DNA of 64,000 bases from Methanobrevibacter sp. YE315 (GTDB taxonomy: Archaea; Methanobacteriota; Methanobacteria; Methanobacteriales; Methanobacteriaceae): contig NZ_CP010834.1 in the NCBI RefSeq assembly GCF_001548675.1, forward strand, positions 2,143,501 through 2,207,500. The letters are read 5' to 3'. Positions 1 to 64,000 of this stretch are shown piece by piece (position 1 is the first letter of the stretch; each line of letters opens with the position of its first letter). Position numbers and translations under genes: made by a program. The notes below the pieces were generated by a model. It was not told where the DNA came from. It saw nothing but the letters and a program-made list of their open reading frames with translations, and did no database searches.

Positions 1-330
1 ATCCAGTGAAATGTTTGAAGATTTTCCGTGCATCAATCTTTTGGCATGGGATATCCTGCCGCCGAAGGCTGTGCAAATCGCTTGATGGCCCAAGCAAACT
101 CCCAAAATAGGAATGCTGTCATGGAACTCCTTTACAATATCAACGCACATCCCCGCATTTTCAGGCTTTCCAGGCCCCGGAGACAATATGATGCATTCCG
201 GATTTAAATCCCTTATCTCTTCTATAGTTATCTTATCGTTCCTATAGACCAAAATATCTGAATTCACCTCACCTATCAGCTGAAATAAATTATATGAAAA
301 ACTATCATAATTGTCAATTAAAAGAATCAT
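1..330 (-). CDS. trpG: Anthranilate synthase component II (glutamine amidotransferase), 3' part outside window
   Basis: This subunit releases ammonia from glutamine for TrpE in the first step of tryptophan synthesis. The 110 visible N-terminal residues start MILLIDNYDSFSYN, typical of class I glutamine amidotransferases, and include SPGPGKP (about residues 50-56) and the nucleophile loop GVCLGHQ with Cys79. The His/Glu part of the triad lies beyond the window edge. The ATG overlaps the trpE stop as ATGA (327-330), so the two genes are translationally coupled. A PabA or bifunctional role is possible in principle, but the trpE neighbour favours TrpG. The gene is cut by the window, not truncated in the genome as far as can be seen. 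Confidence 0.93.
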   Translation of the reverse strand, partial: MILLIDNYDSFSYNLFQLIGEVNSDILVYRNDKITIEEIRDLNPECIILSPGPGKPENAGMCVDIVKEFHDSIPILGVCLGHQAICTAFGGRISHAKRLMHGKSSNISLD

Positions 331-1823
331 TCAATACCTCCATCTGCAATATTTAATGCATTGATAACCGCTTTGGCCTTATTCAAGCATTCATCAAATT
401 CCTTGTCCGGAACGCTGTCGGCAACGATTCCCGCTCCTGAACGGATGAATACCTTATTATTTCTGGCAAACGCTATTCTTATTGAAATGCAAGTATCAAT
501 ATTTCCGCTTAAATCTATATATCCAATAGCTCCGCCGTAAATTCCTCTTTTGTTGTTTTCAAGTTCATTGATTATTTCGCATGCTCTTATTTTTGGAGCA
601 CCGGACAATGTTCCTGCAGGCAATATTGAATCGATAGCTGAAAGCGAATCCAAATCGCTTCTTAATGTTCCTGTTACAGTAGATCCAATATGCATTACAT
701 GGGAAAACTTTTCAATTGACAAATACTTCTCCACACTTACAGAGCCTATTTCTGATATCCTTCCGATATCGTTGCGCCCCAAATCAACAAGCATATTATG
801 TTCCGCCAATTCCTTTTCATCAGCCAGCAATTCTTCCTGTAATTTCAAATCTTCCTCTTCGCTCTCTCCGCGAGGTCTGGTTCCGGCTAGCGGGAATGTA
901 TACAGCTTATCTCCATTCAACTTAACTAAGGTTTCCGGTGATGCTCCAGCAATCTCAATATCATCGCTTGAGAAATAAAACATGTAAGGAGAAGGGTTGG
1001 TGGTTCTTAAAACCCTATATGTATCAAATAGGCTTCCGGAAATGTCTGCTTCAATTCTATTCGAAAGCACAACTTGAAATATATCCCCCTCATAAATATA
1101 ATTTTTTGCCTTTTCAACCATTTCACAATATTCCTCGCGTGAAAAAACAGGTTTAAAATCTGATTGTAAGCTGAGTGGTATAATTTTAGATTTTTTACCG
1201 TTTTTGATTAATTCAGCAATGTCTTTCAACTCCTTACATGCCTTTTCATAATTAATCTCCAAATTATCAGTTTTGATATTAGAAATTAGAATGAGCTTCT
1301 GTTTAAAATTGTCAAAGGCAATGACCTTATCAAACAGCATCAAATCAATATCCTTAAAGCAGTCTTGATTTTCAGCATCTAAATTAAGTGACGGCTCTAC
1401 ATATTTTATATAATCGTATGCAAAATAACCAACAAAACCTCCGGTAAATGGTGGCAAATAATCAAATTTTGGAGATCTGTTTTCATTTACCAGACTTTTT
1501 ATGATTTCACTGGGATTATCGGTTTTGATTACTTTTTCATCATCATTCAATCCGTTGAACTCTTCATCGCCCCTAATGCATACAACACCGTCCTGACATG
1601 TGAACTCCAATATAGGATTAAAACCTAAAAAGCTGTATCTTCCCCATTTCTGTGAATCCTCAACACTTTCCAACATGTATGTATGCTTACTAGTAGACTT
1701 TAAAATCCTTAAAACTTCTATTGGAGTAACCATATCTGAGAATAACTCATAAGATATGGGTATTCGCTTATATTCTTTATTTTCTGCAATTTTTTTAACT
1801 TCATCTAAACTTGGGGAAAACAT
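327..1823 (-). CDS. trpE: Anthranilate synthase component I
   Basis: TrpE converts chorismate and ammonia to anthranilate. At 498 aa it has the normal family length. The N-terminal region carries a MLES motif (about residues 50-53) followed by WGRYSFLG, the area that binds feedback tryptophan in TrpE proteins. The C-terminal half (about 228-490) is the chorismate-binding fold, with signatures such as PAGTLSGAPK and the IRSGAGIVADS segment. Its stop overlaps the trpG start by four bases. The ATG is preceded by GTGAT, a typical ribosome site in this window, and by a TATA element and a TGTACA box. Para-aminobenzoate synthase (PabB) is the only serious alternative, and the trp-like promoter argues against it. 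Confidence 0.95.
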   Translation of the reverse strand: MFSPSLDEVKKIAENKEYKRIPISYELFSDMVTPIEVLRILKSTSKHTYMLESVEDSQKWGRYSFLGFNPILEFTCQDGVVCIRGDEEFNGLNDDEKVIKTDNPSEIIKSLVNENRSPKFDYLPPFTGGFVGYFAYDYIKYVEPSLNLDAENQDCFKDIDLMLFDKVIAFDNFKQKLILISNIKTDNLEINYEKACKELKDIAELIKNGKKSKIIPLSLQSDFKPVFSREEYCEMVEKAKNYIYEGDIFQVVLSNRIEADISGSLFDTYRVLRTTNPSPYMFYFSSDDIEIAGASPETLVKLNGDKLYTFPLAGTRPRGESEEEDLKLQEELLADEKELAEHNMLVDLGRNDIGRISEIGSVSVEKYLSIEKFSHVMHIGSTVTGTLRSDLDSLSAIDSILPAGTLSGAPKIRACEIINELENNKRGIYGGAIGYIDLSGNIDTCISIRIAFARNNKVFIRSGAGIVADSVPDKEFDECLNKAKAVINALNIADGGIE

Positions 1824-1905
1824 CTTATCACATTTTATCCTTTTTCATAATATACTTAGTATAATGCACTATTTAAAACCTTGTTGTCATAATTTGTACA
1901 TTATT
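1824..1905 (-). promoter_or_regulatory. trpE promoter with TRP-box-like TGTACA and a palindrome
   Basis: Reading leftward, the sequence shows TGTACA (1895-1900), a TATA-like TTTTAAAT near 1870-1878, a palindrome TATACT-t-AGTATA (1851-1863), and then GTGAT just before the trpE ATG. In Methanothermobacter the repressor TrpY binds TGTACA 'TRP boxes' upstream of trpE. Only one copy is visible here and no trpY gene is in the window, so tryptophan control is an inference. Confidence 0.5.
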
Positions 1906-1923
1906 GGAAAAAATAAAAAAAAT

Positions 1924-2325
1924 TTAATTAATCTTATCCTGTTCTTTGCTGAACTGGATAACAATTTTTTTAATAGACCTGCTATCCAAATAAGGGAGTT
2001 TTTCTGAAATTTCCCTTTCCAAATCCTTGTTTAACTGGAGTCTTTTCTCAACATATTCCTGGCCTTCAAACTCACTGCGATACTGCTTATTCAAGTTTGA
2101 ATATTTGGTGATTAACGGTTGAAGTATTTTGCCTATGTCCTCATCCAATCTGTCATTGACAATTTTCTGCTTTCTGATTTCAATGACAAAACCAACGACA
2201 GTAATGAAAAACCCTAAAACAGTGATTGTTAAAGCTGGAACAAAAACCTTATCATTATCTATGAAAACGACAGTAAGGACAATTCCAATAAATATTAATG
2301 CAATTCCAATTTTTCTTAAATCCAT
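1924..2325 (-). CDS. Small membrane protein with two N-terminal TM helices and coiled-coil tail
   Basis: I do not recognise a named family. From the ATG at 2325 the 133-aa product has two hydrophobic segments (about residues 5-20 and 28-46), then a charged, helical C-terminal part rich in Lys, Glu and Gln (for example NKQYRSEFEGQEYVEKRL) that probably forms a coiled coil in the cytoplasm. A longer ORF runs up to 2400, but AAGGAG sits seven bases before the ATG at 2325, and the extra residues would overlap the upstream CPBP gene. It probably shares a transcript with that protease gene. Function unknown. Confidence 0.7.
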   Translation of the reverse strand: MDLRKIGIALIFIGIVLTVVFIDNDKVFVPALTITVLGFFITVVGFVIEIRKQKIVNDRLDEDIGKILQPLITKYSNLNKQYRSEFEGQEYVEKRLQLNKDLEREISEKLPYLDSRSIKKIVIQFSKEQDKIN

Positions 2326-2359
2326 TTTAAAACTCCTTAAAAGATATCTATATCTTATT

Positions 2360-3124
2360 TTATTTAAGATTATGTAATTCCTCAATAATCGAAACTGCAA
2401 TCAGAACAGCTGAAACAATTGCCAGAACAGACATGATTAAAACAACAATGCCATTTGTAAATAGGACATTGTTTACATCACAAATAACTATGCTTTCGGC
2501 AATCAGGTTATTTAAAAAATGAGCCAAAATTACAACGACAATATTTTCTGTTTTTACATATAAAATCCCCATACAGACTGCAAAAACAAATGCCGCTATA
2601 ATGCTTCCAAAGCTATGCAATGAAGCAAACATCAATGAAGTGATGAGTATAGAAAAGGTTGTAGGAACTATTAAATTCAATTTATTTATTAGAACGCCCC
2701 TAAAAATCAGCTCCTCAACAACAGGGGAGATAAAAACTGTGGAAATGAAACTAACAGAAATGATTGAATTAATCAAATACATAGAAGACAAATGAAAACT
2801 GACTAAAAAATCCAGTGAAGGAAATGTTTTTAACAGGAATTGGGACAAATACAGGAGCCCATAAGAGATGAAAATGTTTAGAAGGACAACTATCAAAATG
2901 GATTTCATCGAATCTTTTGAAACCGCCTTAAAAATGTCTTCTTTTAGCCCTGAAAAATCTCCTATTCTATAAATGAAATATGCGATTATAAACAGATTGA
3001 TCCAGGGCCCTCCAATGTCAATATTGAAATATGTTAATAAAAAATAGGAAAAATATAGAATAAGTATTAAAAATAATACCTCTTTTAAACTAATCTGTTT
3101 AATTTTTTCGTTAAAAATTGACAT
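2360..3124 (-). CDS. CPBP family intramembrane metalloprotease
   Basis: A 254-aa polytopic membrane protein with about seven hydrophobic segments. It carries the CPBP (CAAX protease/bacteriocin-processing, formerly Abi) motifs: EExxxR as EELIFR (Glu137, Glu138, Arg142), FxxxH as FASLH (His170), and a last motif AHFLNN with His202. These residues are the metal and catalytic positions of Rce1-like proteases. Substrate is unknown; in prokaryotes such proteins process or protect against small peptides. It lies downstream of a small XRE regulator, with 131 bases between, and upstream of the small membrane protein gene, which may make a three-gene unit. Confidence 0.85.
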   Translation of the reverse strand: MSIFNEKIKQISLKEVLFLILILYFSYFLLTYFNIDIGGPWINLFIIAYFIYRIGDFSGLKEDIFKAVSKDSMKSILIVVLLNIFISYGLLYLSQFLLKTFPSLDFLVSFHLSSMYLINSIISVSFISTVFISPVVEELIFRGVLINKLNLIVPTTFSILITSLMFASLHSFGSIIAAFVFAVCMGILYVKTENIVVVILAHFLNNLIAESIVICDVNNVLFTNGIVVLIMSVLAIVSAVLIAVSIIEELHNLK

Positions 3125-3255
3125 TTTATCAAAAAAGGTTTTAATTAAAGTAAAGTTAAATTTAAAGATTAAATTTTAGATAGGATACACTAAATAGTGA
3201 ATTAAAAATAACTAATCAAGACTGAGTTCATAATTAATTATATTTCCCAATTCAT

Positions 3256-3459
3256 TTAATCATCTTCTTTGAAGATAAAAACATCTTCTATAGCATTTTT
3301 ACCCAATGTCTTAGTAATGTGATAGGCCAATAATAAGGAAGGGTTATAGCGAGCATTTTCTAAAGCATTTATTGTTTGGCGTGTTACACCAACCAAATCG
3401 GCTAGTTGTTGTTGGGTTATGCCTTTTTCTTGGCGTAACGGCCTTATCATAGTTTCCAA
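3256..3459 (-). CDS. Small XRE/Cro-type HTH transcriptional regulator
   Basis: A 67-aa protein that is almost entirely one helix-turn-helix: [16 protein letters not shown], then [17 protein letters not shown], typical of small archaeal and Firmicute XRE regulators that often pair with a membrane protein gene. The favoured start is TTG at 3459, because GGTGAT lies three bases upstream, the spacing seen for rfcS and leuS in this window, and the resulting N-terminus (M-E-T-M-I-R) matches small XRE proteins in length. ATG at 3450 is the alternative. A palindrome overlaps the predicted transcription start, suggesting autoregulation. The likely targets are itself and the CPBP operon. Confidence 0.85.
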
Positions 3460-3510
3460 ATAATCACCTATTATAAATTATAATAGCGTTATTAAATCTT
3501 TATATAAAAC
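3460..3510 (-). promoter_or_regulatory. XRE gene promoter with autoregulatory operator candidate
   Basis: On the minus strand a TATA box (TTTATATAAA, about 3498-3507) is followed about 25 bases later by a perfect palindrome CTATTATAA-a-TTATAATAG (3468-3486), and then GGTGAT directly before the start. A repressor bound there would cover the transcription start. The site is AT-only apart from its outer C and G, so chance occurrence in this AT-rich DNA cannot be excluded. Confidence 0.55.
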
Positions 3511-3604
3511 AATATAAATGTTTGCCAAAATTACCTAAACTATAAAATAATTGAAAATTAAATAGTATAATGTTAAGTTAATAATTTATGAGAGTTGATA
3601 AAAA

Positions 3605-4954
3605 ATGGCAATACACCCTATTGAATTTAGATATGGGACACCTGAAATGAAAAATATATGGGAAGAAGAAAATAAATTACAAAGAATGTTAGATGTTGAA
3701 TCTGCATTGGCTCAAGCTGAAGGAAAACTTGGCATAATACCACAGGAAGTCGCTGATGAAATCGCTGCAAAAGCAAACACAAAATATGTAAAATTAGAAA
3801 GAGTTAAAGCTATTGAAGCTGAAACAAACCACGATATTGCTGCTTTATCTAAAGGAATTACAGAAGTATGCGAAAACGGTGCCGGCGAGTATGTGCACTT
3901 TGGAGCAACATCCAACGACATTGTAGACAGTTCAAATTCATTACTAATTAAAGACTCCATTACAGTACTAAAAGAAAAGCTAGAAAGATTAACAAAAATC
4001 ATGCTTGAATTGACAAAAGAACACAAAATGAAGGTTTGTATCGGCCGTACACACGGTCAACATGCACTCCCAACAACATATGGAATGAAATTTGGTTTAT
4101 GGGCTGATGAACTCCACAGACAATATGACAGATTAGAACATGCAGAATCAAATGTTTGTATTGGAATGATGGATGGAGCAGTGGGCACTACTGCAGCTTT
4201 AGGAGAACAAGGATGGGAAATTCACAAAAGCGTAGCAGAAATATTAGGCCTGCCTGCAGCAACAATTACCAACCAAGTGGTTCAAAGGGACAACCATGTA
4301 GAATTCATTAGTGTACTGGCCAATATCGCAAGTACCTTAGATAAAATTGCACTTGAAATCAGAAGTTTGCAAAGAACTGAGATTATGGAAGTGGGCGAGT
4401 ACTTCGATCCTGAAAAACAAGTTGGAAGCAGCACCATGCCTCACAAAATGAATCCAATCACTGCTGAAAGAATTTGCGGTGTTGCAAGAATTGTAAAATC
4501 ATATGTTAATGCGGCATTGGACAACAACCCTCTTTGGCACGAAAGGGATTTAACCAATTCCTCCTGTGAAAGAATTATGTTTCCAGAAAGCTGTATCTTA
4601 ACTGATTATATTTTAAACTTAACAATAAAATTAATGTCAAATCTCGTATTCTATGATGAAAACATCGAAAGAAACTTGAACTTAACTAACGGTTTAATTA
4701 TGGCTGAAAGATTAATGGCAGAACTTACCCGTGCAGGAATGGGAAAACAAACCGCATATGGAATTGTAAGAAAAAATGCTATTAAAGCAAATAAAGAAAA
4801 ACTATTGCTCGGCGAGTTAATCCTGGAAGACGAAGAAGTTCAAAAATACTTAACTCAAGAAGATGTTGACAAAATAATGGATCCTCACACCTACACAGGA
4901 TCTATACCTGCAATTATCGATGAATTGCTTGAAAAATCAGAAAGTTGGTTTTAA
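3605..4954 (+). CDS. purB: Adenylosuccinate lyase
   Basis: PurB cleaves SAICAR to AICAR and adenylosuccinate to AMP, releasing fumarate, in purine synthesis. The 449-aa protein has normal length for the fumarase/aspartase superfamily and carries its signatures: HFGATSNDIVDS near residue 98, TIGRTHGQHALP near 140 (here CIGRTHGQHALP), and the mobile signature loop GSSTMPHKMNP near 280. It stands alone, divergent from the XRE gene and convergent with the P-type ATPase gene. The start follows a GTTGAT ribosome site. Assignment is firm. Confidence 0.97.
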   Translation: MAIHPIEFRYGTPEMKNIWEEENKLQRMLDVESALAQAEGKLGIIPQEVADEIAAKANTKYVKLERVKAIEAETNHDIAALSKGITEVCENGAGEYVHFGATSNDIVDSSNSLLIKDSITVLKEKLERLTKIMLELTKEHKMKVCIGRTHGQHALPTTYGMKFGLWADELHRQYDRLEHAESNVCIGMMDGAVGTTAALGEQGWEIHKSVAEILGLPAATITNQVVQRDNHVEFISVLANIASTLDKIALEIRSLQRTEIMEVGEYFDPEKQVGSSTMPHKMNPITAERICGVARIVKSYVNAALDNNPLWHERDLTNSSCERIMFPESCILTDYILNLTIKLMSNLVFYDENIERNLNLTNGLIMAERLMAELTRAGMGKQTAYGIVRKNAIKANKEKLLLGELILEDEEVQKYLTQEDVDKIMDPHTYTGSIPAIIDELLEKSESWF

Positions 4955-4965
4955 AATTTAAAAAA

Positions 4966-5010
4966 GAATTAATTGATTAAATCAATTAATTTTTACTATT
5001 TTTTCTTTTT
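4966..5010. terminator. Bidirectional terminator between purB and the P-type ATPase gene
   Basis: A perfect inverted repeat with 12-base arms (4967-4978 and 4980-4991, first arm AATTAATTGATT) lies between convergent genes and is flanked by A-rich sequence on the left and a T-rich stretch on the right. It overlaps the stop codon of the ATPase gene. The central base would be unpaired, so the effective stem is about 11 pairs. Confidence 0.6.
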
Positions 5011-7478
5011 ATTTCTGGAACATATCTCTTAAGCATTAATGAAAGAGTTATGACTGTTACTGAACTCATTGCCATAGCAAGACCTGCCAATGCCGGTTCA
5101 AATGTGATTCCGAAAGTAGGATATAAGACACCTGCAGCAATAGGAATCAATATTGTGTTATATGCGAATGCCCAGAAAATGTTTTCTTTAATCCTGCGCA
5201 TCACTTTTTTAGAAAATTGAACGGCAGCAACCACATTTTCCAAATCTCCTTCCATAACAACAATATCACCGCTTTCCATAGCAATATCAGTACCGTTACC
5301 CATAGCTACCCCAATGTCTGCCTGAGTAAGAGCAGGGGCATCGTTAATACCATCTCCAACGAATAAAACTTTTTTAGTATGATTTGCTTGAGCCTGTTTA
5401 ACAATATCTAATTTGTTTTCAGGAAGAACCCCCGCCTTCACATTGTCAATACCGACTTCACGGGCAACATTAAGTGCAGTGGATTCATTGTCTCCTGTTA
5501 ACATGTAAGTTTCAACGCCCATCTTGTGCAGTTCATCAATTGTCCTTTTGGATGTTGGTTTAATCTTATCGGACAAGCTTAAGATGCCTTTTATGGATTT
5601 ATCCTGAGCTAAAAATATGATTGTTTTAGATAATTTTTCAAGTTCATGATACTTATCAATCAAGTCATCGGAAACTTCAACTTCTTCGGATTGCATTAAA
5701 GCCAAATTACCTGCCAAAACTTCACTGCCATTTAATACGGCCTTTAAACCTTTACCCGTGATGTTTTCAAAAGTTTCTGTTGATTCCAAACCAATATTCA
5801 ATTCCTTAGATTTGTTCACAATGGCTTTAGCGATTGGATGATTGGAATTCTGTTCAACACTGGCTGCAAGCCTAATTAATTCTTCATCAGAAACTCCATA
5901 TGCAATAACATCATCGACTTCCGGTTTTCCTTCAGTGATTGTTCCTGTTTTATCAAATGCGGCTACATCAATTTGTCCCGCATTTTCAAGGGTATCCCCA
6001 TTCTTGATTAAAATTCCGTATTCTGCAGCCCTTCCAACACCTACAGTAACAGCTGTTGGAGTAGCAAGACCCAATGCACATGGACATGCGACTACCAAAA
6101 TTGAAATCAAACATGTGAGTGAGAACAGTAAAGAAGCTCCCAATACAAAGTACCAGATTAAGAATACGACAATTGCTATTGTTAAAATGACTGGAATAAA
6201 GTATGACACGATTGTATTTGCAAATTTTTGAACTGGAGGTCTTGAAGACTGTGCTTTTTCAACCAAACGGATGATATTTGACAATACTGTCTCTTTACCA
6301 ATCTTTTTAGCTTTGATATGCAATACTCCATCCTGATTAATTGTTCCTGCAAATACTTCCTCACCATCTTTTTTAACTTTAGGAATCGGCTCACCATTAA
6401 TCATTGATTCATCAACATAAGATTCTCCGCCGACAACATCACCGTCAACAGGAATCTTTTCACCAGGTTTGACCAGTAGCAAATCATCCAAAACAATATC
6501 GGAAATGGAAACTTCCTTTTGAGAGATTATTTCGCCATTTTCATCGATTTCGATAGCTGTTGCGACAGTCGGCTGAAGGCCGATTAATTCACGGATTGAA
6601 TCAGAAGTTCTTTTCTTGGCTCTTGCTTCAAGATATCTTCCAATCATTAAAAATGACGGAAGCATTACTGCTGAATCATAAAACATGAAAGTATGGTCCA
6701 ATACGATGTGGAATGTTCCGAAAATACTTGAAATATATGCAACCAAAATACCCATTGAATACATTACATCCATATTCAAGTTCTTATGCATTAATCCGTT
6801 GATTCCTGCTTTTAAGATAGGTAATGAAACATATAAAAATGGAATAATACTTACGAGTAATGAAAGTAATCCTTTTGAACTTATATCCAGACCAGTGGCC
6901 TGATTTAAAGATTGAACTACTCCTGATAATGGGTCCCATCCGCTGAACATTAAAATGACTAAGATAACTGAAAAGAATAAACCAACAATAATCCTGTTGC
7001 GTTTTTCTCTTAAATCCTGCTGGTAAATTTCCTCTTCATCAATTTCAGTTTGTCCTTCAACGCCTAAAAGCTCAAAACCTAAAGAAGTGATTACCTCATC
7101 GATTTCATCCAATGTAACTTTTGATGAATCATATCTAATTCTTGCAGATTGGGAAGTCAAATCCGCTTTTACGTCAAAAATACCGTCCAATCTAATTAGA
7201 AAATTCTCAACATTCATTGTACATGAAGCACAATGCATTCCTTGAATTCTTATTGTCATTTCATCAGTGTGAAGATCAAAACCAAGGTTTTTTACCAACT
7301 TTTCCATTTCTTCATAGGAAATCTTTTTAGTATCGACCGTAATATGTAATTTGTTTGCTGCAAGGTCCGCATCAACTTCTTCAACACCTTCAATCTTACC
7401 AAACGTTTTATTTACGCTTAAAACACAAGAAGCACAATGCATTCCCTCAATTGGCAAATCCATATGTTTATGTTTCAC
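4986..7478 (-). CDS. copA: Heavy-metal (copper-type) translocating P-type ATPase
   Basis: A P1B-type ATPase that exports monovalent copper (or silver) across the membrane using ATP. Two N-terminal heavy-metal-associated domains each carry GMHCASC (Cys15/18 and Cys83/86 from the chosen start). Then follow membrane segments, the metal-transit motif ACPCALG, the phosphorylation site DKTGT, an HP locus SNHPIAKA, and GDGINDAPAL. CPC with two CxxC domains points to Cu(I), but specificity is inferred. The longest ORF starts at a TTG at 7529; I prefer GTG at 7478, which has GTGAT four bases upstream, or ATG at 7463. No chaperone or regulator gene is adjacent. Repeats in its promoter may bind a metal sensor. 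Confidence 0.93.
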   Translation of the reverse strand: MKHKHMDLPIEGMHCASCVLSVNKTFGKIEGVEEVDADLAANKLHITVDTKKISYEEMEKLVKNLGFDLHTDEMTIRIQGMHCASCTMNVENFLIRLDGIFDVKADLTSQSARIRYDSSKVTLDEIDEVITSLGFELLGVEGQTEIDEEEIYQQDLREKRNRIIVGLFFSVILVILMFSGWDPLSGVVQSLNQATGLDISSKGLLSLLVSIIPFLYVSLPILKAGINGLMHKNLNMDVMYSMGILVAYISSIFGTFHIVLDHTFMFYDSAVMLPSFLMIGRYLEARAKKRTSDSIRELIGLQPTVATAIEIDENGEIISQKEVSISDIVLDDLLLVKPGEKIPVDGDVVGGESYVDESMINGEPIPKVKKDGEEVFAGTINQDGVLHIKAKKIGKETVLSNIIRLVEKAQSSRPPVQKFANTIVSYFIPVILTIAIVVFLIWYFVLGASLLFSLTCLISILVVACPCALGLATPTAVTVGVGRAAEYGILIKNGDTLENAGQIDVAAFDKTGTITEGKPEVDDVIAYGVSDEELIRLAASVEQNSNHPIAKAIVNKSKELNIGLESTETFENITGKGLKAVLNGSEVLAGNLALMQSEEVEVSDDLIDKYHELEKLSKTIIFLAQDKSIKGILSLSDKIKPTSKRTIDELHKMGVETYMLTGDNESTALNVAREVGIDNVKAGVLPENKLDIVKQAQANHTKKVLFVGDGINDAPALTQADIGVAMGNGTDIAMESGDIVVMEGDLENVVAAVQFSKKVMRRIKENIFWAFAYNTILIPIAAGVLYPTFGITFEPALAGLAMAMSSVTVITLSLMLKRYVPEIKRKNSKN

Positions 7479-7540
7479 CAGAATCACAACCGTTTCTATT
7501 ATATGAAACAATATATTGCTTTCAAACAATATAAAAGTTT
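7479..7540 (-). promoter_or_regulatory. copA promoter with two direct repeats
   Basis: The decamer AAACAATATA occurs twice, at 7506-7515 and 7524-7533, with starts 18 bases apart. On the coding strand this reads TATATTGTTT. The upstream copy overlaps a TATA-like TTTTATAT (about 7530-7537) and the other sits near the expected transcription start. That layout fits repression by a metal-responsive regulator, but no such regulator gene is in this window. Confidence 0.4.
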
Positions 7541-7548
7541 AGGCAATG

Positions 7549-8340
7549 CTAAAAATAAGTAACATTTATGTCCTTGTGAGGGATTGTTCTTCTAAATCTC
7601 AGTTTAGGATATCCAATAATAAAAGCAGAATACATATGTTTATTTTTATTGATTTTTGGGAAAAATTCCATTAGTTTATCATGATTAATTTCATCAGCTT
7701 TGAGAATAAACAATGAATAAAATCCACCTAAGCCCAATGAATAAGCAAGTAATTCCAAACGAGCATTTGCAATAACCGCACTTGTTTTATCGGTTGAAAA
7801 TGTTAAAATAAGTTGTTTTCCTTCCCATAATAAAGGATGGAATTCTTTTGTAGTGTTATCTTTTAAATAATCGCCAAATTCTTTAATTCTAAAAAATTCA
7901 TCTTCTTTAACTTTAATGATTTCATAAACAAGATTCATAAAATCGTCAAGTTTCTCATCCAAAACTACAAATTCAACATCTTGCTGGTTTTGAGCAGAAG
8001 GAGAGTAATAAGCCCCTTCAAATAATTTATCAAATGTTTCCTTATCAATTTTTTTATTTTTAAACCAACGCACAGACCTTCTCTGTTTTAAAAATTGAAG
8101 TAATTCCTCATATTCAACAGGGATTTCACGAGGATTATAATCTTGAATTCTGTCTTGCTTACCTTCAAAAGACTTAAGTGTAATGGCTTTTTGTTTGCAA
8201 ATCGCCATACAATGTCCGCATTCGAAGCAATTGCCCCCAGTTTCCACTGCAAAATCTTCTACAATGATATTGTCACGAATACAAACTTGCATGCATTGTT
8301 TGCATGCAACACATAACTCCTCATCAATTATTAGCTTCAT
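7549..8340 (-). CDS. Nitroreductase family protein with N-terminal 2x[4Fe-4S] ferredoxin domain
   Basis: A 263-aa fusion. Residues 1-60 hold two ferredoxin motifs, CVACKQCMQVC and CFECGHCMAIC, for two [4Fe-4S] clusters. Residues about 80-260 are an FMN-binding nitroreductase fold, with RRSVRWFK as the flavin phosphate contact and YYSPSAQN following. Such proteins are assumed to pass electrons from ferredoxin to an FMN-dependent reduction; the substrate is unknown. The ATG overlaps the stop of the upstream amidohydrolase gene (ATGA), so the two are co-translated. This coupling hints that both act on related organic compounds, which is only an inference. Confidence 0.88.
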   Translation of the reverse strand: MKLIIDEELCVACKQCMQVCIRDNIIVEDFAVETGGNCFECGHCMAICKQKAITLKSFEGKQDRIQDYNPREIPVEYEELLQFLKQRRSVRWFKNKKIDKETFDKLFEGAYYSPSAQNQQDVEFVVLDEKLDDFMNLVYEIIKVKEDEFFRIKEFGDYLKDNTTKEFHPLLWEGKQLILTFSTDKTSAVIANARLELLAYSLGLGGFYSLFILKADEINHDKLMEFFPKINKNKHMYSAFIIGYPKLRFRRTIPHKDINVTYF

Positions 8341-9551
8341 TTAATCAATTCACCATCTTGGAAAACATTTAAAACATTATCATTATCACTTAAAATGGAA
8401 ACATCATCTAAAGGATTGGAATTAACCAAAATCAAATCAGCCACACAATTTTCTTTTACTTGACCTAGATTGTTTTGACCTAAAAATTCCGCTGCCTTTA
8501 TGGTTCCGCAAGCCATTGCTTCAGCTTCACTCATTCCAATGTCGGTTAAATGAACCAATTCTTCCAGATTATGTCCATGAGGAATAACACCACTATCAGT
8601 GCCCATTAAAATATTAACACCTTCCTGATAAGCAGCAGCAATATTTTCTTTGTGAACCTTAACTATTTCCTTTAATTTAGCTGTCTTTTCATCGGCATAG
8701 CTATCCCAAGCAGGGAACCCATTCTTATATAAAAATTGATGAACCAATAAGGTCGGAACTAAACTAACGTTATTTTTAACCATTTTACAAGCTGTTTTTT
8801 TATCAATGAATGTTCCGTGTTCAATTGATGAAAAACCTGCATCAATACAGTTGTTCATCCCTTTTAAACTATGACAATGAGCTGAAACTTTCATATTACT
8901 TGCATTAGCTTCACATACAATGGTTTTTAGTTCTTTCTTATTGAATTGTGGAAATTCCGGTGAAGTATTGGTTGTTAAAACTCCTCCACTGCACATTACC
9001 TTAATAAAATCAGCACCTGCTCTTTTAACTTCACGAGTCTTTTTTAAGACTTCTTCAATACCATCACATCTTCCCTTTGGAAAACCAGGGTACATTATCT
9101 CCATATCCCATCCGGAAGGTAGGAGCAAGTCAAAATGCCCTCCAGTCATGACAAGAGGTGTTATGGATAAATGGATTTTAGGAGCAGTGAATAATTTTCT
9201 CTGTTGAGCTAATTTAAAGCCCAAATCAGCAGATCCGCAATCCCTAATTGTTGTTACACCTGCATTGATTGTCTGTAGTGAATGAGGAACAGCATTATAA
9301 AAATGAATTCCTAATGGATTTGCCATATTCTCTTCCTTGTGGAAACCTTTTGCAAAAATGTGAGTGTGACAATCAATAAATCCTGGAAGCAAATAATTGT
9401 CTTCCCCATCAATGACATCAACCTTGCTTTTTGTAGATATTTTATCTGAAGAAATTTCCTTAATAAAATTATCTTCAATCAATACATTTTGATGAGTTTT
9501 TAAATCTTCCTGTGGATTGATAACATTTACATTTTCAATTAGAGTTTGCAT
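8337..9551 (-). CDS. Metal-dependent amidohydrolase family protein
   Basis: A 404-aa member of the amidohydrolase superfamily, in the group with imidazolonepropionase-like and Xaa-Pro dipeptidase-like enzymes. The metal-site motif DCHTHIF lies near residue 60, a Lys within DFIKVMCSGG near 185 is a candidate bridging ligand, further histidines occur in SAHCHSLKG and SIEHGTF, and the last metal Asp lies in GTDSGV. The flanking composite beta domain closes the chain (VADLILVNSNPLDD). It probably hydrolyses a cyclic amide or a dipeptide; the substrate cannot be read from the sequence. The ATG follows AAGGAGAT. It is 11 bases downstream of the DUF126 gene, suggesting one operon from 9961 to 7549. 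Confidence 0.88.
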   Translation of the reverse strand: MQTLIENVNVINPQEDLKTHQNVLIEDNFIKEISSDKISTKSKVDVIDGEDNYLLPGFIDCHTHIFAKGFHKEENMANPLGIHFYNAVPHSLQTINAGVTTIRDCGSADLGFKLAQQRKLFTAPKIHLSITPLVMTGGHFDLLLPSGWDMEIMYPGFPKGRCDGIEEVLKKTREVKRAGADFIKVMCSGGVLTTNTSPEFPQFNKKELKTIVCEANASNMKVSAHCHSLKGMNNCIDAGFSSIEHGTFIDKKTACKMVKNNVSLVPTLLVHQFLYKNGFPAWDSYADEKTAKLKEIVKVHKENIAAAYQEGVNILMGTDSGVIPHGHNLEELVHLTDIGMSEAEAMACGTIKAAEFLGQNNLGQVKENCVADLILVNSNPLDDVSILSDNDNVLNVFQDGELIK

Positions 9552-9562
9552 ATTATCTCCTT

Positions 9563-9952
9563 TTATAATATTTCAATTGTTCCATTGTCCCCATCAACTT
9601 CAACTAAAGTTCCAGTAGTCAAATCTTTAGTTTGGGCCGGTGAGTCCACCATTGGAATATCAGACATTATAGCTCCAGTTGCTATAATTGGCTCTGCATT
9701 AAGACAGATTATCGCATTAGGAGCTGTATTGTTCTTCATCATTTGGAAAATAACATAAGAACCCACAGTAGAACCTTTTCCACCAGGGATAAACAGAACC
9801 TTGTCTTTTATGCATTCACCTTTTAATTCATGATTAGGGTCAATTATTACACCAGTCTCTGGATTAACCCCACCAAGAAAGCTAATAGGTTCTGATGAAA
9901 CAATTAATTCACCCTTTCCTTTTCCTTTTGCAATATTTCTACATTTAATCAT
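9563..9952 (-). CDS. Phosphomevalonate dehydratase small subunit (DUF126, aconitase X swivel domain)
   Basis: This is the swivelling-domain partner of archaeal aconitase X. With the large subunit it dehydrates (R)-5-phosphomevalonate to trans-anhydromevalonate 5-phosphate in the archaeal mevalonate pathway. The 129-aa product has the conserved [13 protein letters not shown] segment, with Ser61 as the expected catalytic serine, and a C-terminal [12 protein letters not shown]-type region. The ORF can be read from GTG at 9961, but ATG at 9952 has AAGTGAT four bases upstream. The large subunit is about 42 kb away (52033-53220) rather than adjacent. Function comes from family knowledge, mainly from the Aeropyrum enzyme. 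Confidence 0.87.
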
Positions 9953-9961
9953 TAAAATCAC

Positions 9962-10816
9962 TTAGAATAATTCATCCTCAACATGTTCTCCTCTATTGAT
10001 AGCTTCTGTTGATCTAATAGAGTCAATTAAAGCCCAAATCCAAATAATTGGCATTAAAATAAAACCTATGAGTAAAAATACAAGAATAAATGAAATTATA
10101 TAACCAAGTATAAATATGATTCCTTTTTTATTCAAACCAAGATATAACTGTCCTAAACCAGGGAATATGATACTTAAAATTGCAGATAATATTACATTTT
10201 TTTCTTCAGAAGACCTGATATTAGCTACCCTTACTCCACAATGCGGACAAATTTCAGCATTTATATTGATTTTTTCACCGCATGATTGGCAGAATTTTGT
10301 TTTCTGTTCTTCTTCTTGAATAAATTTAAAACCACATTGAGGGCAAAAAGTTGTTCCTATACTAACTTCTGTTCCGCAATTACTGCAGAATTTAGATTTT
10401 TTAACAGTATCTTCTTCAGTTTCAGATTTTTCAGTTTCTTCTTCAGACTCTTGTGAAGCAGTATCATCTATGACTTCAGCAGCCTCTTCAACAACAGGTT
10501 CATCAACAACCTCTTCAGCAACCTCTTCCTCTTCAACAGGCCCCTCAACAACCTCTTCAACAACAGGTTCATCAACAACCTCTTCAGCAACCTCTTCCTC
10601 TTCAACAGGCCCCTCAACAACCTCTTCAACAACAGGTTCATCAACAACCTCTTCAGCAACCTCTTCCTCTTCAACAGGCCCCTCAACAACCTCTTCAGCA
10701 ACCTCTTCAACAACAGGCTCCTCTTCAACAGGTTCTGCATCAGGAAGACGAGAACCACAATTTGAACAGAATTTTGCTTCTTTCACATCTTTTCCACAAT
10801 CTGGACAAATAACCAT
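9962..10816 (-). CDS. Zinc-ribbon protein with acidic tandem repeats and C-terminal TM2-like membrane domain
   Basis: A mosaic protein of unknown function. Residues 1-25 form a zinc ribbon (CPDCG ... CSNCG). Next comes a Glu/Val/Pro-rich low-complexity region made of about three copies of a 23-residue unit. Two more zinc ribbons follow (CSNCG/CPQCG and CQSCG/CPHCG). The C-terminus has hydrophobic helices beginning IIFPGLGQLYLG, resembling TM2-domain proteins. The repeats are encoded by a 69-bp tandem repeat (starts 10491, 10560, 10629), a likely site of copy-number variation. ATG at 10816 has GGTG upstream; ATG at 10828 is possible. The gene is nearly adjacent to the DUF126 gene. Confidence 0.8.
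   Translation of the reverse strand: MVICPDCGKDVKEAKFCSNCGSRLPDAEPVEEEPVVEEVAEEVVEGPVEEEEVAEEVVDEPVVEEVVEGPVEEEEVAEEVVDEPVVEEVVEGPVEEEEVAEEVVDEPVVEEAAEVIDDTASQESEEETEKSETEEDTVKKSKFCSNCGTEVSIGTTFCPQCGFKFIQEEEQKTKFCQSCGEKININAEICPHCGVRVANIRSSEEKNVILSAILSIIFPGLGQLYLGLNKKGIIFILGYIISFILVFLLIGFILMPIIWIWALIDSIRSTEAINRGEHVEDELF
10485..10700. repeat. 69-bp in-frame tandem repeat, about three copies
   Basis: The segment beginning ACAACAGGTTCATCAAC recurs at 10491, 10560 and 10629, giving an exact period of 69 bases (23 codons). Copies are nearly identical at DNA level, which implies recent expansion by slippage or unequal recombination. It encodes the acidic spacer of the zinc-ribbon protein. The same repeats create long spurious reading frames on the opposite strand. 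Confidence 0.9.
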
Positions 10817-10857
10817 TTTTAACACCATATATTAATTTATTATTAACTATATAAAAA

Positions 10858-12114
10858 TTAAATCACATCTTTTTTCATTATTTCTCTTAAAACAGCAGTT
10901 GCATAAGATCCCTTATTTATTGAAAATTCACATAAAACGCCATCATCTGTTGCATTTGCTGATGCATCCCAAATTTGGAATCGCATTGAACGTCTAAGGC
11001 CATGACTTCCCAAACGAGGCATTTTTGGAACTTCAAAATCTTCTCTTGTAATATTATAATTCTTTAAAATGTTTTCTTCCATTTCACCAACAACCCCTCC
11101 TGCAAATGGGACTTTTGTACCATATAACGGGCATGTTGGACTGGCTTGGAAGTTATCAATCAATTCCTGAAATTCTTCAGGAGTCTTATCGCGAACAATA
11201 TGCTCTTCTGAATCAATTACGATATCCCCTTCAATATACTTGTTTATTCCCATTTCAACCCTTTTGCTTACAGCCTCATTGAACAAATATGATTGATAAG
11301 CGTGGACAAACATTCTTTGAAGTGGCTTAGGAAGTGCATGCAATGCATTCATATAAGATTTGTCAGTTAATTCTCCTTTTTTAGAATCCCTAATCAATTC
11401 TTTAACCATCATTTTTTCATAACGCATTCCCTTACCCATTAAATTAAGGGCTTCTTCAAGGTTTCCGTCATCAAATGCCTGTCTTGCCATCTGATTGTCT
11501 TCACCCTCATCGCTTTGGGGATTGCCAATATAAACTTGAACAGCCTTTTCAAGATTATTTTCAACAAGCGCTTCACCGACCAAATGAGTTATTGTTCTTG
11601 GTTTTCCAAACCTTTGCCAACCGAAATAGTTAGGAACTCCTGTGACTTCCAATTCCTTTAAAACATCGTTTGCTATATCTGCACTTTTTTCAATATCATC
11701 CAAATCCCTAATAAGAATCTTGAATTTGTTTCCCTTAAGCTGGCCCATTCTAAGCTTTTTGCGGCCACGAACTATTTTTAAAAAATCAGTCTTATAGATA
11801 TCCAGGTTTTCAACCTGCTTGAATTGCTCCTCTGAGTCCATGTTGGCAATGCATATCCATTGGCGAGTGATTGCCTTTTTATCTTTCATTCCTGCAAAGC
11901 CCATTCTCTTTCTTGAAATATGCAAATCACGAGCGATATCCAAAACAACATCCAAGGTGGTTCTTCCTAATTTTTCAATCCATACATAAACGTTAGGTCC
12001 TTCACCCTCCGGGATGACTTCAGGAATTTCTTCAACATAAAAATCTTCATATTGGTTTCTTATTGTTCCACCAATACCTTCTTGAGTTGTAACATATGTA
12101 TTAGCATTTAACAT
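10858..12114 (-). CDS. truD: tRNA pseudouridine(13) synthase
   Basis: TruD isomerises uridine 13 in tRNA. From ATG at 12114 the product is 418 aa, normal for archaeal TruD. Family motifs include the N-terminal GIGGTIRNQYEDFYVEEI region, the catalytic-domain segment HISRKRMGFAGMKDKKAITRQ (the Asp within KDKKA is the catalytic position), and VPNYFGWQRFG in the TRUD insertion domain. The longest ORF begins at 12180 inside the upstream tRNA gene, so that start is wrong; CGTGAT lies four bases before the ATG at 12114. It is encoded just downstream of tRNA-Arg on the same strand and may be read from the same promoter. Confidence 0.95.
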   Translation of the reverse strand: MLNANTYVTTQEGIGGTIRNQYEDFYVEEIPEVIPEGEGPNVYVWIEKLGRTTLDVVLDIARDLHISRKRMGFAGMKDKKAITRQWICIANMDSEEQFKQVENLDIYKTDFLKIVRGRKKLRMGQLKGNKFKILIRDLDDIEKSADIANDVLKELEVTGVPNYFGWQRFGKPRTITHLVGEALVENNLEKAVQVYIGNPQSDEGEDNQMARQAFDDGNLEEALNLMGKGMRYEKMMVKELIRDSKKGELTDKSYMNALHALPKPLQRMFVHAYQSYLFNEAVSKRVEMGINKYIEGDIVIDSEEHIVRDKTPEEFQELIDNFQASPTCPLYGTKVPFAGGVVGEMEENILKNYNITREDFEVPKMPRLGSHGLRRSMRFQIWDASANATDDGVLCEFSINKGSYATAVLREIMKKDVI

Positions 12115-12133
12115 AATAATCACGGAAATATAA

Positions 12134-12207
12134 TGCCCTGACCGGGATTTGAACCCGGGGAATGGGATCCGCAGTCCCATGTGTTATCCAAACTACACCA
12201 TCAGGGC
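12134..12207 (-). tRNA. tRNA-Arg (anticodon GCG)
   Basis: The minus strand folds into a 74-nt cloverleaf. The acceptor arms GCCCTGA and TCAGGGC pair over seven bases with discriminator A. The anticodon stem TGGGA/TCCCA encloses CTGCGGA, giving anticodon GCG for Arg codons CGU and CGC. The T arm is CCGGG-TTCAAAT-CCCGG. CCA is not encoded (TTA follows) and there is no intron. A TATA-like CTATATG lies about 20-25 bases upstream (near 12225-12232). Confidence 0.95.
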
Positions 12208-12254
12208 CAACAAAATAAGATAACATATAGTATTATGATTTTAATAGTATTTAA

Positions 12255-12695
12255 TTATTGCCATACAGACAATGTATAAGAGTAATCGCCATAACTTCTT
12301 GTTGCTACCGAAACATTACGGGCTTTTGAATAATCCCCTGATGATGCCAATACTTTTTCATTTAAAATATTGTTTTCGCTAAAACGATAGTTATCAAGAT
12401 TCATGCTTTTGAACTTGTTTTTGCAGATTCTTGAAACATTGTCAATTGATTCTTTTGAATTTTCATTTTCCCTTAAAATTTTAGAAATCTCACCCAGAAA
12501 CGTTTCATCAGTGAAATTCACCTTTCCAGTTAGAATTTCCATTGTATCCTGAGCTATCTTGATTTCTTGAGAGTCATATGAATAATCAGGACTCGAAATT
12601 GAAATAGCCGTATTGACGGCAAAAAATACGATTAAAAGTAAAACCACTGCAAGAATTGCATCAATAATGTAAAAATATCCTTTTTCATCTAACAT
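12255..12695 (-). CDS. Pilin-like secreted or membrane protein with N-terminal hydrophobic helix
   Basis: From the ATG at 12695 the protein starts MLDEKGYFYIIDAIL, and one hydrophobic helix runs to about residue 32. A short charged leader ending in Lys-Gly directly before a long hydrophobic helix resembles class III (prepilin peptidase) signals of archaeal type IV pilin-like proteins, though it lacks a convincing conserved downstream pilin domain. The remaining roughly 110 residues are hydrophilic, with Ser/Asn-rich stretches and no recognised motif. A TATA element lies about 25 bases upstream of the ATG and no ribosome site is visible, so the mRNA is probably leaderless. Function unknown; a surface structure or secretion accessory role is a guess. 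Confidence 0.65.
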   Translation of the reverse strand: MLDEKGYFYIIDAILAVVLLLIVFFAVNTAISISSPDYSYDSQEIKIAQDTMEILTGKVNFTDETFLGEISKILRENENSKESIDNVSRICKNKFKSMNLDNYRFSENNILNEKVLASSGDYSKARNVSVATRSYGDYSYTLSVWQ

Positions 12696-12776
12696 GTTCA
12701 AGAGTTAGATGTTAAAATTTATAAAAAATAGCAAAGTGTGAAAGCGTGATTTTGTGAAAAATCCCACTTCACAAAC
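12696..12776 (-). promoter_or_regulatory. Promoter of the pilin-like gene with upstream inverted repeat
   Basis: On the minus strand a TATA element (TATAAATTT, about 12713-12721) lies about 25 bases before the ATG, implying a leaderless transcript. About 30 bases further upstream is an inverted repeat TTTGTGAA-N9-TTCACAAA (12751-12775), which could be an operator. Confidence 0.45.
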
Positions 12777-12789
12777 ATTAATTAATAAA

Positions 12790-12816
12790 AGAAGAAAAAT
12801 TCACAATTTTTCTTCA
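12790..12816 (-). terminator. Terminator after the PurM-like gene
   Basis: A perfect stem of ten pairs, GAAGAAAAAT (12791-12800) and ATTTTTCTTC (12806-12815), with a five-base loop lies just past the stop of the PurM-like gene. In that gene's direction it is followed by a T-rich stretch. Confidence 0.6.
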
Positions 12817-12830
12817 TACAATTTTTAGAT

Positions 12831-14195
12831 TTAATTTCCTTTAATATAATCGATGACTTTATCTTTTTTGGCGATTGCCGCATCTGAAGCCCTTTGAACT
12901 TTTTCTTTCATTTCTTCAAAGTCTTCAGGGGTTGTTTCACCGACCAATTTTTTAATTTTGGTATATGCTGCTTCCCTGAATAATGGAACTAACAGTTCTT
13001 CAGATGAATCCTCTTTAATTAAAATCGGCTTGCCTGAATTGTTTACTTCTCCAATTTCAGATATTGCAACATCATATTTAGCAACCGCTTTTTTAATGTC
13101 ACCAACAATTTCAGGAGGTGCAATCAGCATTAATGAATCGGTTGAAACTCCTAACGGGTCGATATTTAATGATTCAAGCATGTTCAACACATTTGGAGCG
13201 ACCATTTTTCTGATTTCTTCTTCATGGAACTCTAAACCAACGCCAGTTGTATTTGATATTTCATGAGCATCTCCTCTAAGACCTCCATTGGTTACATCAG
13301 TCATTGCATGAATGTCTTTTACAAGATCTGCTTCAAACAAGGCATGTGATGCTTGAACAAAGTTTACATTCATTGTATCCCATACAACATCAAAGAATCC
13401 GTTGTATAAAGCGGTTGTGGTAATAGTTCCTCCACCAGAACCTTCAGTCAAAAGGATTATATCCCCTTCTGTAGCTCCTTTTCTTGCAGTTGGAGGATGA
13501 TTGGATACACCAACGCTTCCAACAGCTGAAACAAATCTATCACCTAAAACCATGTCCCCTCCAACACGAAGGGTACTTCCAGCAACGATTGGAACATCGA
13601 CAAGTTCGGAAACTGCTGCAACACCTGCGGTAAAGTCAAATATTTTAGCGACATCACCGTCATCTGCAAGGTGAACATCACTTAAAATAGCTACAGGATC
13701 AGCCCCCATTACACAAACATCCCTTAAGGTAGCACGAGTTACATGAAAACCACCTAAAAACGGATATTCGCTTAAACGTGAATGGATTCCATCAACTGCT
13801 GTTGTAATATATACTTCATCATTGTTCGCTTTTGCTTTAACAACTCCCCCATCATCCTGTTCAGATGGATTGACCAATGATGCAGTGTTTGTTGATGAAA
13901 CGATTTCTGCTATTTTTCTGTGAACAAAGAAGTCTCCGGCTCCACGGGAACCGACTCCCATTTCGCCCATTAAGACATCAGCTTTGTTGACATTGGCAAT
14001 TTCTTTTAAAAATTCATCATCGCTTTCCTGTAATTTAAGAGTTGTTGAAACTTCATCAATTACCGCTTTTGCCATTTCAACTGAGTTTTCTTCAGAAATT
14101 TTCTTATATTCTCTAATCCTTACAGCTAAAATTTCTGCTAGTTCATTATAATCATAATCATCAATTCTAGCCCTTACAAATCCTTCAATATCCAT
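12831..14195 (-). CDS. AIR synthase-related (PurM/HypE/SelD-like) protein
   Basis: A 454-aa protein of the PurM ATP-binding superfamily. An N-terminal helical extension (about residues 1-80) precedes the PurM-like N domain, with GVGSRGAGDFF and the phosphate/metal region VYITTAVDGIHS. The C domain holds a glycine-rich GSGGGTITTT loop and TDVTNGGLRGD. Members of this superfamily activate a substrate by ATP-dependent phosphorylation. It is not the canonical PurM, SelD, ThiL or HypE by length, and its substrate is unknown. It is two bases downstream of hisH in the cfbD-hisH operon, so a role near F430 or methanogenesis cofactor assembly is conceivable but unproven. Confidence 0.82.
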   Translation of the reverse strand: MDIEGFVRARIDDYDYNELAEILAVRIREYKKISEENSVEMAKAVIDEVSTTLKLQESDDEFLKEIANVNKADVLMGEMGVGSRGAGDFFVHRKIAEIVSSTNTASLVNPSEQDDGGVVKAKANNDEVYITTAVDGIHSRLSEYPFLGGFHVTRATLRDVCVMGADPVAILSDVHLADDGDVAKIFDFTAGVAAVSELVDVPIVAGSTLRVGGDMVLGDRFVSAVGSVGVSNHPPTARKGATEGDIILLTEGSGGGTITTTALYNGFFDVVWDTMNVNFVQASHALFEADLVKDIHAMTDVTNGGLRGDAHEISNTTGVGLEFHEEEIRKMVAPNVLNMLESLNIDPLGVSTDSLMLIAPPEIVGDIKKAVAKYDVAISEIGEVNNSGKPILIKEDSSEELLVPLFREAAYTKIKKLVGETTPEDFEEMKEKVQRASDAAIAKKDKVIDYIKGN

Positions 14196-14197
14196 AG

Positions 14198-14794
14198 TTA
14201 AATCTCCAAATTAGTGAAATTTTTCAATATTTTTAATCCTGCAACACCGCTTTTTTCCGGGTGAAACTGTGTTGAAAATAAATTATTTTGACTTAAACTA
14301 GCTACAACATCACCGCCATACTCACAAATGCCTGCAATAATGCTTTCATCATCAGGCACTACATGATAAGAGTGTACAAAATAGAAGAATTCTCCATCAA
14401 TGCCCTCTAAAATCGGTGAATCGTTTACTACATTTAACTTGTTCCATCCCATATGAGGTATTTTAACGCCTTCAGGCAAGATTTCCACATGTCCATTAAA
14501 TAGGTCCAAACCTTTAACCCCCGGCGATTCATCACTTGAACTCATTAAAACCTGTTGGCCAAGACAAATTCCTAAAAATGGCTTATCATCACCAACATGT
14601 TCATGAATTACATCTTCAAATGGTTTTAAATTCTCCATTGCACTTCCAAATGCACCAACACCAGGCAGGACCAGATAATCACTATTTGCAATGATTTCCT
14701 TATCATCAGTGATTTGATAGTCAACACCGATTTTTTTAAATCCATTTGAAATGCTTTTTAAGTTTCCACTTTTATAATCAATAATCGTAATCAT
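14198..14794 (-). CDS. hisH: Imidazole glycerol phosphate synthase, glutaminase subunit
   Basis: HisH supplies ammonia to HisF for making IGP and AICAR in histidine synthesis. The 198-aa protein has normal length. The triad is visible: Cys78 in GICLGQQ, and His and Glu in FHPEKSG near residues 178-180. The N-terminal [14 protein letters not shown] matches the family. The ATG overlaps the cfbD stop by four bases. hisF is not nearby; hisB and hisI are elsewhere in this window, so his genes are scattered, as is common in Methanobacteriales. Confidence 0.96.
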
Positions 14795-15876
14795 TCATCT
14801 AACCATCCAATAGCTGATCTAATCATTCCGCCAAAGTCTGAAAATACTATTTCATCTGTTCCTAAAGTTTTTGAGTGGGCGTCAAGCTCTGCAACAACAT
14901 GAGTGTATCCAAGCTCTTTTAACGGCTGAACCAAACGAGGCCCATCAGTTACGGCAACTGATTCTGCATCAAAATCTTCAATCGGGAATGCATGAGGAAC
15001 ACCAAATACGACAATTAAGTCCAAATCTTTATCTCTCAAGTATTCTGCTGCATTATTGGCTGTGATTGGATATTCATCAAGACCTCCGGTGATGAAATCA
15101 GGTTCCATGTCAAGCTGATTTTTAATATTCACCGCATGCTGCCTGATTCTAGGCAAACCAATGTTTTCATCCAAATTAGCCACAAAAATAGGCTTATTAT
15201 CAGGATTGATTTTTTCATAATCGAAATTTATGATATCAGCAAATAAATATGATGTTTCTTTCTTAACGTTCAATACAAAAGCAACTTTCTTATTGTCTTT
15301 CAGGGCATTGACAACAGTTTTAGCAACATTTTCCTTTGAATCTCCAAAATCAGGTTTAATGTATTTACCTTGGGCCATTCCACGGGTTTTTTCGACTTCT
15401 GTTGCTTTTTCAAGCATTTCAATTTGGCGGTCTGCTTCTTCACGAGGTATTACACCACATTCAACTGCCGCATCTAAAACCATAATTGCCCCAACAGTAT
15501 TGTCACCTTCACCAGATCCTCCATGAGATTCGACCGGAATAACTGTGCATGGCAAATCTGCAGTTGCTATTGCCTCTTTTAAGTCTTCACCAATAATCAT
15601 GCTTGCACAGGTGCCTGCAATACCCATTAGTTTTGGATGAAACAACTCATAAGCTTCAATTAATGTATCGACTAATTTTTCACCTGCACCTAATATGAAA
15701 TCGTTTTCAGACATCCCTGTAGTTACAACACGAACACCGTCGCTTTCCAAAAGCCTGGCTGTCCTAAAACAGCATCCAGTTGGTCCGTGCATAATAATAA
15801 CATCAACATTCATATCCCTTAATGTATAAAGAGTAGCTGCAATTGGACTTGGTCTCGGATGTATAATTTTTATCAC
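14791..15876 (-). CDS. cfbD: Ni-sirohydrochlorin a,c-diamide reductive cyclase, catalytic subunit
   Basis: CfbD is the NifD-like component that, with CfbC, reduces and cyclises Ni-sirohydrochlorin a,c-diamide to 15,17(3)-seco-F430-17(3)-acid, on the path to coenzyme F430 of methyl-coenzyme M reductase. Visible marks are the [10 protein letters not shown]-terminus, the cysteines in HGPTGCCFR and GIAGTCASM that are expected cluster ligands, and normal length (about 360 aa). cfbC is not in this window. The start given is GTG, but it lies inside AGGTGAT (15872-15878); an in-frame ATT at 15867, four bases after that ribosome site, would give a chain beginning M-I-H-P-R-P and may be the true start. 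It leads an operon with hisH and a PurM-like gene. Confidence 0.93.
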
Positions 15877-15954
15877 CTAAATTAAATTAACAAATAAATA
15901 TTTTAAATTCTTAATTAATATAATTATACAATTGAACAATTGGGAGATTGTATT

Positions 15955-16353
15955 ATGAAACTTGATGAAAAAATTTTAGAGGAAAAAATCAGAGAATACA
16001 GAAAATCAAAAAGCTGTTCCGAGTCAACCTTAATGGGCCTTTGTGAAACTGCTGATGCCGACATTACCTCTGAAGAAATGACCAAGCTAGCCTGCGGATT
16101 TGCAGGTGGAATGGGTGGAACCTTTGATGAAGGAACCTGCGGTGCCGTAACAGGCGCTTTAATGGCCAATGGTATTGTTTTGGATGATGTCGGCAAAATC
16201 AAAGCAAACGCCAAAGAAATTTTCAACACTTTTAAAGAAGAATACGGAAGCGTATGCTGTGGTGTAATAACCAACAACGGCGAAGATAAGTCACCTTGCG
16301 TTGACTGTTGCGTATTCATTGCAAAAAAAGTTGCTGATTTATGGGATGAATAG
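15955..16353 (+). CDS. C_GCAxxG_C_C family (redox-active cysteine) protein
   Basis: A 132-aa protein of the C_GCAxxG_C_C family, which has a conserved array of cysteines and no established function. Here the pattern runs Cys in SKSCSEST, GTCGAVTGA, YGSVCCGVI and SPCVDCC. Members are often near redox or methanogen genes and may bind a metal or form disulfides. The ATG at 15955 follows GGGAGAT; the TTG-initiated longer frame reads through that ribosome site and is rejected. It is followed 27 bases later by a zinc-ribbon gene in the same direction. Confidence 0.82.
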   Translation: MKLDEKILEEKIREYRKSKSCSESTLMGLCETADADITSEEMTKLACGFAGGMGGTFDEGTCGAVTGALMANGIVLDDVGKIKANAKEIFNTFKEEYGSVCCGVITNNGEDKSPCVDCCVFIAKKVADLWDE

Positions 16354-16380
16354 CTAACGCTTATCATAGCAGGTTGGAAA

Positions 16381-16920
16381 ATGGAGAGATACTGTAGAAA
16401 ATGCGGTGCCAAACTTAAAAATGAAGCTATATTCTGCCCAAATTGCGGTGAAAAAGCTGTTTATCCAGATGAAAGTTTTTTAAGCAAATATAAAATTCCA
16501 TTAATAATTGCTGCAGTAGCGGCAATTATCTTAATTTCATTTGTTGTCTTGACGCCTCAAACCCAAATTGTCAAAGTTGACGATGTCGAATTTGAAATTC
16601 CGGCCGATTATGTCAATGACCCCTCCAGAACTGAGGTCAGCTACGATGAAAATGTAAAATCAAGTGCAATGGGCTGGAGCAATAAGGACACATATATAGA
16701 AATTGGAGTCGCAAGAACCCCCGGTTCAGGTTTCAATAGCCAGGAAGCCGCAGCCAATGTGGGCGGATCACCAACCAAAATGCTTGGTTATTCAGGATAC
16801 TATCAAAAATACGATAATGAAAGTTATACCTTTGTATTTGGATTGAAAGACAAGGTGTGCATGGTTTACGTATCTGATTACGATGCATTTAAGGACATTA
16901 AAGTAATCAGTGAAGAGTAG
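16381..16920 (+). CDS. Zinc-ribbon membrane protein with extracytoplasmic domain
   Basis: A 179-aa protein in three parts: a zinc ribbon at residues 3-23 (CRKCG ... CPNCG), one transmembrane helix at about 40-58, and an outer domain of about 115 residues. The outer domain opens with VDDVEFEIPADY and closes with a hydrophobic strand region (FVFGLKDKVCMVYV). This opening resembles the small secreted protein at 29519-29974 (LDGIHFKIPEGY), so both likely share a lineage-specific domain. Function is unknown; a cytoplasmic zinc ribbon linked to an external sensor-like domain suggests signalling or assembly. It overlaps the convergent permease gene by 14 bases. Confidence 0.78.
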   Translation: MERYCRKCGAKLKNEAIFCPNCGEKAVYPDESFLSKYKIPLIIAAVAAIILISFVVLTPQTQIVKVDDVEFEIPADYVNDPSRTEVSYDENVKSSAMGWSNKDTYIEIGVARTPGSGFNSQEAAANVGGSPTKMLGYSGYYQKYDNESYTFVFGLKDKVCMVYVSDYDAFKDIKVISEE

Positions 16921-17929
16921 TTAAAATATAAACGCCACACAAAATAACCATCAGAATAACATTTAAAACAGTGAATACGCCCAAATATCTCATTTTAAAT
17001 TCATCATGCTCATGAACAAGAATCTTATAAGAAATAAGATTGGCCATTGATGCAATAAGAGTGCCCAAACCGCCAATGTTGATTCCGACAATAATGGCTT
17101 CATAATTGGTACTGAAACCACTGAGCAACATTGCAGCAGGAACATTGGAAATAAACTGAGATGCAACAATACCCCAAACAACCTCATTGCCGATTATCCA
17201 TTTCTCAAACAATGAAGTGAAAAATGGGATATTCTCAAGATTGCCAATCAGAATAAACAGGGCAATGAAAGTCAAAAGCAAATAGTAATCAACACCAATA
17301 AAGACCCTTTTAAAGAAATCTTTTTTATCAACCTGGATTTTACTCATTTTAGGTAAAGTTATTGGATCATTTTTAACAAAAAACAACATTGCTGTCAAAA
17401 ATATCAAGGATACAACGACATAAGGTAAAAGCAGCAGGAAAAATGACAAGAATGGTATTTTGGAAACAGTATACATGACAATATTGTGGGGAGCACCAAT
17501 AGGAAGCACCATGCAACCGACATTAGCCGCAATGGTCTGTAAAGACACTGTAAATATTATTAAATCAACTCGACCAACTTTATTCAAAGCCAATATTGCA
17601 AACGGTACAAAAATGATTAAAGAAACATCATTGGTGATGAATATTGAGCTAAAAAAGCAGATAGAAACCAATACCAAAACAAGCCCTCGAGCATCCCCTA
17701 TTTTAGTTAACAATTTCCTAACCAATATCTCAAAAACAGCTAAATTTTTAAGAACCTCTACAATAAGCATTATCACAAAAAGCAAGATGATTGTTTCCCA
17801 ATTAATATAATTGAAATAATCAATAGAGGGTTTTACAAAAAAACAAGAAATAATAGCTAATATTAATGATATGGAAAAGATTATTTCTTTTTTAAAAAAA
17901 TTAACTCCTTTATCTATTAATTTAGCCAT
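16907..17929 (-). CDS. SLC13/ArsB-NhaD-type anion permease
   Basis: A 340-aa polytopic membrane protein with about ten hydrophobic helices, related to the ion transporter superfamily that includes citrate/SLC13, ArsB and NhaD transporters. A repeated pattern of two half-domains is seen, each with a re-entrant-like segment containing Asn/Pro (FITNDVSLIIFVP and FISNVPAAMLLSG). The substrate (a dicarboxylate, anion or Na+/H+) cannot be decided. The ATG at 17929 starts MAKLIDKG; a TTG at 17947 would add six residues. No strong ribosome site is visible. It is monocistronic, with 38 bases to the stop of the TIGR04076 gene upstream. Confidence 0.8.
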   Translation of the reverse strand: MAKLIDKGVNFFKKEIIFSISLILAIISCFFVKPSIDYFNYINWETIILLFVIMLIVEVLKNLAVFEILVRKLLTKIGDARGLVLVLVSICFFSSIFITNDVSLIIFVPFAILALNKVGRVDLIIFTVSLQTIAANVGCMVLPIGAPHNIVMYTVSKIPFLSFFLLLLPYVVVSLIFLTAMLFFVKNDPITLPKMSKIQVDKKDFFKRVFIGVDYYLLLTFIALFILIGNLENIPFFTSLFEKWIIGNEVVWGIVASQFISNVPAAMLLSGFSTNYEAIIVGINIGGLGTLIASMANLISYKILVHEHDEFKMRYLGVFTVLNVILMVILCGVYILTTLH

Positions 17930-17985
17930 ACTATTTGTTTTAGTCAATGAATTATTAATAGATTTTCAAAGGTGGAAAAAAATAA

Positions 17986-18300
17986 TTAATCCGCATCATC
18001 ATCCAATGTTTCCAAAAGAAAACTTACAGGCCTAAAGCCATCATTGCATGATATCATTGCAGATTTTTTATTTTTCATCCATCCACCGTAGAAATCACTG
18101 GCCCCATTAGCTAAAGCCATTACAAAAGGTGAAAGACTTTCCCATGCACTATCACAAAAATTATCCGGTTTAACCCAACCATTAGCTACAAAAACATCAC
18201 CCACTTCAACATCACATTCATGCTCAAGGGGATTTTCATATTCTTCAATCAAATCATCATGTCTGACTTTTTTCATGACTGTAATTTTAACTTTTTTCAT
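17986..18300 (-). CDS. TIGR04076 family protein
   Basis: A 104-aa protein matching the TIGR04076 family of unknown function: N-terminal VKITVMKK, a central CDVEVGDVF-like segment, then DNFCDSAWESLSPFVMALANG. Family members are small soluble proteins with conserved cysteines (here in HECDVEV and DNFCDSAW) that may bind metal. The start ATG overlaps the stop of the SAP-domain gene by four bases, so the two are co-translated. Confidence 0.8.
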   Translation of the reverse strand: MKKVKITVMKKVRHDDLIEEYENPLEHECDVEVGDVFVANGWVKPDNFCDSAWESLSPFVMALANGASDFYGGWMKNKKSAMISCNDGFRPVSFLLETLDDDAD

Positions 18301-18854
18301 AATATCTCCAAATCACTTTTTTCATAACGGTTATGGCCTTTAAGACCCTTTTTATATTTCCAACACCTAATTGCATCATCTAATGACTTATCATCATTAT
18401 CTTCAAAGAAATCCCTGATATATTGGTTGTATTGGAACTGCTTGCCTATTTCAGTTTTTTCTTTTGAATTCTGGAGCTCCCGATATGCATCGATTGCATC
18501 CCTATAAGTTTTATCAGGATTTGACTTTAACCATTTTTGAAACTTAACTTTAAATTTGAAAGTGGAACCTATTTCCTTTTCAAAAAATTCTCTTTTGTCC
18601 TCGCTGCATCTGAAATTTTCACCCAATCTTGAATCCAAGGTAATTTCAGATGATGCTTCATTTGAAAATTGTTTAATGTTAGGTTCTGTTAACGCTTCAC
18701 CAGTGGATAGATAATGAATTATCCTATTTTCCAAGTCCTCTTTACTTCCACTGACCTTTAAACCTTCAGACCTGCAAAAATCCTTTAATTCATCTTTCAA
18801 GAAATAATACTGCTTAAAATCTTCCGCTTTTAAGTTTCGAGTTAATTGAACCAT
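18297..18854 (-). CDS. SAP domain and DUF6434 protein
   Basis: A 185-aa protein with a predicted N-terminal SAP-type helix-extended loop-helix (about residues 18-52; LKDFCRSEGLKVSGSKEDLENRI in outline), a fold that usually binds nucleic acid. A second region (about 70-130) resembles DUF6434 (LDSRLGENFRCSEDKREFF...), followed by a repeat-like C-terminal part with YRDAIDAYREL and LDDAIRCWKYKKGLKG. The two similar helical segments suggest an internal duplication. It is coupled to the TIGR04076 gene. Function unknown; DNA or RNA binding is inferred from SAP only. Confidence 0.75.
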   Translation of the reverse strand: MVQLTRNLKAEDFKQYYFLKDELKDFCRSEGLKVSGSKEDLENRIIHYLSTGEALTEPNIKQFSNEASSEITLDSRLGENFRCSEDKREFFEKEIGSTFKFKVKFQKWLKSNPDKTYRDAIDAYRELQNSKEKTEIGKQFQYNQYIRDFFEDNDDKSLDDAIRCWKYKKGLKGHNRYEKSDLEIL

Positions 18855-18886
18855 GAAAATCTTTAAAAATAAAAAAAAGTAGAGGA

Positions 18887-20077
18887 TTATCCTCTAGTTA
18901 CAATACTTATAATGTCACCATCTTTCAGCTCATAATCACTGGCTACGCGCATATGTGTCCTTGCATCAACAGCATGCATGAACTTATCACCGATATCAGT
19001 GTGGACAATATAAGCCAGTTCACGAGGGGTTGTGCCCCTTTTGACTAAAAATCCATCTGGCAACACATTACCCTTTTGGTCTGTGTATTTATGTTCATCC
19101 TGAACAGGATAAACAACAATCCTATCAAGTAAGTCAAAAATGCCATAATTTAAGGCATCTTGAACACCAGTACTTCCGTATTTGTCCAAAATATTGGTTT
19201 GGATGTATTCAAGTGCTTTTACCTGATTTGGATTTAATTCGTCTGCCTTCAATATTTCAAAGTGGTCTTCGCCTGAAACATATGAAATCAAACCGGCTTC
19301 CGCTGCTCTGACAAGGGCTATTTCAGATTCTGCTGAAGTTGGAATTACATTAGGATATTTTTCCTTAATTCTTTCAATGTTTGCAGCAGATGTCGGCAGG
19401 TCCGCCTTATTTGCAATAATCATCATCGGTTTGGCAATATGTAGGATATTTCTTGTTAATTCAATCAAATCTTCCTCTTCCCACTTGTTATAATCAGGTT
19501 CGATAGTTCTTTTAGCTTCAATAATGTCTTCAATAGCTATTCCGGTACCTGACAATTGATCAAACAATACTTTTGAAATGTCCAAATGTTCAGCGCCAAC
19601 CTTTCTTACAAGCCTTACCCAATTCTTAGATAATATTCCATACATCCACATTACAATTTCGTTTTCTAGAAATTCCAGATCCTCAAGCGGGTCATGGCTT
19701 CCGGGATCAACCGGGTTTCCTTCAAGGTCTGTTGAACCTGAAGCATCAATAACGTTTATAAATACTTTAGCTTGCATTAAATCATCTAAAAATTTGTTAC
19801 CCAATCCTTTTCCTTCATGCGCTCCAGGAACCAATCCTGCAACATCTATCAATTCAATTGGGAGCAATCTTTTCCCGTCAATGCATATTGAATTGTGAGG
19901 ATTACAAGTAACACCTAACTCTTTACATGGACAATCCTTAATTACATGAGCAACAGCCTTATTCGCATCAATAGTTGTAAATGGATAATTTGCCATTTCT
20001 ACAGTAGATGCTGTTGCTGAATTGAAAAAAGAGGATTTTCCTACATTTGGTTTTCCACAAACTGCAATTTGAAGCAT
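18887..20077 (-). CDS. YchF/OBG-family translation-associated GTPase (or ATPase)
   Basis: A 396-aa archaeal P-loop NTPase of the YchF/OBG family, thought to act at the ribosome. Visible are Walker [10 protein letters not shown] at the N-terminus, the switch region [31 protein letters not shown], and the base-recognition motif NKAD (ANKADLPTS). A NKxD motif implies guanine binding, unlike the ATP-preferring bacterial YchF. The C-terminal 80 residues are a TGS domain ([18 protein letters not shown]). ATG at 20077 has AAGTGAT four bases upstream; the GTG at 20086 lies inside that site and is rejected. Confidence 0.9.
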
Positions 20078-20156
20078 AATAATCACTTAATTTCTAATAA
20101 CATCTAAATCTTTGTTTTTAAAATTATAAATAGTTTCAGAAATCATAGTAATACTA

Positions 20157-21026
20157 ATGAAAGATGAAGATGTTGAACGACCCCAAGCCATGATAATTCG
20201 TCAAGGAATTCAAGATGCAATGACACATTCCCTTCCGGACAAGAAGTTTTCACCAGATGAAATTGATCTGGTAGAAGTGGATATCGGATTAAAAAACCTA
20301 GGATGGAATTTTAATAATTTCAGAATATTGAACTTGACAGATATCCATTTAGGCCAATGGATCAATCCCGAATATCTGGATGAACTTGTTGACTACGTGA
20401 ATACACTAAACATTGACCTAATCACATTAACTGGAGATTATTTCTCATATATCATTAAGGGTTACGAAAAGTCCCTGCAGAATTCCTTGAAAAAACTAAA
20501 AGCGAAATACGGTAAATTTGGAGTACTGGGAAATCATGACCATTGGATGGATGCCGATGAAATCAGGGAAATTTTCAAGAATTCCGATGTCGTTGATTTA
20601 AGCAATGATGTTTATACGCTTGAAAGAAATGGTGATTTTCTAAATATCTGTGGCGTTGACAGCTGCACTGTATGTGCCGACAATCTAGATAAGGTAATAG
20701 CCAAAATGCCTAAAAATGTGCCAAGCATCCTGCTTGTACACGAACCCGATTTTGCAAAAGAATCCTCACAAACCAACATGTTCGACCTTCAGATTTCAGG
20801 CCATTCACATGGTGGGCAGTTCATTATTCCAAAATTTGAAACAACACCACTTAGAGGCCCAAATTCAACAATGTATCCTGTCGGATTGTATAAAGTTGGA
20901 AACATGACTCAATACACAAGCAAAGGCCTTGGAACAAACTCTTTTAGAATAAGAATAAACTGCAAACCAGAAATAACAGTAATTACCTTAAAAACTAATA
21001 AACGACAAAAGATAAAGATAGAATGA
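20157..21026 (+). CDS. Metallophosphoesterase (calcineurin-like)
   Basis: A 289-aa phosphoesterase with the dinuclear metal motifs in order: DIHLG (about residue 62), GDYF (about 98), GNHDHW (about 124) and GHSHGGQ (about 220), resembling YkuE/LpxG-type enzymes. There is no signal peptide or membrane helix, so it is cytoplasmic or peripheral. The ATG has a TATA element about 30 bases upstream and no clear ribosome site, hence perhaps leaderless. The stop overlaps the next gene's ATG by four bases, so it is co-translated with the 707-aa membrane phosphodiesterase. Joint action on membrane phospholipid or lipid carriers is plausible but inferred. Confidence 0.88.
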   Translation: MKDEDVERPQAMIIRQGIQDAMTHSLPDKKFSPDEIDLVEVDIGLKNLGWNFNNFRILNLTDIHLGQWINPEYLDELVDYVNTLNIDLITLTGDYFSYIIKGYEKSLQNSLKKLKAKYGKFGVLGNHDHWMDADEIREIFKNSDVVDLSNDVYTLERNGDFLNICGVDSCTVCADNLDKVIAKMPKNVPSILLVHEPDFAKESSQTNMFDLQISGHSHGGQFIIPKFETTPLRGPNSTMYPVGLYKVGNMTQYTSKGLGTNSFRIRINCKPEITVITLKTNKRQKIKIE

Positions 21027-23146
21027 TAAAGAACAGATTAATTTCATCCTTAAAAACAATAATTACAGGCGCATTAATATTTCTTGCAAACGTAATTGCA
21101 ATCTATGCAGTAGATTTTATCAGCGAGGATTTCACAATAGGCCCATGGTACAATGCAATCATTATTGTAATTGCCTTTGCAATTGCAAGTGCATTATTAT
21201 GGCCAATTTTCAGAAGGTTTTTCATGAAGATTATCATATTTACCTTTGGGATTGCATCACTGTTTATAAATTCCATTATTTTTTATATAACCTCATTGTT
21301 TGTTCCTGGCGTTTATACTGGAATCTACGGAATGCTACAGGTTCCGATTGTAATTGCAATATCCACAACACTAGTTACAAACATTACAAACACAAGTTAC
21401 TATGACAGATACATGAAAACCATCCTTAATTATGCCCTTAAACAAAAAACACCATATAAAAAAAGGTATCCTGGATTGATTATGCTTGAAATAGACGGCC
21501 TATCAATAAATACCTTGAAGATGGCTATCGATAAGGGCGTGATGCCCAATATTAAAAGATGGTTAGATGAAAAAAGCCACACATTAAAGGGCTGGGAAAC
21601 AGATTTGTCTTCACAAACCGGTGCAAGCCAGGCAGGAATACTGCATGGAAACAACAAAAACATCATTGCATACAGATGGGTTGAAAAAGAAAACAACAAC
21701 AAGATTGTTGTTTCCGGAAAATTAAGCGACGCACCAGAACTCGAAGAAAAAATCAGCAACGGCGAAGGTTTGCTTGTAAACGGGATTAGTGTTGCAAACA
21801 TGTTTTCCGGAGACAGTAAAATCCCTACATTGACATCTTCCAAATTAAACGGATTATCCAACATCTACAATAAAACATTGAATGCCGTTTTTCTGGATTC
21901 CTATAACTTCCAAAGATTATTCATATTGTTTTTATGGGATATAATTCTTGAAATTTCATCACAAATAAAACATTATCTGAAAAACATACGCCCTCGTATG
22001 AGAAGAACAATCGTCTATGCTGCAGTTAGAGCTGGAGCTAATGTAGTTTTAAGGGAAGTTACAACTGATGTTTTAACAAGTGAAATACTCACCGGAGATA
22101 TTGATACCGCATATGCAACATTTATGGGATATGATGAGATAGCTCACCATTCAGGGGTTCGCGATGAAGACGTTTGGGGCACATTAAAAAGAATCGATTC
22201 ACAATTTTCAAAAATCAAATCAGCTATAGAAATGAGTGATAGGGATTATGAAATGGTAATCTTATCAGATCATGGCCAGTCAAATGGCGCAACATTCAAA
22301 CAGAGATACGGAATAACCTTGGGAGACTACGTTAGAAGATTGCTTCCTGAAGATTTGAAAATCTTTAAGACAAAATATAATATTGACCACTTCAGAGACG
22401 CAGTCATTCCTGAAAACAAGCAAATAAAAAGCATAAAAGAAAAAGTAGGAGATATTCGCGACGAATTGTTTGAAGATAATGAGCCATTACAGAACATTAA
22501 AGGAGGACTCGCAAAAAGGAAACCTAAACTAATATTTGAAAATGAACAATACTTGAACCTAAGAAAAAAATACACAAATAGTTTGGACTACATTGAAGGG
22601 TATGAAAGCACCGAACTAACTACAAAAAAGGCAGAAGATTCAGAATTAATAGTATTAGGTTCAGGGAATTTAGGTTTAATCTACTTAACACAATGGAAAC
22701 AGCGACTGAATTATGAAGAAATCGTTTTGCTATTTCCTGATTTGATTCCAGGACTTGTTAAGCATCCGGGAATCGGATTTATACTTGTTAATTCAATTTC
22801 CAATGGAGGAATGGTGATAGGTCAAGAAGGAATCTACTATTTGGATAACGATGAAGTTGTTGGTAAAAACCCTCTCGAAGGCTTTGGTGAAAATGCCGCC
22901 ATGCATTTAAAACGCGAAAATTCATTTGACAACATGCCTGACCTCCTTGTAAACAGTTTTTATGATGAAAAGCTTGATGAAGTTTGCGCATTTGAAGAGT
23001 TAATCGGCTCTCATGGAGGTCTTGGAGGAGACCAAACAAAACCGTTCATATTATATCCTTATGATTGGAAAGACCCTGGAGAGCTAATCGGAGCTTCCTC
23101 AATATATCACTTCCTGAAAAATGAAATCGAAGAATTAAAATCTTAA
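21023..23146 (+). CDS. Membrane protein: holin-like N-terminal domain fused to alkaline phosphatase-type phosphodiesterase
   Basis: A 707-aa fusion. The first 125 residues hold four membrane helices resembling the phage holin 4-type domain (GPWYNAIIIVIAFAIAS and similar). Residues about 150-700 form an alkaline phosphatase/nucleotide pyrophosphatase fold: LEIDGL (metal), a likely nucleophile Thr/Ser in SSQTGASQAG, FMGYDEIAHHSG and ILSDHGQSNG as metal ligands, and ELIGSHGGLGG near the end. Such enzymes hydrolyse phosphodiesters or lipid-linked phosphates at the membrane; the substrate is unknown. It is translationally coupled to the metallophosphoesterase gene upstream. The holin-like name does not imply phage origin. 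Confidence 0.85.
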   Translation: MIKNRLISSLKTIITGALIFLANVIAIYAVDFISEDFTIGPWYNAIIIVIAFAIASALLWPIFRRFFMKIIIFTFGIASLFINSIIFYITSLFVPGVYTGIYGMLQVPIVIAISTTLVTNITNTSYYDRYMKTILNYALKQKTPYKKRYPGLIMLEIDGLSINTLKMAIDKGVMPNIKRWLDEKSHTLKGWETDLSSQTGASQAGILHGNNKNIIAYRWVEKENNNKIVVSGKLSDAPELEEKISNGEGLLVNGISVANMFSGDSKIPTLTSSKLNGLSNIYNKTLNAVFLDSYNFQRLFILFLWDIILEISSQIKHYLKNIRPRMRRTIVYAAVRAGANVVLREVTTDVLTSEILTGDIDTAYATFMGYDEIAHHSGVRDEDVWGTLKRIDSQFSKIKSAIEMSDRDYEMVILSDHGQSNGATFKQRYGITLGDYVRRLLPEDLKIFKTKYNIDHFRDAVIPENKQIKSIKEKVGDIRDELFEDNEPLQNIKGGLAKRKPKLIFENEQYLNLRKKYTNSLDYIEGYESTELTTKKAEDSELIVLGSGNLGLIYLTQWKQRLNYEEIVLLFPDLIPGLVKHPGIGFILVNSISNGGMVIGQEGIYYLDNDEVVGKNPLEGFGENAAMHLKRENSFDNMPDLLVNSFYDEKLDEVCAFEELIGSHGGLGGDQTKPFILYPYDWKDPGELIGASSIYHFLKNEIEELKS

Positions 23147-23212
23147 TAATGAGTTAATACAAATTATTTAACAAGATATCTTAACCGTGAAAATATTTAA
23201 CTGATGATTGAA

Positions 23213-23851
23213 ATGACTGGTAAAATTTATATTATTGGAATCGGGCCTGGTGCAAGCGAATATTTGACTAAAAAAGCAATAGACACCGTGAAAACAAGCG
23301 ACTACACTGTTGGAAGCACTCGTGCAATCGAATTGTTTGATGATGTGCAAAACAAGATTGCGTTTAATGTAAAAGAACTGCTTGATAAACTTGAAGAAGG
23401 AGTCCAATTAGCTTGCGACGGCAATACAGTTTCAATATTGTCAACAGGAGATCCCGGTTTTTCTGGCGTTTTAAATACTGTTTTAAGAATTTCGGCTGAA
23501 AAGGATTTTCCAAAGGAAAATATTGAAGTAATCCCGGGAATCAGCTCCCTTCAGCTTGCAGCTGCAAAATGCCATATCCAATGGGACAATGCCAATGTGA
23601 TGACATTTCATGGAAGAGAAAATATAGAAGACATTTTACCTGTGATTAACAATGGAAAAACAACAATTGCACTTCCTTCAAGAAAAGTAAAGGATATGGC
23701 ACAATTTTTATTGGATAATGGTGTTGAAGCAGACAGGAAAGTTGTAGTCTGCGAAAGACTAAGTTATCCCGATGAAAGAATTGTTGAGTCCACCTTAAAA
23801 GAAATTGCTCAAAGTGAATTTACTTATATGTGCATTATGGTCATTTATTAG
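23213..23851 (+). CDS. cbiE: Cobalt-precorrin-7 (C5)-methyltransferase
   Basis: CbiE adds a methyl group from S-adenosylmethionine at C5 in anaerobic corrinoid synthesis, needed for cobamide in methyl-H4MPT:coenzyme M methyltransferase. The 212-aa protein begins with the methylase motif IYIIGIGPGA, has LSTGDPGFSG near residue 80, and the conserved VIPGISSLQLAAAK. It lacks the CbiT half found in CbiE-CbiT fusions. The ATG at 23213 has GATGAT four bases upstream; ATG at 23204 adds three residues. It stands alone between the phosphodiesterase and the adhesin-like gene. cobT is also in this window. Confidence 0.92.
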   Translation: MTGKIYIIGIGPGASEYLTKKAIDTVKTSDYTVGSTRAIELFDDVQNKIAFNVKELLDKLEEGVQLACDGNTVSILSTGDPGFSGVLNTVLRISAEKDFPKENIEVIPGISSLQLAAAKCHIQWDNANVMTFHGRENIEDILPVINNGKTTIALPSRKVKDMAQFLLDNGVEADRKVVVCERLSYPDERIVESTLKEIAQSEFTYMCIMVIY

Positions 23852-23976
23852 AACTATTTATGCTTAAAATTCATTTTAAATAACAATTACTATTTAATTT
23901 TTTTAATAAAGTTCTTATAGCTCATATATCATACTTTAATCGTTGATTTGTAAAAATTGACTTTAAGGTAGATACT

Positions 23977-26850
23977 ATGAACAGGAAAATAAACACCACA
24001 TGTTTCATTTTATTATTTCTATTTTTGATTAGTGCAGTATCTGCAACAGATAATGAAAATGAAACAATAATGACTATTGAACATGACGAACCAACTCAGG
24101 ATTTGTGCAATATGAATCCAGAGCAAGAAACAAGTAATGAGAAAACAGAAAAGTTAGGTGCTTCAAGCACTTCCGTTAAAGAGAAAGTAACAATAAATGC
24201 ACCTAACCTGAATATGTACTACAAAGACGGAAGTAAATTCACAGCAACATTAAAAGACAGTAACAATAAGGCGATAAGCAAGGCAAAAATAGATTTTACA
24301 ATAAATAATATCACATACAAAAGAGAAACCAATAGCAAAGGTGTTGCTTCGCTTAAAATAAATTTGGAAAGTGGAAACTACACCATACAAACAAAATTTA
24401 CGGGAAACAGCACTCACTACGGAAGATTAATTAAAAGCACGATAACGGTGAAAAGCACCATACAATGCAGTGATTTTACAAAATACTATAAAAATACAGA
24501 TAAATACTATTCTATTTTTTATGACAAAAAAGGAAATTTGCTTAAAAGTTCATCCGTTGCATTTAAGTTAAAAAACAAAATCTACAATGTCACAACAAAC
24601 AATAAGGGCATTGCAAAAATAGTGATAAACCAAAAACCCGGCAAATATAGCATTACATCAATCAACACACAGACATCTGAAATTCTGGAAAAGACGATTA
24701 TGATAAAATCGCTGATTGTAACCAACGATTTGACAATCAATGACAATGTCCCCGGAAAATTTAGCGTTAAAATTCTAGACAGCACCGGAAATGCATCACC
24801 AAATCAAAAAATATCCATAAATCTCAATGGAAAATCATATGCAAAAACAACAAACAAAAACGGCATTGCATCTTTAACTATAGATTTGAAAGCCGGAACA
24901 TACACTATAACAACAGAATATGACGGAATTAAAAATTCCAACAAGATTACTGTAAAAAAAGTGATAACAACCGCATTTAAACATACGACATTGATTCCAA
25001 ATTACGTTAACGTTACTGTCCCCTATGTCTATGAAAACTATTACTATTCGTTGAAAACCGGATTTGACGGAATAATAAAAATGCCAAAAAACGAATTATT
25101 TACCGTTGAAGTTGGAGGCAAAACATATAGATTTTCAACAGCAAGAGTCAATGGCATAGATTCAACATTGCTTGGGCTTAGAAGCTATCTGATTCCTTTA
25201 GATGGAAGCGATATCGAAAATAGTATGGATAAAAATAATCTGAAAAAAGACGGAATTGTCATTTCAGCAATACACGATTATACTGAAATCGATTATCAGA
25301 GCAAAACCCATGAAAATACAGCATTATTCGGATTTTACGCGAGTAAAGGTTTAGACCAGGGCGAAACATTTTATTATATGGAAAACGATAAGGTTCTTGC
25401 CAAAATCAACATTCAAACAGTAAATTATGATGAATTAGGTTTAAAATACAGCATTTCAAAATTTTATGGAAGGGCACTATATGATTTCAACTATAAAACC
25501 TACGATGAGATAACCCTTCATAACCTCGAATCAATAAGATTTGCGAATACAAAAATTCCTGTGGAATTCAGCTATTATATGAATTATATTGTAGGTTATC
25601 CATCAAAAGAGGATATAATAACCAAATTTATGATAGACGGTAAAGAAGAAATTGAAAAAGGAGAAACAATAAGCTACGGATTAAGCGACAAATATAGAAA
25701 TACAATGGGATTTGAAGTTCTGCAATCATACAGCATTATAAATGAAAAGATTACCAAAAGGGTTTTGGAAAACTGGATTTCAAAAAATCCCAGTTACTTG
25801 AATAGGTTTGGAGTGATGAATGTTTATGGAATGCATTTGGCATCCCTTGAAACCACATGGCTTGCTGATATATTTGCTAACAAATATGCCAGTGATTTTA
25901 AAGTGAAATGGCAGAGAAACCACACCTTAACCATAATGGCTGGAATAAACCTTGAAGATACATATTTAAATATCTTAAATGCAGATATGGGAATGGATGT
26001 CCAGGGAAAGAACAAGAATGTCCAATTATTCAGATTGATCAATTCTTTGAACTTGCCCGAACTTGAGGATTATTCCCTTAAAAGCATTTCAAGCAGGTAT
26101 TCTGATAAAAGTGACAATTCACTGAACAGGATGTTTGATTCTGTTTCGAAGAGCAAATTCAGCATGGTTCAGATGGGAAACCTATTATATGTTTTTTCAC
26201 ATGACAATTCTTCTGCAGTCATACTGAATTGTACAAGCGGAGTATCCAGCGTGATACTTAACAGAAACAATTCAATCTATAAGGGATCAAGCATCTCTAC
26301 AACAGAAGACTGCTGCAGCATTTCAAATATACCAAAAGACGTGATAAAAGAAATACGGGAAGCGATAAAATTTGTTGCACCGGGAACATATCTATTGACC
26401 GATAAATTAAGCAATATCCAACCATTTACTGCAATCGCCTACAAGGGACTGACATTCATATTAACCAAATTATCTACAGGCGCATCGGCAGCCAGTTTAG
26501 GATTATTGTCAGCCATGGTTTTAATACAGGATGCCGGAAACAAATATAGAGAAGGGATGATTGATGAGGAATATTGGCATGCAACAATGGATAAGGTCAC
26601 ATTTACAAGGCCGGGTTATCTTCAATCAAAAAAAGTGTACAACATTCCCAATAATAAAGGAGGATGTGATTATATTGAAGTTAAAATCAACAATGACCTA
26701 ACTTTAGATAGGGACAATGCAATACTTATTACTAATGGAAAAACAAAAAAACTAACAAAGCAGGAAACCTACAAGTATTTTTGTGAAGATACCTGGACTC
26801 CTTTCAGCATGCCAAGCAAATACTGGGATGAAAGTTGGAAAGTGATATAA
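23977..26850 (+). CDS. Adhesin-like secreted protein with Ig-like repeats and novel C-terminal region
   Basis: A 957-aa extracellular protein. Residues 1-24 are a Sec signal peptide (FILLFLFLISAVSA). Three Ig-like repeats follow (about 66-155, 156-240, 241-325), each ending in a beta-rich unit such as NKGIASLTIDLKAGTYTI, as in Methanobrevibacter adhesin-like proteins. From about 330 to the end I recognise no family: a large mixed region, then a hydrophobic stretch near 820-850, and a final domain rich in Tyr, Lys and Trp (about 870-957). There is no C-terminal anchor. Its stop overlaps the ATG of a 60-aa membrane protein gene. Surface adhesion is the default idea; a toxin-immunity type pair is a speculation. 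Confidence 0.75.
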   Translation: MNRKINTTCFILLFLFLISAVSATDNENETIMTIEHDEPTQDLCNMNPEQETSNEKTEKLGASSTSVKEKVTINAPNLNMYYKDGSKFTATLKDSNNKAISKAKIDFTINNITYKRETNSKGVASLKINLESGNYTIQTKFTGNSTHYGRLIKSTITVKSTIQCSDFTKYYKNTDKYYSIFYDKKGNLLKSSSVAFKLKNKIYNVTTNNKGIAKIVINQKPGKYSITSINTQTSEILEKTIMIKSLIVTNDLTINDNVPGKFSVKILDSTGNASPNQKISINLNGKSYAKTTNKNGIASLTIDLKAGTYTITTEYDGIKNSNKITVKKVITTAFKHTTLIPNYVNVTVPYVYENYYYSLKTGFDGIIKMPKNELFTVEVGGKTYRFSTARVNGIDSTLLGLRSYLIPLDGSDIENSMDKNNLKKDGIVISAIHDYTEIDYQSKTHENTALFGFYASKGLDQGETFYYMENDKVLAKINIQTVNYDELGLKYSISKFYGRALYDFNYKTYDEITLHNLESIRFANTKIPVEFSYYMNYIVGYPSKEDIITKFMIDGKEEIEKGETISYGLSDKYRNTMGFEVLQSYSIINEKITKRVLENWISKNPSYLNRFGVMNVYGMHLASLETTWLADIFANKYASDFKVKWQRNHTLTIMAGINLEDTYLNILNADMGMDVQGKNKNVQLFRLINSLNLPELEDYSLKSISSRYSDKSDNSLNRMFDSVSKSKFSMVQMGNLLYVFSHDNSSAVILNCTSGVSSVILNRNNSIYKGSSISTTEDCCSISNIPKDVIKEIREAIKFVAPGTYLLTDKLSNIQPFTAIAYKGLTFILTKLSTGASAASLGLLSAMVLIQDAGNKYREGMIDEEYWHATMDKVTFTRPGYLQSKKVYNIPNNKGGCDYIEVKINNDLTLDRDNAILITNGKTKKLTKQETYKYFCEDTWTPFSMPSKYWDESWKVI

Positions 26851-27032
26851 TGAAAATAATTGACAAATTTAGAAATCAACATATAATAGTGCAGATTTTG
26901 GATATTGCGTTTATCCTAGTTCTAATTTACGAACTGGTAACCATGAAAACACTTTCAATAAGTTTAGCAATATTGTTTTTAATAATATTTATCCCATTTT
27001 GCCAATGGTTTTTTAAAAAAGAAGAAAATTAA
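26850..27032 (+). CDS. Small two-helix membrane protein coupled to the adhesin-like gene
   Basis: A 60-aa protein starting MKIIDKFRNQH, with two predicted membrane helices (about residues 13-32 and 37-54) and a charged tail FFKKEEN. The ATG shares one base with the stop of the 957-aa protein (TAATG), and an AAGTGAT ribosome site lies inside the end of that gene, so translation is coupled. I know no family. Its position suggests a dedicated partner of the large secreted protein, for example a membrane anchor, a secretion aid or an immunity protein. Confidence 0.65.
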   Translation: MKIIDKFRNQHIIVQILDIAFILVLIYELVTMKTLSISLAILFLIIFIPFCQWFFKKEEN

Positions 27033-27066
27033 AAGTTAAAATAGATTTTATTTTAACTTATTTTAT
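27033..27066. terminator. Bidirectional terminator between the small membrane protein and arsA-type genes
   Basis: A perfect inverted repeat with 11-base arms (27033-27043 and 27049-27059, first arm AAGTTAAAATA) and a five-base loop lies between two convergent genes. It is flanked by A-rich sequence on one side and T-rich on the other. Confidence 0.6.
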
Positions 27067-27069
27067 TTT

Positions 27070-28255
<1,186 letters not shown>

Positions 28256-28440
28256 TATTATAGCATTATTTCAATGCCGATTTTTCATATTTATTAGCCT
28301 GTTCCTTAAATCTCTATAAAAACCAATGCCAAAAATTGAAATTTAAATATTAATTTTATGGCTAATTTTGTACATATTCCATTATTAGACATTAATTTCC
28401 TAAATAAAGTTTTATTATACCTTATTTTTTAATTTTACAA
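28256..28440. other. Intergenic stretch without a gene
   Basis: This AT-rich segment lies between the back-to-back promoters of the ArsA-type gene and the decayed ATP-grasp gene. I see no open frame of note, tRNA-like fold, or repeated element in it. Confidence 0.5.
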
Positions 28441-28536
28441 TGTAAGTAACCACTTACATGCGAAAATCTTTATATATGTACAAAGATAAACAATTAATCA
28501 CGGGACGTGAAGTTTTTTTATTTTAGGGGGAGAAAA
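28441..28536 (+). promoter_or_regulatory. Promoter with palindromic operator ahead of the decayed ATP-grasp gene
   Basis: A perfect palindrome TGTAAGT-aacc-ACTTACA (28441-28458) lies directly upstream of a TATA box (CTTTATATAT, about 28469-28478) preceded by an A-rich BRE-like element. Transcription should start near 28500, and AGGGGGAG (28525-28532) provides a ribosome site for the ATG at 28537. All control elements look intact although the downstream frame is broken. Confidence 0.55.
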
Positions 28537-29364
28537 ATGGAAATAATTCTTTTAATATTATTGTTATTTTTGTTGTTGGAGTAAGTGTGTTCTGCACAAG
28601 AATAAATATTGTTGACCATTCTAATGTAAATGAAAAATATATCTTTTGACATAAATCGTGATGAAGATGATAAATTAGTTATACAGGAATATATCGGTGG
28701 CAAAGAGTATGTTATAAATTCAGTCTGTTGTAGAGGACACAATAGGATTATAAGTGCATTTTATTATGAAAAAATTATAATTGAGGGCAGAGGAGCCATA
28801 TATGATTATGAAGTAGCTATCGATGAAACAGACCCTCATTTTAGAGAACTTGTTGAGTATAACGATAAAGTCATTTCCGCATTGGGTTTAGAGTATGGTG
28901 CAATACATGGCGAATATAAGATAGATGAAAACGGGCCTGTCTTGATGGAAATGAACAGCAGAATTCCCGGACCTTTCCAAAAATATTCTTTAATAGATAG
29001 CGTTTGGAGACATCATTCAACAGCATTATCACTTGAATCCTATATTGACCCGGAGGAATGCATAAAAAAATCCAATAAACCTCTCAAATATTTAACCAAT
29101 TATATCATCAAATATCTGATTATTCATGAAGAAATCGACGTTATAACACCAACTTTCGAAGAAGCCTTTGATGATTTAGAATCGTTCGAATATGCGGATT
29201 CAATATTTAAGGGTGAACATTTTTATCCTAAAACAATTGATTTACTTACCATCGGAGGTTTTGTTTTCCTCACCAATAATGATGAAACCAAATTATTCAA
29301 AGATCTCGATACAATAAGAAGAATGGAAAAATTTGAGATTGAAAAAATCTTCGATATTAAATAA
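28537..29364 (+). pseudogene. Remnant of an ATP-grasp ligase gene (5' part lost or frameshifted)
   Basis: From 28630 an open frame encodes 244 residues that look like the C-terminal two-thirds of an ATP-grasp enzyme: VIQEYIGGKEYVINSV, then GAIHGEYKIDENGPVLMEMNSR with the metal-binding Glu and Asn residues. The N-terminal pre-grasp domain and P-loop part are missing. The good ribosome site serves instead an ATG at 28537 that opens a 15-codon frame ending at 28584. The frame beginning GGA-AAT at about 28539 reads a Rossmann-like strand (VIFVVGVSVFCTR) before stopping at about 28650. This fits a frameshift plus a deletion of roughly 100 codons or more. A separate short gene without a ribosome site is the alternative. 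Confidence 0.6.
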
Positions 29365-29518
29365 TTTCATCATTAATCCATTTATTTTTAATTATTTTTC
29401 ATCAACTCAGTTCAAATGTGATGAAAATACAATAAAAAAACACATAATTTTGAAAATCCTATAAATTTAAATAAAATTATCAAATTATCTATTAATATAA
29501 ATATCGGGAGGTAACATT

Positions 29519-29974
29519 ATGAACATGAAAAGATTGTTGGTTCTTGGAGTATTCTTATTTGCAGTTGTTTCAATGGCCGCCATTAGTGCTGAAACTACAC
29601 AAGAGATAACTTTAGACGGTATCCACTTTAAAATTCCAGAAGGATATACTGCAGTTGAAAAAGAACTTGATGCAGCCAATCTTACTGAAACAGAAGATAT
29701 AGACGGTACTGCTGTTGATACTGAAGCATCATCTGAATATAAGAATGCCGCTGGCGATGAATTAGAATTTAAAGTAGGCACAAGAGATAATCAGAAAATC
29801 GATTCTATTAATCCTGCAAATGCTGAAAAGAAAAATATCGCTGGTAAAGACGGTTTCCTTATTAAAGAATCCGATGACGGCAAAGACAAATTTGAGTTTG
29901 AATACTTACAAGACGGTAAAATAGTTAAGATTACTGCTGTTAGTGAAGACATCATTAGTCAAGTAATCGCATAA
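29519..29974 (+). CDS. Small secreted protein, lineage-specific domain
   Basis: A 151-aa protein with a Sec signal peptide (MKRLLVLGVFLFAVVSMAAISA, cleaved after about residue 24). The mature part opens with ITLDGIHFKIPEGY and ends with a FEFEYLQDGKIVKI strand pair. A similar opening is found in the outer domain of the zinc-ribbon protein at 16381-16920, so I infer a shared domain. No transmembrane anchor or lipobox is seen, so it is probably released or held in the pseudoperiplasm. GGGAGG precedes the ATG. Function unknown. The 150 bases before it hold only an AT-rich promoter region. Confidence 0.75.
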   Translation: MNMKRLLVLGVFLFAVVSMAAISAETTQEITLDGIHFKIPEGYTAVEKELDAANLTETEDIDGTAVDTEASSEYKNAAGDELEFKVGTRDNQKIDSINPANAEKKNIAGKDGFLIKESDDGKDKFEFEYLQDGKIVKITAVSEDIISQVIA

Positions 29975-30032
29975 AATTTTTACCATTTTTTCTATTTTTT
30001 GTTGAATTTATTGCCATGCCATCGATGAAAGA

Positions 30033-30527
30033 TTATAATTGGCAACATTCGTTTGAAACTGAATCACGTAGTTTTAAAATTCCCTTTTTACTAACTATTT
30101 TATCAATTCCGGAGTTCTTTATCATTCTAAAGCATATCGGACAAGGTTCCGCATCATCTATTTCCACCCAAGCTCCTTCATCATACTTTTCTCCAGCTAG
30201 ATAAATGGTTGAGCCAAGCATTTCATTTCTGCTGGCGCTGATCATAGCATTTTGTTCGGCATGTACTGAAAAGCAATCATTATAGTTTCCTGAATTAGAT
30301 GGAAGGTTCATTCTTTGACAGTTCCCCCTGTCACAACAGTTTTCCTCCCCTCTTGGATTTCCATTATAACCTGTACTGATTATTTCATCGTTATTGACTA
30401 TTACTGCCCCATATCGTCTTTTTAAACATGTGCTTCTTTTTGATACGGCAAGAGCAATTGCAAGATAATACTCGTTTTTGCTCATACGATTTGCATTATT
30501 TTCATTTATGGAATTTTCATCCATCAT
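30033..30527 (-). CDS. dCMP deaminase family protein
   Basis: A 164-aa zinc-dependent deaminase that probably converts dCMP to dUMP for thymidylate synthesis. The catalytic motif HAE (SVHAEQNAM, near residue 91) and the PCxxC motif (EPCPICFRM, near 128) are present. As in dCMP deaminases (ComEB type), a second metal-binding insert is seen: GYNGNPRGEENCCDRGNC. Guanine or riboflavin-type deaminases lack this insert. The ATG pair at 30527/30524 follows AAAGGAGAT. It lies 112 bases downstream of the DUF389 gene on the same strand. Confidence 0.9.
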   Translation of the reverse strand: MMDENSINENNANRMSKNEYYLAIALAVSKRSTCLKRRYGAVIVNNDEIISTGYNGNPRGEENCCDRGNCQRMNLPSNSGNYNDCFSVHAEQNAMISASRNEMLGSTIYLAGEKYDEGAWVEIDDAEPCPICFRMIKNSGIDKIVSKKGILKLRDSVSNECCQL

Positions 30528-30639
30528 ATCTTATCTCCTTTCATTTAAAATACAATCTAAGTCTTATAATTTTATTTTTGAACAAACATTGTAAAAACAT
30601 TTATCATTAGATATGCAATAAATCCTATACTAATTCCTC

Positions 30640-31416
30640 TTAAGGCAACATTGAATAAAGCGCCACTATACTTGGAACGGCAATGATAATTGTATTACGA
30701 ATCATTCTTAAACGATGCCTTTTCCATTGTTTTTCTGTCAATTCCTTAGTTTTCGGGATTTTCAAAACACTCAAAATAACGCTTGCGGAAAGGAAAATGA
30801 AATACGCATTTATGATAAACAGATATCCTGCTCCAAGGAGCATGTCCCATCTACCGTTTGCAATCGAAAACCCGCAGGTACATAGCGGCGGCATAAGAGC
30901 TGTTGCAATTGCAACACCAGGGATAACCGTGTTTGTTTTGTCTACTCTTGTTTGTCCGATAATTCCTGCAAGCCCTCCGAAAAATGCGATGAGCACATCA
31001 AAAAAAGTTGGAGATGTTCTTGCAAGCAATTCTACAGTCGGCTCCTTAACCGGAGAGAAAAGAAAATAAATTGTTGCTGCAGTAACACTGATTGCAATCT
31101 GCAATCCGAAACCAATAGTATGATTACGAAGCAAAGTGTAATTTCCAGATGTGCTTGCATATGCTGAAGCAAGGATGCTTCCCATAATTGGTGAAATCAG
31201 CATAGCACCGATGATTACTGCTGTTGAGCTAACATTGAGGCCGACAGAAGCAATTACCATTGCACATACCAGTACACACATATTTGTTCCGGTAACCTTT
31301 CCACCATCAAGGAGACGTGTACGAATCTCCTCATTTGATGCTGAATCCTCTGACAATGAAAACGCTTTTTTGAGTTTATCCTTTACTGTTTCATTTTGAT
31401 ATTTTTCCATACTCAT
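30640..31416 (-). CDS. DUF389 family membrane protein, possible C-terminal frameshift
   Basis: A 258-aa membrane protein of the DUF389 (TIGR00341-like) family with about six hydrophobic helices; motifs include SSTAVIIGAMLISPIMGSI and PGVAIATALMPPLCTCG, the most conserved part of the family. Substrate unknown. The start ATG at 31416 has no clear ribosome site, and the frame stays open upstream for about 28 codons without ATG. At the 3' end the frame stops after ALYSMLP, but a -1 shift continues for about 25 residues (NVALRGISIGFIAYLMIN...) that form another hydrophobic helix, ending at 30572. Either the gene has suffered a frameshift or this is chance. Confidence 0.75.
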   Translation of the reverse strand: MSMEKYQNETVKDKLKKAFSLSEDSASNEEIRTRLLDGGKVTGTNMCVLVCAMVIASVGLNVSSTAVIIGAMLISPIMGSILASAYASTSGNYTLLRNHTIGFGLQIAISVTAATIYFLFSPVKEPTVELLARTSPTFFDVLIAFFGGLAGIIGQTRVDKTNTVIPGVAIATALMPPLCTCGFSIANGRWDMLLGAGYLFIINAYFIFLSASVILSVLKIPKTKELTEKQWKRHRLRMIRNTIIIAVPSIVALYSMLP

Positions 31417-31585
31417 ATTGTCATTTCCATAACTTTGATAACGTATAGGAACACAAAGAAGGTCAACCAATTGAACATCATCTGTCTGTGCGAATCCAAA
31501 ACGTTTATGTCAAATTATTATTCCTTATTTAATAATTGATGTTAATATTAATTAAACTAATTGCTAAATTCTGAAACCATATTCT

Positions 31586-31650
31586 ACACATAATATATAA
31601 ATTAATAAATACAAATTATTTCATGTATAAATGATAAGGTTGGTGAAAAT
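31586..31650 (+). promoter_or_regulatory. nadE promoter and ribosome site
   Basis: A TATA element (AATATATAAATT, about 31592-31603) predicts a transcript start near 31620-31625. GGTGA (31642-31646) follows and lies four bases before the ATT codon at 31651, which supports initiation there and not at the downstream TTG at 31792. Confidence 0.5.
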
Positions 31651-32439
31651 ATTAGTGAAATTCCAGAACTAAACTGTGAAAAAACAAAAAATGACCTTGT
31701 TGAATTCATAAAAACAAAAGTATCTGAAGCAAAAACCGATGGGATTGTAATCGGATTAAGCGGAGGTATTGATTCAACACTTGCAGCTTATTTGGCCTGC
31801 GAAGCTGTTGGAAAAGAAAACGTTTTTGGAATTACTATGCCATCCACTACAACACCAACAGAAGATAAGATTCATGGAATCGAAATAGCTCAAATATTGG
31901 GAATAGACCACAAAGAAATAGCTATTGACAGCATTTTGAATGAATACTTATCTATTACTCAGTTTGACAACGATGATTTAGCCATAGGCAATCTGAAAGC
32001 TAGAATCAGAATGTCAATCATTTATTATTATGCCAATCACAAAAATTACCTCGTTTGCGGAACAGGCAATAAAAGTGAAATACTGATTGGTTACTTTACA
32101 AAGCATGGTGATGGCGCATGCGACATTGAACCGATTGGAGATTTATATAAGACTGACGTATTCAAACTAAGCAGATTCTTAGATATACCAAAACAAATTA
32201 TTGATAAACCTCCTCGTGCAGGATTATGGGATAATCAAACCGATGAATCGGAAATCGGAATGAGCTATGATTTACTTGACCAAATCCTATATCTCAATAC
32301 TGAAAGAGATATGAAAAACACTGAAATTGCTGAAAAGTTAAATATTTCAGCGGATGATGTTGATATGATTATTAATAAAATGATCAGGAGCGAACACAAA
32401 AGTAAAGTTCCTGAAAGTCCTCAAAAAACAATATTATAA
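31651..32439 (+). CDS. nadE: NAD+ synthetase, apparently AUU-initiated
   Basis: NadE amidates nicotinic acid adenine dinucleotide to NAD+ using ATP and ammonia. The chain has the pyrophosphatase P-loop GLSGGIDST, followed by ATP- and NaAD-contacting regions ([31 protein letters not shown]). No glutaminase domain is present, so it uses ammonia. The first ATG/GTG/TTG in frame is a TTG at 31792, after the P-loop, which cannot be the start. The frame is open from 31609, and the ATT at 31651, with GGTGA four bases upstream, would give (M)[10 protein letters not shown] and a normal 262 aa. A sequencing error of ATG to ATT is the alternative. Confidence 0.9.
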
Positions 32440-32449
32440 TGGTGATTTA

Positions 32450-35296
<2,847 letters not shown>

Positions 35297-35305
<9 letters not shown>

Positions 35306-35332
35306 TTCTAATTATTCCAACTCTTTTTATTT
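35297..35332 (+). terminator. Terminator after leuS
   Basis: Arms GGAATAATT (35299-35307) and AATTATTCC (35310-35318) form a nine-pair inverted repeat overlapping the leuS stop, followed by CTTTTTATTTT. Confidence 0.55.
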
Positions 35333-35461
35333 TAAAAAAAAACAAAAAAACCTGTAAACTTTTTAATAATTTTAATATATTATCAGTTATAAATCAATTA
35401 TTATAGATTAATCTTTGATGATTTGAACTTTAATAAAAATTTCAATAAAGAGTGATTGAAG

Positions 35462-36304
35462 ATGAATAAAAAATTGATTTTTATTTTAACAATAATCCTG
35501 GCAATATCCCTAATGATAGGTGCAGTGAGTGCTGGCAGTATGCTTGATTTCTTCAACAGCGAGGAATCCGATTCCACAAATACTGATGATAAATTTATTG
35601 TCGGTTTCAACGCTGCATTTCCACCATTCGGCTATAAAGGTGACGATGGAAACTTCACAGGTTTTGATATTGATTTAGCAAAAGAAGTGTGTAAAAGAAA
35701 TAATTGGACATTTAGAACACAGCCAATGATAGACTGGAATACTAAAAAGTTAGAATTAGACAGTAATGAAATTGATTGTATTTGGAGTGAATTCAGTATT
35801 GATGGAAGAGAAGATGAGTATACCTGGTCTGAACCTTATTTCAACAATTCCGTAGTAATACTTGTAAAATCAGATTCTGATATTTCAAACCTTAGTGATT
35901 TAAAAGGCAAAACAGTTGAAGTTGAAGTAGGAACTTCTGCTTATGATAGCCTTATGAATGAAAATAGAAGTCTGGGAGATTCCTTTAAGGAAATAAGTCA
36001 AGTCGATGGATATGATACTGCATTTATGGATTTGGATTCCGGCGTTTGTGATGCAATAATAGTAGACAATGGATTGGCAAATTATAAAATTGTCGAAAAA
36101 AATTGTGTTGGCAAATATAAGATATTGAATGAAACTCTTATGACCGAGAAATATGGTGTTGGATTCAAAAAAGGCAATACTGAGCTAAGAGACCAAGTTC
36201 AAAAGACTTTAGATGAAATGTATAAAGATGGAACCGTTGATAAGATTGCTCAAAAATACAGTGACTATAAAATCCCTGAAGGAGTAATCCATCCGGGGAA
36301 ATAA
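35462..36304 (+). CDS. ABC-type amino acid transporter substrate-binding protein
   Basis: A 280-aa extracytoplasmic solute-binding protein of the SBP_bac_3 type. Residues 1-24 are a signal peptide (LTIILAISLMIGAVSAG) without a lipobox cysteine. The mature domain begins FIVGFNAAFPPFGY, then GFDIDLAKEVCKR, and ends with the typical EMYKDGTVDKIAQKY. It likely binds a polar amino acid. No permease or ATPase gene is adjacent, so it is an orphan here. ATG at 35462 is preceded by GTGATTGAAG; a TTG at 35456 is rejected. Confidence 0.9.
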   Translation: MNKKLIFILTIILAISLMIGAVSAGSMLDFFNSEESDSTNTDDKFIVGFNAAFPPFGYKGDDGNFTGFDIDLAKEVCKRNNWTFRTQPMIDWNTKKLELDSNEIDCIWSEFSIDGREDEYTWSEPYFNNSVVILVKSDSDISNLSDLKGKTVEVEVGTSAYDSLMNENRSLGDSFKEISQVDGYDTAFMDLDSGVCDAIIVDNGLANYKIVEKNCVGKYKILNETLMTEKYGVGFKKGNTELRDQVQKTLDEMYKDGTVDKIAQKYSDYKIPEGVIHPGK

Positions 36305-36336
36305 GGATTTTAATTAATCCTTATACTTATTTTTTA
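36301..36336 (+). terminator. Terminator after the solute-binding protein gene
   Basis: ATAAGGATT (36301-36309) and AATCCTTAT (36316-36324) form a nine-pair stem with a six-base loop at the stop codon, followed by a run of Ts. Confidence 0.6.
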
Positions 36337-36378
36337 AAAAAAATAGTAAAATAATTATAGCTAAAAAAAGCAAACCAG

Positions 36379-37110
36379 CTATAATTTTCTTGCAAATACT
36401 AAATATCCGCTATGACCCACCATACGTGTTTTCGGCCTTACGCCCTGAGGCCTAACTTCCAGACCACGCTCTAAGGTTTCAAAGATTTCTATATCATAAA
36501 AACCTAATTTTTTGGCAACCCTGTAAGATATTTCAGCCTGATCGATATATGGGGCATAAACCGCCAGCCATCCGCCAACATTTAAGGATTCCATTACCTC
36601 TTCAAATATCTCAAACGGCTTCGGCAAATCTAAAAATATCAAATCAATGTTGTCTTCATCAATTCCATCTTTAATGTTCTGATTTTTGACATGGATGTTG
36701 GTAATTCCGAAGTTGTCTATGTTTTTCTTGGCCACTTCAGCAAAGTCCTCACGGATTTCATATGTAAACACATCACCTTCAGGACCAACGACATTTCCAA
36801 AATTAAGTGCAATGGCTCCGGCACCGGTTCCGGCATCGACTACACGTGACCCAGCACCCAAACCAGTGTGTACTAAAACTTGCCCTATATCCTTTTGGAT
36901 AAGTATGGAACATCTTCTGTCCATTACATCAATGAAATCGTTGACGTTTGGTTTTACAATTTTAAATGAGTGGTCCAAGTGGCTTTTTACTTCATCACCA
37001 ATTTCAGCATTATCAAGGACTTCTGCCTTGATTATTCCCAAATCACTTTGAAACTCGGTTCCCGGTTTTAAAACATACTTCTTACCACGTTCATCTAAAA
37101 TCATCTTCAT
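36379..37110 (-). CDS. trmI: tRNA (adenine-N1)-methyltransferase
   Basis: TrmI methylates N1 of adenines 57/58 in the T-loop of tRNA. The 243-aa protein has a short N-terminal beta domain and a Rossmann methyltransferase with the SAM motif DAGTGAGAIALNFG (about residue 92). DLIFLDLPKPFE supplies the catalytic acidic/Pro motif, and MVGHSGYLVFARKL ends the chain. It is coupled with htpX three bases upstream. GGTGTAATT precedes the ATG. Confidence 0.93.
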   Translation of the reverse strand: MKMILDERGKKYVLKPGTEFQSDLGIIKAEVLDNAEIGDEVKSHLDHSFKIVKPNVNDFIDVMDRRCSILIQKDIGQVLVHTGLGAGSRVVDAGTGAGAIALNFGNVVGPEGDVFTYEIREDFAEVAKKNIDNFGITNIHVKNQNIKDGIDEDNIDLIFLDLPKPFEIFEEVMESLNVGGWLAVYAPYIDQAEISYRVAKKLGFYDIEIFETLERGLEVRPQGVRPKTRMVGHSGYLVFARKL

Positions 37111-37112
37111 AA

Positions 37113-38078
37113 TTACACCTGATCTTCTAATTCAGCAAGTCTTTTTACTCTTTTTAATGAATCCGGGTGAGTGGATAACAATTCCATGGCCCCATTTTTC
37201 TTAGATATTTTAACATCGGAATTGGCAAGCCTTCTTAACTCGTCATCGGAAATTCTTCCATCACCGTCAAAGTCGATTTGTCTGAAGTCGACAATATCAT
37301 TTTTTGCATTATTTATATCATTGACGAAAAATGCACGATTTGTATTTAAATCAGCGATTGTTTTCTCATCACATCTTGCAGCACCATAAGATAATTTATA
37401 TAATGCGGATACTAATGCTGCAGGTCTGTTTCCAAATTCAACACTGGCTTCATCGGCATAATATTCCCTTATTCTTGAAATGAACAGCACCAAAAGTTGT
37501 CCAAACAAGTAGAATACATAGCCTAAAATTCCAATAATGATTGTTCCGCCGTTATCTCTATCACCTGAAAACATGAATGACAATGCAATGTAATAACAAA
37601 TCATTGGAATGACACTTACGACTGTTGTCACAATCATGTCATTATGTTTGATATGGCCCATTTCATGACCAATCACGGCTTTTAGCTCATCGCGGTCCAG
37701 CAATCCTAAAATTGGGCGGGTTATTGCAATATGACCACTTCTTCTTGATCTTCCATAAGCGAATGCATTTGGAATATTGACCTCGGACAAACCTATTTCA
37801 GGCTTTGGAATTCCTGCTGCATCAGCCAATTCTTGAACCATTTGATGAATGTGAGGAGCTTCTGCCTCGGACAATGGCCTTACATTCATTGAACGTTTAA
37901 CAAGAGATGGTCCGAACCAATATTGGAGAAATACGATTATTAAACTTGCAACCATATACAAAAGCCAACTGCTTACTCCCATATACAGTCCCACCATCAT
38001 TATGAAGAAATAAACAATTGTAAACATTAAAATTGATGTAATCCACATTCTTAACTTAAGTTTCCATGTGCCTTTCAT
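37113..38078 (-). CDS. htpX: Zinc metalloprotease HtpX with EF-hand-like insertion
   Basis: A 321-aa membrane-bound M48 protease of protein quality control. Two N-terminal helices (about residues 12-33 and 38-55) precede the zinc site HEMGH (His138, Glu139, His142); the third ligand is expected in the EYYADE region (Glu near 206-210). Two more hydrophobic helices lie between. Unusually, residues 269-280 read DFDGDGRISDDE, a perfect EF-hand calcium loop, in the region after the active site. One loop alone suggests calcium regulation or a structural use. GGTGT lies four to five bases before ATG 38078; GTG at 38087 falls within it. Confidence 0.93.
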   Translation of the reverse strand: MKGTWKLKLRMWITSILMFTIVYFFIMMVGLYMGVSSWLLYMVASLIIVFLQYWFGPSLVKRSMNVRPLSEAEAPHIHQMVQELADAAGIPKPEIGLSEVNIPNAFAYGRSRRSGHIAITRPILGLLDRDELKAVIGHEMGHIKHNDMIVTTVVSVIPMICYYIALSFMFSGDRDNGGTIIIGILGYVFYLFGQLLVLFISRIREYYADEASVEFGNRPAALVSALYKLSYGAARCDEKTIADLNTNRAFFVNDINNAKNDIVDFRQIDFDGDGRISDDELRRLANSDVKISKKNGAMELLSTHPDSLKRVKRLAELEDQV

Positions 38079-38228
38079 TATTAACACCTTAATTTTTTTC
38101 CGTAAACATTACTTACCAAATGCTCACTTTAATTATATATTAATAGATTTTCATATAATAAAAAAGTTAAGCAAAAAATAATTTAACCACATCACACATA
38201 AATGTTACTATAAAGAAATGGTGATTAA

Positions 38229-39176
38229 ATGAGCGGACCATGGGTAGAAAAATATAGACCACAAAAATTAGAAGATATTGTAGGACAAAAGCAAATCGTA
38301 ACAAGATTGGAAAAATATGTAGGCGAAGAAAGCATGCCTAACTTAATGTTTACAGGTCCAGCAGGTGTTGGTAAAACAACAACAGCCTTAGCTTTAGTAA
38401 AATCAATTTTAGGAGAATACTGGAGACAAAATTTCTTAGAACTAAATGCATCCGATGCAAGAGGAATCGACACAGTAAGGGAACGCATTAAGAATTTCTG
38501 CAGATTAAAACCAGTTGGTGCGCCATTTAGAATAATATTTCTAGACGAAGTAGACAACATGACAAAAGATGCTCAACACGCTCTTCGTCGTGAAATGGAA
38601 ATGTATACAAAAACCGCTTCATTTATACTCTCATGTAACTATTCATCAAAAATTATCGACCCTATTCAATCCAGATGTGCAATATTCAGATTCGCTCCAA
38701 TCAAGGGAGAGGACATTAAAGAACGTTTGAAATTTATCTGTGAAAGCGAAGGATTTGAGGCAGAAGACAAAGGTCTTGAAACAATTGTATATTTCGCTGA
38801 AGGAGATATGCGTAAGGCCGTAAATGTATTGCAGGCTGCAGCTTCAGAAGGAGAAGCAATTACAGAAGATTCTGTTTATGAAGTCGTTTCAAAAGCCAAA
38901 CCGCAAGATATAGGAAACATGATTAACAAGGCCCTTATGGGAGATTTCATGGGCGCACGCAATATCTTAAGGGAAACCATGGTTCTGCAGGGAACCAGTG
39001 GAGAGGACATGGTTACCCAGATTTATCAGGATGTTTCCAAAAGAGTAATTGAAGGAAAAATGGATGCGAACATTTATATGGATTTAATTGAAGCAATAGC
39101 TGAATGTGATTTTAGAATTAGGGAAGGAGCCAATCCAAGAATACAGCTTGAAGCATTATTAACTCAATTCTTATAA
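38229..39176 (+). CDS. rfcS: Replication factor C small subunit
   Basis: RFC small subunit of the clamp loader that opens PCNA on primed DNA. The 315-aa AAA+ protein has Walker [10 protein letters not shown], Walker B LDEVDNM (DExD-like), and the arginine-finger SRC motif ([10 protein letters not shown]), then the collar domain. No intein is present, unlike in some methanogens. GGTGAT lies three bases before the ATG. It is followed nine bases later by rfcL, the usual archaeal arrangement. Confidence 0.97.
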
Positions 39177-39185
39177 GGTATAGAA

Positions 39186-40706
39186 ATGTTATGGACGGAC
39201 AAATACCGACCGCAGGAATTAAGTGAAGTGGTAGGTAACAAGAAAGAGATTAAGATAATCACAGATTGGGTTAATGCTTGGAAATCAAACAACCCTCAAA
39301 TACCCCTACTTTTAGTTGGCCCGCCAGGAATCGGGAAAACAACCTTGGCTCAAATCATTGCAAAAGAATTTTCAGAGTATATTGAGCTTAATGCAAGTGA
39401 TAAACGTTCACAGGACGTTATCAAAAGTACAATTGGGGAATCCTCATCTTCAAGATCACTTTTTGGAGAAGAGCACAAGCTAATTATTCTTGATGAAGTG
39501 GATGGTATTCATGGAACAAATGACCGTGGCGGAGTTAAAGCCATTGGCGAGATAATCAAAAGTTCCAAACATCCGATGATTTTAATAGCTAATGATTTCT
39601 ATTCAAAAAGACTTCAATCAATCAAGCCAAAATGCCAAGTAATCAAAATGAAAAAGGCAAGATGGAATTCCATATCCGCGCTTTTAAGAAAAATTGCAAT
39701 AGCTGAAGGAGTGGATGCAAATCCTCAGGCTTTAAAAGAAATAGCTGTGAAGTCCCAAGGGGACGTCAGATCAGCAATCAATACATTGCAGGCATTATCC
39801 GATAAGGATTCCACACTGGAAGTTGATGATGTAAAGGATATGGTTACCAAGGATACCCGTTCAGATATTTTCAATGCAATTACAGGCGTTTTGAAAAGTA
39901 AGACTCCCGCCCATGTCAAGGAAGCGCTTTGGATTGAAGAAGACCCGACACTTGTAATGGAATATATTGCAGAAAACATTCCAAGGGAATACAAGAAAAA
40001 ACATGAAATTAAAAAAGCATATGACTATATTTCAAAAGCCGATTTGTTCTTTGGAAGAACAATAACCAGCAGAAACTATGGCTATTGGAAGTATGCAACT
40101 GACTTTATGGGAATCGGGGTAAGCAATTCAAAGGATGAAACCTATAAGAAGTTCACAAAAATACAGACACCAACCATTTTCACATTAATGAGCCGCAATA
40201 GAGGAAAAAGAAATTTAAGGGACGATATAGCTCAAAAAATGTCTGATAAATTACATATCTCACATGCTATAGCCATCTCCATGTTTCCGTACCTTGAAAT
40301 AATGTTTAAAAATGATGAACTTGCCTGGGAAATTTCCGACTACCTGGAACTTGAAGATAATGAAATCAAACGATTCAGATCCAAAAAGATTCCTAAAAAA
40401 GTTGTTACAAAAATGGAAAAACAAAAAGCTCAAATGAGAGTTGAAGAACGTGACAGACGTGCTGAAGAGCTTAAGAATCAAATGATGAATGTTATTCCTG
40501 AAGTTGAACAAGAACCAGAAGATGAACTTCCATTTGAAATTCCAGGTCTTGATGGGGCAAAAGTTGAAGAAGAACCACCACAAGAAGCAGAAGAAGAAAT
40601 CATTGAAGAACCGGAACCTGTTGAAGAAGAACCTCAGGAAGAAAAAGCTGAAGAGAAAAAGGATAAAAAGAAAACCGATAAACAGGTATCATTATTCAGT
40701 TTCTAA
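39186..40706 (+). CDS. rfcL: Replication factor C large subunit with C-terminal PIP box
   Basis: The large AAA+ subunit of the archaeal clamp loader, 506 aa. Walker A is GPPGIGKTT, Walker B LDEVDGI, with the helical lid and collar following. The last 80 residues are a charged tail (Glu/Pro-rich then Lys-rich) ending KQVSLFSF, whose QxxLxxF pattern is a PCNA-interaction motif. It overlaps the next, convergent gene by 15 bases. Confidence 0.96.
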
Positions 40707-41378
40707 TTTTTCCTCGATGAATTGGGCTGCCTTTACAACATTTTCTTTGTATTGGGGAGCTACATCCTCTAAAAATTCGCTGAAGGAAATAGCCAATTCA
40801 TTTTTATTTTTATTTTCTATCAATTCCTGATTGTCCATTTCTAAAAATGAATTAATCCAATCCAAAGGAACGTTAATTAAAGGATAAATCTCATCGGATT
40901 TTTTACTGAAATTCAAGCCATCGCCTGAAAATATGCCTTCAAAGATATCATTGACCTGATCATCCAAAATCAAAGGATTTACCTTTAGGTCATAATCCCC
41001 TTCATAAACTAGCTTAACGCCATATTTGCGGGTATATGGTTCCATAATCAATTCGATGATGAAATTGTCATCAGGCATTAGGATGGATGAATTTGGTTCA
41101 ATTTCCAATGCAAGATGCTTTGATGACTTTGAACATATTTTCTGGAATAGAGAATTTCTCACGACTTCGATGTCGGGATACTGCTTATTGAAGGTAGCCT
41201 GCCTTGTTCTTGAAAACTTCGAAAACCTCAGATTGTTAATGTAGATTTTTTGAGGAGTATATGAAATAAAGCGACTATCAACCCCTATGATTTTCAAAAA
41301 CTTCAATACGTCCTTTTTAGAAGTTGAAAATTCCTCTTTTTCTTCATTGAATCCTGAAACATTAAACATTAAATCCAT
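40692..41378 (-). CDS. Conserved hypothetical protein near RFC genes
   Basis: I do not recognise a family. The 228-aa soluble protein has a basic N-terminal half with [18 protein letters not shown], a mixed middle ([24 protein letters not shown]), and an acidic C-terminal helical part. No catalytic motif, cysteine cluster or membrane helix is visible. The gene overlaps the end of rfcL by 15 bases on the opposite strand and is five bases upstream of aroE's stop side, so it may be co-transcribed with aroE. Function unknown. Confidence 0.7.
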
Positions 41379-41382
41379 ATTA

Positions 41383-42234
41383 TCATTCTAAATTAAGCGT
41401 ATCTTTCAATGCCTTTTCCATTGCATCAACTGGAGCGTCCCTGCCTGTCCATATTTTAAAGCTTTCAGCGCCCTGATACAATAACATTTTGATTCCATAA
41501 ACCGGAGTTGCCCCTGCCTTAATAGCTTCTTTTAACAATACTGTTTCATTAGGATTGTAAACAGCATCGAATACGACCAAATCTTCATGCATATCCTTAG
41601 CCAGGGCAATAGGTTCGTCATTGATGTTGGGATGCATTCCGATAGGTGTTGTATCCACCAGGATATCCGCATTACTTAAACATGAACCGATTTCGGAGAT
41701 TGAATCTGCAATGACTTCACTAATCAGACCGGAACCTGCCACATCCCTTGCCAAGCTTTGGGCTCTTTCAACATTCCGGTTTAATATTGTTATTGAATCC
41801 GCACCATATTTTGCAAGATAAAATGAAATGGCCCTTGATGCTCCTCCTGCACCTGCAACCACTACACTCCTGTTTTTGATATCTGTTACTTCCTCTATCG
41901 CTTTTACAGCACCGATTCCATCGGTATTATAACCTTTCATGTCTTTAAAGTCAATTGTATTTACCGCCCCTATCAAGCCTGCAACCTCATCGATTTCATC
42001 CAAAAACTGCATAACTTCAATCTTATGGGGGATTGTGACATTGAATCCCTTTATATTTAGTGATTTGGCACCGTCAATAGCTGATTTTAAATCAGAGGGA
42101 TTGACATCAAATGCGACATAGGCATAATCCATTTCCAATTCATCAAATGCGGCATTGTGCATCGGCGGTGAAAAGCTGTGTTCAACAGGATGGCCGATTA
42201 ATCCGACAATATTTGTACTACCTTTAATATTCAT
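41383..42234 (-). CDS. aroE: Shikimate dehydrogenase
   Basis: AroE reduces 3-dehydroshikimate to shikimate with NADPH on the route to aromatic amino acids. The 283-aa protein shows the substrate-binding N-terminus GHPVEHSFSPPMHN, catalytic Lys in NVTIPHK, NADP-binding GAGGASRAISFYL, and a C-terminal YQGAESFKIWTG motif. It lies upstream of the unknown gene at 40692-41378 in the same direction. It starts divergently from hisS. Confidence 0.96.
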   Translation of the reverse strand: MNIKGSTNIVGLIGHPVEHSFSPPMHNAAFDELEMDYAYVAFDVNPSDLKSAIDGAKSLNIKGFNVTIPHKIEVMQFLDEIDEVAGLIGAVNTIDFKDMKGYNTDGIGAVKAIEEVTDIKNRSVVVAGAGGASRAISFYLAKYGADSITILNRNVERAQSLARDVAGSGLISEVIADSISEIGSCLSNADILVDTTPIGMHPNINDEPIALAKDMHEDLVVFDAVYNPNETVLLKEAIKAGATPVYGIKMLLYQGAESFKIWTGRDAPVDAMEKALKDTLNLE

Positions 42235-42319
42235 ATAATATTTTATTGATTAACAAAGATTATATAAATTTGGATATACAAATTTTAACTATAATATATC
42301 ACATACAAGGAGAGTAAAC

Positions 42320-43615
42320 ATGGAATTTACAAGACCAAGAGGTACTAGAGATTTCTTATTTGAAGAGATGAGAGAAAGAAAAAAAGCAGAAAGTACCTTA
42401 AGAAAAGTATTCGAAAGTTACGGTTATCAAGAAATCAAAACTCCATTATTTGAAGAATTAAAATTATTTACAACAAAATCTGGAGATGAAATTGTAAATC
42501 AACTATACAATTTTAAAGACAAATCAGATAGAGAATTAACATTAAGACCTGAAATAACAGCTCCAGTTGCAAGATTATACTTAAATGAACTTGAAAAAAC
42601 AGCTGCAAAACCAATTAAGCTTTATTATTATGGAAGCTGCTTTAGATATGAAAGGCCTCAAAAAGGAAGATTCAGACAATTCTGGCAGTTCGGCTGTGAA
42701 TTGATTGGTGCAAAAACACCTCAAGGCGAAGCGGAAGTTATTGCGCTATGTACAGATGCTATAAATTCCTTAGGAATTACCACCGCTGACGTTAACATAA
42801 ACCACCTTGGAATCATCAGAGGACTATTCTCACACTTCGACATTTCAACTGAAACCCAAAGCGAAATCATGGTTGTCATTGACAAAGGAGATAAAGATTT
42901 GCTTATCGAATCATTGAGCGGTGACGAACCGATTATCGACAATGACGAACTAAACCAAATATTATTGAAACTGATTGACCTTGTTGGAGATAAATCCATT
43001 ATTCCAGATGTTGAAGAATTGATTGCCCCTTACGACGAACCGAAAGAATCATTGGAAGAGCTTAAGGAATTGATTTCACTATTGGAAGCTTTCCAAGTTG
43101 AAAATTATACCCTAAACCTAGGCGTTGCAAGAGGACTTGACTACTATACAGGAATCGTCTTTGAGATTTACGTTCCTGAACTGGGCGCCCAAAAGCAGAT
43201 TTGTGGCGGAGGATCATACAGCCTAGTGAAACTCTTCGGAGGTCAAGAAGTGGAATCCACCGGTTTTGCTTTAGGTTTTGATAGATTAATGAACGCTATT
43301 GAAGAGCTAACCGATAAAGAGGAATTGCCTTCACATCTGGACGTTTATGTAGCTCCAATTTCAAAAGATGTCAGACCAAAAGCCTTTGAAATCACACAAC
43401 AATTGAGAAAGAACGGCTTTAAAACAGATGTTGACTTGAACGGCAAAAAGTTCAAGAAATTGATGAACTATGCAGACAAGATAAAGGTTGAAAAGATGGT
43501 CATCATTGGTGCCAACGATTTGGCTGACGGAAAAGTTACCGTTAAGAATATGATTAGCGGTGAACAGAACCTGGTTGATGTTGACAATATTGTCGGATAC
43601 TTAAAAGAGGAATGA
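42320..43615 (+). CDS. hisS: Histidyl-tRNA synthetase
   Basis: Class II synthetase, 431 aa. Motif 2 is seen in [21 protein letters not shown], the histidine A site as [12 protein letters not shown], and motif 3 as [10 protein letters not shown]. The C-terminal anticodon-binding domain follows ([10 protein letters not shown] onward). AAGGAGAG lies before the ATG. Its stop overlaps a possible hisI start (ATGA at 43612-43615), so it forms an operon with hisI, a PIN-ATPase gene and a TIM-barrel gene. The stand-alone HisZ regulator is excluded by the intact catalytic motifs. Confidence 0.97.
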
Positions 43616-43617
43616 AA

Positions 43618-44025
43618 ATGGAAATAAACTTCAGACATGAAATCAATGGCGTTAAAGTGATTACTGCCATTGCACAAGATGCTAAAACAAATCAAATTCT
43701 AATGTTGGCTAACATGAACAAAGAAGCATTGATGAAAACAATCGAAACCGGCAAAGCCCACTATTGGAGCACTTCAAGAAACAAGTTATGGCTTAAAGGT
43801 GAAAGTTCAGGTCATTTTCAGGACGTTAAGGAAATCCTTGTAGACTGTGATATGGATGCCATTGTATTGAAAATTGAACAGACCGGAGCGGCTTGCCATG
43901 AAGGATATCGTTCATGTTTCTTCAGGAAATTGAACACTGAAGACGAAGTTGACATTGAAGACCTAAAAGACGAAGATTTAGAAATTATTTTAGAAAGACT
44001 AGTAAACCCGGAAGACGTGTATTGA
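43618..44025 (+). CDS. hisI: Phosphoribosyl-AMP cyclohydrolase
   Basis: HisI opens the purine ring of phosphoribosyl-AMP in the third step of histidine synthesis. The 135-aa protein holds the conserved [18 protein letters not shown] region (given in part: [10 protein letters not shown]), the metal-binding VDCDMDA and the cysteine pair region [10 protein letters not shown]. The usual HisE domain is absent, so phosphoribosyl-ATP pyrophosphatase is encoded elsewhere. ATG at 43618 has AGAGGA upstream; ATG at 43612 overlaps the hisS stop and has poor spacing. Confidence 0.96.
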
Positions 44026-44026
44026 A

Positions 44027-45871
44027 ATGAAATGCATAATACCTGACACAAGTGCTGTAATCATAGGCGCAATAAGCCAACTGCTTGAAAAGGAAGACTT
44101 GGATTATCCAGAGATTATTGTGCCAGAAGCAGTCGTTTGTGAACTTGAACACCAGGCTAACGCTAACAGATCAGAAGGTCGCAGAGGATTAAAAGAACTG
44201 CAGAAGCTGCAGGACCTCCAATATGAAGGAGAACTGTCCATCAGCTTTAAAGGAAAAAGACCTACCAATTATGACATCAGATATGCTAAAAGCGGTGAAA
44301 TCGACAGCATTATAAGAGACTTGGCCAGAAGTGAAATGGGAACACTTCTTACAAATGACAAGGTGCAGGCAGAAACCGCTAAGGCTCAAGGCATTCCAGT
44401 CTACTATTTCAAACAGGAATATCAGGAAAAGCCACTTTCCATTGAAAAATTCTTTGATGAAAACACAATGTCCATACATTTAAAGGAAAACGTAGTTCCA
44501 ATGGCTAAAAAGGGAACCCCCGGACACATTGACTTTGAAGTCTTGAATGAAAAGCGCTATTCCCACAAGGAACTTAAAGAGATTGTTGATGAAATACTTG
44601 ACAAAGCCAAAAGCGATCCAAAAACATATCTCGAAAGTGAAAAGGAAGGCTCATTTGTTGTCCAGTCCAGAGAATACAGAATTTCAATAGCTTATCCGCC
44701 ATTTTCAGAGGCTTTGGAAATCACAATTGTAAGGCCTGTGGCAAACATCAATCTAAACGAATACCATTTATCTGATAAATTGCTCGACAGAATCAGAACC
44801 AGCGCAGAAGGAATATTGATTTCAGGTTCTCCAGGAGCAGGTAAATCCACATTTGTTCAAGCAATTGCAAAATACTACTCATCTAAACTAAATAAAATTG
44901 TAAAGACCATGGAATCCCCTAGGGATTTGCAACTGCCTGATGAAATTACACAATACTCACCATTAGAGGGAAGCATGGAAAATACCGCTGACGTTCTGCT
45001 GCTTGTAAGGCCAGACTATACAATCTATGACGAGCTTAGAAAAAACAGCGATTTCAATATATTTGCAGATATGAGATTGGCCGGTGTCGGAATGATAGGG
45101 GTAGTCCACGCAACACGCCCGATAGACGCAATACAAAGGATTGCTTCAAGAGTGGAATTGGGTGTAATACCTTCAATTGTAGACACAAGCATTTACATTG
45201 AAGACGGGAAAGTCACAAGCGTTTATGAAACTAAAATGACCGTTAAAGTTCCGACTGGAATGAAGGAAGCCGACCTTGCAAGGCCGGTTATAGAAGTAAG
45301 GGACTTTGAAACTGGCGAGCTTAAAAATGAGATTTACACATATGGTGAGCAAACAATTGTAATGGACATGGATTTGGTCAATGGAAGCTCCCAAGATGAA
45401 CATTACAAATCATCCGTTGACAAGATTGCCGAAAAGGAAATCTTGAGAAAGATTAAAAAGATCCTTCCTAAAAAGGCTAAAGTTGAGGTTGAAGTAATAT
45501 CCCCCGAAAGAGCAAATATCTACATCCCAGATGAATATGTTGCGAAAATTATCGGTAAAAACGGTAAAAGAATCGCGGAAATCGAAGAGTCCATCGGAAT
45601 AAGTCTTGGAGTTGAAGTCATAGAAGACAAACCAATCAATAAAACTCCCCTTGAAGTGGATATAATCCATACTAAAAAACAGCTGATTTTAGAATTGGGA
45701 AAAGACAACGGCGGAAAAAACTTTGATGTTTATATTGAAAACGAATACTTGCTAACAGCAACCACATCCAAAAAAGGTGAAATAAAAATTAAAAGAGGAA
45801 TAGAGTTATCTGATCTCATTATTGAAGCTATTGAAATGGGATTGACAATTACTGCCGTTCAGAAAATGTGA
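44027..45871 (+). CDS. PIN domain / PilT-type ATPase / KH domain protein (COG1855)
   Basis: A 614-aa archaeal protein with three parts. A PIN nuclease-like domain (residues 1-145) starts PDTSAVIIG with acidic residues for metal binding. A RecA-like ATPase related to PilT/VirB11 has Walker A GSPGAGKST (about 266). A KH RNA-binding domain contains VAKIIGKNGKRIAEIE (about 505). Such proteins are conserved in archaea, and related proteins have been linked to ribosome or RNA processing; the exact role is unknown. It follows hisI by one base in the hisS operon, so it is coupled to translation genes. Confidence 0.88.
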   Translation: MKCIIPDTSAVIIGAISQLLEKEDLDYPEIIVPEAVVCELEHQANANRSEGRRGLKELQKLQDLQYEGELSISFKGKRPTNYDIRYAKSGEIDSIIRDLARSEMGTLLTNDKVQAETAKAQGIPVYYFKQEYQEKPLSIEKFFDENTMSIHLKENVVPMAKKGTPGHIDFEVLNEKRYSHKELKEIVDEILDKAKSDPKTYLESEKEGSFVVQSREYRISIAYPPFSEALEITIVRPVANINLNEYHLSDKLLDRIRTSAEGILISGSPGAGKSTFVQAIAKYYSSKLNKIVKTMESPRDLQLPDEITQYSPLEGSMENTADVLLLVRPDYTIYDELRKNSDFNIFADMRLAGVGMIGVVHATRPIDAIQRIASRVELGVIPSIVDTSIYIEDGKVTSVYETKMTVKVPTGMKEADLARPVIEVRDFETGELKNEIYTYGEQTIVMDMDLVNGSSQDEHYKSSVDKIAEKEILRKIKKILPKKAKVEVEVISPERANIYIPDEYVAKIIGKNGKRIAEIEESIGISLGVEVIEDKPINKTPLEVDIIHTKKQLILELGKDNGGKNFDVYIENEYLLTATTSKKGEIKIKRGIELSDLIIEAIEMGLTITAVQKM

Positions 45872-45876
45872 TAATT

Positions 45877-46626
45877 ATGAAAATAGGAGCATCAACACTT
45901 GCAGGAATAGACAACACGTTGGAACATACATTGGAATTTATTGAAAACCTGGGAATTGAATATGCTGAACTAGTCCACCAATTTCCATGTGAAGACATTG
46001 ATGCGGATTTGCTGGAAAGCTTTAATCTGAAATATTCCATCCATGCACCATTTATGGATGTTAACATTGCAGCCCTACAGGACAAAAGCAGATTGAATTC
46101 AATAAGGCAGATTAAGGATTCTATTGATTTGGCCAATGAAATCAACGCCGAAGCGGTTGTCGTTCATCCGGGATTAGCTACTTTTTTGGCCAATAAGTAT
46201 TTTTTAGATAAGGTCTATGAATTATCAAATGAATCCATCAAGGAACTTGGCGAGTATGGTAAAGATTTAGGGGTTTTGACCACTATTGAAAATATGCCCA
46301 CATTTGATGGGATGATTTATCAGAATATTGAAGATTTAGATGAACTTCTAACATCTTTGGATATGGCAATGACATTAGACATCGGCCATGCAAACCATGC
46401 AGGATATTCCGCAGAGGGCATGATTTTTGATTCCATTAAACACATACATATCCACGATAATTATGGTGATGATGATGCACACCTTGCATTAGGTGAAGGC
46501 TCTATTGATTTAAATCATATAGTAGACACTTTAGAGAATAAAAATTATGATGGCATCTACATCATTGAAGTAAATGACTACGATTCTATCAAAAAAAGTT
46601 ATGAATATATGAAAAAGAACTTCTAA
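45877..46626 (+). CDS. Sugar phosphate isomerase/epimerase family (xylose isomerase-like TIM barrel)
   Basis: A 249-aa TIM-barrel protein of the AP endonuclease 2/sugar isomerase family. Metal-binding residues appear in VVVHPGLA, TIENMPTF, TLDIGHANHAG and IHIHDNYGD, with the last Glu in IIEVND. It is not Nfo-like in length or context, so a sugar or cyclitol epimerase activity is more likely; the substrate is unknown. ATG at 45877 has GTGAT four bases before it; the GTG at 45868 is part of this ribosome site. It overlaps the convergent hef gene by four bases. Confidence 0.85.
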   Translation: MKIGASTLAGIDNTLEHTLEFIENLGIEYAELVHQFPCEDIDADLLESFNLKYSIHAPFMDVNIAALQDKSRLNSIRQIKDSIDLANEINAEAVVVHPGLATFLANKYFLDKVYELSNESIKELGEYGKDLGVLTTIENMPTFDGMIYQNIEDLDELLTSLDMAMTLDIGHANHAGYSAEGMIFDSIKHIHIHDNYGDDDAHLALGEGSIDLNHIVDTLENKNYDGIYIIEVNDYDSIKKSYEYMKKNF

Positions 46627-48944
46627 AGAAGTTTTTTCTCCTTAATTTCTTTTTGGAAATACAAATATTTCGAATCTATTACTTTCCTGATATTTTCAGC
46701 TGTTTTTTTACCGATTCCCTCAACCTCCTGAAGTTCGCTTTCAGAAGCATTGAAGACATTGGCAACAGATCCAAAATGCTGCAATAGATTTTTAGCATTG
46801 ACCGGACCAATATTAGGCAATGATTCGACAATGAACAATTGCTGCTCCAGCAAGCTGACAGGTTTTTTATCAGTCCTAATCTGAATAGGAGTTCTTTCAC
46901 CGTTTTGTTCCCTCACTGCAATTCTTTTAATCATAGCAGCAGTATCCTGCGCATTTCTTGTAGGAATGATGCTTATGCCAAAATCAATTGCAATTGACGC
47001 TAGTGATCCCCTAATCGCATTCGGATTAATCATTCCAGAGTATAAATCATCACCTTCCAGAATCATTAAAGGACGTTTGAACTCTTCAGATAACTCCTGG
47101 GCTTGTTTGAATAATCTTTTATCAATTATTGAATCAACAAAATCCTTTGCAGTTTTTCTTTCAATAGCCACTTCATCACTGACCTGATAATCGGCAACCG
47201 CCATGGACTGCACTTTAACATCAATCTCCATTTCAGTCAAATGCCTTATGACTTTTGAATTGCCTTCACGAGAGTCTGCATAAACAATAGGGAAATCATT
47301 TTCCTGTTTAGGCCTGTCAATTACCTTAATATGTTTTTCATTCTCCATTCTCTCAGTTGCAGATGCATTCAACTCCTCCAATACGTCAGGATCAATAAGT
47401 TGGTTTTTCATTCTATCCTCTTTTCTAATTGATGACCAGAAATAAGCCTCATCGCGTGTTCCATTAGTGACTAAAACTTTAACACGACCTGTTCTTTTAC
47501 GGCCAGTCCTTCCACGCCTTTGAATCATTCTGACTTCGGACGGAACAGGTTCATATAAAACAACCAAATCAACAGCAGGTATGTCAATACCCTCTTCAGC
47601 AACACTTGTTGAAATCAGCACATCATACTCGCCTTTTCTAAAGGATTTGATGATGGCTTTCTGTTCTTTTTGAGTTAACCCTTTTTCACCATCTTTCTGT
47701 GCTTGGCCAAAGAATTTTGCAGATTTTATTCCTTCTTTTTCCAGTTTCTGATGAATCATTTCCAAAGTATCCCTATATTGTGTGAATACCATGATTTTTG
47801 AAGAATTTTCATCACTTTTATCATCGAAACGAGATGTTTTTAATTTGGTTTGACCATCGCTTTCACCCAATTCCTTTTTAAGAATCTTTGTGATTTCTCT
47901 AAGTTTAGGGTGTTCCCAACCATGCTTTTCAGCATCTCTAGCCATTTTAACTGCTCGACTAAAGTTATCATCCCACATCAATGATTTTGCTGCTTTGGTT
48001 TTCTTTTTTCGAAGCCTTGCAACATACTTGTTGAATGTTTGAACACCTTGGGTTTCAATTAATTCCTGCGCATGCTGAATGTTAATAACAGCACTCAATA
48101 TGGAAATGGCTTGGAACAGATCCTTATCCGGATTGGCGGACCTTGCAATTTCACCTTGAATTCTTCCCCTTGCATTTAAAATATCCACCTTTCCAACGGA
48201 CACCGTTTTAATAACGCCCATGTTTTTCAATGCCTTAAGCCTTATTTTTAAAGCTTTATCAACATGCTTTTTGATTTTTTCAAGTTCGGAACTCATTTTA
48301 ACCCTAACCCATTCAATTTCTACTGGATTAAAGTAAGGTTTCACATCAGGATCGTCTTCGGTTTTAACAACGATATTCTGAATGTATAGATTTTCACAGA
48401 CTTCCTTAATCTTGAATTTGTCTGAACCCGGTGAAGCGGTAAGCCCTAAAACTAAATTATATTTTGATTCCTGAACATAACGGGAAGCAAGATATACATA
48501 GGAATAAGATCCGACAGCATGGTGGCATTCATCAAATACAATTAAAGAAACGCTACTTAAATCATAACGCCCATTTAACAAGTCTGATTCTATGGTTTGG
48601 GGTGTTGCAGATATGATTCTGGATTCTTCCCATCTTTTGATACGCTCATCGGTTTTGACTGCACCTGTTATTGAAGTGCAGGGAAGATTGATGAATTCCT
48701 TAAAACTAGCTTCATGCTGAATTGCCAAAGGTTTGGATGGGGCTAAAACAAGTACTTTTGAATTTTTAACCTTATGCAACCTATCAGCAGCAACCAAAAT
48801 AGCAACGATTGTCTTACCTAAAGCTGTAGGTGCAACAACCATTGTATTTCCTTTTTTTAAAACATCCCCTGCAAGAATCTGTTGATATAGCCTTGATTCA
48901 ATTGCATCTTTTTTCAATAAAGGATGATTAATATAGCTAGTCAT
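46623..48944 (-). CDS. hef: Hef helicase-nuclease
   Basis: Hef processes stalled replication forks and branched DNA in archaea and is related to FANCM and XPF. The 773-aa protein has an SF2 helicase part with Walker A APTALGKT, DECH box (FDECHHAVG) and motif VI QRRGRTGRKRTG, then an XPF-type nuclease domain with ERKTAKDF (the ERKxxxD motif, about residue 605), and tandem helix-hairpin-helix at the C-terminus (LPNIGPVNAKNLL and VEGIGKKTAENI). Length and domain order are normal. The ATG has no ribosome site but a nearby TATA element, so the mRNA may be leaderless. Confidence 0.96.
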   Translation of the reverse strand: MTSYINHPLLKKDAIESRLYQQILAGDVLKKGNTMVVAPTALGKTIVAILVAADRLHKVKNSKVLVLAPSKPLAIQHEASFKEFINLPCTSITGAVKTDERIKRWEESRIISATPQTIESDLLNGRYDLSSVSLIVFDECHHAVGSYSYVYLASRYVQESKYNLVLGLTASPGSDKFKIKEVCENLYIQNIVVKTEDDPDVKPYFNPVEIEWVRVKMSSELEKIKKHVDKALKIRLKALKNMGVIKTVSVGKVDILNARGRIQGEIARSANPDKDLFQAISILSAVINIQHAQELIETQGVQTFNKYVARLRKKKTKAAKSLMWDDNFSRAVKMARDAEKHGWEHPKLREITKILKKELGESDGQTKLKTSRFDDKSDENSSKIMVFTQYRDTLEMIHQKLEKEGIKSAKFFGQAQKDGEKGLTQKEQKAIIKSFRKGEYDVLISTSVAEEGIDIPAVDLVVLYEPVPSEVRMIQRRGRTGRKRTGRVKVLVTNGTRDEAYFWSSIRKEDRMKNQLIDPDVLEELNASATERMENEKHIKVIDRPKQENDFPIVYADSREGNSKVIRHLTEMEIDVKVQSMAVADYQVSDEVAIERKTAKDFVDSIIDKRLFKQAQELSEEFKRPLMILEGDDLYSGMINPNAIRGSLASIAIDFGISIIPTRNAQDTAAMIKRIAVREQNGERTPIQIRTDKKPVSLLEQQLFIVESLPNIGPVNAKNLLQHFGSVANVFNASESELQEVEGIGKKTAENIRKVIDSKYLYFQKEIKEKKLL

Positions 48945-49027
48945 AGTTACAAATTTTGTATTTAAATACTTATAAATGTTTTAAGAGAGCATTTGAAAAG
49001 TAAAATAAGTTTGTGAAATTAATATTT

Positions 49028-49055
49028 AATGGCTGATTTGAAAAATCAGCGAAAA
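49028..49055 (-). terminator. Hairpin after the Mur ligase gene
   Basis: GCTGATTT (49032-49039) and AAATCAGC (49043-49050) form an eight-pair stem with a three-base loop next to the stop codon of the gene ending at 49056. The T-run after it is weak in that direction. Confidence 0.4.
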
Positions 49056-50564
49056 TCATAAATCGAATATTACGGATTTGAATTTGATGGCCGCTTCTCC
49101 AATGGCTATTACCATTTCACAATCCAAGTTTAAAGCTTTTTTCAATCCGTCTATAACTTCCTCTTTGGAAGCTCCAAGAGTTCCGGTTTTTTCAAAGTCA
49201 TCGATATGGTTCAAAAATATCCTATCATTCAACTCAGGAGTTTCCCTTAATTTTTCTACAGCTATCTTTTGGGATGCAACAGAAGCAGGAACTATAAACT
49301 TGGAGAATTTTAAAACGCTGTTAAATATATCCAAATCACCGACATAGCCGGATTCGGATGAAACTGTAATAACAGTTGTGAAATCACCATATAACTTATT
49401 GAACTCTTTCAGTACAGTTTCGACACCGCCGGGATTGTGAGCATAATCAACAAAGATGTCTTTTCCCTTTATGTTAGCCACTTCTTCCATTCTTCCGCTT
49501 ACACCAGTGAAATTGGCGATTGTAGGTAAAATCTTATCATATGGAAGATCCAGGAATTTATGAGCTGCAATGATTACACCAGTCAAATTATAAACATTGT
49601 GAAGTCCATCAACACCCATTTTTACTGTCAATTTCTCGGTAGGAGTGTGCAAATCAAAAGTCCTGTTTTTCAAATCGACATTTGTAGCAATATAATCAAC
49701 TTGAGGGGTTGTCAAACCGCATTTGCAGAAATAATAGCCGCAACCTGAAATGATTTCCTTAACAGCAATTTCATTGCCGCAGACGCATTCCTTCATACCG
49801 ACTGAATCCGGAAGCTCATCAACTCCAAAGGTGATGACTTCTCCTTTAAAGTCAAGTTCCCTTAGAAGACCCATAATTGTCGGATCCTGACCGTTGACAA
49901 TCAACTGTCCGAGACCCAATTCAGAAATGAATTCACCTTTAACATGAGCGTAATCCATGAAGCTTCCAAGGTCATTCAAATGGTCTGGAGTGATATTTGT
50001 TATTATTCCGGAAGACATTGAAGTATTCTTGACAATTCTTCCGATTGTGCCTGAAACACCAAAGGTTCCAACTTCAAGAATTCCAACATCCCCATCCAAT
50101 CTTGATTGAAGAATAGGAATGAATTCTGCATTTCCCTGCATTCCTTCGAGATCATGTTCACATGGTTTAATTCCATTATCGTAAGCAATGTGCTTAAGCA
50201 GTGTGGTTGTAGTTGTTTTACCATTTGTACCGGTTACTCCAAATACAGGTTTTTCAGGCTGAATCAATTCAATGACATCGCATAATTCGAAAATGGGATT
50301 GTCGATTTGCTTAAATAAATCTGAATCCTTGGATAGGCTAGCTGGAGGCACTATATAATCGGCCTTTTTAAAGAATGTTTCTGGAGGATTTCCATAAAAA
50401 ACTTCGATGTCGTAACCTTCCAGGGTCTTTGCAAATTTGCAGTCTTTTTTAAATAACAAATCGTTTCCTATAACGTCATATCCTCTTTGCTTAAGGATTC
50501 TAGCTATCAAGTTACCGTTTGGTCCGCAAACACCTATAACACCGAAGGTTTTGTTCTTATTCAT
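49056..50564 (-). CDS. Mur ligase family protein with cysteine-rich insert (pseudomurein ligase candidate)
   Basis: An ATP-dependent amide-bond ligase of 502 aa with the three Mur domains: an N-terminal Rossmann-like part, central ATP-binding GVTGTNGKTTTT (about 109-120) with ITPDHLNDLG, and a C-terminal domain with VDYAHNPGGVETVL. In pseudomurein archaea such ligases add amino acids to UDP-linked intermediates. An unusual insert in the central domain (Cys260, 262, 275, 280, 282) looks like a zinc ribbon, as in bacterial MurT. Substrate unknown; CfbE (F430 synthase) is a homologous alternative but the N-terminal features do not fit well. It overlaps the paralogous gene upstream by eight bases. 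Confidence 0.85.
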   Translation of the reverse strand: MNKNKTFGVIGVCGPNGNLIARILKQRGYDVIGNDLLFKKDCKFAKTLEGYDIEVFYGNPPETFFKKADYIVPPASLSKDSDLFKQIDNPIFELCDVIELIQPEKPVFGVTGTNGKTTTTTLLKHIAYDNGIKPCEHDLEGMQGNAEFIPILQSRLDGDVGILEVGTFGVSGTIGRIVKNTSMSSGIITNITPDHLNDLGSFMDYAHVKGEFISELGLGQLIVNGQDPTIMGLLRELDFKGEVITFGVDELPDSVGMKECVCGNEIAVKEIISGCGYYFCKCGLTTPQVDYIATNVDLKNRTFDLHTPTEKLTVKMGVDGLHNVYNLTGVIIAAHKFLDLPYDKILPTIANFTGVSGRMEEVANIKGKDIFVDYAHNPGGVETVLKEFNKLYGDFTTVITVSSESGYVGDLDIFNSVLKFSKFIVPASVASQKIAVEKLRETPELNDRIFLNHIDDFEKTGTLGASKEEVIDGLKKALNLDCEMVIAIGEAAIKFKSVIFDL

Positions 50565-51942
50565 ATTTTTTGCTCCCTATCTCTAATCCTTTCATAATTT
50601 TCTCTACAGTAGTCAATCTGTCATATGCTATGAGCGGACCCATATGTAAGATAATATCGCCAGGTTCGGAATATTTAAAAGTCAATTCTGCTGCCTTTTC
50701 AATATTTTCAACGGCAACTTTTTCGATTTTCGGATTGTCAATCGCGTCCAAAATCTCCTGGGCGGCTTCCATTTCCACCTCTTGTGTGACTTCATTAAAT
50801 CCACTGGCAATGACAACCTTAATGTCATATCCACTTACTAGTTGACCGACTTCTGCCTTATCCCTTACGGATAATGTATCAAAATGATCAAGGAACAAGA
50901 CAACACTTTCATCTTTAAAGTAATCCAATGTAATCTTCATTCCATCATACAGAAACGCTGAATCCAAAATTACTTTTCTGCCGTTGTAATCGCCGACATC
51001 CTCCATGTGTGCTGGCAGGCCTTTGAATTCAGTCAATGCATCAATAATGTCTTTTGGTTGAACTCCATATGTCAATGCTGCAGCGGAAGCCGCAACAGAG
51101 TTTTCAAAGAAATAGCTCATCATATAAAATGGAGTGGTAAACTCGTTATCATCATATTTGATAGTCAGGGACTTGTCTCCAACAGTTCCCTTAAAGTCAA
51201 CATCCTCATCCAATGCATAATATATTGCATCGTCTCTGACTTTTTCAATTATTTCCCTGCAGGAATTGTTGGCTATGAATTTGTCGCTCATAGCTTGCAG
51301 GACCAATTTCCTTTGCTGGTATTTTTCAAGTGATCCTCCGAATTCTGATAAATGGTCTTCGGCTATATTTGTCAAAAGTCCAATCTTGACATCGAGTCTA
51401 TTCAAAAGGCCAATTGTACCATGAGGAAGTTCAAATATTGCTATGTCGGATTCATCAGCCTTTCCTTTAACAATTCCATCAATGATTGCTTCTGAAACCA
51501 GGTTATTTACAAGGGAAGAACATGACCATACCTTATATCCCGCCTGTTTGAATAGGCTGGTTGTAATGAATGTTGTTGTGGTCTTTCCCATAGTTCCGGT
51601 TATTCCAATGATATCAATTGGAATCAAATCGTTGACAATTTTGGAAAATTCTTCATTGGTTAAAATCTTTAAATCAGAGTTTGCTATTTTTTGAGCTATT
51701 GGAGCAGAACTAGGTAAAGTAGGAGGCATATAGACTGCATCAAAGCCATCTACGGAAGGGTCTTTGTTAGGCATGTCCAAGACAACACCTTCTTCTTCCA
51801 TTTGATTTAAACTTCTTTGAAATTCTATTTTAAATTCTGAAATATCCTTTAAATCTGTTACAACAACATCATGACCCAGATGATTCAATAATCTTGCAAC
51901 AGGCCTACTTGCATTTCCAGCACCAACAACTAAATAATTCAT
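50557..51942 (-). CDS. Mur ligase family protein, MurD-like (pseudomurein ligase candidate)
   Basis: A 461-aa Mur ligase. The N-terminal domain starts NYLVVGAGNASRPVARLLNHLG, an NAD-like Rossmann fold (read as MurD-like), then the ATP loop GITGTMGKTTTT with Met in place of the usual Asn, and ITNIAEDHLSEFGG. The C-terminal domain is degenerate: the usual DYAHNP motif is replaced by ILDSAFLYDG. This divergence suggests a substrate or chemistry unlike that of MurD. With the next gene it forms an overlapping pair, probably a dedicated pathway such as pseudomurein peptide assembly. Confidence 0.82.
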   Translation of the reverse strand: MNYLVVGAGNASRPVARLLNHLGHDVVVTDLKDISEFKIEFQRSLNQMEEEGVVLDMPNKDPSVDGFDAVYMPPTLPSSAPIAQKIANSDLKILTNEEFSKIVNDLIPIDIIGITGTMGKTTTTFITTSLFKQAGYKVWSCSSLVNNLVSEAIIDGIVKGKADESDIAIFELPHGTIGLLNRLDVKIGLLTNIAEDHLSEFGGSLEKYQQRKLVLQAMSDKFIANNSCREIIEKVRDDAIYYALDEDVDFKGTVGDKSLTIKYDDNEFTTPFYMMSYFFENSVAASAAALTYGVQPKDIIDALTEFKGLPAHMEDVGDYNGRKVILDSAFLYDGMKITLDYFKDESVVLFLDHFDTLSVRDKAEVGQLVSGYDIKVVIASGFNEVTQEVEMEAAQEILDAIDNPKIEKVAVENIEKAAELTFKYSEPGDIILHMGPLIAYDRLTTVEKIMKGLEIGSKKYE

Positions 51943-52007
51943 AAAAAGTCTTCCTCATTTTTTAATTAGTTTAATATTTGAATTTTATTAAATTTAAATC
52001 TTAATAG

Positions 52008-52034
52008 GATAAAAAAAAGAATTTTAGAAAATTC
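52008..52034 (-). terminator. Intrinsic-type terminator after phosphomevalonate dehydratase large subunit gene
   Basis: In the minus direction GAATTTT and AAAATTC (52019-52034) form a seven-pair stem with a two-base gap, directly followed by a run of eight or nine Ts (52010-52018). It overlaps the stop codon. Confidence 0.65.
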
Positions 52035-53220
52035 ATTCAAATTGAATTAAATTTTCTACATCGTTATAAACAACATCAAGTCCACACATTGATGGAACGT
52101 AATTTGCTGCTTTTGCTGAATTTACACCAATCACTTCAAAGCCCATGTCCTCAATAGGAGCCACAACCATGCAGGTGTCACATACGACATTTCCGCCTGC
52201 CTTTTCAATGGCTTCAGTGTAGCCCATTCTGTCAGCGGTTGCCTTTACGCTGACTGAAGTGCAAATCCATAATTTATTTTTAATAGTTTTTCCTTGAACA
52301 ATATTAGCTACCTGCTTAATTTCCTCTAAAGATGCATGAGGACAACCTAAACATATCAAATCAGGTTCCCTGCCAGTAGTGGATAATTTCTGGCGGGTTT
52401 CTAAAATCTCATTTTCAGATATAATCATTATGTCTTCAACGTCATCCTTTCCAGCGACATCATATTCGGGTGTGACATCCTCCATATGATAAAGTGCAAC
52501 TGAACCGGATGATGCAAGTGCAGCGCCCAAGGTCTTCAAATCATTGTTGTTAGGAGTATTCTGTAGCTTAAAGTAAGGCACACCTCCACCAACAAATTTT
52601 CCAATAATATAACCTAATGCACCAAAATCAGCACCCCTAAGTTCACAATCAACATTGACAACTAAATTTGCTTTTCTATTGCGTTCCAAGTGGAACCCGT
52701 ACAATGGAGTTTTTCCAACAATAGCTGCGGCCAATGCTGCCGGACCTCCTTCACGATTGGTTCTAGCGCCGATTACAGAATTAACAAATGCAACTGCAGA
52801 TGATTCAGACCAGGATACATGGTCTCTAAATCTTGGAACATTACCTACCAAATATGGAGTGCAGGTACATGTTTTAGAAATTCCGAGATTTGCATATGCG
52901 TCAACAATTTGGTTTTGCTTTATTGCAAATTCACGAGGAAATCCCAATTCCTCCCAATTGTCCAAATCGGTTCCCGGTGGATTTAAAGAAGCATTAATAG
53001 TAGCTTTACCTGATCCATCACGAGCCAAGTCTTCAAGATACTCTAAACCAGCATCCCCAATAGTCTTATATGAGACACCGGATACCTGTGCGGAAGTTAT
53101 GTCAACCAATTTAGAAGCACCATAGATATCTCCTAATGCAACGAGAATATCCATGCTTTTTCTGATGGTTTCCCCGAACTCCCCATCACACATTTGTTCT
53201 TCTTCTTTTGTTAAAAACAT
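52033..53220 (-). CDS. Phosphomevalonate dehydratase large subunit (aconitase X catalytic domain)
   Basis: The catalytic subunit of archaeal phosphomevalonate dehydratase, which carries the [4Fe-4S] cluster and pairs with the DUF126 subunit at 9563-9952. The 395-aa protein begins [16 protein letters not shown], the family's usual opening, and contains candidate cluster cysteines in [23 protein letters not shown] and [13 protein letters not shown]. It makes trans-anhydromevalonate 5-phosphate for archaeal lipids. ATG at 53220 is preferred because it matches the family N-terminus; ATG at 53229 would overlap the RecJ-like gene's stop. A cis-3-hydroxy-proline dehydratase role is the alternative for aconitase X proteins. 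Confidence 0.9.
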
Positions 53221-53221
53221 A

Positions 53222-54553
53222 CTAATCATTTGCTAATTGATATTCAACCATCTCATCAACCAAGTGCAAGAAATTGTCTTTGCTTTCATAAGGAATCATA
53301 GCGCCTGCAGCAATGTCATGTCCGCCTCCGGTTCCACCAAAATTATTTGATGAATCCTGTAAGGCCTTGCCTAAATTAACGCCTTTTGCAACCATTTCAC
53401 GAGTGGTTCTTCCGGAAATCTTAATATCCTTATGAAGTCTTGACAATCCAAGTACCGGTTTGGAGTCATCCAATAGCTCAACTGATAAACCAATGCTTGC
53501 AATAGTTCCCATTACTGATTTGAGAACTTTATCTTCAGAATACAAGTATTGGATACTATTCAATTGTTGAGCACCTTCCTTTTTAACCCATTCAAGGCCT
53601 TTAACTATTTGATCGCGGTATTGGCGTTGCAGTTTTAATGCCGCATCAAGGGCCTTGTCCCTTTCACCAAGTGCAATGCTTAATCCAAGACCTTGCTTTT
53701 TGTTTTTACCACATGCATCGAGAATATAGGAATATTCCTCCAAATCACGCAAGAGCGGAACTTCCTTAGGAACAGTATAACAGTCCCCGAAAATATCCGG
53801 GTTAATGGAAATAAGAGCTTCTTTAAGCAAATCCTTTTCTTCGTCTTCCATATCTGTGAATTTGATTCCGTAGGATAAATCCCTACGTTCTAAAAATTCA
53901 CGAGCACCATCCAAATCTCCACTGATTTTTGGAAGTGGTGGTGAAAAAGTGTAAGCCAAAGATTTAAAAATCGGTTCGGAAGCTTTTGAAACAATTTTCA
54001 AGTCCTCATGAACTTCCAGAGTACCGCTTTCCAATGCATCATCAACAATCAACTTGTTTACACCGGTAAATCCATCTTGGCCTTGCATATCACCAAACGC
54101 ACCAATCAATGCAAAGTAAGCCAAATGCTTTTTATCAAGTTCACGCACAGTCAGATAGCTTGAACCTGCACCACACAAATCCTTACTTCCATCAATTCCA
54201 AACAAATGCGGATTGACATGGACAACATTGCTTTCGGAAGCAGTATCGTCCACCTGATGGTGGTCTGCAACAATTACGTCATGCTTGTAGGTATTGAATT
54301 GCTTAATGAACGGACTGCCCATATCTGAAAATACGAACAAGTCATATTTTTCATGCCTTAGCTGATTTACAATATCCTCCTTAAGGCGAGGGATAATTGT
54401 AGTGTGGAACTGAACATTCTCTTCAGCCAAAGCATTCGCTATAACAGCTGCTGCTGAAATTCCATCAGCATCGTTATGAGAAATTATTCTTATAACACTG
54501 TCCTTTTCGATGTGCTCCTTAAGCACATCAGTAGCTTCCTTAGCTCTATTTAA
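53222..54553 (-). CDS. RecJ-like DHH/DHHA1 family phosphoesterase
   Basis: A 443-aa DHH-family nuclease, akin to archaeal RecJ/GAN-type proteins that degrade single-stranded DNA or associate with GINS. DHH motifs are [18 protein letters not shown] and VADHHQVDD; the C-terminal DHHA1 motif is [13 protein letters not shown]. The ORF extends to GTG 54610, but that part only reads through the conserved end of rps15 in another frame, so I favour TTG at 54553. It overlaps rps15 by eight bases and sits next to the phosphomevalonate dehydratase gene. Cas-associated or cyclic-nucleotide phosphodiesterase functions are unlikely. Confidence 0.85.
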
Positions 54554-54944
54554 CAAGGAGTGCTGCTTCTTTTGGATTATATCTCCATCCTTCTGGTAAT
54601 ACACCTTCACTTACATAGTAAGATGCTAATTTTCTGATTCTTGATTCAATAATAGTTAAACCTCTTTTAGAGTGTAAATCTTTAGGATTTTCTTCTAAGT
54701 GGTCTCTGATATTAACTGCTCTTCTGATTAAGTTTAATAAGTCTTCTGGGTATTCTCCAGCTTGACCGTTTCTTTTTAAAATTTGGGTGATTCTTTCACC
54801 GGTTACGTCTTTAACGGAAGGTATTCCGTATTGGTCTCTTAAAATAATACCGATTTGAGAAGTACTTTTACCTTCTTTGTTAAATTTTAAAATCATTTCT
54901 TCAATTTCTTCGTCACTATAAGTTACCCATTCTGGTCTTGCCAT
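54546..54944 (-). CDS. rps15: 30S ribosomal protein S15
   Basis: Archaeal S15 (eukaryotic uS15/S13 type), 132 aa with the N-terminal extension and RNA-binding helices: [17 protein letters not shown] and the [10 protein letters not shown] region near residue 110. It binds 16S rRNA early in 30S assembly. AAGAGG lies eight bases before the ATG. It leads an operon with the RecJ-like and phosphomevalonate dehydratase genes, and codon use is that of a highly expressed gene. Confidence 0.97.
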
Positions 54945-55010
54945 AATATAAACCTCTTTAAATTTTTTAAATCTTAAATAAGCCCAATTAGTATAATTAG
55001 AAAAACAATG

Positions 55011-55562
55011 CTACTCTTGACTAGAATACCATTTAATGAATTTTTCTAAAGAGTTTTTTCTATGTGAAAATTGGTTTTTTTCATCAGTTGTAAGTTCTCC
55101 GAATGTCTTGCCTAAACTAGGCACATAAAACAATGGATCAAAAGCAAATCCTAAATTTCCTTTTTCTTCAACTGCGATTTCACCTGACACCTTGCCTAAA
55201 AAGATCTTGGGCTCAGAATTGGGGGCACAGTACCCAATAACTGACCTGAATTCGGCATAACGGTCATCAGTATCTGCTAATAACTTTAAAATTCCCTGAT
55301 TACCTATAGTATCTTGAACATAATGTGAATATGTTCCAGGAAATCCATTTAAAGCTTTAATGAATAAACCAGCATCTTCAACAATCACAGGTTTGTCAAG
55401 TTTACGACAAGCATATTTTGCGCCTGATATGGCCACTTCCTCAAGAGTTCCTTGGGGTTCTTCGTAACCTAAATCAATATGCTCCAAGTTAATGTCATAA
55501 TCCTTGAAAATATTCTCTGCTTCTTTAACTTTATGTTCGTTACCAGTTATAAATGTTATCAT
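55011..55562 (-). CDS. XTP/dITP diphosphatase (Ham1/RdgB family)
   Basis: A 183-aa pyrophosphatase that hydrolyses non-canonical purine triphosphates (dITP, XTP) to protect DNA. Conserved segments are [34 protein letters not shown], and [20 protein letters not shown] with HRKNSLEKF at the end. No ribosome site is seen at the ATG, and a TATA element lies about 25 bases upstream, so the mRNA may be leaderless. It is separated from Kae1-Bud32 by 46 bases. Confidence 0.94.
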
Positions 55563-55608
55563 ATTTTTAATTATGATTTCATTTTTATTATAAATTTAAT
55601 CCAAAAAA

Positions 55609-57216
<1,608 letters not shown>

Positions 57217-57280
57217 TTAATTAATTATTATATTACATTTTGGAAATATAAAAATATTTTTTAAATTTGAAAAACATAAT

Positions 57281-57880
57281 ATGATTATGGGATTTTATAG
57301 TGCAAATACTCCAGAACAAAAAAGGATTAAAAAATTAACAGGAGACATCAACATTCATGACATGTTTAAAAACGAATGTAAGATAAGAGGAATCGCTATT
57401 TACAATGCGTACAACATTCAAAAAAGATTGATTCATGAAGTGGAGGAAGAACAGCTGGTTGGTGTCGATAAAGTAGATGAAAGACTAATGGAATTGCTTG
57501 ATGAGAAAGGAAAAATTGAAGTTCAACACAGATATGTTGATTTTGTATCAAATGAAGACAGTGCTTCAAGAGGCGTAATCCCTCCAAGAAGCGATGGCGG
57601 AGCATCACTTCCACAAAATCAAATCAATATGACTCCAAAAGAAGAGGAAAAAACACCATCTCCACAAAAGGAAACTGAAGAAGAAAAGGTAATGCCTCTT
57701 CCACCTAAAGATCAGATAAAAATTCCACCAAGAGCAAGAGACGGCAAAAAATTCTATACAGATGATGAGTTGCCGGACAGGGAACTCTTAAAGAAAATAA
57801 TGCTTCAAAATAAAAAGATTATTAATCAAAACAAAATCATAATAGAACAGTTGAAAAAATTAGGTGAAAAAGATGATTGA
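57281..57880 (+). CDS. Conserved hypothetical protein with Pro-rich linker and C-terminal coiled coil
   Basis: A 199-aa soluble protein of unknown function. Residues 1-80 are a charged helical region (TPEQKRIKKLTGDINIHDMF). Residues about 90-155 are Pro/Glu/Lys-rich and probably disordered, and the last 30 residues form a predicted coiled coil (KKIMLQNKKIINQNKIII). A TATA-like ATATAAAAATA lies about 30 bases upstream of the ATG. Its stop overlaps the ribosome site and start of cobT, so the two are co-translated. Architecture suggests an adaptor or scaffold, without known partner. Confidence 0.65.
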   Translation: MIMGFYSANTPEQKRIKKLTGDINIHDMFKNECKIRGIAIYNAYNIQKRLIHEVEEEQLVGVDKVDERLMELLDEKGKIEVQHRYVDFVSNEDSASRGVIPPRSDGGASLPQNQINMTPKEEEKTPSPQKETEEEKVMPLPPKDQIKIPPRARDGKKFYTDDELPDRELLKKIMLQNKKIINQNKIIIEQLKKLGEKDD

Positions 57881-58940
57881 TGGAATAACCACATACGGAT
57901 CAACTGAATTGCTGGAAAAATTAAAAGAAAGCGACAATTCCGTATTTTTGATTACAATAGGAACAACCGAAACCTCATTGATAGATGGAATTTCAGGTGC
58001 CGGTCCGTCAGCGGATTTGACTGAATACACTCCCGCTTCAGATGTTGAATTTATGGTTTTAGGCGAAGTGAGATGCTGTGAAGCACCGGCTGAAACCGTA
58101 GTGGGGGATGCGGCTGCACCAACACCTGCAAGACTTACAAAAGCATCACTTCAACTTGCAAACATCCCTTTTGTCGTTGTTGATGCCGGTTCTAAAATCA
58201 AACCTGATGTGAAATATGTAAACCTCGGAAAGGATTATGGAAGAGACATCAGAACCGGAAAAGGAGTTTTGAATCCTCTTGAAATATTTGAAAACGCAAA
58301 GGATTTGGGTTCTGAATTATCAAACAGGCATGAAATGCTCATTATAGGTGAAAGCATAGCTGCAGGAACTACAACCGCTTTAGGAGTATTGAGAGCACTC
58401 GGATATGATGCCAATGAAAAAGTAAGCGGAAGCATGCCTCACAATCCCCATGACATGAAAACAAAAGTTGTGGACGAAGGATTGAAAAATGCAGGCCTTG
58501 ACCCTGAAAAAGACGATATTGATGCGTTCCAGGCAATAGCTGCCGTAGGCGATCCGACACTGCCTGCAATAGCCGGAGTAGTTTTAGGCTCAGAAATTCC
58601 TATAATTCTAGCTGGAGGAACACAAATGGCTGCCGCCTGTGCAATCATAAAATCATTACAGCCAAACTTCGATTTTTCAAGAATCAACTTGGCTACAACA
58701 GTATACGTTGCAGGCGACGAAACTGCAGACCTATTCGGAATTTTAAAGCAAATTGACGACAACATCACTGTTAATGTGGTGGATCCTAGATTTGAGGATT
58801 CCGAACATGAAGGATTGAAAAATTATCTGAAAGGATTCGTTAAGGAAGGCGCCGGAGCTGGAGGTGCAATGTTTACAGCACTCGTTTTAGGAAGTTCTGT
58901 TGAAAAACTAAGAAAAAAAATAGAAAAAGTATGTAAATAG
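57873..58940 (+). CDS. cobT: Nicotinate mononucleotide-dependent phosphoribosyltransferase CobT (TIGR00303)
   Basis: A 355-aa archaeal CobT-type enzyme that would activate the lower base of cobamides (alpha-ribazole phosphate formation from nicotinate mononucleotide) for corrinoid cofactors of methanogenesis. Family features include GTTETSLIDGISGAG, VVGDAAAPTPARL and IGESIAAGTTTALGVL. ATG at 57873 has AGGTGA upstream; the in-frame GTG at 57864 lies in that site. The gene is the archaeal, not the bacterial CobT/CobU form. It shares translation coupling with the upstream unknown gene. Confidence 0.92.
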   Translation: MIDGITTYGSTELLEKLKESDNSVFLITIGTTETSLIDGISGAGPSADLTEYTPASDVEFMVLGEVRCCEAPAETVVGDAAAPTPARLTKASLQLANIPFVVVDAGSKIKPDVKYVNLGKDYGRDIRTGKGVLNPLEIFENAKDLGSELSNRHEMLIIGESIAAGTTTALGVLRALGYDANEKVSGSMPHNPHDMKTKVVDEGLKNAGLDPEKDDIDAFQAIAAVGDPTLPAIAGVVLGSEIPIILAGGTQMAAACAIIKSLQPNFDFSRINLATTVYVAGDETADLFGILKQIDDNITVNVVDPRFEDSEHEGLKNYLKGFVKEGAGAGGAMFTALVLGSSVEKLRKKIEKVCK

Positions 58941-58968
58941 AGATTTAATAATCTCTATATTTTTTAAT
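58936..58968. terminator. Bidirectional terminator between cobT and uppP
   Basis: TAGAGATT (58938-58945) and AATCTCTA (58950-58957) pair over eight bases around a four-base loop, followed by TATTTTTT on the cobT side. The stem overlaps the cobT stop, and uppP ends two bases further on the other strand. Confidence 0.7.
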
Positions 58969-58969
58969 T

Positions 58970-59803
58970 TTAGAATAAATGAGCTATTGAGCCCATGAAC
59001 ACCAATATACCCATTGCCCAACAATAATAAGCGAAGATGTCCAAACTCTTGTTTTGAATTAAATCCAACATCCATTTGATAGCAAAGTATCCTGCTATGA
59101 TTGCTGCGACAAACCCCAAAAAGATTGGTAAAAAGTTAGAATCCATGGCAGAGCCAATATCCTTAAGTTCAAATAGGAATGCTCCAAATATTGCTGGAAT
59201 GGATAATATAAAGCTGAATTTAGCTGCAAATTCTTTTTCAAGACCGATTGTTAAACCTGCTGCAATTGTTGTACCGGAACGTGAAAGACCAGGCAGAATT
59301 GCACATGCTTGACCTAACCCCATCCACAGGGATTCCTTTGCAGAAATATTATGCAAATTGACATTTCCGCTAGCCATTCTTTGGGATAGGTAAAGGATTG
59401 TACCGGTTACAAATAAGAAGAATGCCGGAACATATAATGCTCCTGCAAACAAAGATTCTACAGAATCATTAAACAATACTCCAACAATACCAACAGGAAT
59501 AGTGGCTAAAATAACATACCAAGCAAGTCTCTTGTATGGGTCTTCAAGGAATCCTTGCCTAAATCTTCCTTGTAAGATATCACCGATACTTAACCACCAA
59601 GATTTAAGCATTTTTAGAATATCCCATCTAAAGAACCATAAAACAGCGATTAATGTTCCCAAATGAAGTAAAACATTAAATGAAAGAGAGCTTTCAACAC
59701 CCAATATCCTTTGAATAAAAACTAAATGTGCTGAACTGCTAACCGGTAAAAATTCAGTTAAACCTTGAACAATACCAATTATGATTGCTTGAAGTATATC
59801 CAT
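58970..59803 (-). CDS. uppP: Undecaprenyl-diphosphatase UppP
   Basis: A 277-aa membrane enzyme (BacA/UppP) that dephosphorylates polyprenyl pyrophosphate to recycle the lipid carrier for pseudomurein and glycan synthesis. Conserved parts are GIVQGLTEFLPVSSSAHLV near the N-terminus and GLSRSGTTIAAGL near residue 180, with about eight membrane helices. GGTGTAAATT precedes the ATG. In archaea it likely acts on the C55-type carrier used for cell wall units. Confidence 0.95.
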   Translation of the reverse strand: MDILQAIIIGIVQGLTEFLPVSSSAHLVFIQRILGVESSLSFNVLLHLGTLIAVLWFFRWDILKMLKSWWLSIGDILQGRFRQGFLEDPYKRLAWYVILATIPVGIVGVLFNDSVESLFAGALYVPAFFLFVTGTILYLSQRMASGNVNLHNISAKESLWMGLGQACAILPGLSRSGTTIAAGLTIGLEKEFAAKFSFILSIPAIFGAFLFELKDIGSAMDSNFLPIFLGFVAAIIAGYFAIKWMLDLIQNKSLDIFAYYCWAMGILVFMGSIAHLF

Positions 59804-59815
59804 AATTTACACCGC

Positions 59816-60739
59816 TTAGATGTATGATAACCAACCGTATTTGTCTTCCACTTTAGCTTCTACGATGTCAAAGAAAGCAGTTTGTAATTTTTCGGAAATT
59901 GGACCTCTTTTACCAATACCGATGGTTCTGTGGTCAATTGAACGAATTGGAGTTACTTCAGCTGCAGTTCCAGTGAAGAATACTTCGTTAGCAGCATATA
60001 GTCTTTCTCTTGAAATAACTTCCTCAACGACCTCATAGCCTAAATCACGTGCAATGGTCATTACGGAATCTCTTGTAATACCTTTGAGGTTGGATGATGA
60101 CATTGCAGGAGTGAATAGTTTTTCGCCTTCAACTAAGAATATATTTTCCCCACTACCTTCAGAAACGTGTCCTTCATAATCAAGCATGATAGCTTCATCA
60201 AAACCGTTGTCGATAGCTTCAAGTTTTGCTAATTGGGAATTCATATAGTTAGCACCACATTTTGCAAGTGCAGGGAAAGTATCAGGAGCCGGTTTTCTCC
60301 ATGAAGAAACACCAATATCCACACCATTTGCCATTCCTTCTTCTCCTAAGTAGGATCCCCATTCCCAAGCAGCAATAACAACATTAACAGGACAATTTAA
60401 AGGATTTACACCTAATTCGCCGTATCCTCTATATGCGATAGGGCGGATGTAACAACCATCTAAATCATTTACACGAACTGTTTCTAAGATTGCTTCTTCG
60501 ATTTCTTCTTGTGTGTAAGGAATATCGATTTTATAAATTTTTGCAGAATCAAATAAACGTTGTACATGTTCTTTTAAACGGAAAACTGCAACACCTTTAT
60601 CGTTTTTATATGCACGTATACCTTCAAAAACACTTGTACCATAATGTACTACGTGTGAGAGTACGTGAATTTTTGCATCTTTCCAATCTACCATGTTTCC
60701 ATCTATCCATATTTTACTAGCTGTGTCGTCCCAAGCCAT
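59816..60739 (-). CDS. ilvE: Branched-chain amino acid aminotransferase
   Basis: PLP-dependent class IV aminotransferase, 307 aa, for the last step of Leu, Ile and Val synthesis. The PLP Lys lies in [18 protein letters not shown], and [12 protein letters not shown] plus [10 protein letters not shown] are family signatures. The ORF can be read from 60796, but GTGAT sits three bases before ATG 60739 and the next 19 residues upstream are unrelated. It is divergent from the tRNA-Val gene. Confidence 0.95.
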
Positions 60740-60819
60740 TTTATCACTTCTAAATTTTTCTATGGTAAATAATATGTTTTTATTATATAATAACATTTAC
60801 ATTACATAAATTCATAATA

Positions 60820-60862
60820 ATGCAAAGATATATATAATAGTAAATTCATAACAATATTTGTT
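60820..60862 (+). promoter_or_regulatory. tRNA-Val TATA promoter
   Basis: AAAGATATATATAA (near 60824-60837) includes a strong TATA box with A-rich BRE, its centre about 30 bases upstream of the tRNA 5' end, as expected for stable RNA genes in archaea. Confidence 0.65.
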
Positions 60863-60934
60863 GGTTCCGTGGTCTAGTGGTATGATACCTCCCTTACAAG
60901 GAGGGGATCACGAGTTCGAATCTCGTCGGAACCA
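60863..60934 (+). tRNA. tRNA-Val (anticodon TAC)
   Basis: A 72-nt cloverleaf. The acceptor arms GGTTCCG and CGGAACC pair perfectly with discriminator A. The anticodon stem CCTCC/GGAGG encloses CTTACAA, giving TAC (Val, GUA and other GUN codons by wobble). The T arm is ACGAG-TTCGAAT-CTCGT. CCA is not encoded and no intron is seen. A T-run (60951-60958) follows and likely ends transcription. Confidence 0.95.
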
Positions 60935-60939
60935 CTCAC

Positions 60940-60960
60940 TCTAATTTTAAAATTTTTTTT
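60940..60960 (+). terminator. T-run terminator after tRNA-Val
   Basis: A run of eight Ts at 60951-60958, following ATTTTAAAA, lies about 17 bases past the tRNA 3' end. Archaeal RNA polymerase can stop at such T-tracts without a strong hairpin. Confidence 0.5.
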
Positions 60961-61144
60961 AGATTTAGTCTACTTTTTCATGATTTAAATACCAATTTTT
61001 TGCTAAATTTTGGCAAATCTAACTTTATTTTTTCTCAAAAAAATTCAGATTAATAGTGAATTGTACAACATTTTAATAATTAAATTGAAATTCGAAGTGA
61101 CATTCAGATAAATTATTAATCGATGATTAAAAACCTTAAATAAT

Positions 61145-61200
61145 AAAATTTAAATAGTTTCTTAATTAAAGTTATAACTATCGAAAAAGGAGACTAAATT
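61145..61200 (+). promoter_or_regulatory. mtd promoter and strong ribosome site
   Basis: TATA element TTTAAATA (61149-61156), expected transcript start near 61180, and AAAGGAG (61186-61192) nine bases before the mtd ATG. The 266-base gap upstream (60935-61200) contains only this promoter and the tRNA T-run. Confidence 0.6.
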
Positions 61201-62031
61201 ATGGTAGTAAAAATTGCTATTATTAAAAGTGGTAATATTGGTACTTCACCAGTAATTGACCTATTGTTAGACGAAAGAGCAGACAGACCAAACATCGACG
61301 TAAGAACCTTTGGATCTGGAGCTAAAATGAACCCTGAACAAGTAGAAGACGTCGTACCTAAAATAGACGCTTTCGAACCTGACTTCGCAATCTTCATTAG
61401 CCCTAACCCAGGAGCACCTGGACCAGCAAGAGCAAGAGAATTATTATCTGAAAAAGATGTTCCTGCTATTATTATCGGTGACGCACCTGGTAAAGGTAAG
61501 AAAGATGAAATGGATGAACAAGGCTTAGGTTACATCATTGTTATGTCTGACCCAATGATTGGTGCAAAAAGAGAATGGTTAGACCCAACTGAAATGGCTA
61601 TTTTCAACTCCGACATCTTAAAAGTATTAGCTGAAACCGGAGCATTAAGATTAGTACAAAAAACTATTGACGGTGTAATCGCTCAAGCAGATGCTGGAGA
61701 AGAAATCGAATTACCTAAACTCATCGTTACCGCTGAAAAAGCTGCAGAAGCTGGTGGATTCGCAAACGCATACGCAAAAGCAAAAGCTATTGCTGCATAC
61801 GAAATGGCTGGATCCGTTGCAAACTTAGACATGAAAGGTTGTTTCATGACCAAAGGTTTCGAAAACTTCATCCCATTAGTAGCTGCTGCTCACGAAATTG
61901 CTGCATGTGCTGCTAAATTAGCACAAGAAGCAAGAGAAATCGAAAAAGCAAATGATACTGTTTTAAGAACCCCTCACATGAAAGAAGGAAACCCTGGTTG
62001 TAAAACAGAATTAATCTCAAAACCACAATAA
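61201..62031 (+). CDS. mtd: F420-dependent methylenetetrahydromethanopterin dehydrogenase
   Basis: Mtd oxidises or reduces methylene-/methenyl-H4MPT with coenzyme F420 in hydrogenotrophic methanogenesis. The 276-aa protein has family length and sequence marks such as IAIIKSGNIGTSPVIDLLLDE in outline, and GSGAKMNPEQ. Codon use is strongly biased, as for an abundant enzyme, and AAAGGAG gives an optimal ribosome site. It stands alone with its own promoter and terminator. This gene alone places the organism among H4MPT-using methanogens or their relatives. Confidence 0.98.
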   Translation: MVVKIAIIKSGNIGTSPVIDLLLDERADRPNIDVRTFGSGAKMNPEQVEDVVPKIDAFEPDFAIFISPNPGAPGPARARELLSEKDVPAIIIGDAPGKGKKDEMDEQGLGYIIVMSDPMIGAKREWLDPTEMAIFNSDILKVLAETGALRLVQKTIDGVIAQADAGEEIELPKLIVTAEKAAEAGGFANAYAKAKAIAAYEMAGSVANLDMKGCFMTKGFENFIPLVAAAHEIAACAAKLAQEAREIEKANDTVLRTPHMKEGNPGCKTELISKPQ

Positions 62032-62072
62032 GTAGCTTAATTGCTACTTTCATTTTTTATTTTTTTTTACGA
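62028..62072 (+). terminator. Terminator after mtd
   Basis: AGTAGC and GCTACT (62032-62049) form a six-pair stem with a six-base loop just after the stop, followed by T-rich sequence with runs of six and nine Ts. Confidence 0.7.
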
Positions 62073-62125
62073 AGATAATGTAATATATTTTTTACAAGAG
62101 TTTATAAAATATAACCCGACATGAC

Positions 62126-62164
62126 TATAAAAAAATAAAATAAGATAGCTAATAATTAGCTATA
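62126..62164 (-). terminator. Terminator after hisB
   Basis: ATAGCTAAT and ATTAGCTAT (62145-62163) form a nine-base inverted repeat with one central base at the hisB stop. In the minus direction it is followed by CTTATTTTATTTTTTT. Confidence 0.55.
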
Positions 62165-62738
62165 ATACTCCTTTTGTAGAAGGAATCTGATCGTGCTCTA
62201 TTTTAACGGCTTCTTTTAAAGATTTGGCAAATGCCTTAAAAATAGCTTCACATTTATGATGGTCATTTGCACCTTCAGCGGTAGCATAAATGTTTAGTTT
62301 AGCGCTTGAAGAGAATGATTCGAAGAAGTGAATGACAACATCAGAGGTCATATCCCCTATCTTTTCATTTTTAAAATCAATATTCATATTACAATAACTA
62401 CGCCCGCCAATATCTATTGCGACTGTAGCTACTGATTCGTCCATAGGAACGATTGCATGAGCCATTCTTTTTATTCCTTTCTTATCGCCGATAGCTTCGC
62501 TGAATGCTTCACCAAGCAGTATTCCAACATCTTCAATTGTGTGGTGGTCGTCAATTTCAACATCCCCTGCAGCTTGAACATCCAAGTCAACCATACTGTG
62601 CTTTGAAAATGATTCCAGCATGTGATTAAAGAAATTCACACCGGTGGAAATATCGTATTTGCCTGTTCCATCCAGATCCATTTTAATGTTGATGTCAGTT
62701 TCTGTTGTTTTTCTTGAAACGTTTGCATTTCTAGTCAT
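62160..62738 (-). CDS. hisB: Imidazoleglycerol-phosphate dehydratase
   Basis: HisB removes water from imidazole glycerol phosphate in histidine synthesis. The 192-aa monofunctional enzyme has the paired metal motifs [28 protein letters not shown], and [17 protein letters not shown] with DHHxxE/K repeats, reflecting its internal duplication. No phosphatase domain is fused. It is not next to other his genes; the ferredoxin gene lies 39 bases upstream. Confidence 0.96.
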
Positions 62739-62777
62739 GATTTAACCTATAAAATAATTAATTTAAGCTTAAAGTAT

Positions 62778-62978
62778 TCAACCTTCTTCGCCAGGACGAA
62801 TAATTTTAATACATTGTGTAGGGCATTCCATTGCACATAATGTGCAGACATGACAATATCTTAAATCCAATATATGTGCAACATTGGTTATCTTCCAAAT
62901 TTTAGCTGCTTTTGGACAAATCTCATAGCAGTTACCGCAAGCAATACATTTATCCTCATCGACTAAAATTTGTAACAT
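62778..62978 (-). CDS. 2x[4Fe-4S] ferredoxin
   Basis: A 66-aa ferredoxin with CIACGNCYEICP and CHVCTLCAMECP motifs for two [4Fe-4S] clusters. The first motif (CxxCxxCxxxCP) is standard. GGAGTGAT precedes the ATG. It lies 14 bases downstream of a ModE-like regulator gene, so it may be co-transcribed and belong to molybdenum or tungsten enzyme function such as formylmethanofuran dehydrogenase. This last link is inferred. Confidence 0.92.
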   Translation of the reverse strand: MLQILVDEDKCIACGNCYEICPKAAKIWKITNVAHILDLRYCHVCTLCAMECPTQCIKIIRPGEEG

Positions 62979-62992
62979 ATCATCACTCCAAA

Positions 62993-63685
62993 TTATAATT
63001 TCAATGTTGCAACAGACATTGCCTTAAATCCAACATATATTTCCTTGCCAATATTGAGATTTAATTCCTTTTCAGCAGATACTGTAATATCAGAACATAA
63101 AACAACATTACCAACATTGACCTTAACGCGGATTATTTCGTTTTTGAGTTTCATTTCAACGATTTGGCCTTTAAGTATATTACGAATGCTGGATGTTTGA
63201 GGTTCTAACATTAAAAAGATATTATCATAACTGATTAAAGCCAGTATTCTATCTCCAATTTTATATTTCCTATTTAATGGAGCATTGATTTCAAATTGAT
63301 TCATCTTAATTGTCATTACACCTTTAACATCATTAATGTCGACAATTTCGGCTTCAATTTCATTTACGTCTTTGTGAAGCTCCATAATAGCATTTATTTT
63401 CTTACATTCCTTCAAGATGGAGTAACCTTCTTCTGTGAGTGAAGTTCCTCCGCCTCCACCTTTTCCCCCTTTAGTCGTATTTACAATTTTTACATCAAGT
63501 GTTGATTCCATTTTTTCAATGTAATTTAATGCGGTTCTATATGAAACCTTAATTTCTTTGGCGGCATTTGTTAAAGAACCAGTAACTAAAATTGATTCTA
63601 ACAATTGATATTTCTTACTGTCGAGTAAAAAAGAGTTGCCATCTACATTGATTTTATATTCAACACCCGCTTTTACATCAGCCAT
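62993..63685 (-). CDS. ModE-type molybdate/tungstate-responsive regulator (wHTH plus two TOBE domains)
   Basis: A 230-aa regulator. Residues 20-105 form a LysR-like winged helix (ESILVTGSLTNAAKEIKVSYRTALNYIEKME) as in ModE, with a flexible Gly-rich segment (TKGGKGGGGGTSL). Two TOBE-like domains follow: about 110-160 (MTIKMNQFEINAPLN...) and 170-228. TOBE pairs bind molybdate or tungstate. GGGGGAT precedes the ATG. It is upstream of a ferredoxin gene on the same strand. Metal choice cannot be told from sequence. Confidence 0.88.
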   Translation of the reverse strand: MADVKAGVEYKINVDGNSFLLDSKKYQLLESILVTGSLTNAAKEIKVSYRTALNYIEKMESTLDVKIVNTTKGGKGGGGGTSLTEEGYSILKECKKINAIMELHKDVNEIEAEIVDINDVKGVMTIKMNQFEINAPLNRKYKIGDRILALISYDNIFLMLEPQTSSIRNILKGQIVEMKLKNEIIRVKVNVGNVVLCSDITVSAEKELNLNIGKEIYVGFKAMSVATLKL

Positions 63686-63746
63686 TATAAATCCCCCGAA
63701 TTATAATATACATATTTATATAGTTTAATATTAAATAATTTTTCCA

Positions 63747-64000
63747 TTAATTCCTAAATTCCATTTTTTCGACAAAGTCCATTAATTTGTTTACAATTTT
63801 TGCTAAAGGACCTAATTTAGAACCATAATCCCTCAATGTTTCAATGTCTTCTTTTGTGAAGAACTTAAGTAAAATCAATGCAAAGAAATAGACTATCATA
63901 CAGAGTATGATTCCTGGAAATAGCCATAATGTTGTTTTTGGTATGAAATAACCGAATACTCCCATTATTGCAGTTGCAGCCAATATTTTTAAAACCGGCA
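63747..64000 (-). CDS. C-terminal part of a polysaccharide/oligosaccharide flippase, 5' end outside window
   Basis: The visible 84 or so residues contain two membrane helices (VLKILAATAIMGVFGYF and LFPGIILCMIVYFFALILL) followed by an amphipathic tail KFFTKEDIETLRDYGSKLG. This resembles the C-terminal end of Wzx-type flippases of the MATE-like superfamily. The frame is open to the window edge, with no start inside; the internal TTG near 63983 is not a credible start. Probably moves lipid-linked sugars or cell wall units. Confidence 0.65.
   Translation of the reverse strand, partial: PVLKILAATAIMGVFGYFIPKTTLWLFPGIILCMIVYFFALILLKFFTKEDIETLRDYGSKLGPLAKIVNKLMDFVEKMEFRN

Follow-up and report, generated by a model that had tools for sequence, protein, structure and literature searches.

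AUU as the strongly supported start codon of nadE behind a conserved Shine-Dalgarno sequence in Methanobrevibacter

Is the NAD synthase gene nadE of Methanobrevibacter sp. YE315 translated from an AUU codon, and what might keep such a codon at the head of an enzyme gene? The question is raised by a locus in the window, which is the whole stretch of 64,000 nucleotides that was analysed (contig NZ_CP010834.1, positions 2,143,501 to 2,207,500). An earlier note, made from the letters alone, had described a frame open from 31609 in which GGTGA precedes an ATT by four bases and in which the P-loop lies before the first ATG, GTG or TTG (TTG at 31792). All of these coordinates were verified in the sequence, and the spacer between GGTGA and ATT reads AAAT. 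The features of the gene are:

31642–31646, plus strand: Shine-Dalgarno (SD) sequence GGTGA of nadE, 4 nt before ATT (conservation, duplex energies)
31651–31653, plus strand: AUU start codon of nadE, as judged from aligned codons of relatives and the tree
31651–32439, plus strand: nadE, NH3-dependent NAD(+) synthase, 262 amino acids from ATT (NF010587, PF02540, PDB 2e18)
31753–31779, plus strand: P-loop GLSGGIDST, upstream of TTG 31792 (sequence)

Read from ATT, the product is (M)[10 protein letters not shown]..., 262 amino acids long, and ends at the stop codon TAA (32437–32439). It showed the full-length match that a start at ATT had been expected to give (NF010587, 329.8 bits, cut-off 255, residues 5–259), and it also matched PF02540 (286.7 bits) and, with residues 13–258, PDB 2e18. 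The SGGxDS P-loop is part of the product only if translation begins upstream of TTG 31792, the first in-frame canonical codon. The locus is present as a single copy in the genome (one contig of 2,273,296 bases) and is identical there to the window.

In a family-wide search nadE was found in 113 of 138 genomes, and in 65 of the 67 genomes of the genus (G023 and G119 showed no match). Start regions were read in these 65 genomes, in five tree rows from two neighbouring genera and in 14 further genomes of the family; 29 family genomes with a match were outside this reading, and 80 related loci, partly from the same genomes, were excluded from the counts. The aligned start codon was ATT in 36, ATG in 22, TTG in five and ATC in two of the 65 genus genomes (ATT 36, ATG 27, TTG 5 and ATC 2 in all 70 tree rows), so that at this codon ATT was replaced solely by ATC, TTG or ATG. 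ATT occurred in none of the 14 further family genomes, each of which has ATG at the aligned codon or at most three codons away. The comparison proposed in the earlier note, a search for ATG at 31651 in close relatives, gave ATT in all of the four closest ones (L002, L003, L112 and L113; proteins 81–86% identical).

The history of the codon was followed on an IQ-TREE protein tree of NadE, in which the first residue was set to M to keep the codon from shaping the topology. The start-codon label changes five times in total: ATG gave way to ATT once, on the stem of a clade of 44 rows (support 95/97), and within this clade ATT changed to TTG once (100/98), to ATC twice and to ATG once. The clade comprises 36 rows with ATT, five with TTG, two with ATC and one with ATG (L019), which corresponds to base counts of A39/T5, T44 and T36/G6/C2. 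ATG is present in every tree row outside the clade (a sister group of 12 species, L140, G033 and all deeper rows). Judged from these alignments, an AUU-started nadE is common to a large group of gut methanogens.

The ribosome-binding site is conserved together with the codon. GGTG at −9 to −6 is invariant in the clade (44/44 rows), A follows it in 42 of the 44 rows, and A is found at −3 in all of them. The strength of the SD was estimated from the duplex predicted between the final 20 bases of the leader and the archaeal anti-SD, whose sequence was assumed; a 16S search of the own genome, meant to check it, gave no match. With this assumed anti-SD, the median duplex energy was −9.85 kcal/mol in the 36 ATT rows, −7.4 kcal/mol in the five TTG rows, and −3.9 and −4.4 kcal/mol in the ATG rows of the sister group (12) and of the deeper lineages (14), respectively, and the lone ATG reversal within the clade retains −13.1 kcal/mol. 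The strong SD GGUUGGUGA accompanies the ATT clade, and most ATG-started relatives are without it. Since the predicted pairing is far stronger in the ATT rows than in the ATG relatives, a weak codon appears to be paired with a strong ribosome site. With AUU standing behind the SD at a working distance (GGTGA, 4 nt, ATT), these comparisons strongly support AUU 31651 as the true start codon of nadE with a well-placed ribosome site, as had been suggested.

Downstream, nadE is followed by leuS, and candidate promoter elements were detected upstream:

31594–31600, plus strand: TATATAA, candidate TATA box of the nadE-leuS unit (sequence; similar element in the leaders of relatives)
31610–31628, plus strand: imperfect palindrome TACAAATTATTTCATGTAT (TACA..TGTAT), situated after the TATA box and before the leader; kept in the ATT clade
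32441–32445, plus strand: SD sequence GGTGA of leuS, 4 nt before GTG (sequence)
32450–35305, plus strand: leuS, archaeal leucyl-tRNA synthetase with GTG start (TIGR00395, 1249 bits)

The GTG of leuS lies 10 nt behind the nadE stop codon, and its distance from the SD equals that of nadE (4 nt). The adjacency of both genes is kept across the 44-row clade, with a gap of 10–12 nt in nearly all members (4 nt in L002, 23 nt in L023). In the sister ATG clade (e.g. L024–L030), leuS apparently begins at or within the end of nadE (computed gap −10), unlike in the ATT clade with its gap of 10–12 nt and a leuS that has its own GGTGA. Adjacency to leuS was rejected as the cause of the codon change, because most species of the genus with an ATG-started nadE have leuS next to it, too.

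The TATA element of the earlier note is present, but it lies approximately 42 nt upstream of GGTGA (about 50 nt upstream of ATT) and not 30 nt as had been stated. A TATA-like sequence recurs in the matching place in the aligned nadE leaders of relatives. The palindrome is possibly an operator or a promoter element. An operator regulon was rejected, as 13 matches in the genome compared with 28 in the reversed control indicate no enrichment. At 1076054, the only site that differs from the palindrome by a single mismatch, the surrounding 3 kb contain no NAD gene; judged by eye, the neighbours are genes for a restriction-like protein and a DNA cytosine methylase. Likewise, a riboswitch or other known RNA family in the leader was dismissed, since the search yielded only a chance-level hit to SNORD98 (E 0.49, 18.6 bits, cut-off 50).

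Most probably, the AUU codon serves to adjust how much NadE is made from the nadE-leuS unit. We consider it highly probable that nadE is translated from AUU 31651, most likely in an SD-assisted and aIF1-limited manner, which would give a fixed low output of NadE from a transcript that also carries leuS. This proposal starts from the position and conservation of the AUU start, the co-conserved SD and the gene order, as found in the genomes compared; from these we infer co-transcription, a lower NadE output and a dependence on aIF1. Held in place by SD pairing, the 30S subunit would accept the initiator Met-tRNA in spite of the mismatch at the third codon position. The synthesis of NadE would then be limited because aIF1 presumably proofreads such mismatches. 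With nadE as the first and leuS as the second gene, a weak start codon would offer a simple means of keeping the level of NadE under that of LeuS. In the available parts of PMC6237735 and PMC7531240, aIF1 is described as the archaeal start-selection factor, which favours discrimination against non-canonical starts.

It is also quite possible that AUU serves as the start without any regulatory role, having drifted in once a strong SD made the identity of the codon matter less, and persists near-neutrally. All of the clade has a strong SD, the start codon tolerates replacement by ATC, TTG and ATG, and the two T>G changes seen at the third base (ATG once, TTG once) match the expectation from fourfold sites (about one). 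For T>C, about three changes were expected from the fourfold-site counts and two were seen. T>A was expected about three times and never seen, and therefore AUA looks avoided. Within the clade, 18 conserved Ile codons of nadE changed between 1 and 19 times each, with a median of about 11, compared with four changes of the start codon; together with the lack of ATA in all 44 rows, this argues that the start codon is not free, although Ile codon 4, which is also ATT, changed only once and thus less often than the start codon. Furthermore, start codons normally remain AUG: Belinky et al. 2017 (PMC5622118, available in part) report a single AUG-to-AUU change among 61,358 ancestral AUG starts of bacteria and archaea. 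Nevertheless, with respect to G the retention of T does not clearly exceed the neutral expectation, no pull towards AUG beyond the neutral rate is seen, and selection in favour of a weak codon is not proved. The stronger view, in which selection maintains AUU over AUG, was dropped, as the comparison with fourfold-site rates does not support it.

Instead of a fixed output, nadE might be controlled conditionally, with AUU initiation following the level or occupancy of aIF1 as an archaeal counterpart of the IF3 control of infC and sigR. We regard this as improbable. No feedback loop is evident for nadE, and we know of no link between NAD metabolism and aIF1. On the other hand, aIF1 disfavours non-canonical starts in Sulfolobus (PMC6237735) and has a role in fidelity (PMC7531240), according to the accessible portions of both articles, and sigR of Streptomyces provides a precedent. 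Like nadE, sigR has a conserved non-canonical start with an extended SD and stands first in a unit of two genes, the ratio of which is of importance; the start of sigR had been missed by annotation, as that of nadE probably would be. In difference to nadE, the codon is GTC behind a very extended ribosome-binding site, repression is by IF3, and the product is a regulator and not an enzyme (accessible text of PMC5472188).

The tie to initiation-factor feedback that the earlier note had drawn from infC does not hold for this gene. infC of E. coli, which encodes IF3, resembles nadE as a chromosomal protein gene with an AUU start, but it is bacterial, and its product is the very factor that reads the codon, hence the feedback, whereas NadE is a metabolic enzyme (PMC5472188 and PMC1780047, in the portions available). 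The host is an archaeon, and archaea use aIF1 in place of IF3 (PMC7531240, PMC6237735, likewise in part); the product of nadE is an NAD synthase and neither an initiation factor nor any other factor discriminating start codons. By analogy, pcnB of E. coli may be the closest functional model, as its AUU start holds down the expression of an enzyme without feedback (Binns and Masters 2002, as cited in the accessible part of PMC1780047). It differs in being bacterial, whereas the AUU of nadE is kept over 36 archaeal species with a co-conserved strong SD. For lepA of Borrelia burgdorferi and Bacillus licheniformis, AUU starts were predicted and, as in nadE, no canonical start restores the full protein, but these are isolated bacterial cases (PMC1780047, same part). 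Among titles and abstract openings of the open literature, where subscription journals are mostly not covered, no report of an AUU start in an archaeal gene was found.

A start elsewhere, either at an upstream ATG with a frameshift, at the near-cognate Ile codon 4, or at TTG 31792 with a short protein as the result, is very unlikely. In 31 of the 38 ATT/ATC rows, the frame contains no ATG, GTG or TTG from the closest in-frame stop upstream down to the codon, and in 24 of these 31 the stop is at most 24 nt away. No canonical start is found before +96, approximately at the P-loop, in 21 of the 31 rows (15 rows combine this with a stop within 24 nt), and in the remaining ten a canonical codon occurs between +18 and +69. 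An in-frame ATG, GTG or TTG at −12 to −24 is present in the other seven rows (L003, L017, L112, L113, L116, L126 and L131), among them three of the four closest relatives (L003, L112 and L113), because the length of the leader varies. These seven are the weaker cases, as initiation at the upstream codons could occur there in principle. Short ATG-containing stretches are also found 20–30 nt upstream in many species, but the distance from ATG to ATT varies through all frames, and therefore a programmed frameshift is ruled out. Codon 4 is a highly conserved ATT, but it encodes Ile in the ATG-started relatives as well, and a start at TTG 31792 would lose the P-loop. The alternation among ATT, ATC, TTG and ATG is confined to codon 31651.

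Although this genome is not free of frame damage or errors, as an aldo-keto reductase with a broken frame at another locus demonstrates, a decayed nadE or a sequencing or assembly error can practically be neglected, as NadE is intact (about 74–86% identical within the clade) and the same ATT is found in 36 species from separate assemblies; a sequencing mistake is excluded because AUU is kept in dozens of species and coupled to a strong ribosome-binding site. The aldo-keto reductase frame is broken near AAAAGGGGTTAA (L167:1-300, G000:C1:113001-113300), either by a frameshift mutation or by an assembly error.

AUU starts were previously known from a handful of bacterial genes. That dozens of archaeal species retain one in a gene of central metabolism, together with a conserved strong ribosome site, suggests that archaeal initiation can use AUU in earnest, and nadE offers a natural series of AUG, UUG, AUC and AUU at one site for the trade-off between aIF1, SD and codon. 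Gene callers restricted to ATG, GTG and TTG would probably truncate or drop nadE, and methanogens could therefore be wrongly scored as unable to make NAD, since NadE performs the last step of its synthesis.

Further genes with ATT, ATC or ATA (ATH) starts were sought in 1,264,000 bases of the own genome, which contain 1039 ORFs with a length of 110 codons or more. The listing covered ORFs in which an SD-linked codon of any kind precedes the first canonical start by 12 codons or more. Beside nadE, the credible cases are a membrane protein (ATT), presumably of a DUF3100-like family, its paralogue (ATA) and an adhesin-like protein (ATT). The membrane protein (L167:12753-14144, G000:C1:125753-127144), for which a search against NCBIfam gave no match, shows GGAGGGATTTT-ATT with 43 codons free of canonical starts, and the paralogue (G000:C1:1505061-1506468, plus strand) shows GGAGGAGATTTT-ATA with 28 such codons.

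A closer subfamily of 19 DUF3100-like sequences (L186–L203 and the paralogue) was compared, and 12 distant loci (L204–L215) were set aside. Behind GGAGG, 12 of the 19 showed ATT, one ATC and two ATA; nine of these 15 lack an upstream canonical start in frame, and in L191, L192, L194 and L203 the start is unclear or different. A conserved GGAGG-N6-8-ATT start is hence found in a membrane protein family unrelated to nadE. Two of the species with an SD-linked ATH codon (L197 in G096, L199 in G102) possess a nadE with ATG (L137 and L136, respectively), and therefore possible AUU starts are not limited to the nadE clade; L197 and L199 also carry an upstream canonical codon. Among the homologues at L204–L215, many are interrupted by a single in-frame stop or consist of two ORFs (about 290 and 165 codons).

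Two adhesin-like ORFs, recognised by eye, have ATT behind GAGGTG or GGTGA and 4 nt; one is G000:C1:1664290-1667239 (minus strand), and the other, G033:C1:1094002-1098850 (minus strand; from a 400-kb sample with 311 ORFs), reads GGTGA-AAAG-ATT. In both, a signal-peptide-like stretch, also seen by eye, follows the ATT, and the first canonical start lies inside the hydrophobic stretch. It is conceivable, if rather doubtful, that nadE, the DUF3100-like genes and some adhesin-like genes form a translational regulon in Methanobrevibacter, in which AUU, AUC or AUA with a strong SD would respond to start-codon stringency without IF3. For ATH codons behind an SD in ORFs without a canonical start, the counts were 4 of 11 compared with 228 of 1585 in the sampled own genome (p 0.06), and 2 of 3 compared with 77 of 561 in a control genome (p 0.05); pooled over both genomes, the excess is modest (6 of 14 compared with 305 of 2146, p 0.009). 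A small DNA-binding-like ORF (G000:C1:249480-249870, plus strand), ribbon-helix-helix by eye, also has an apparent start at ATC or at the preceding ATT.
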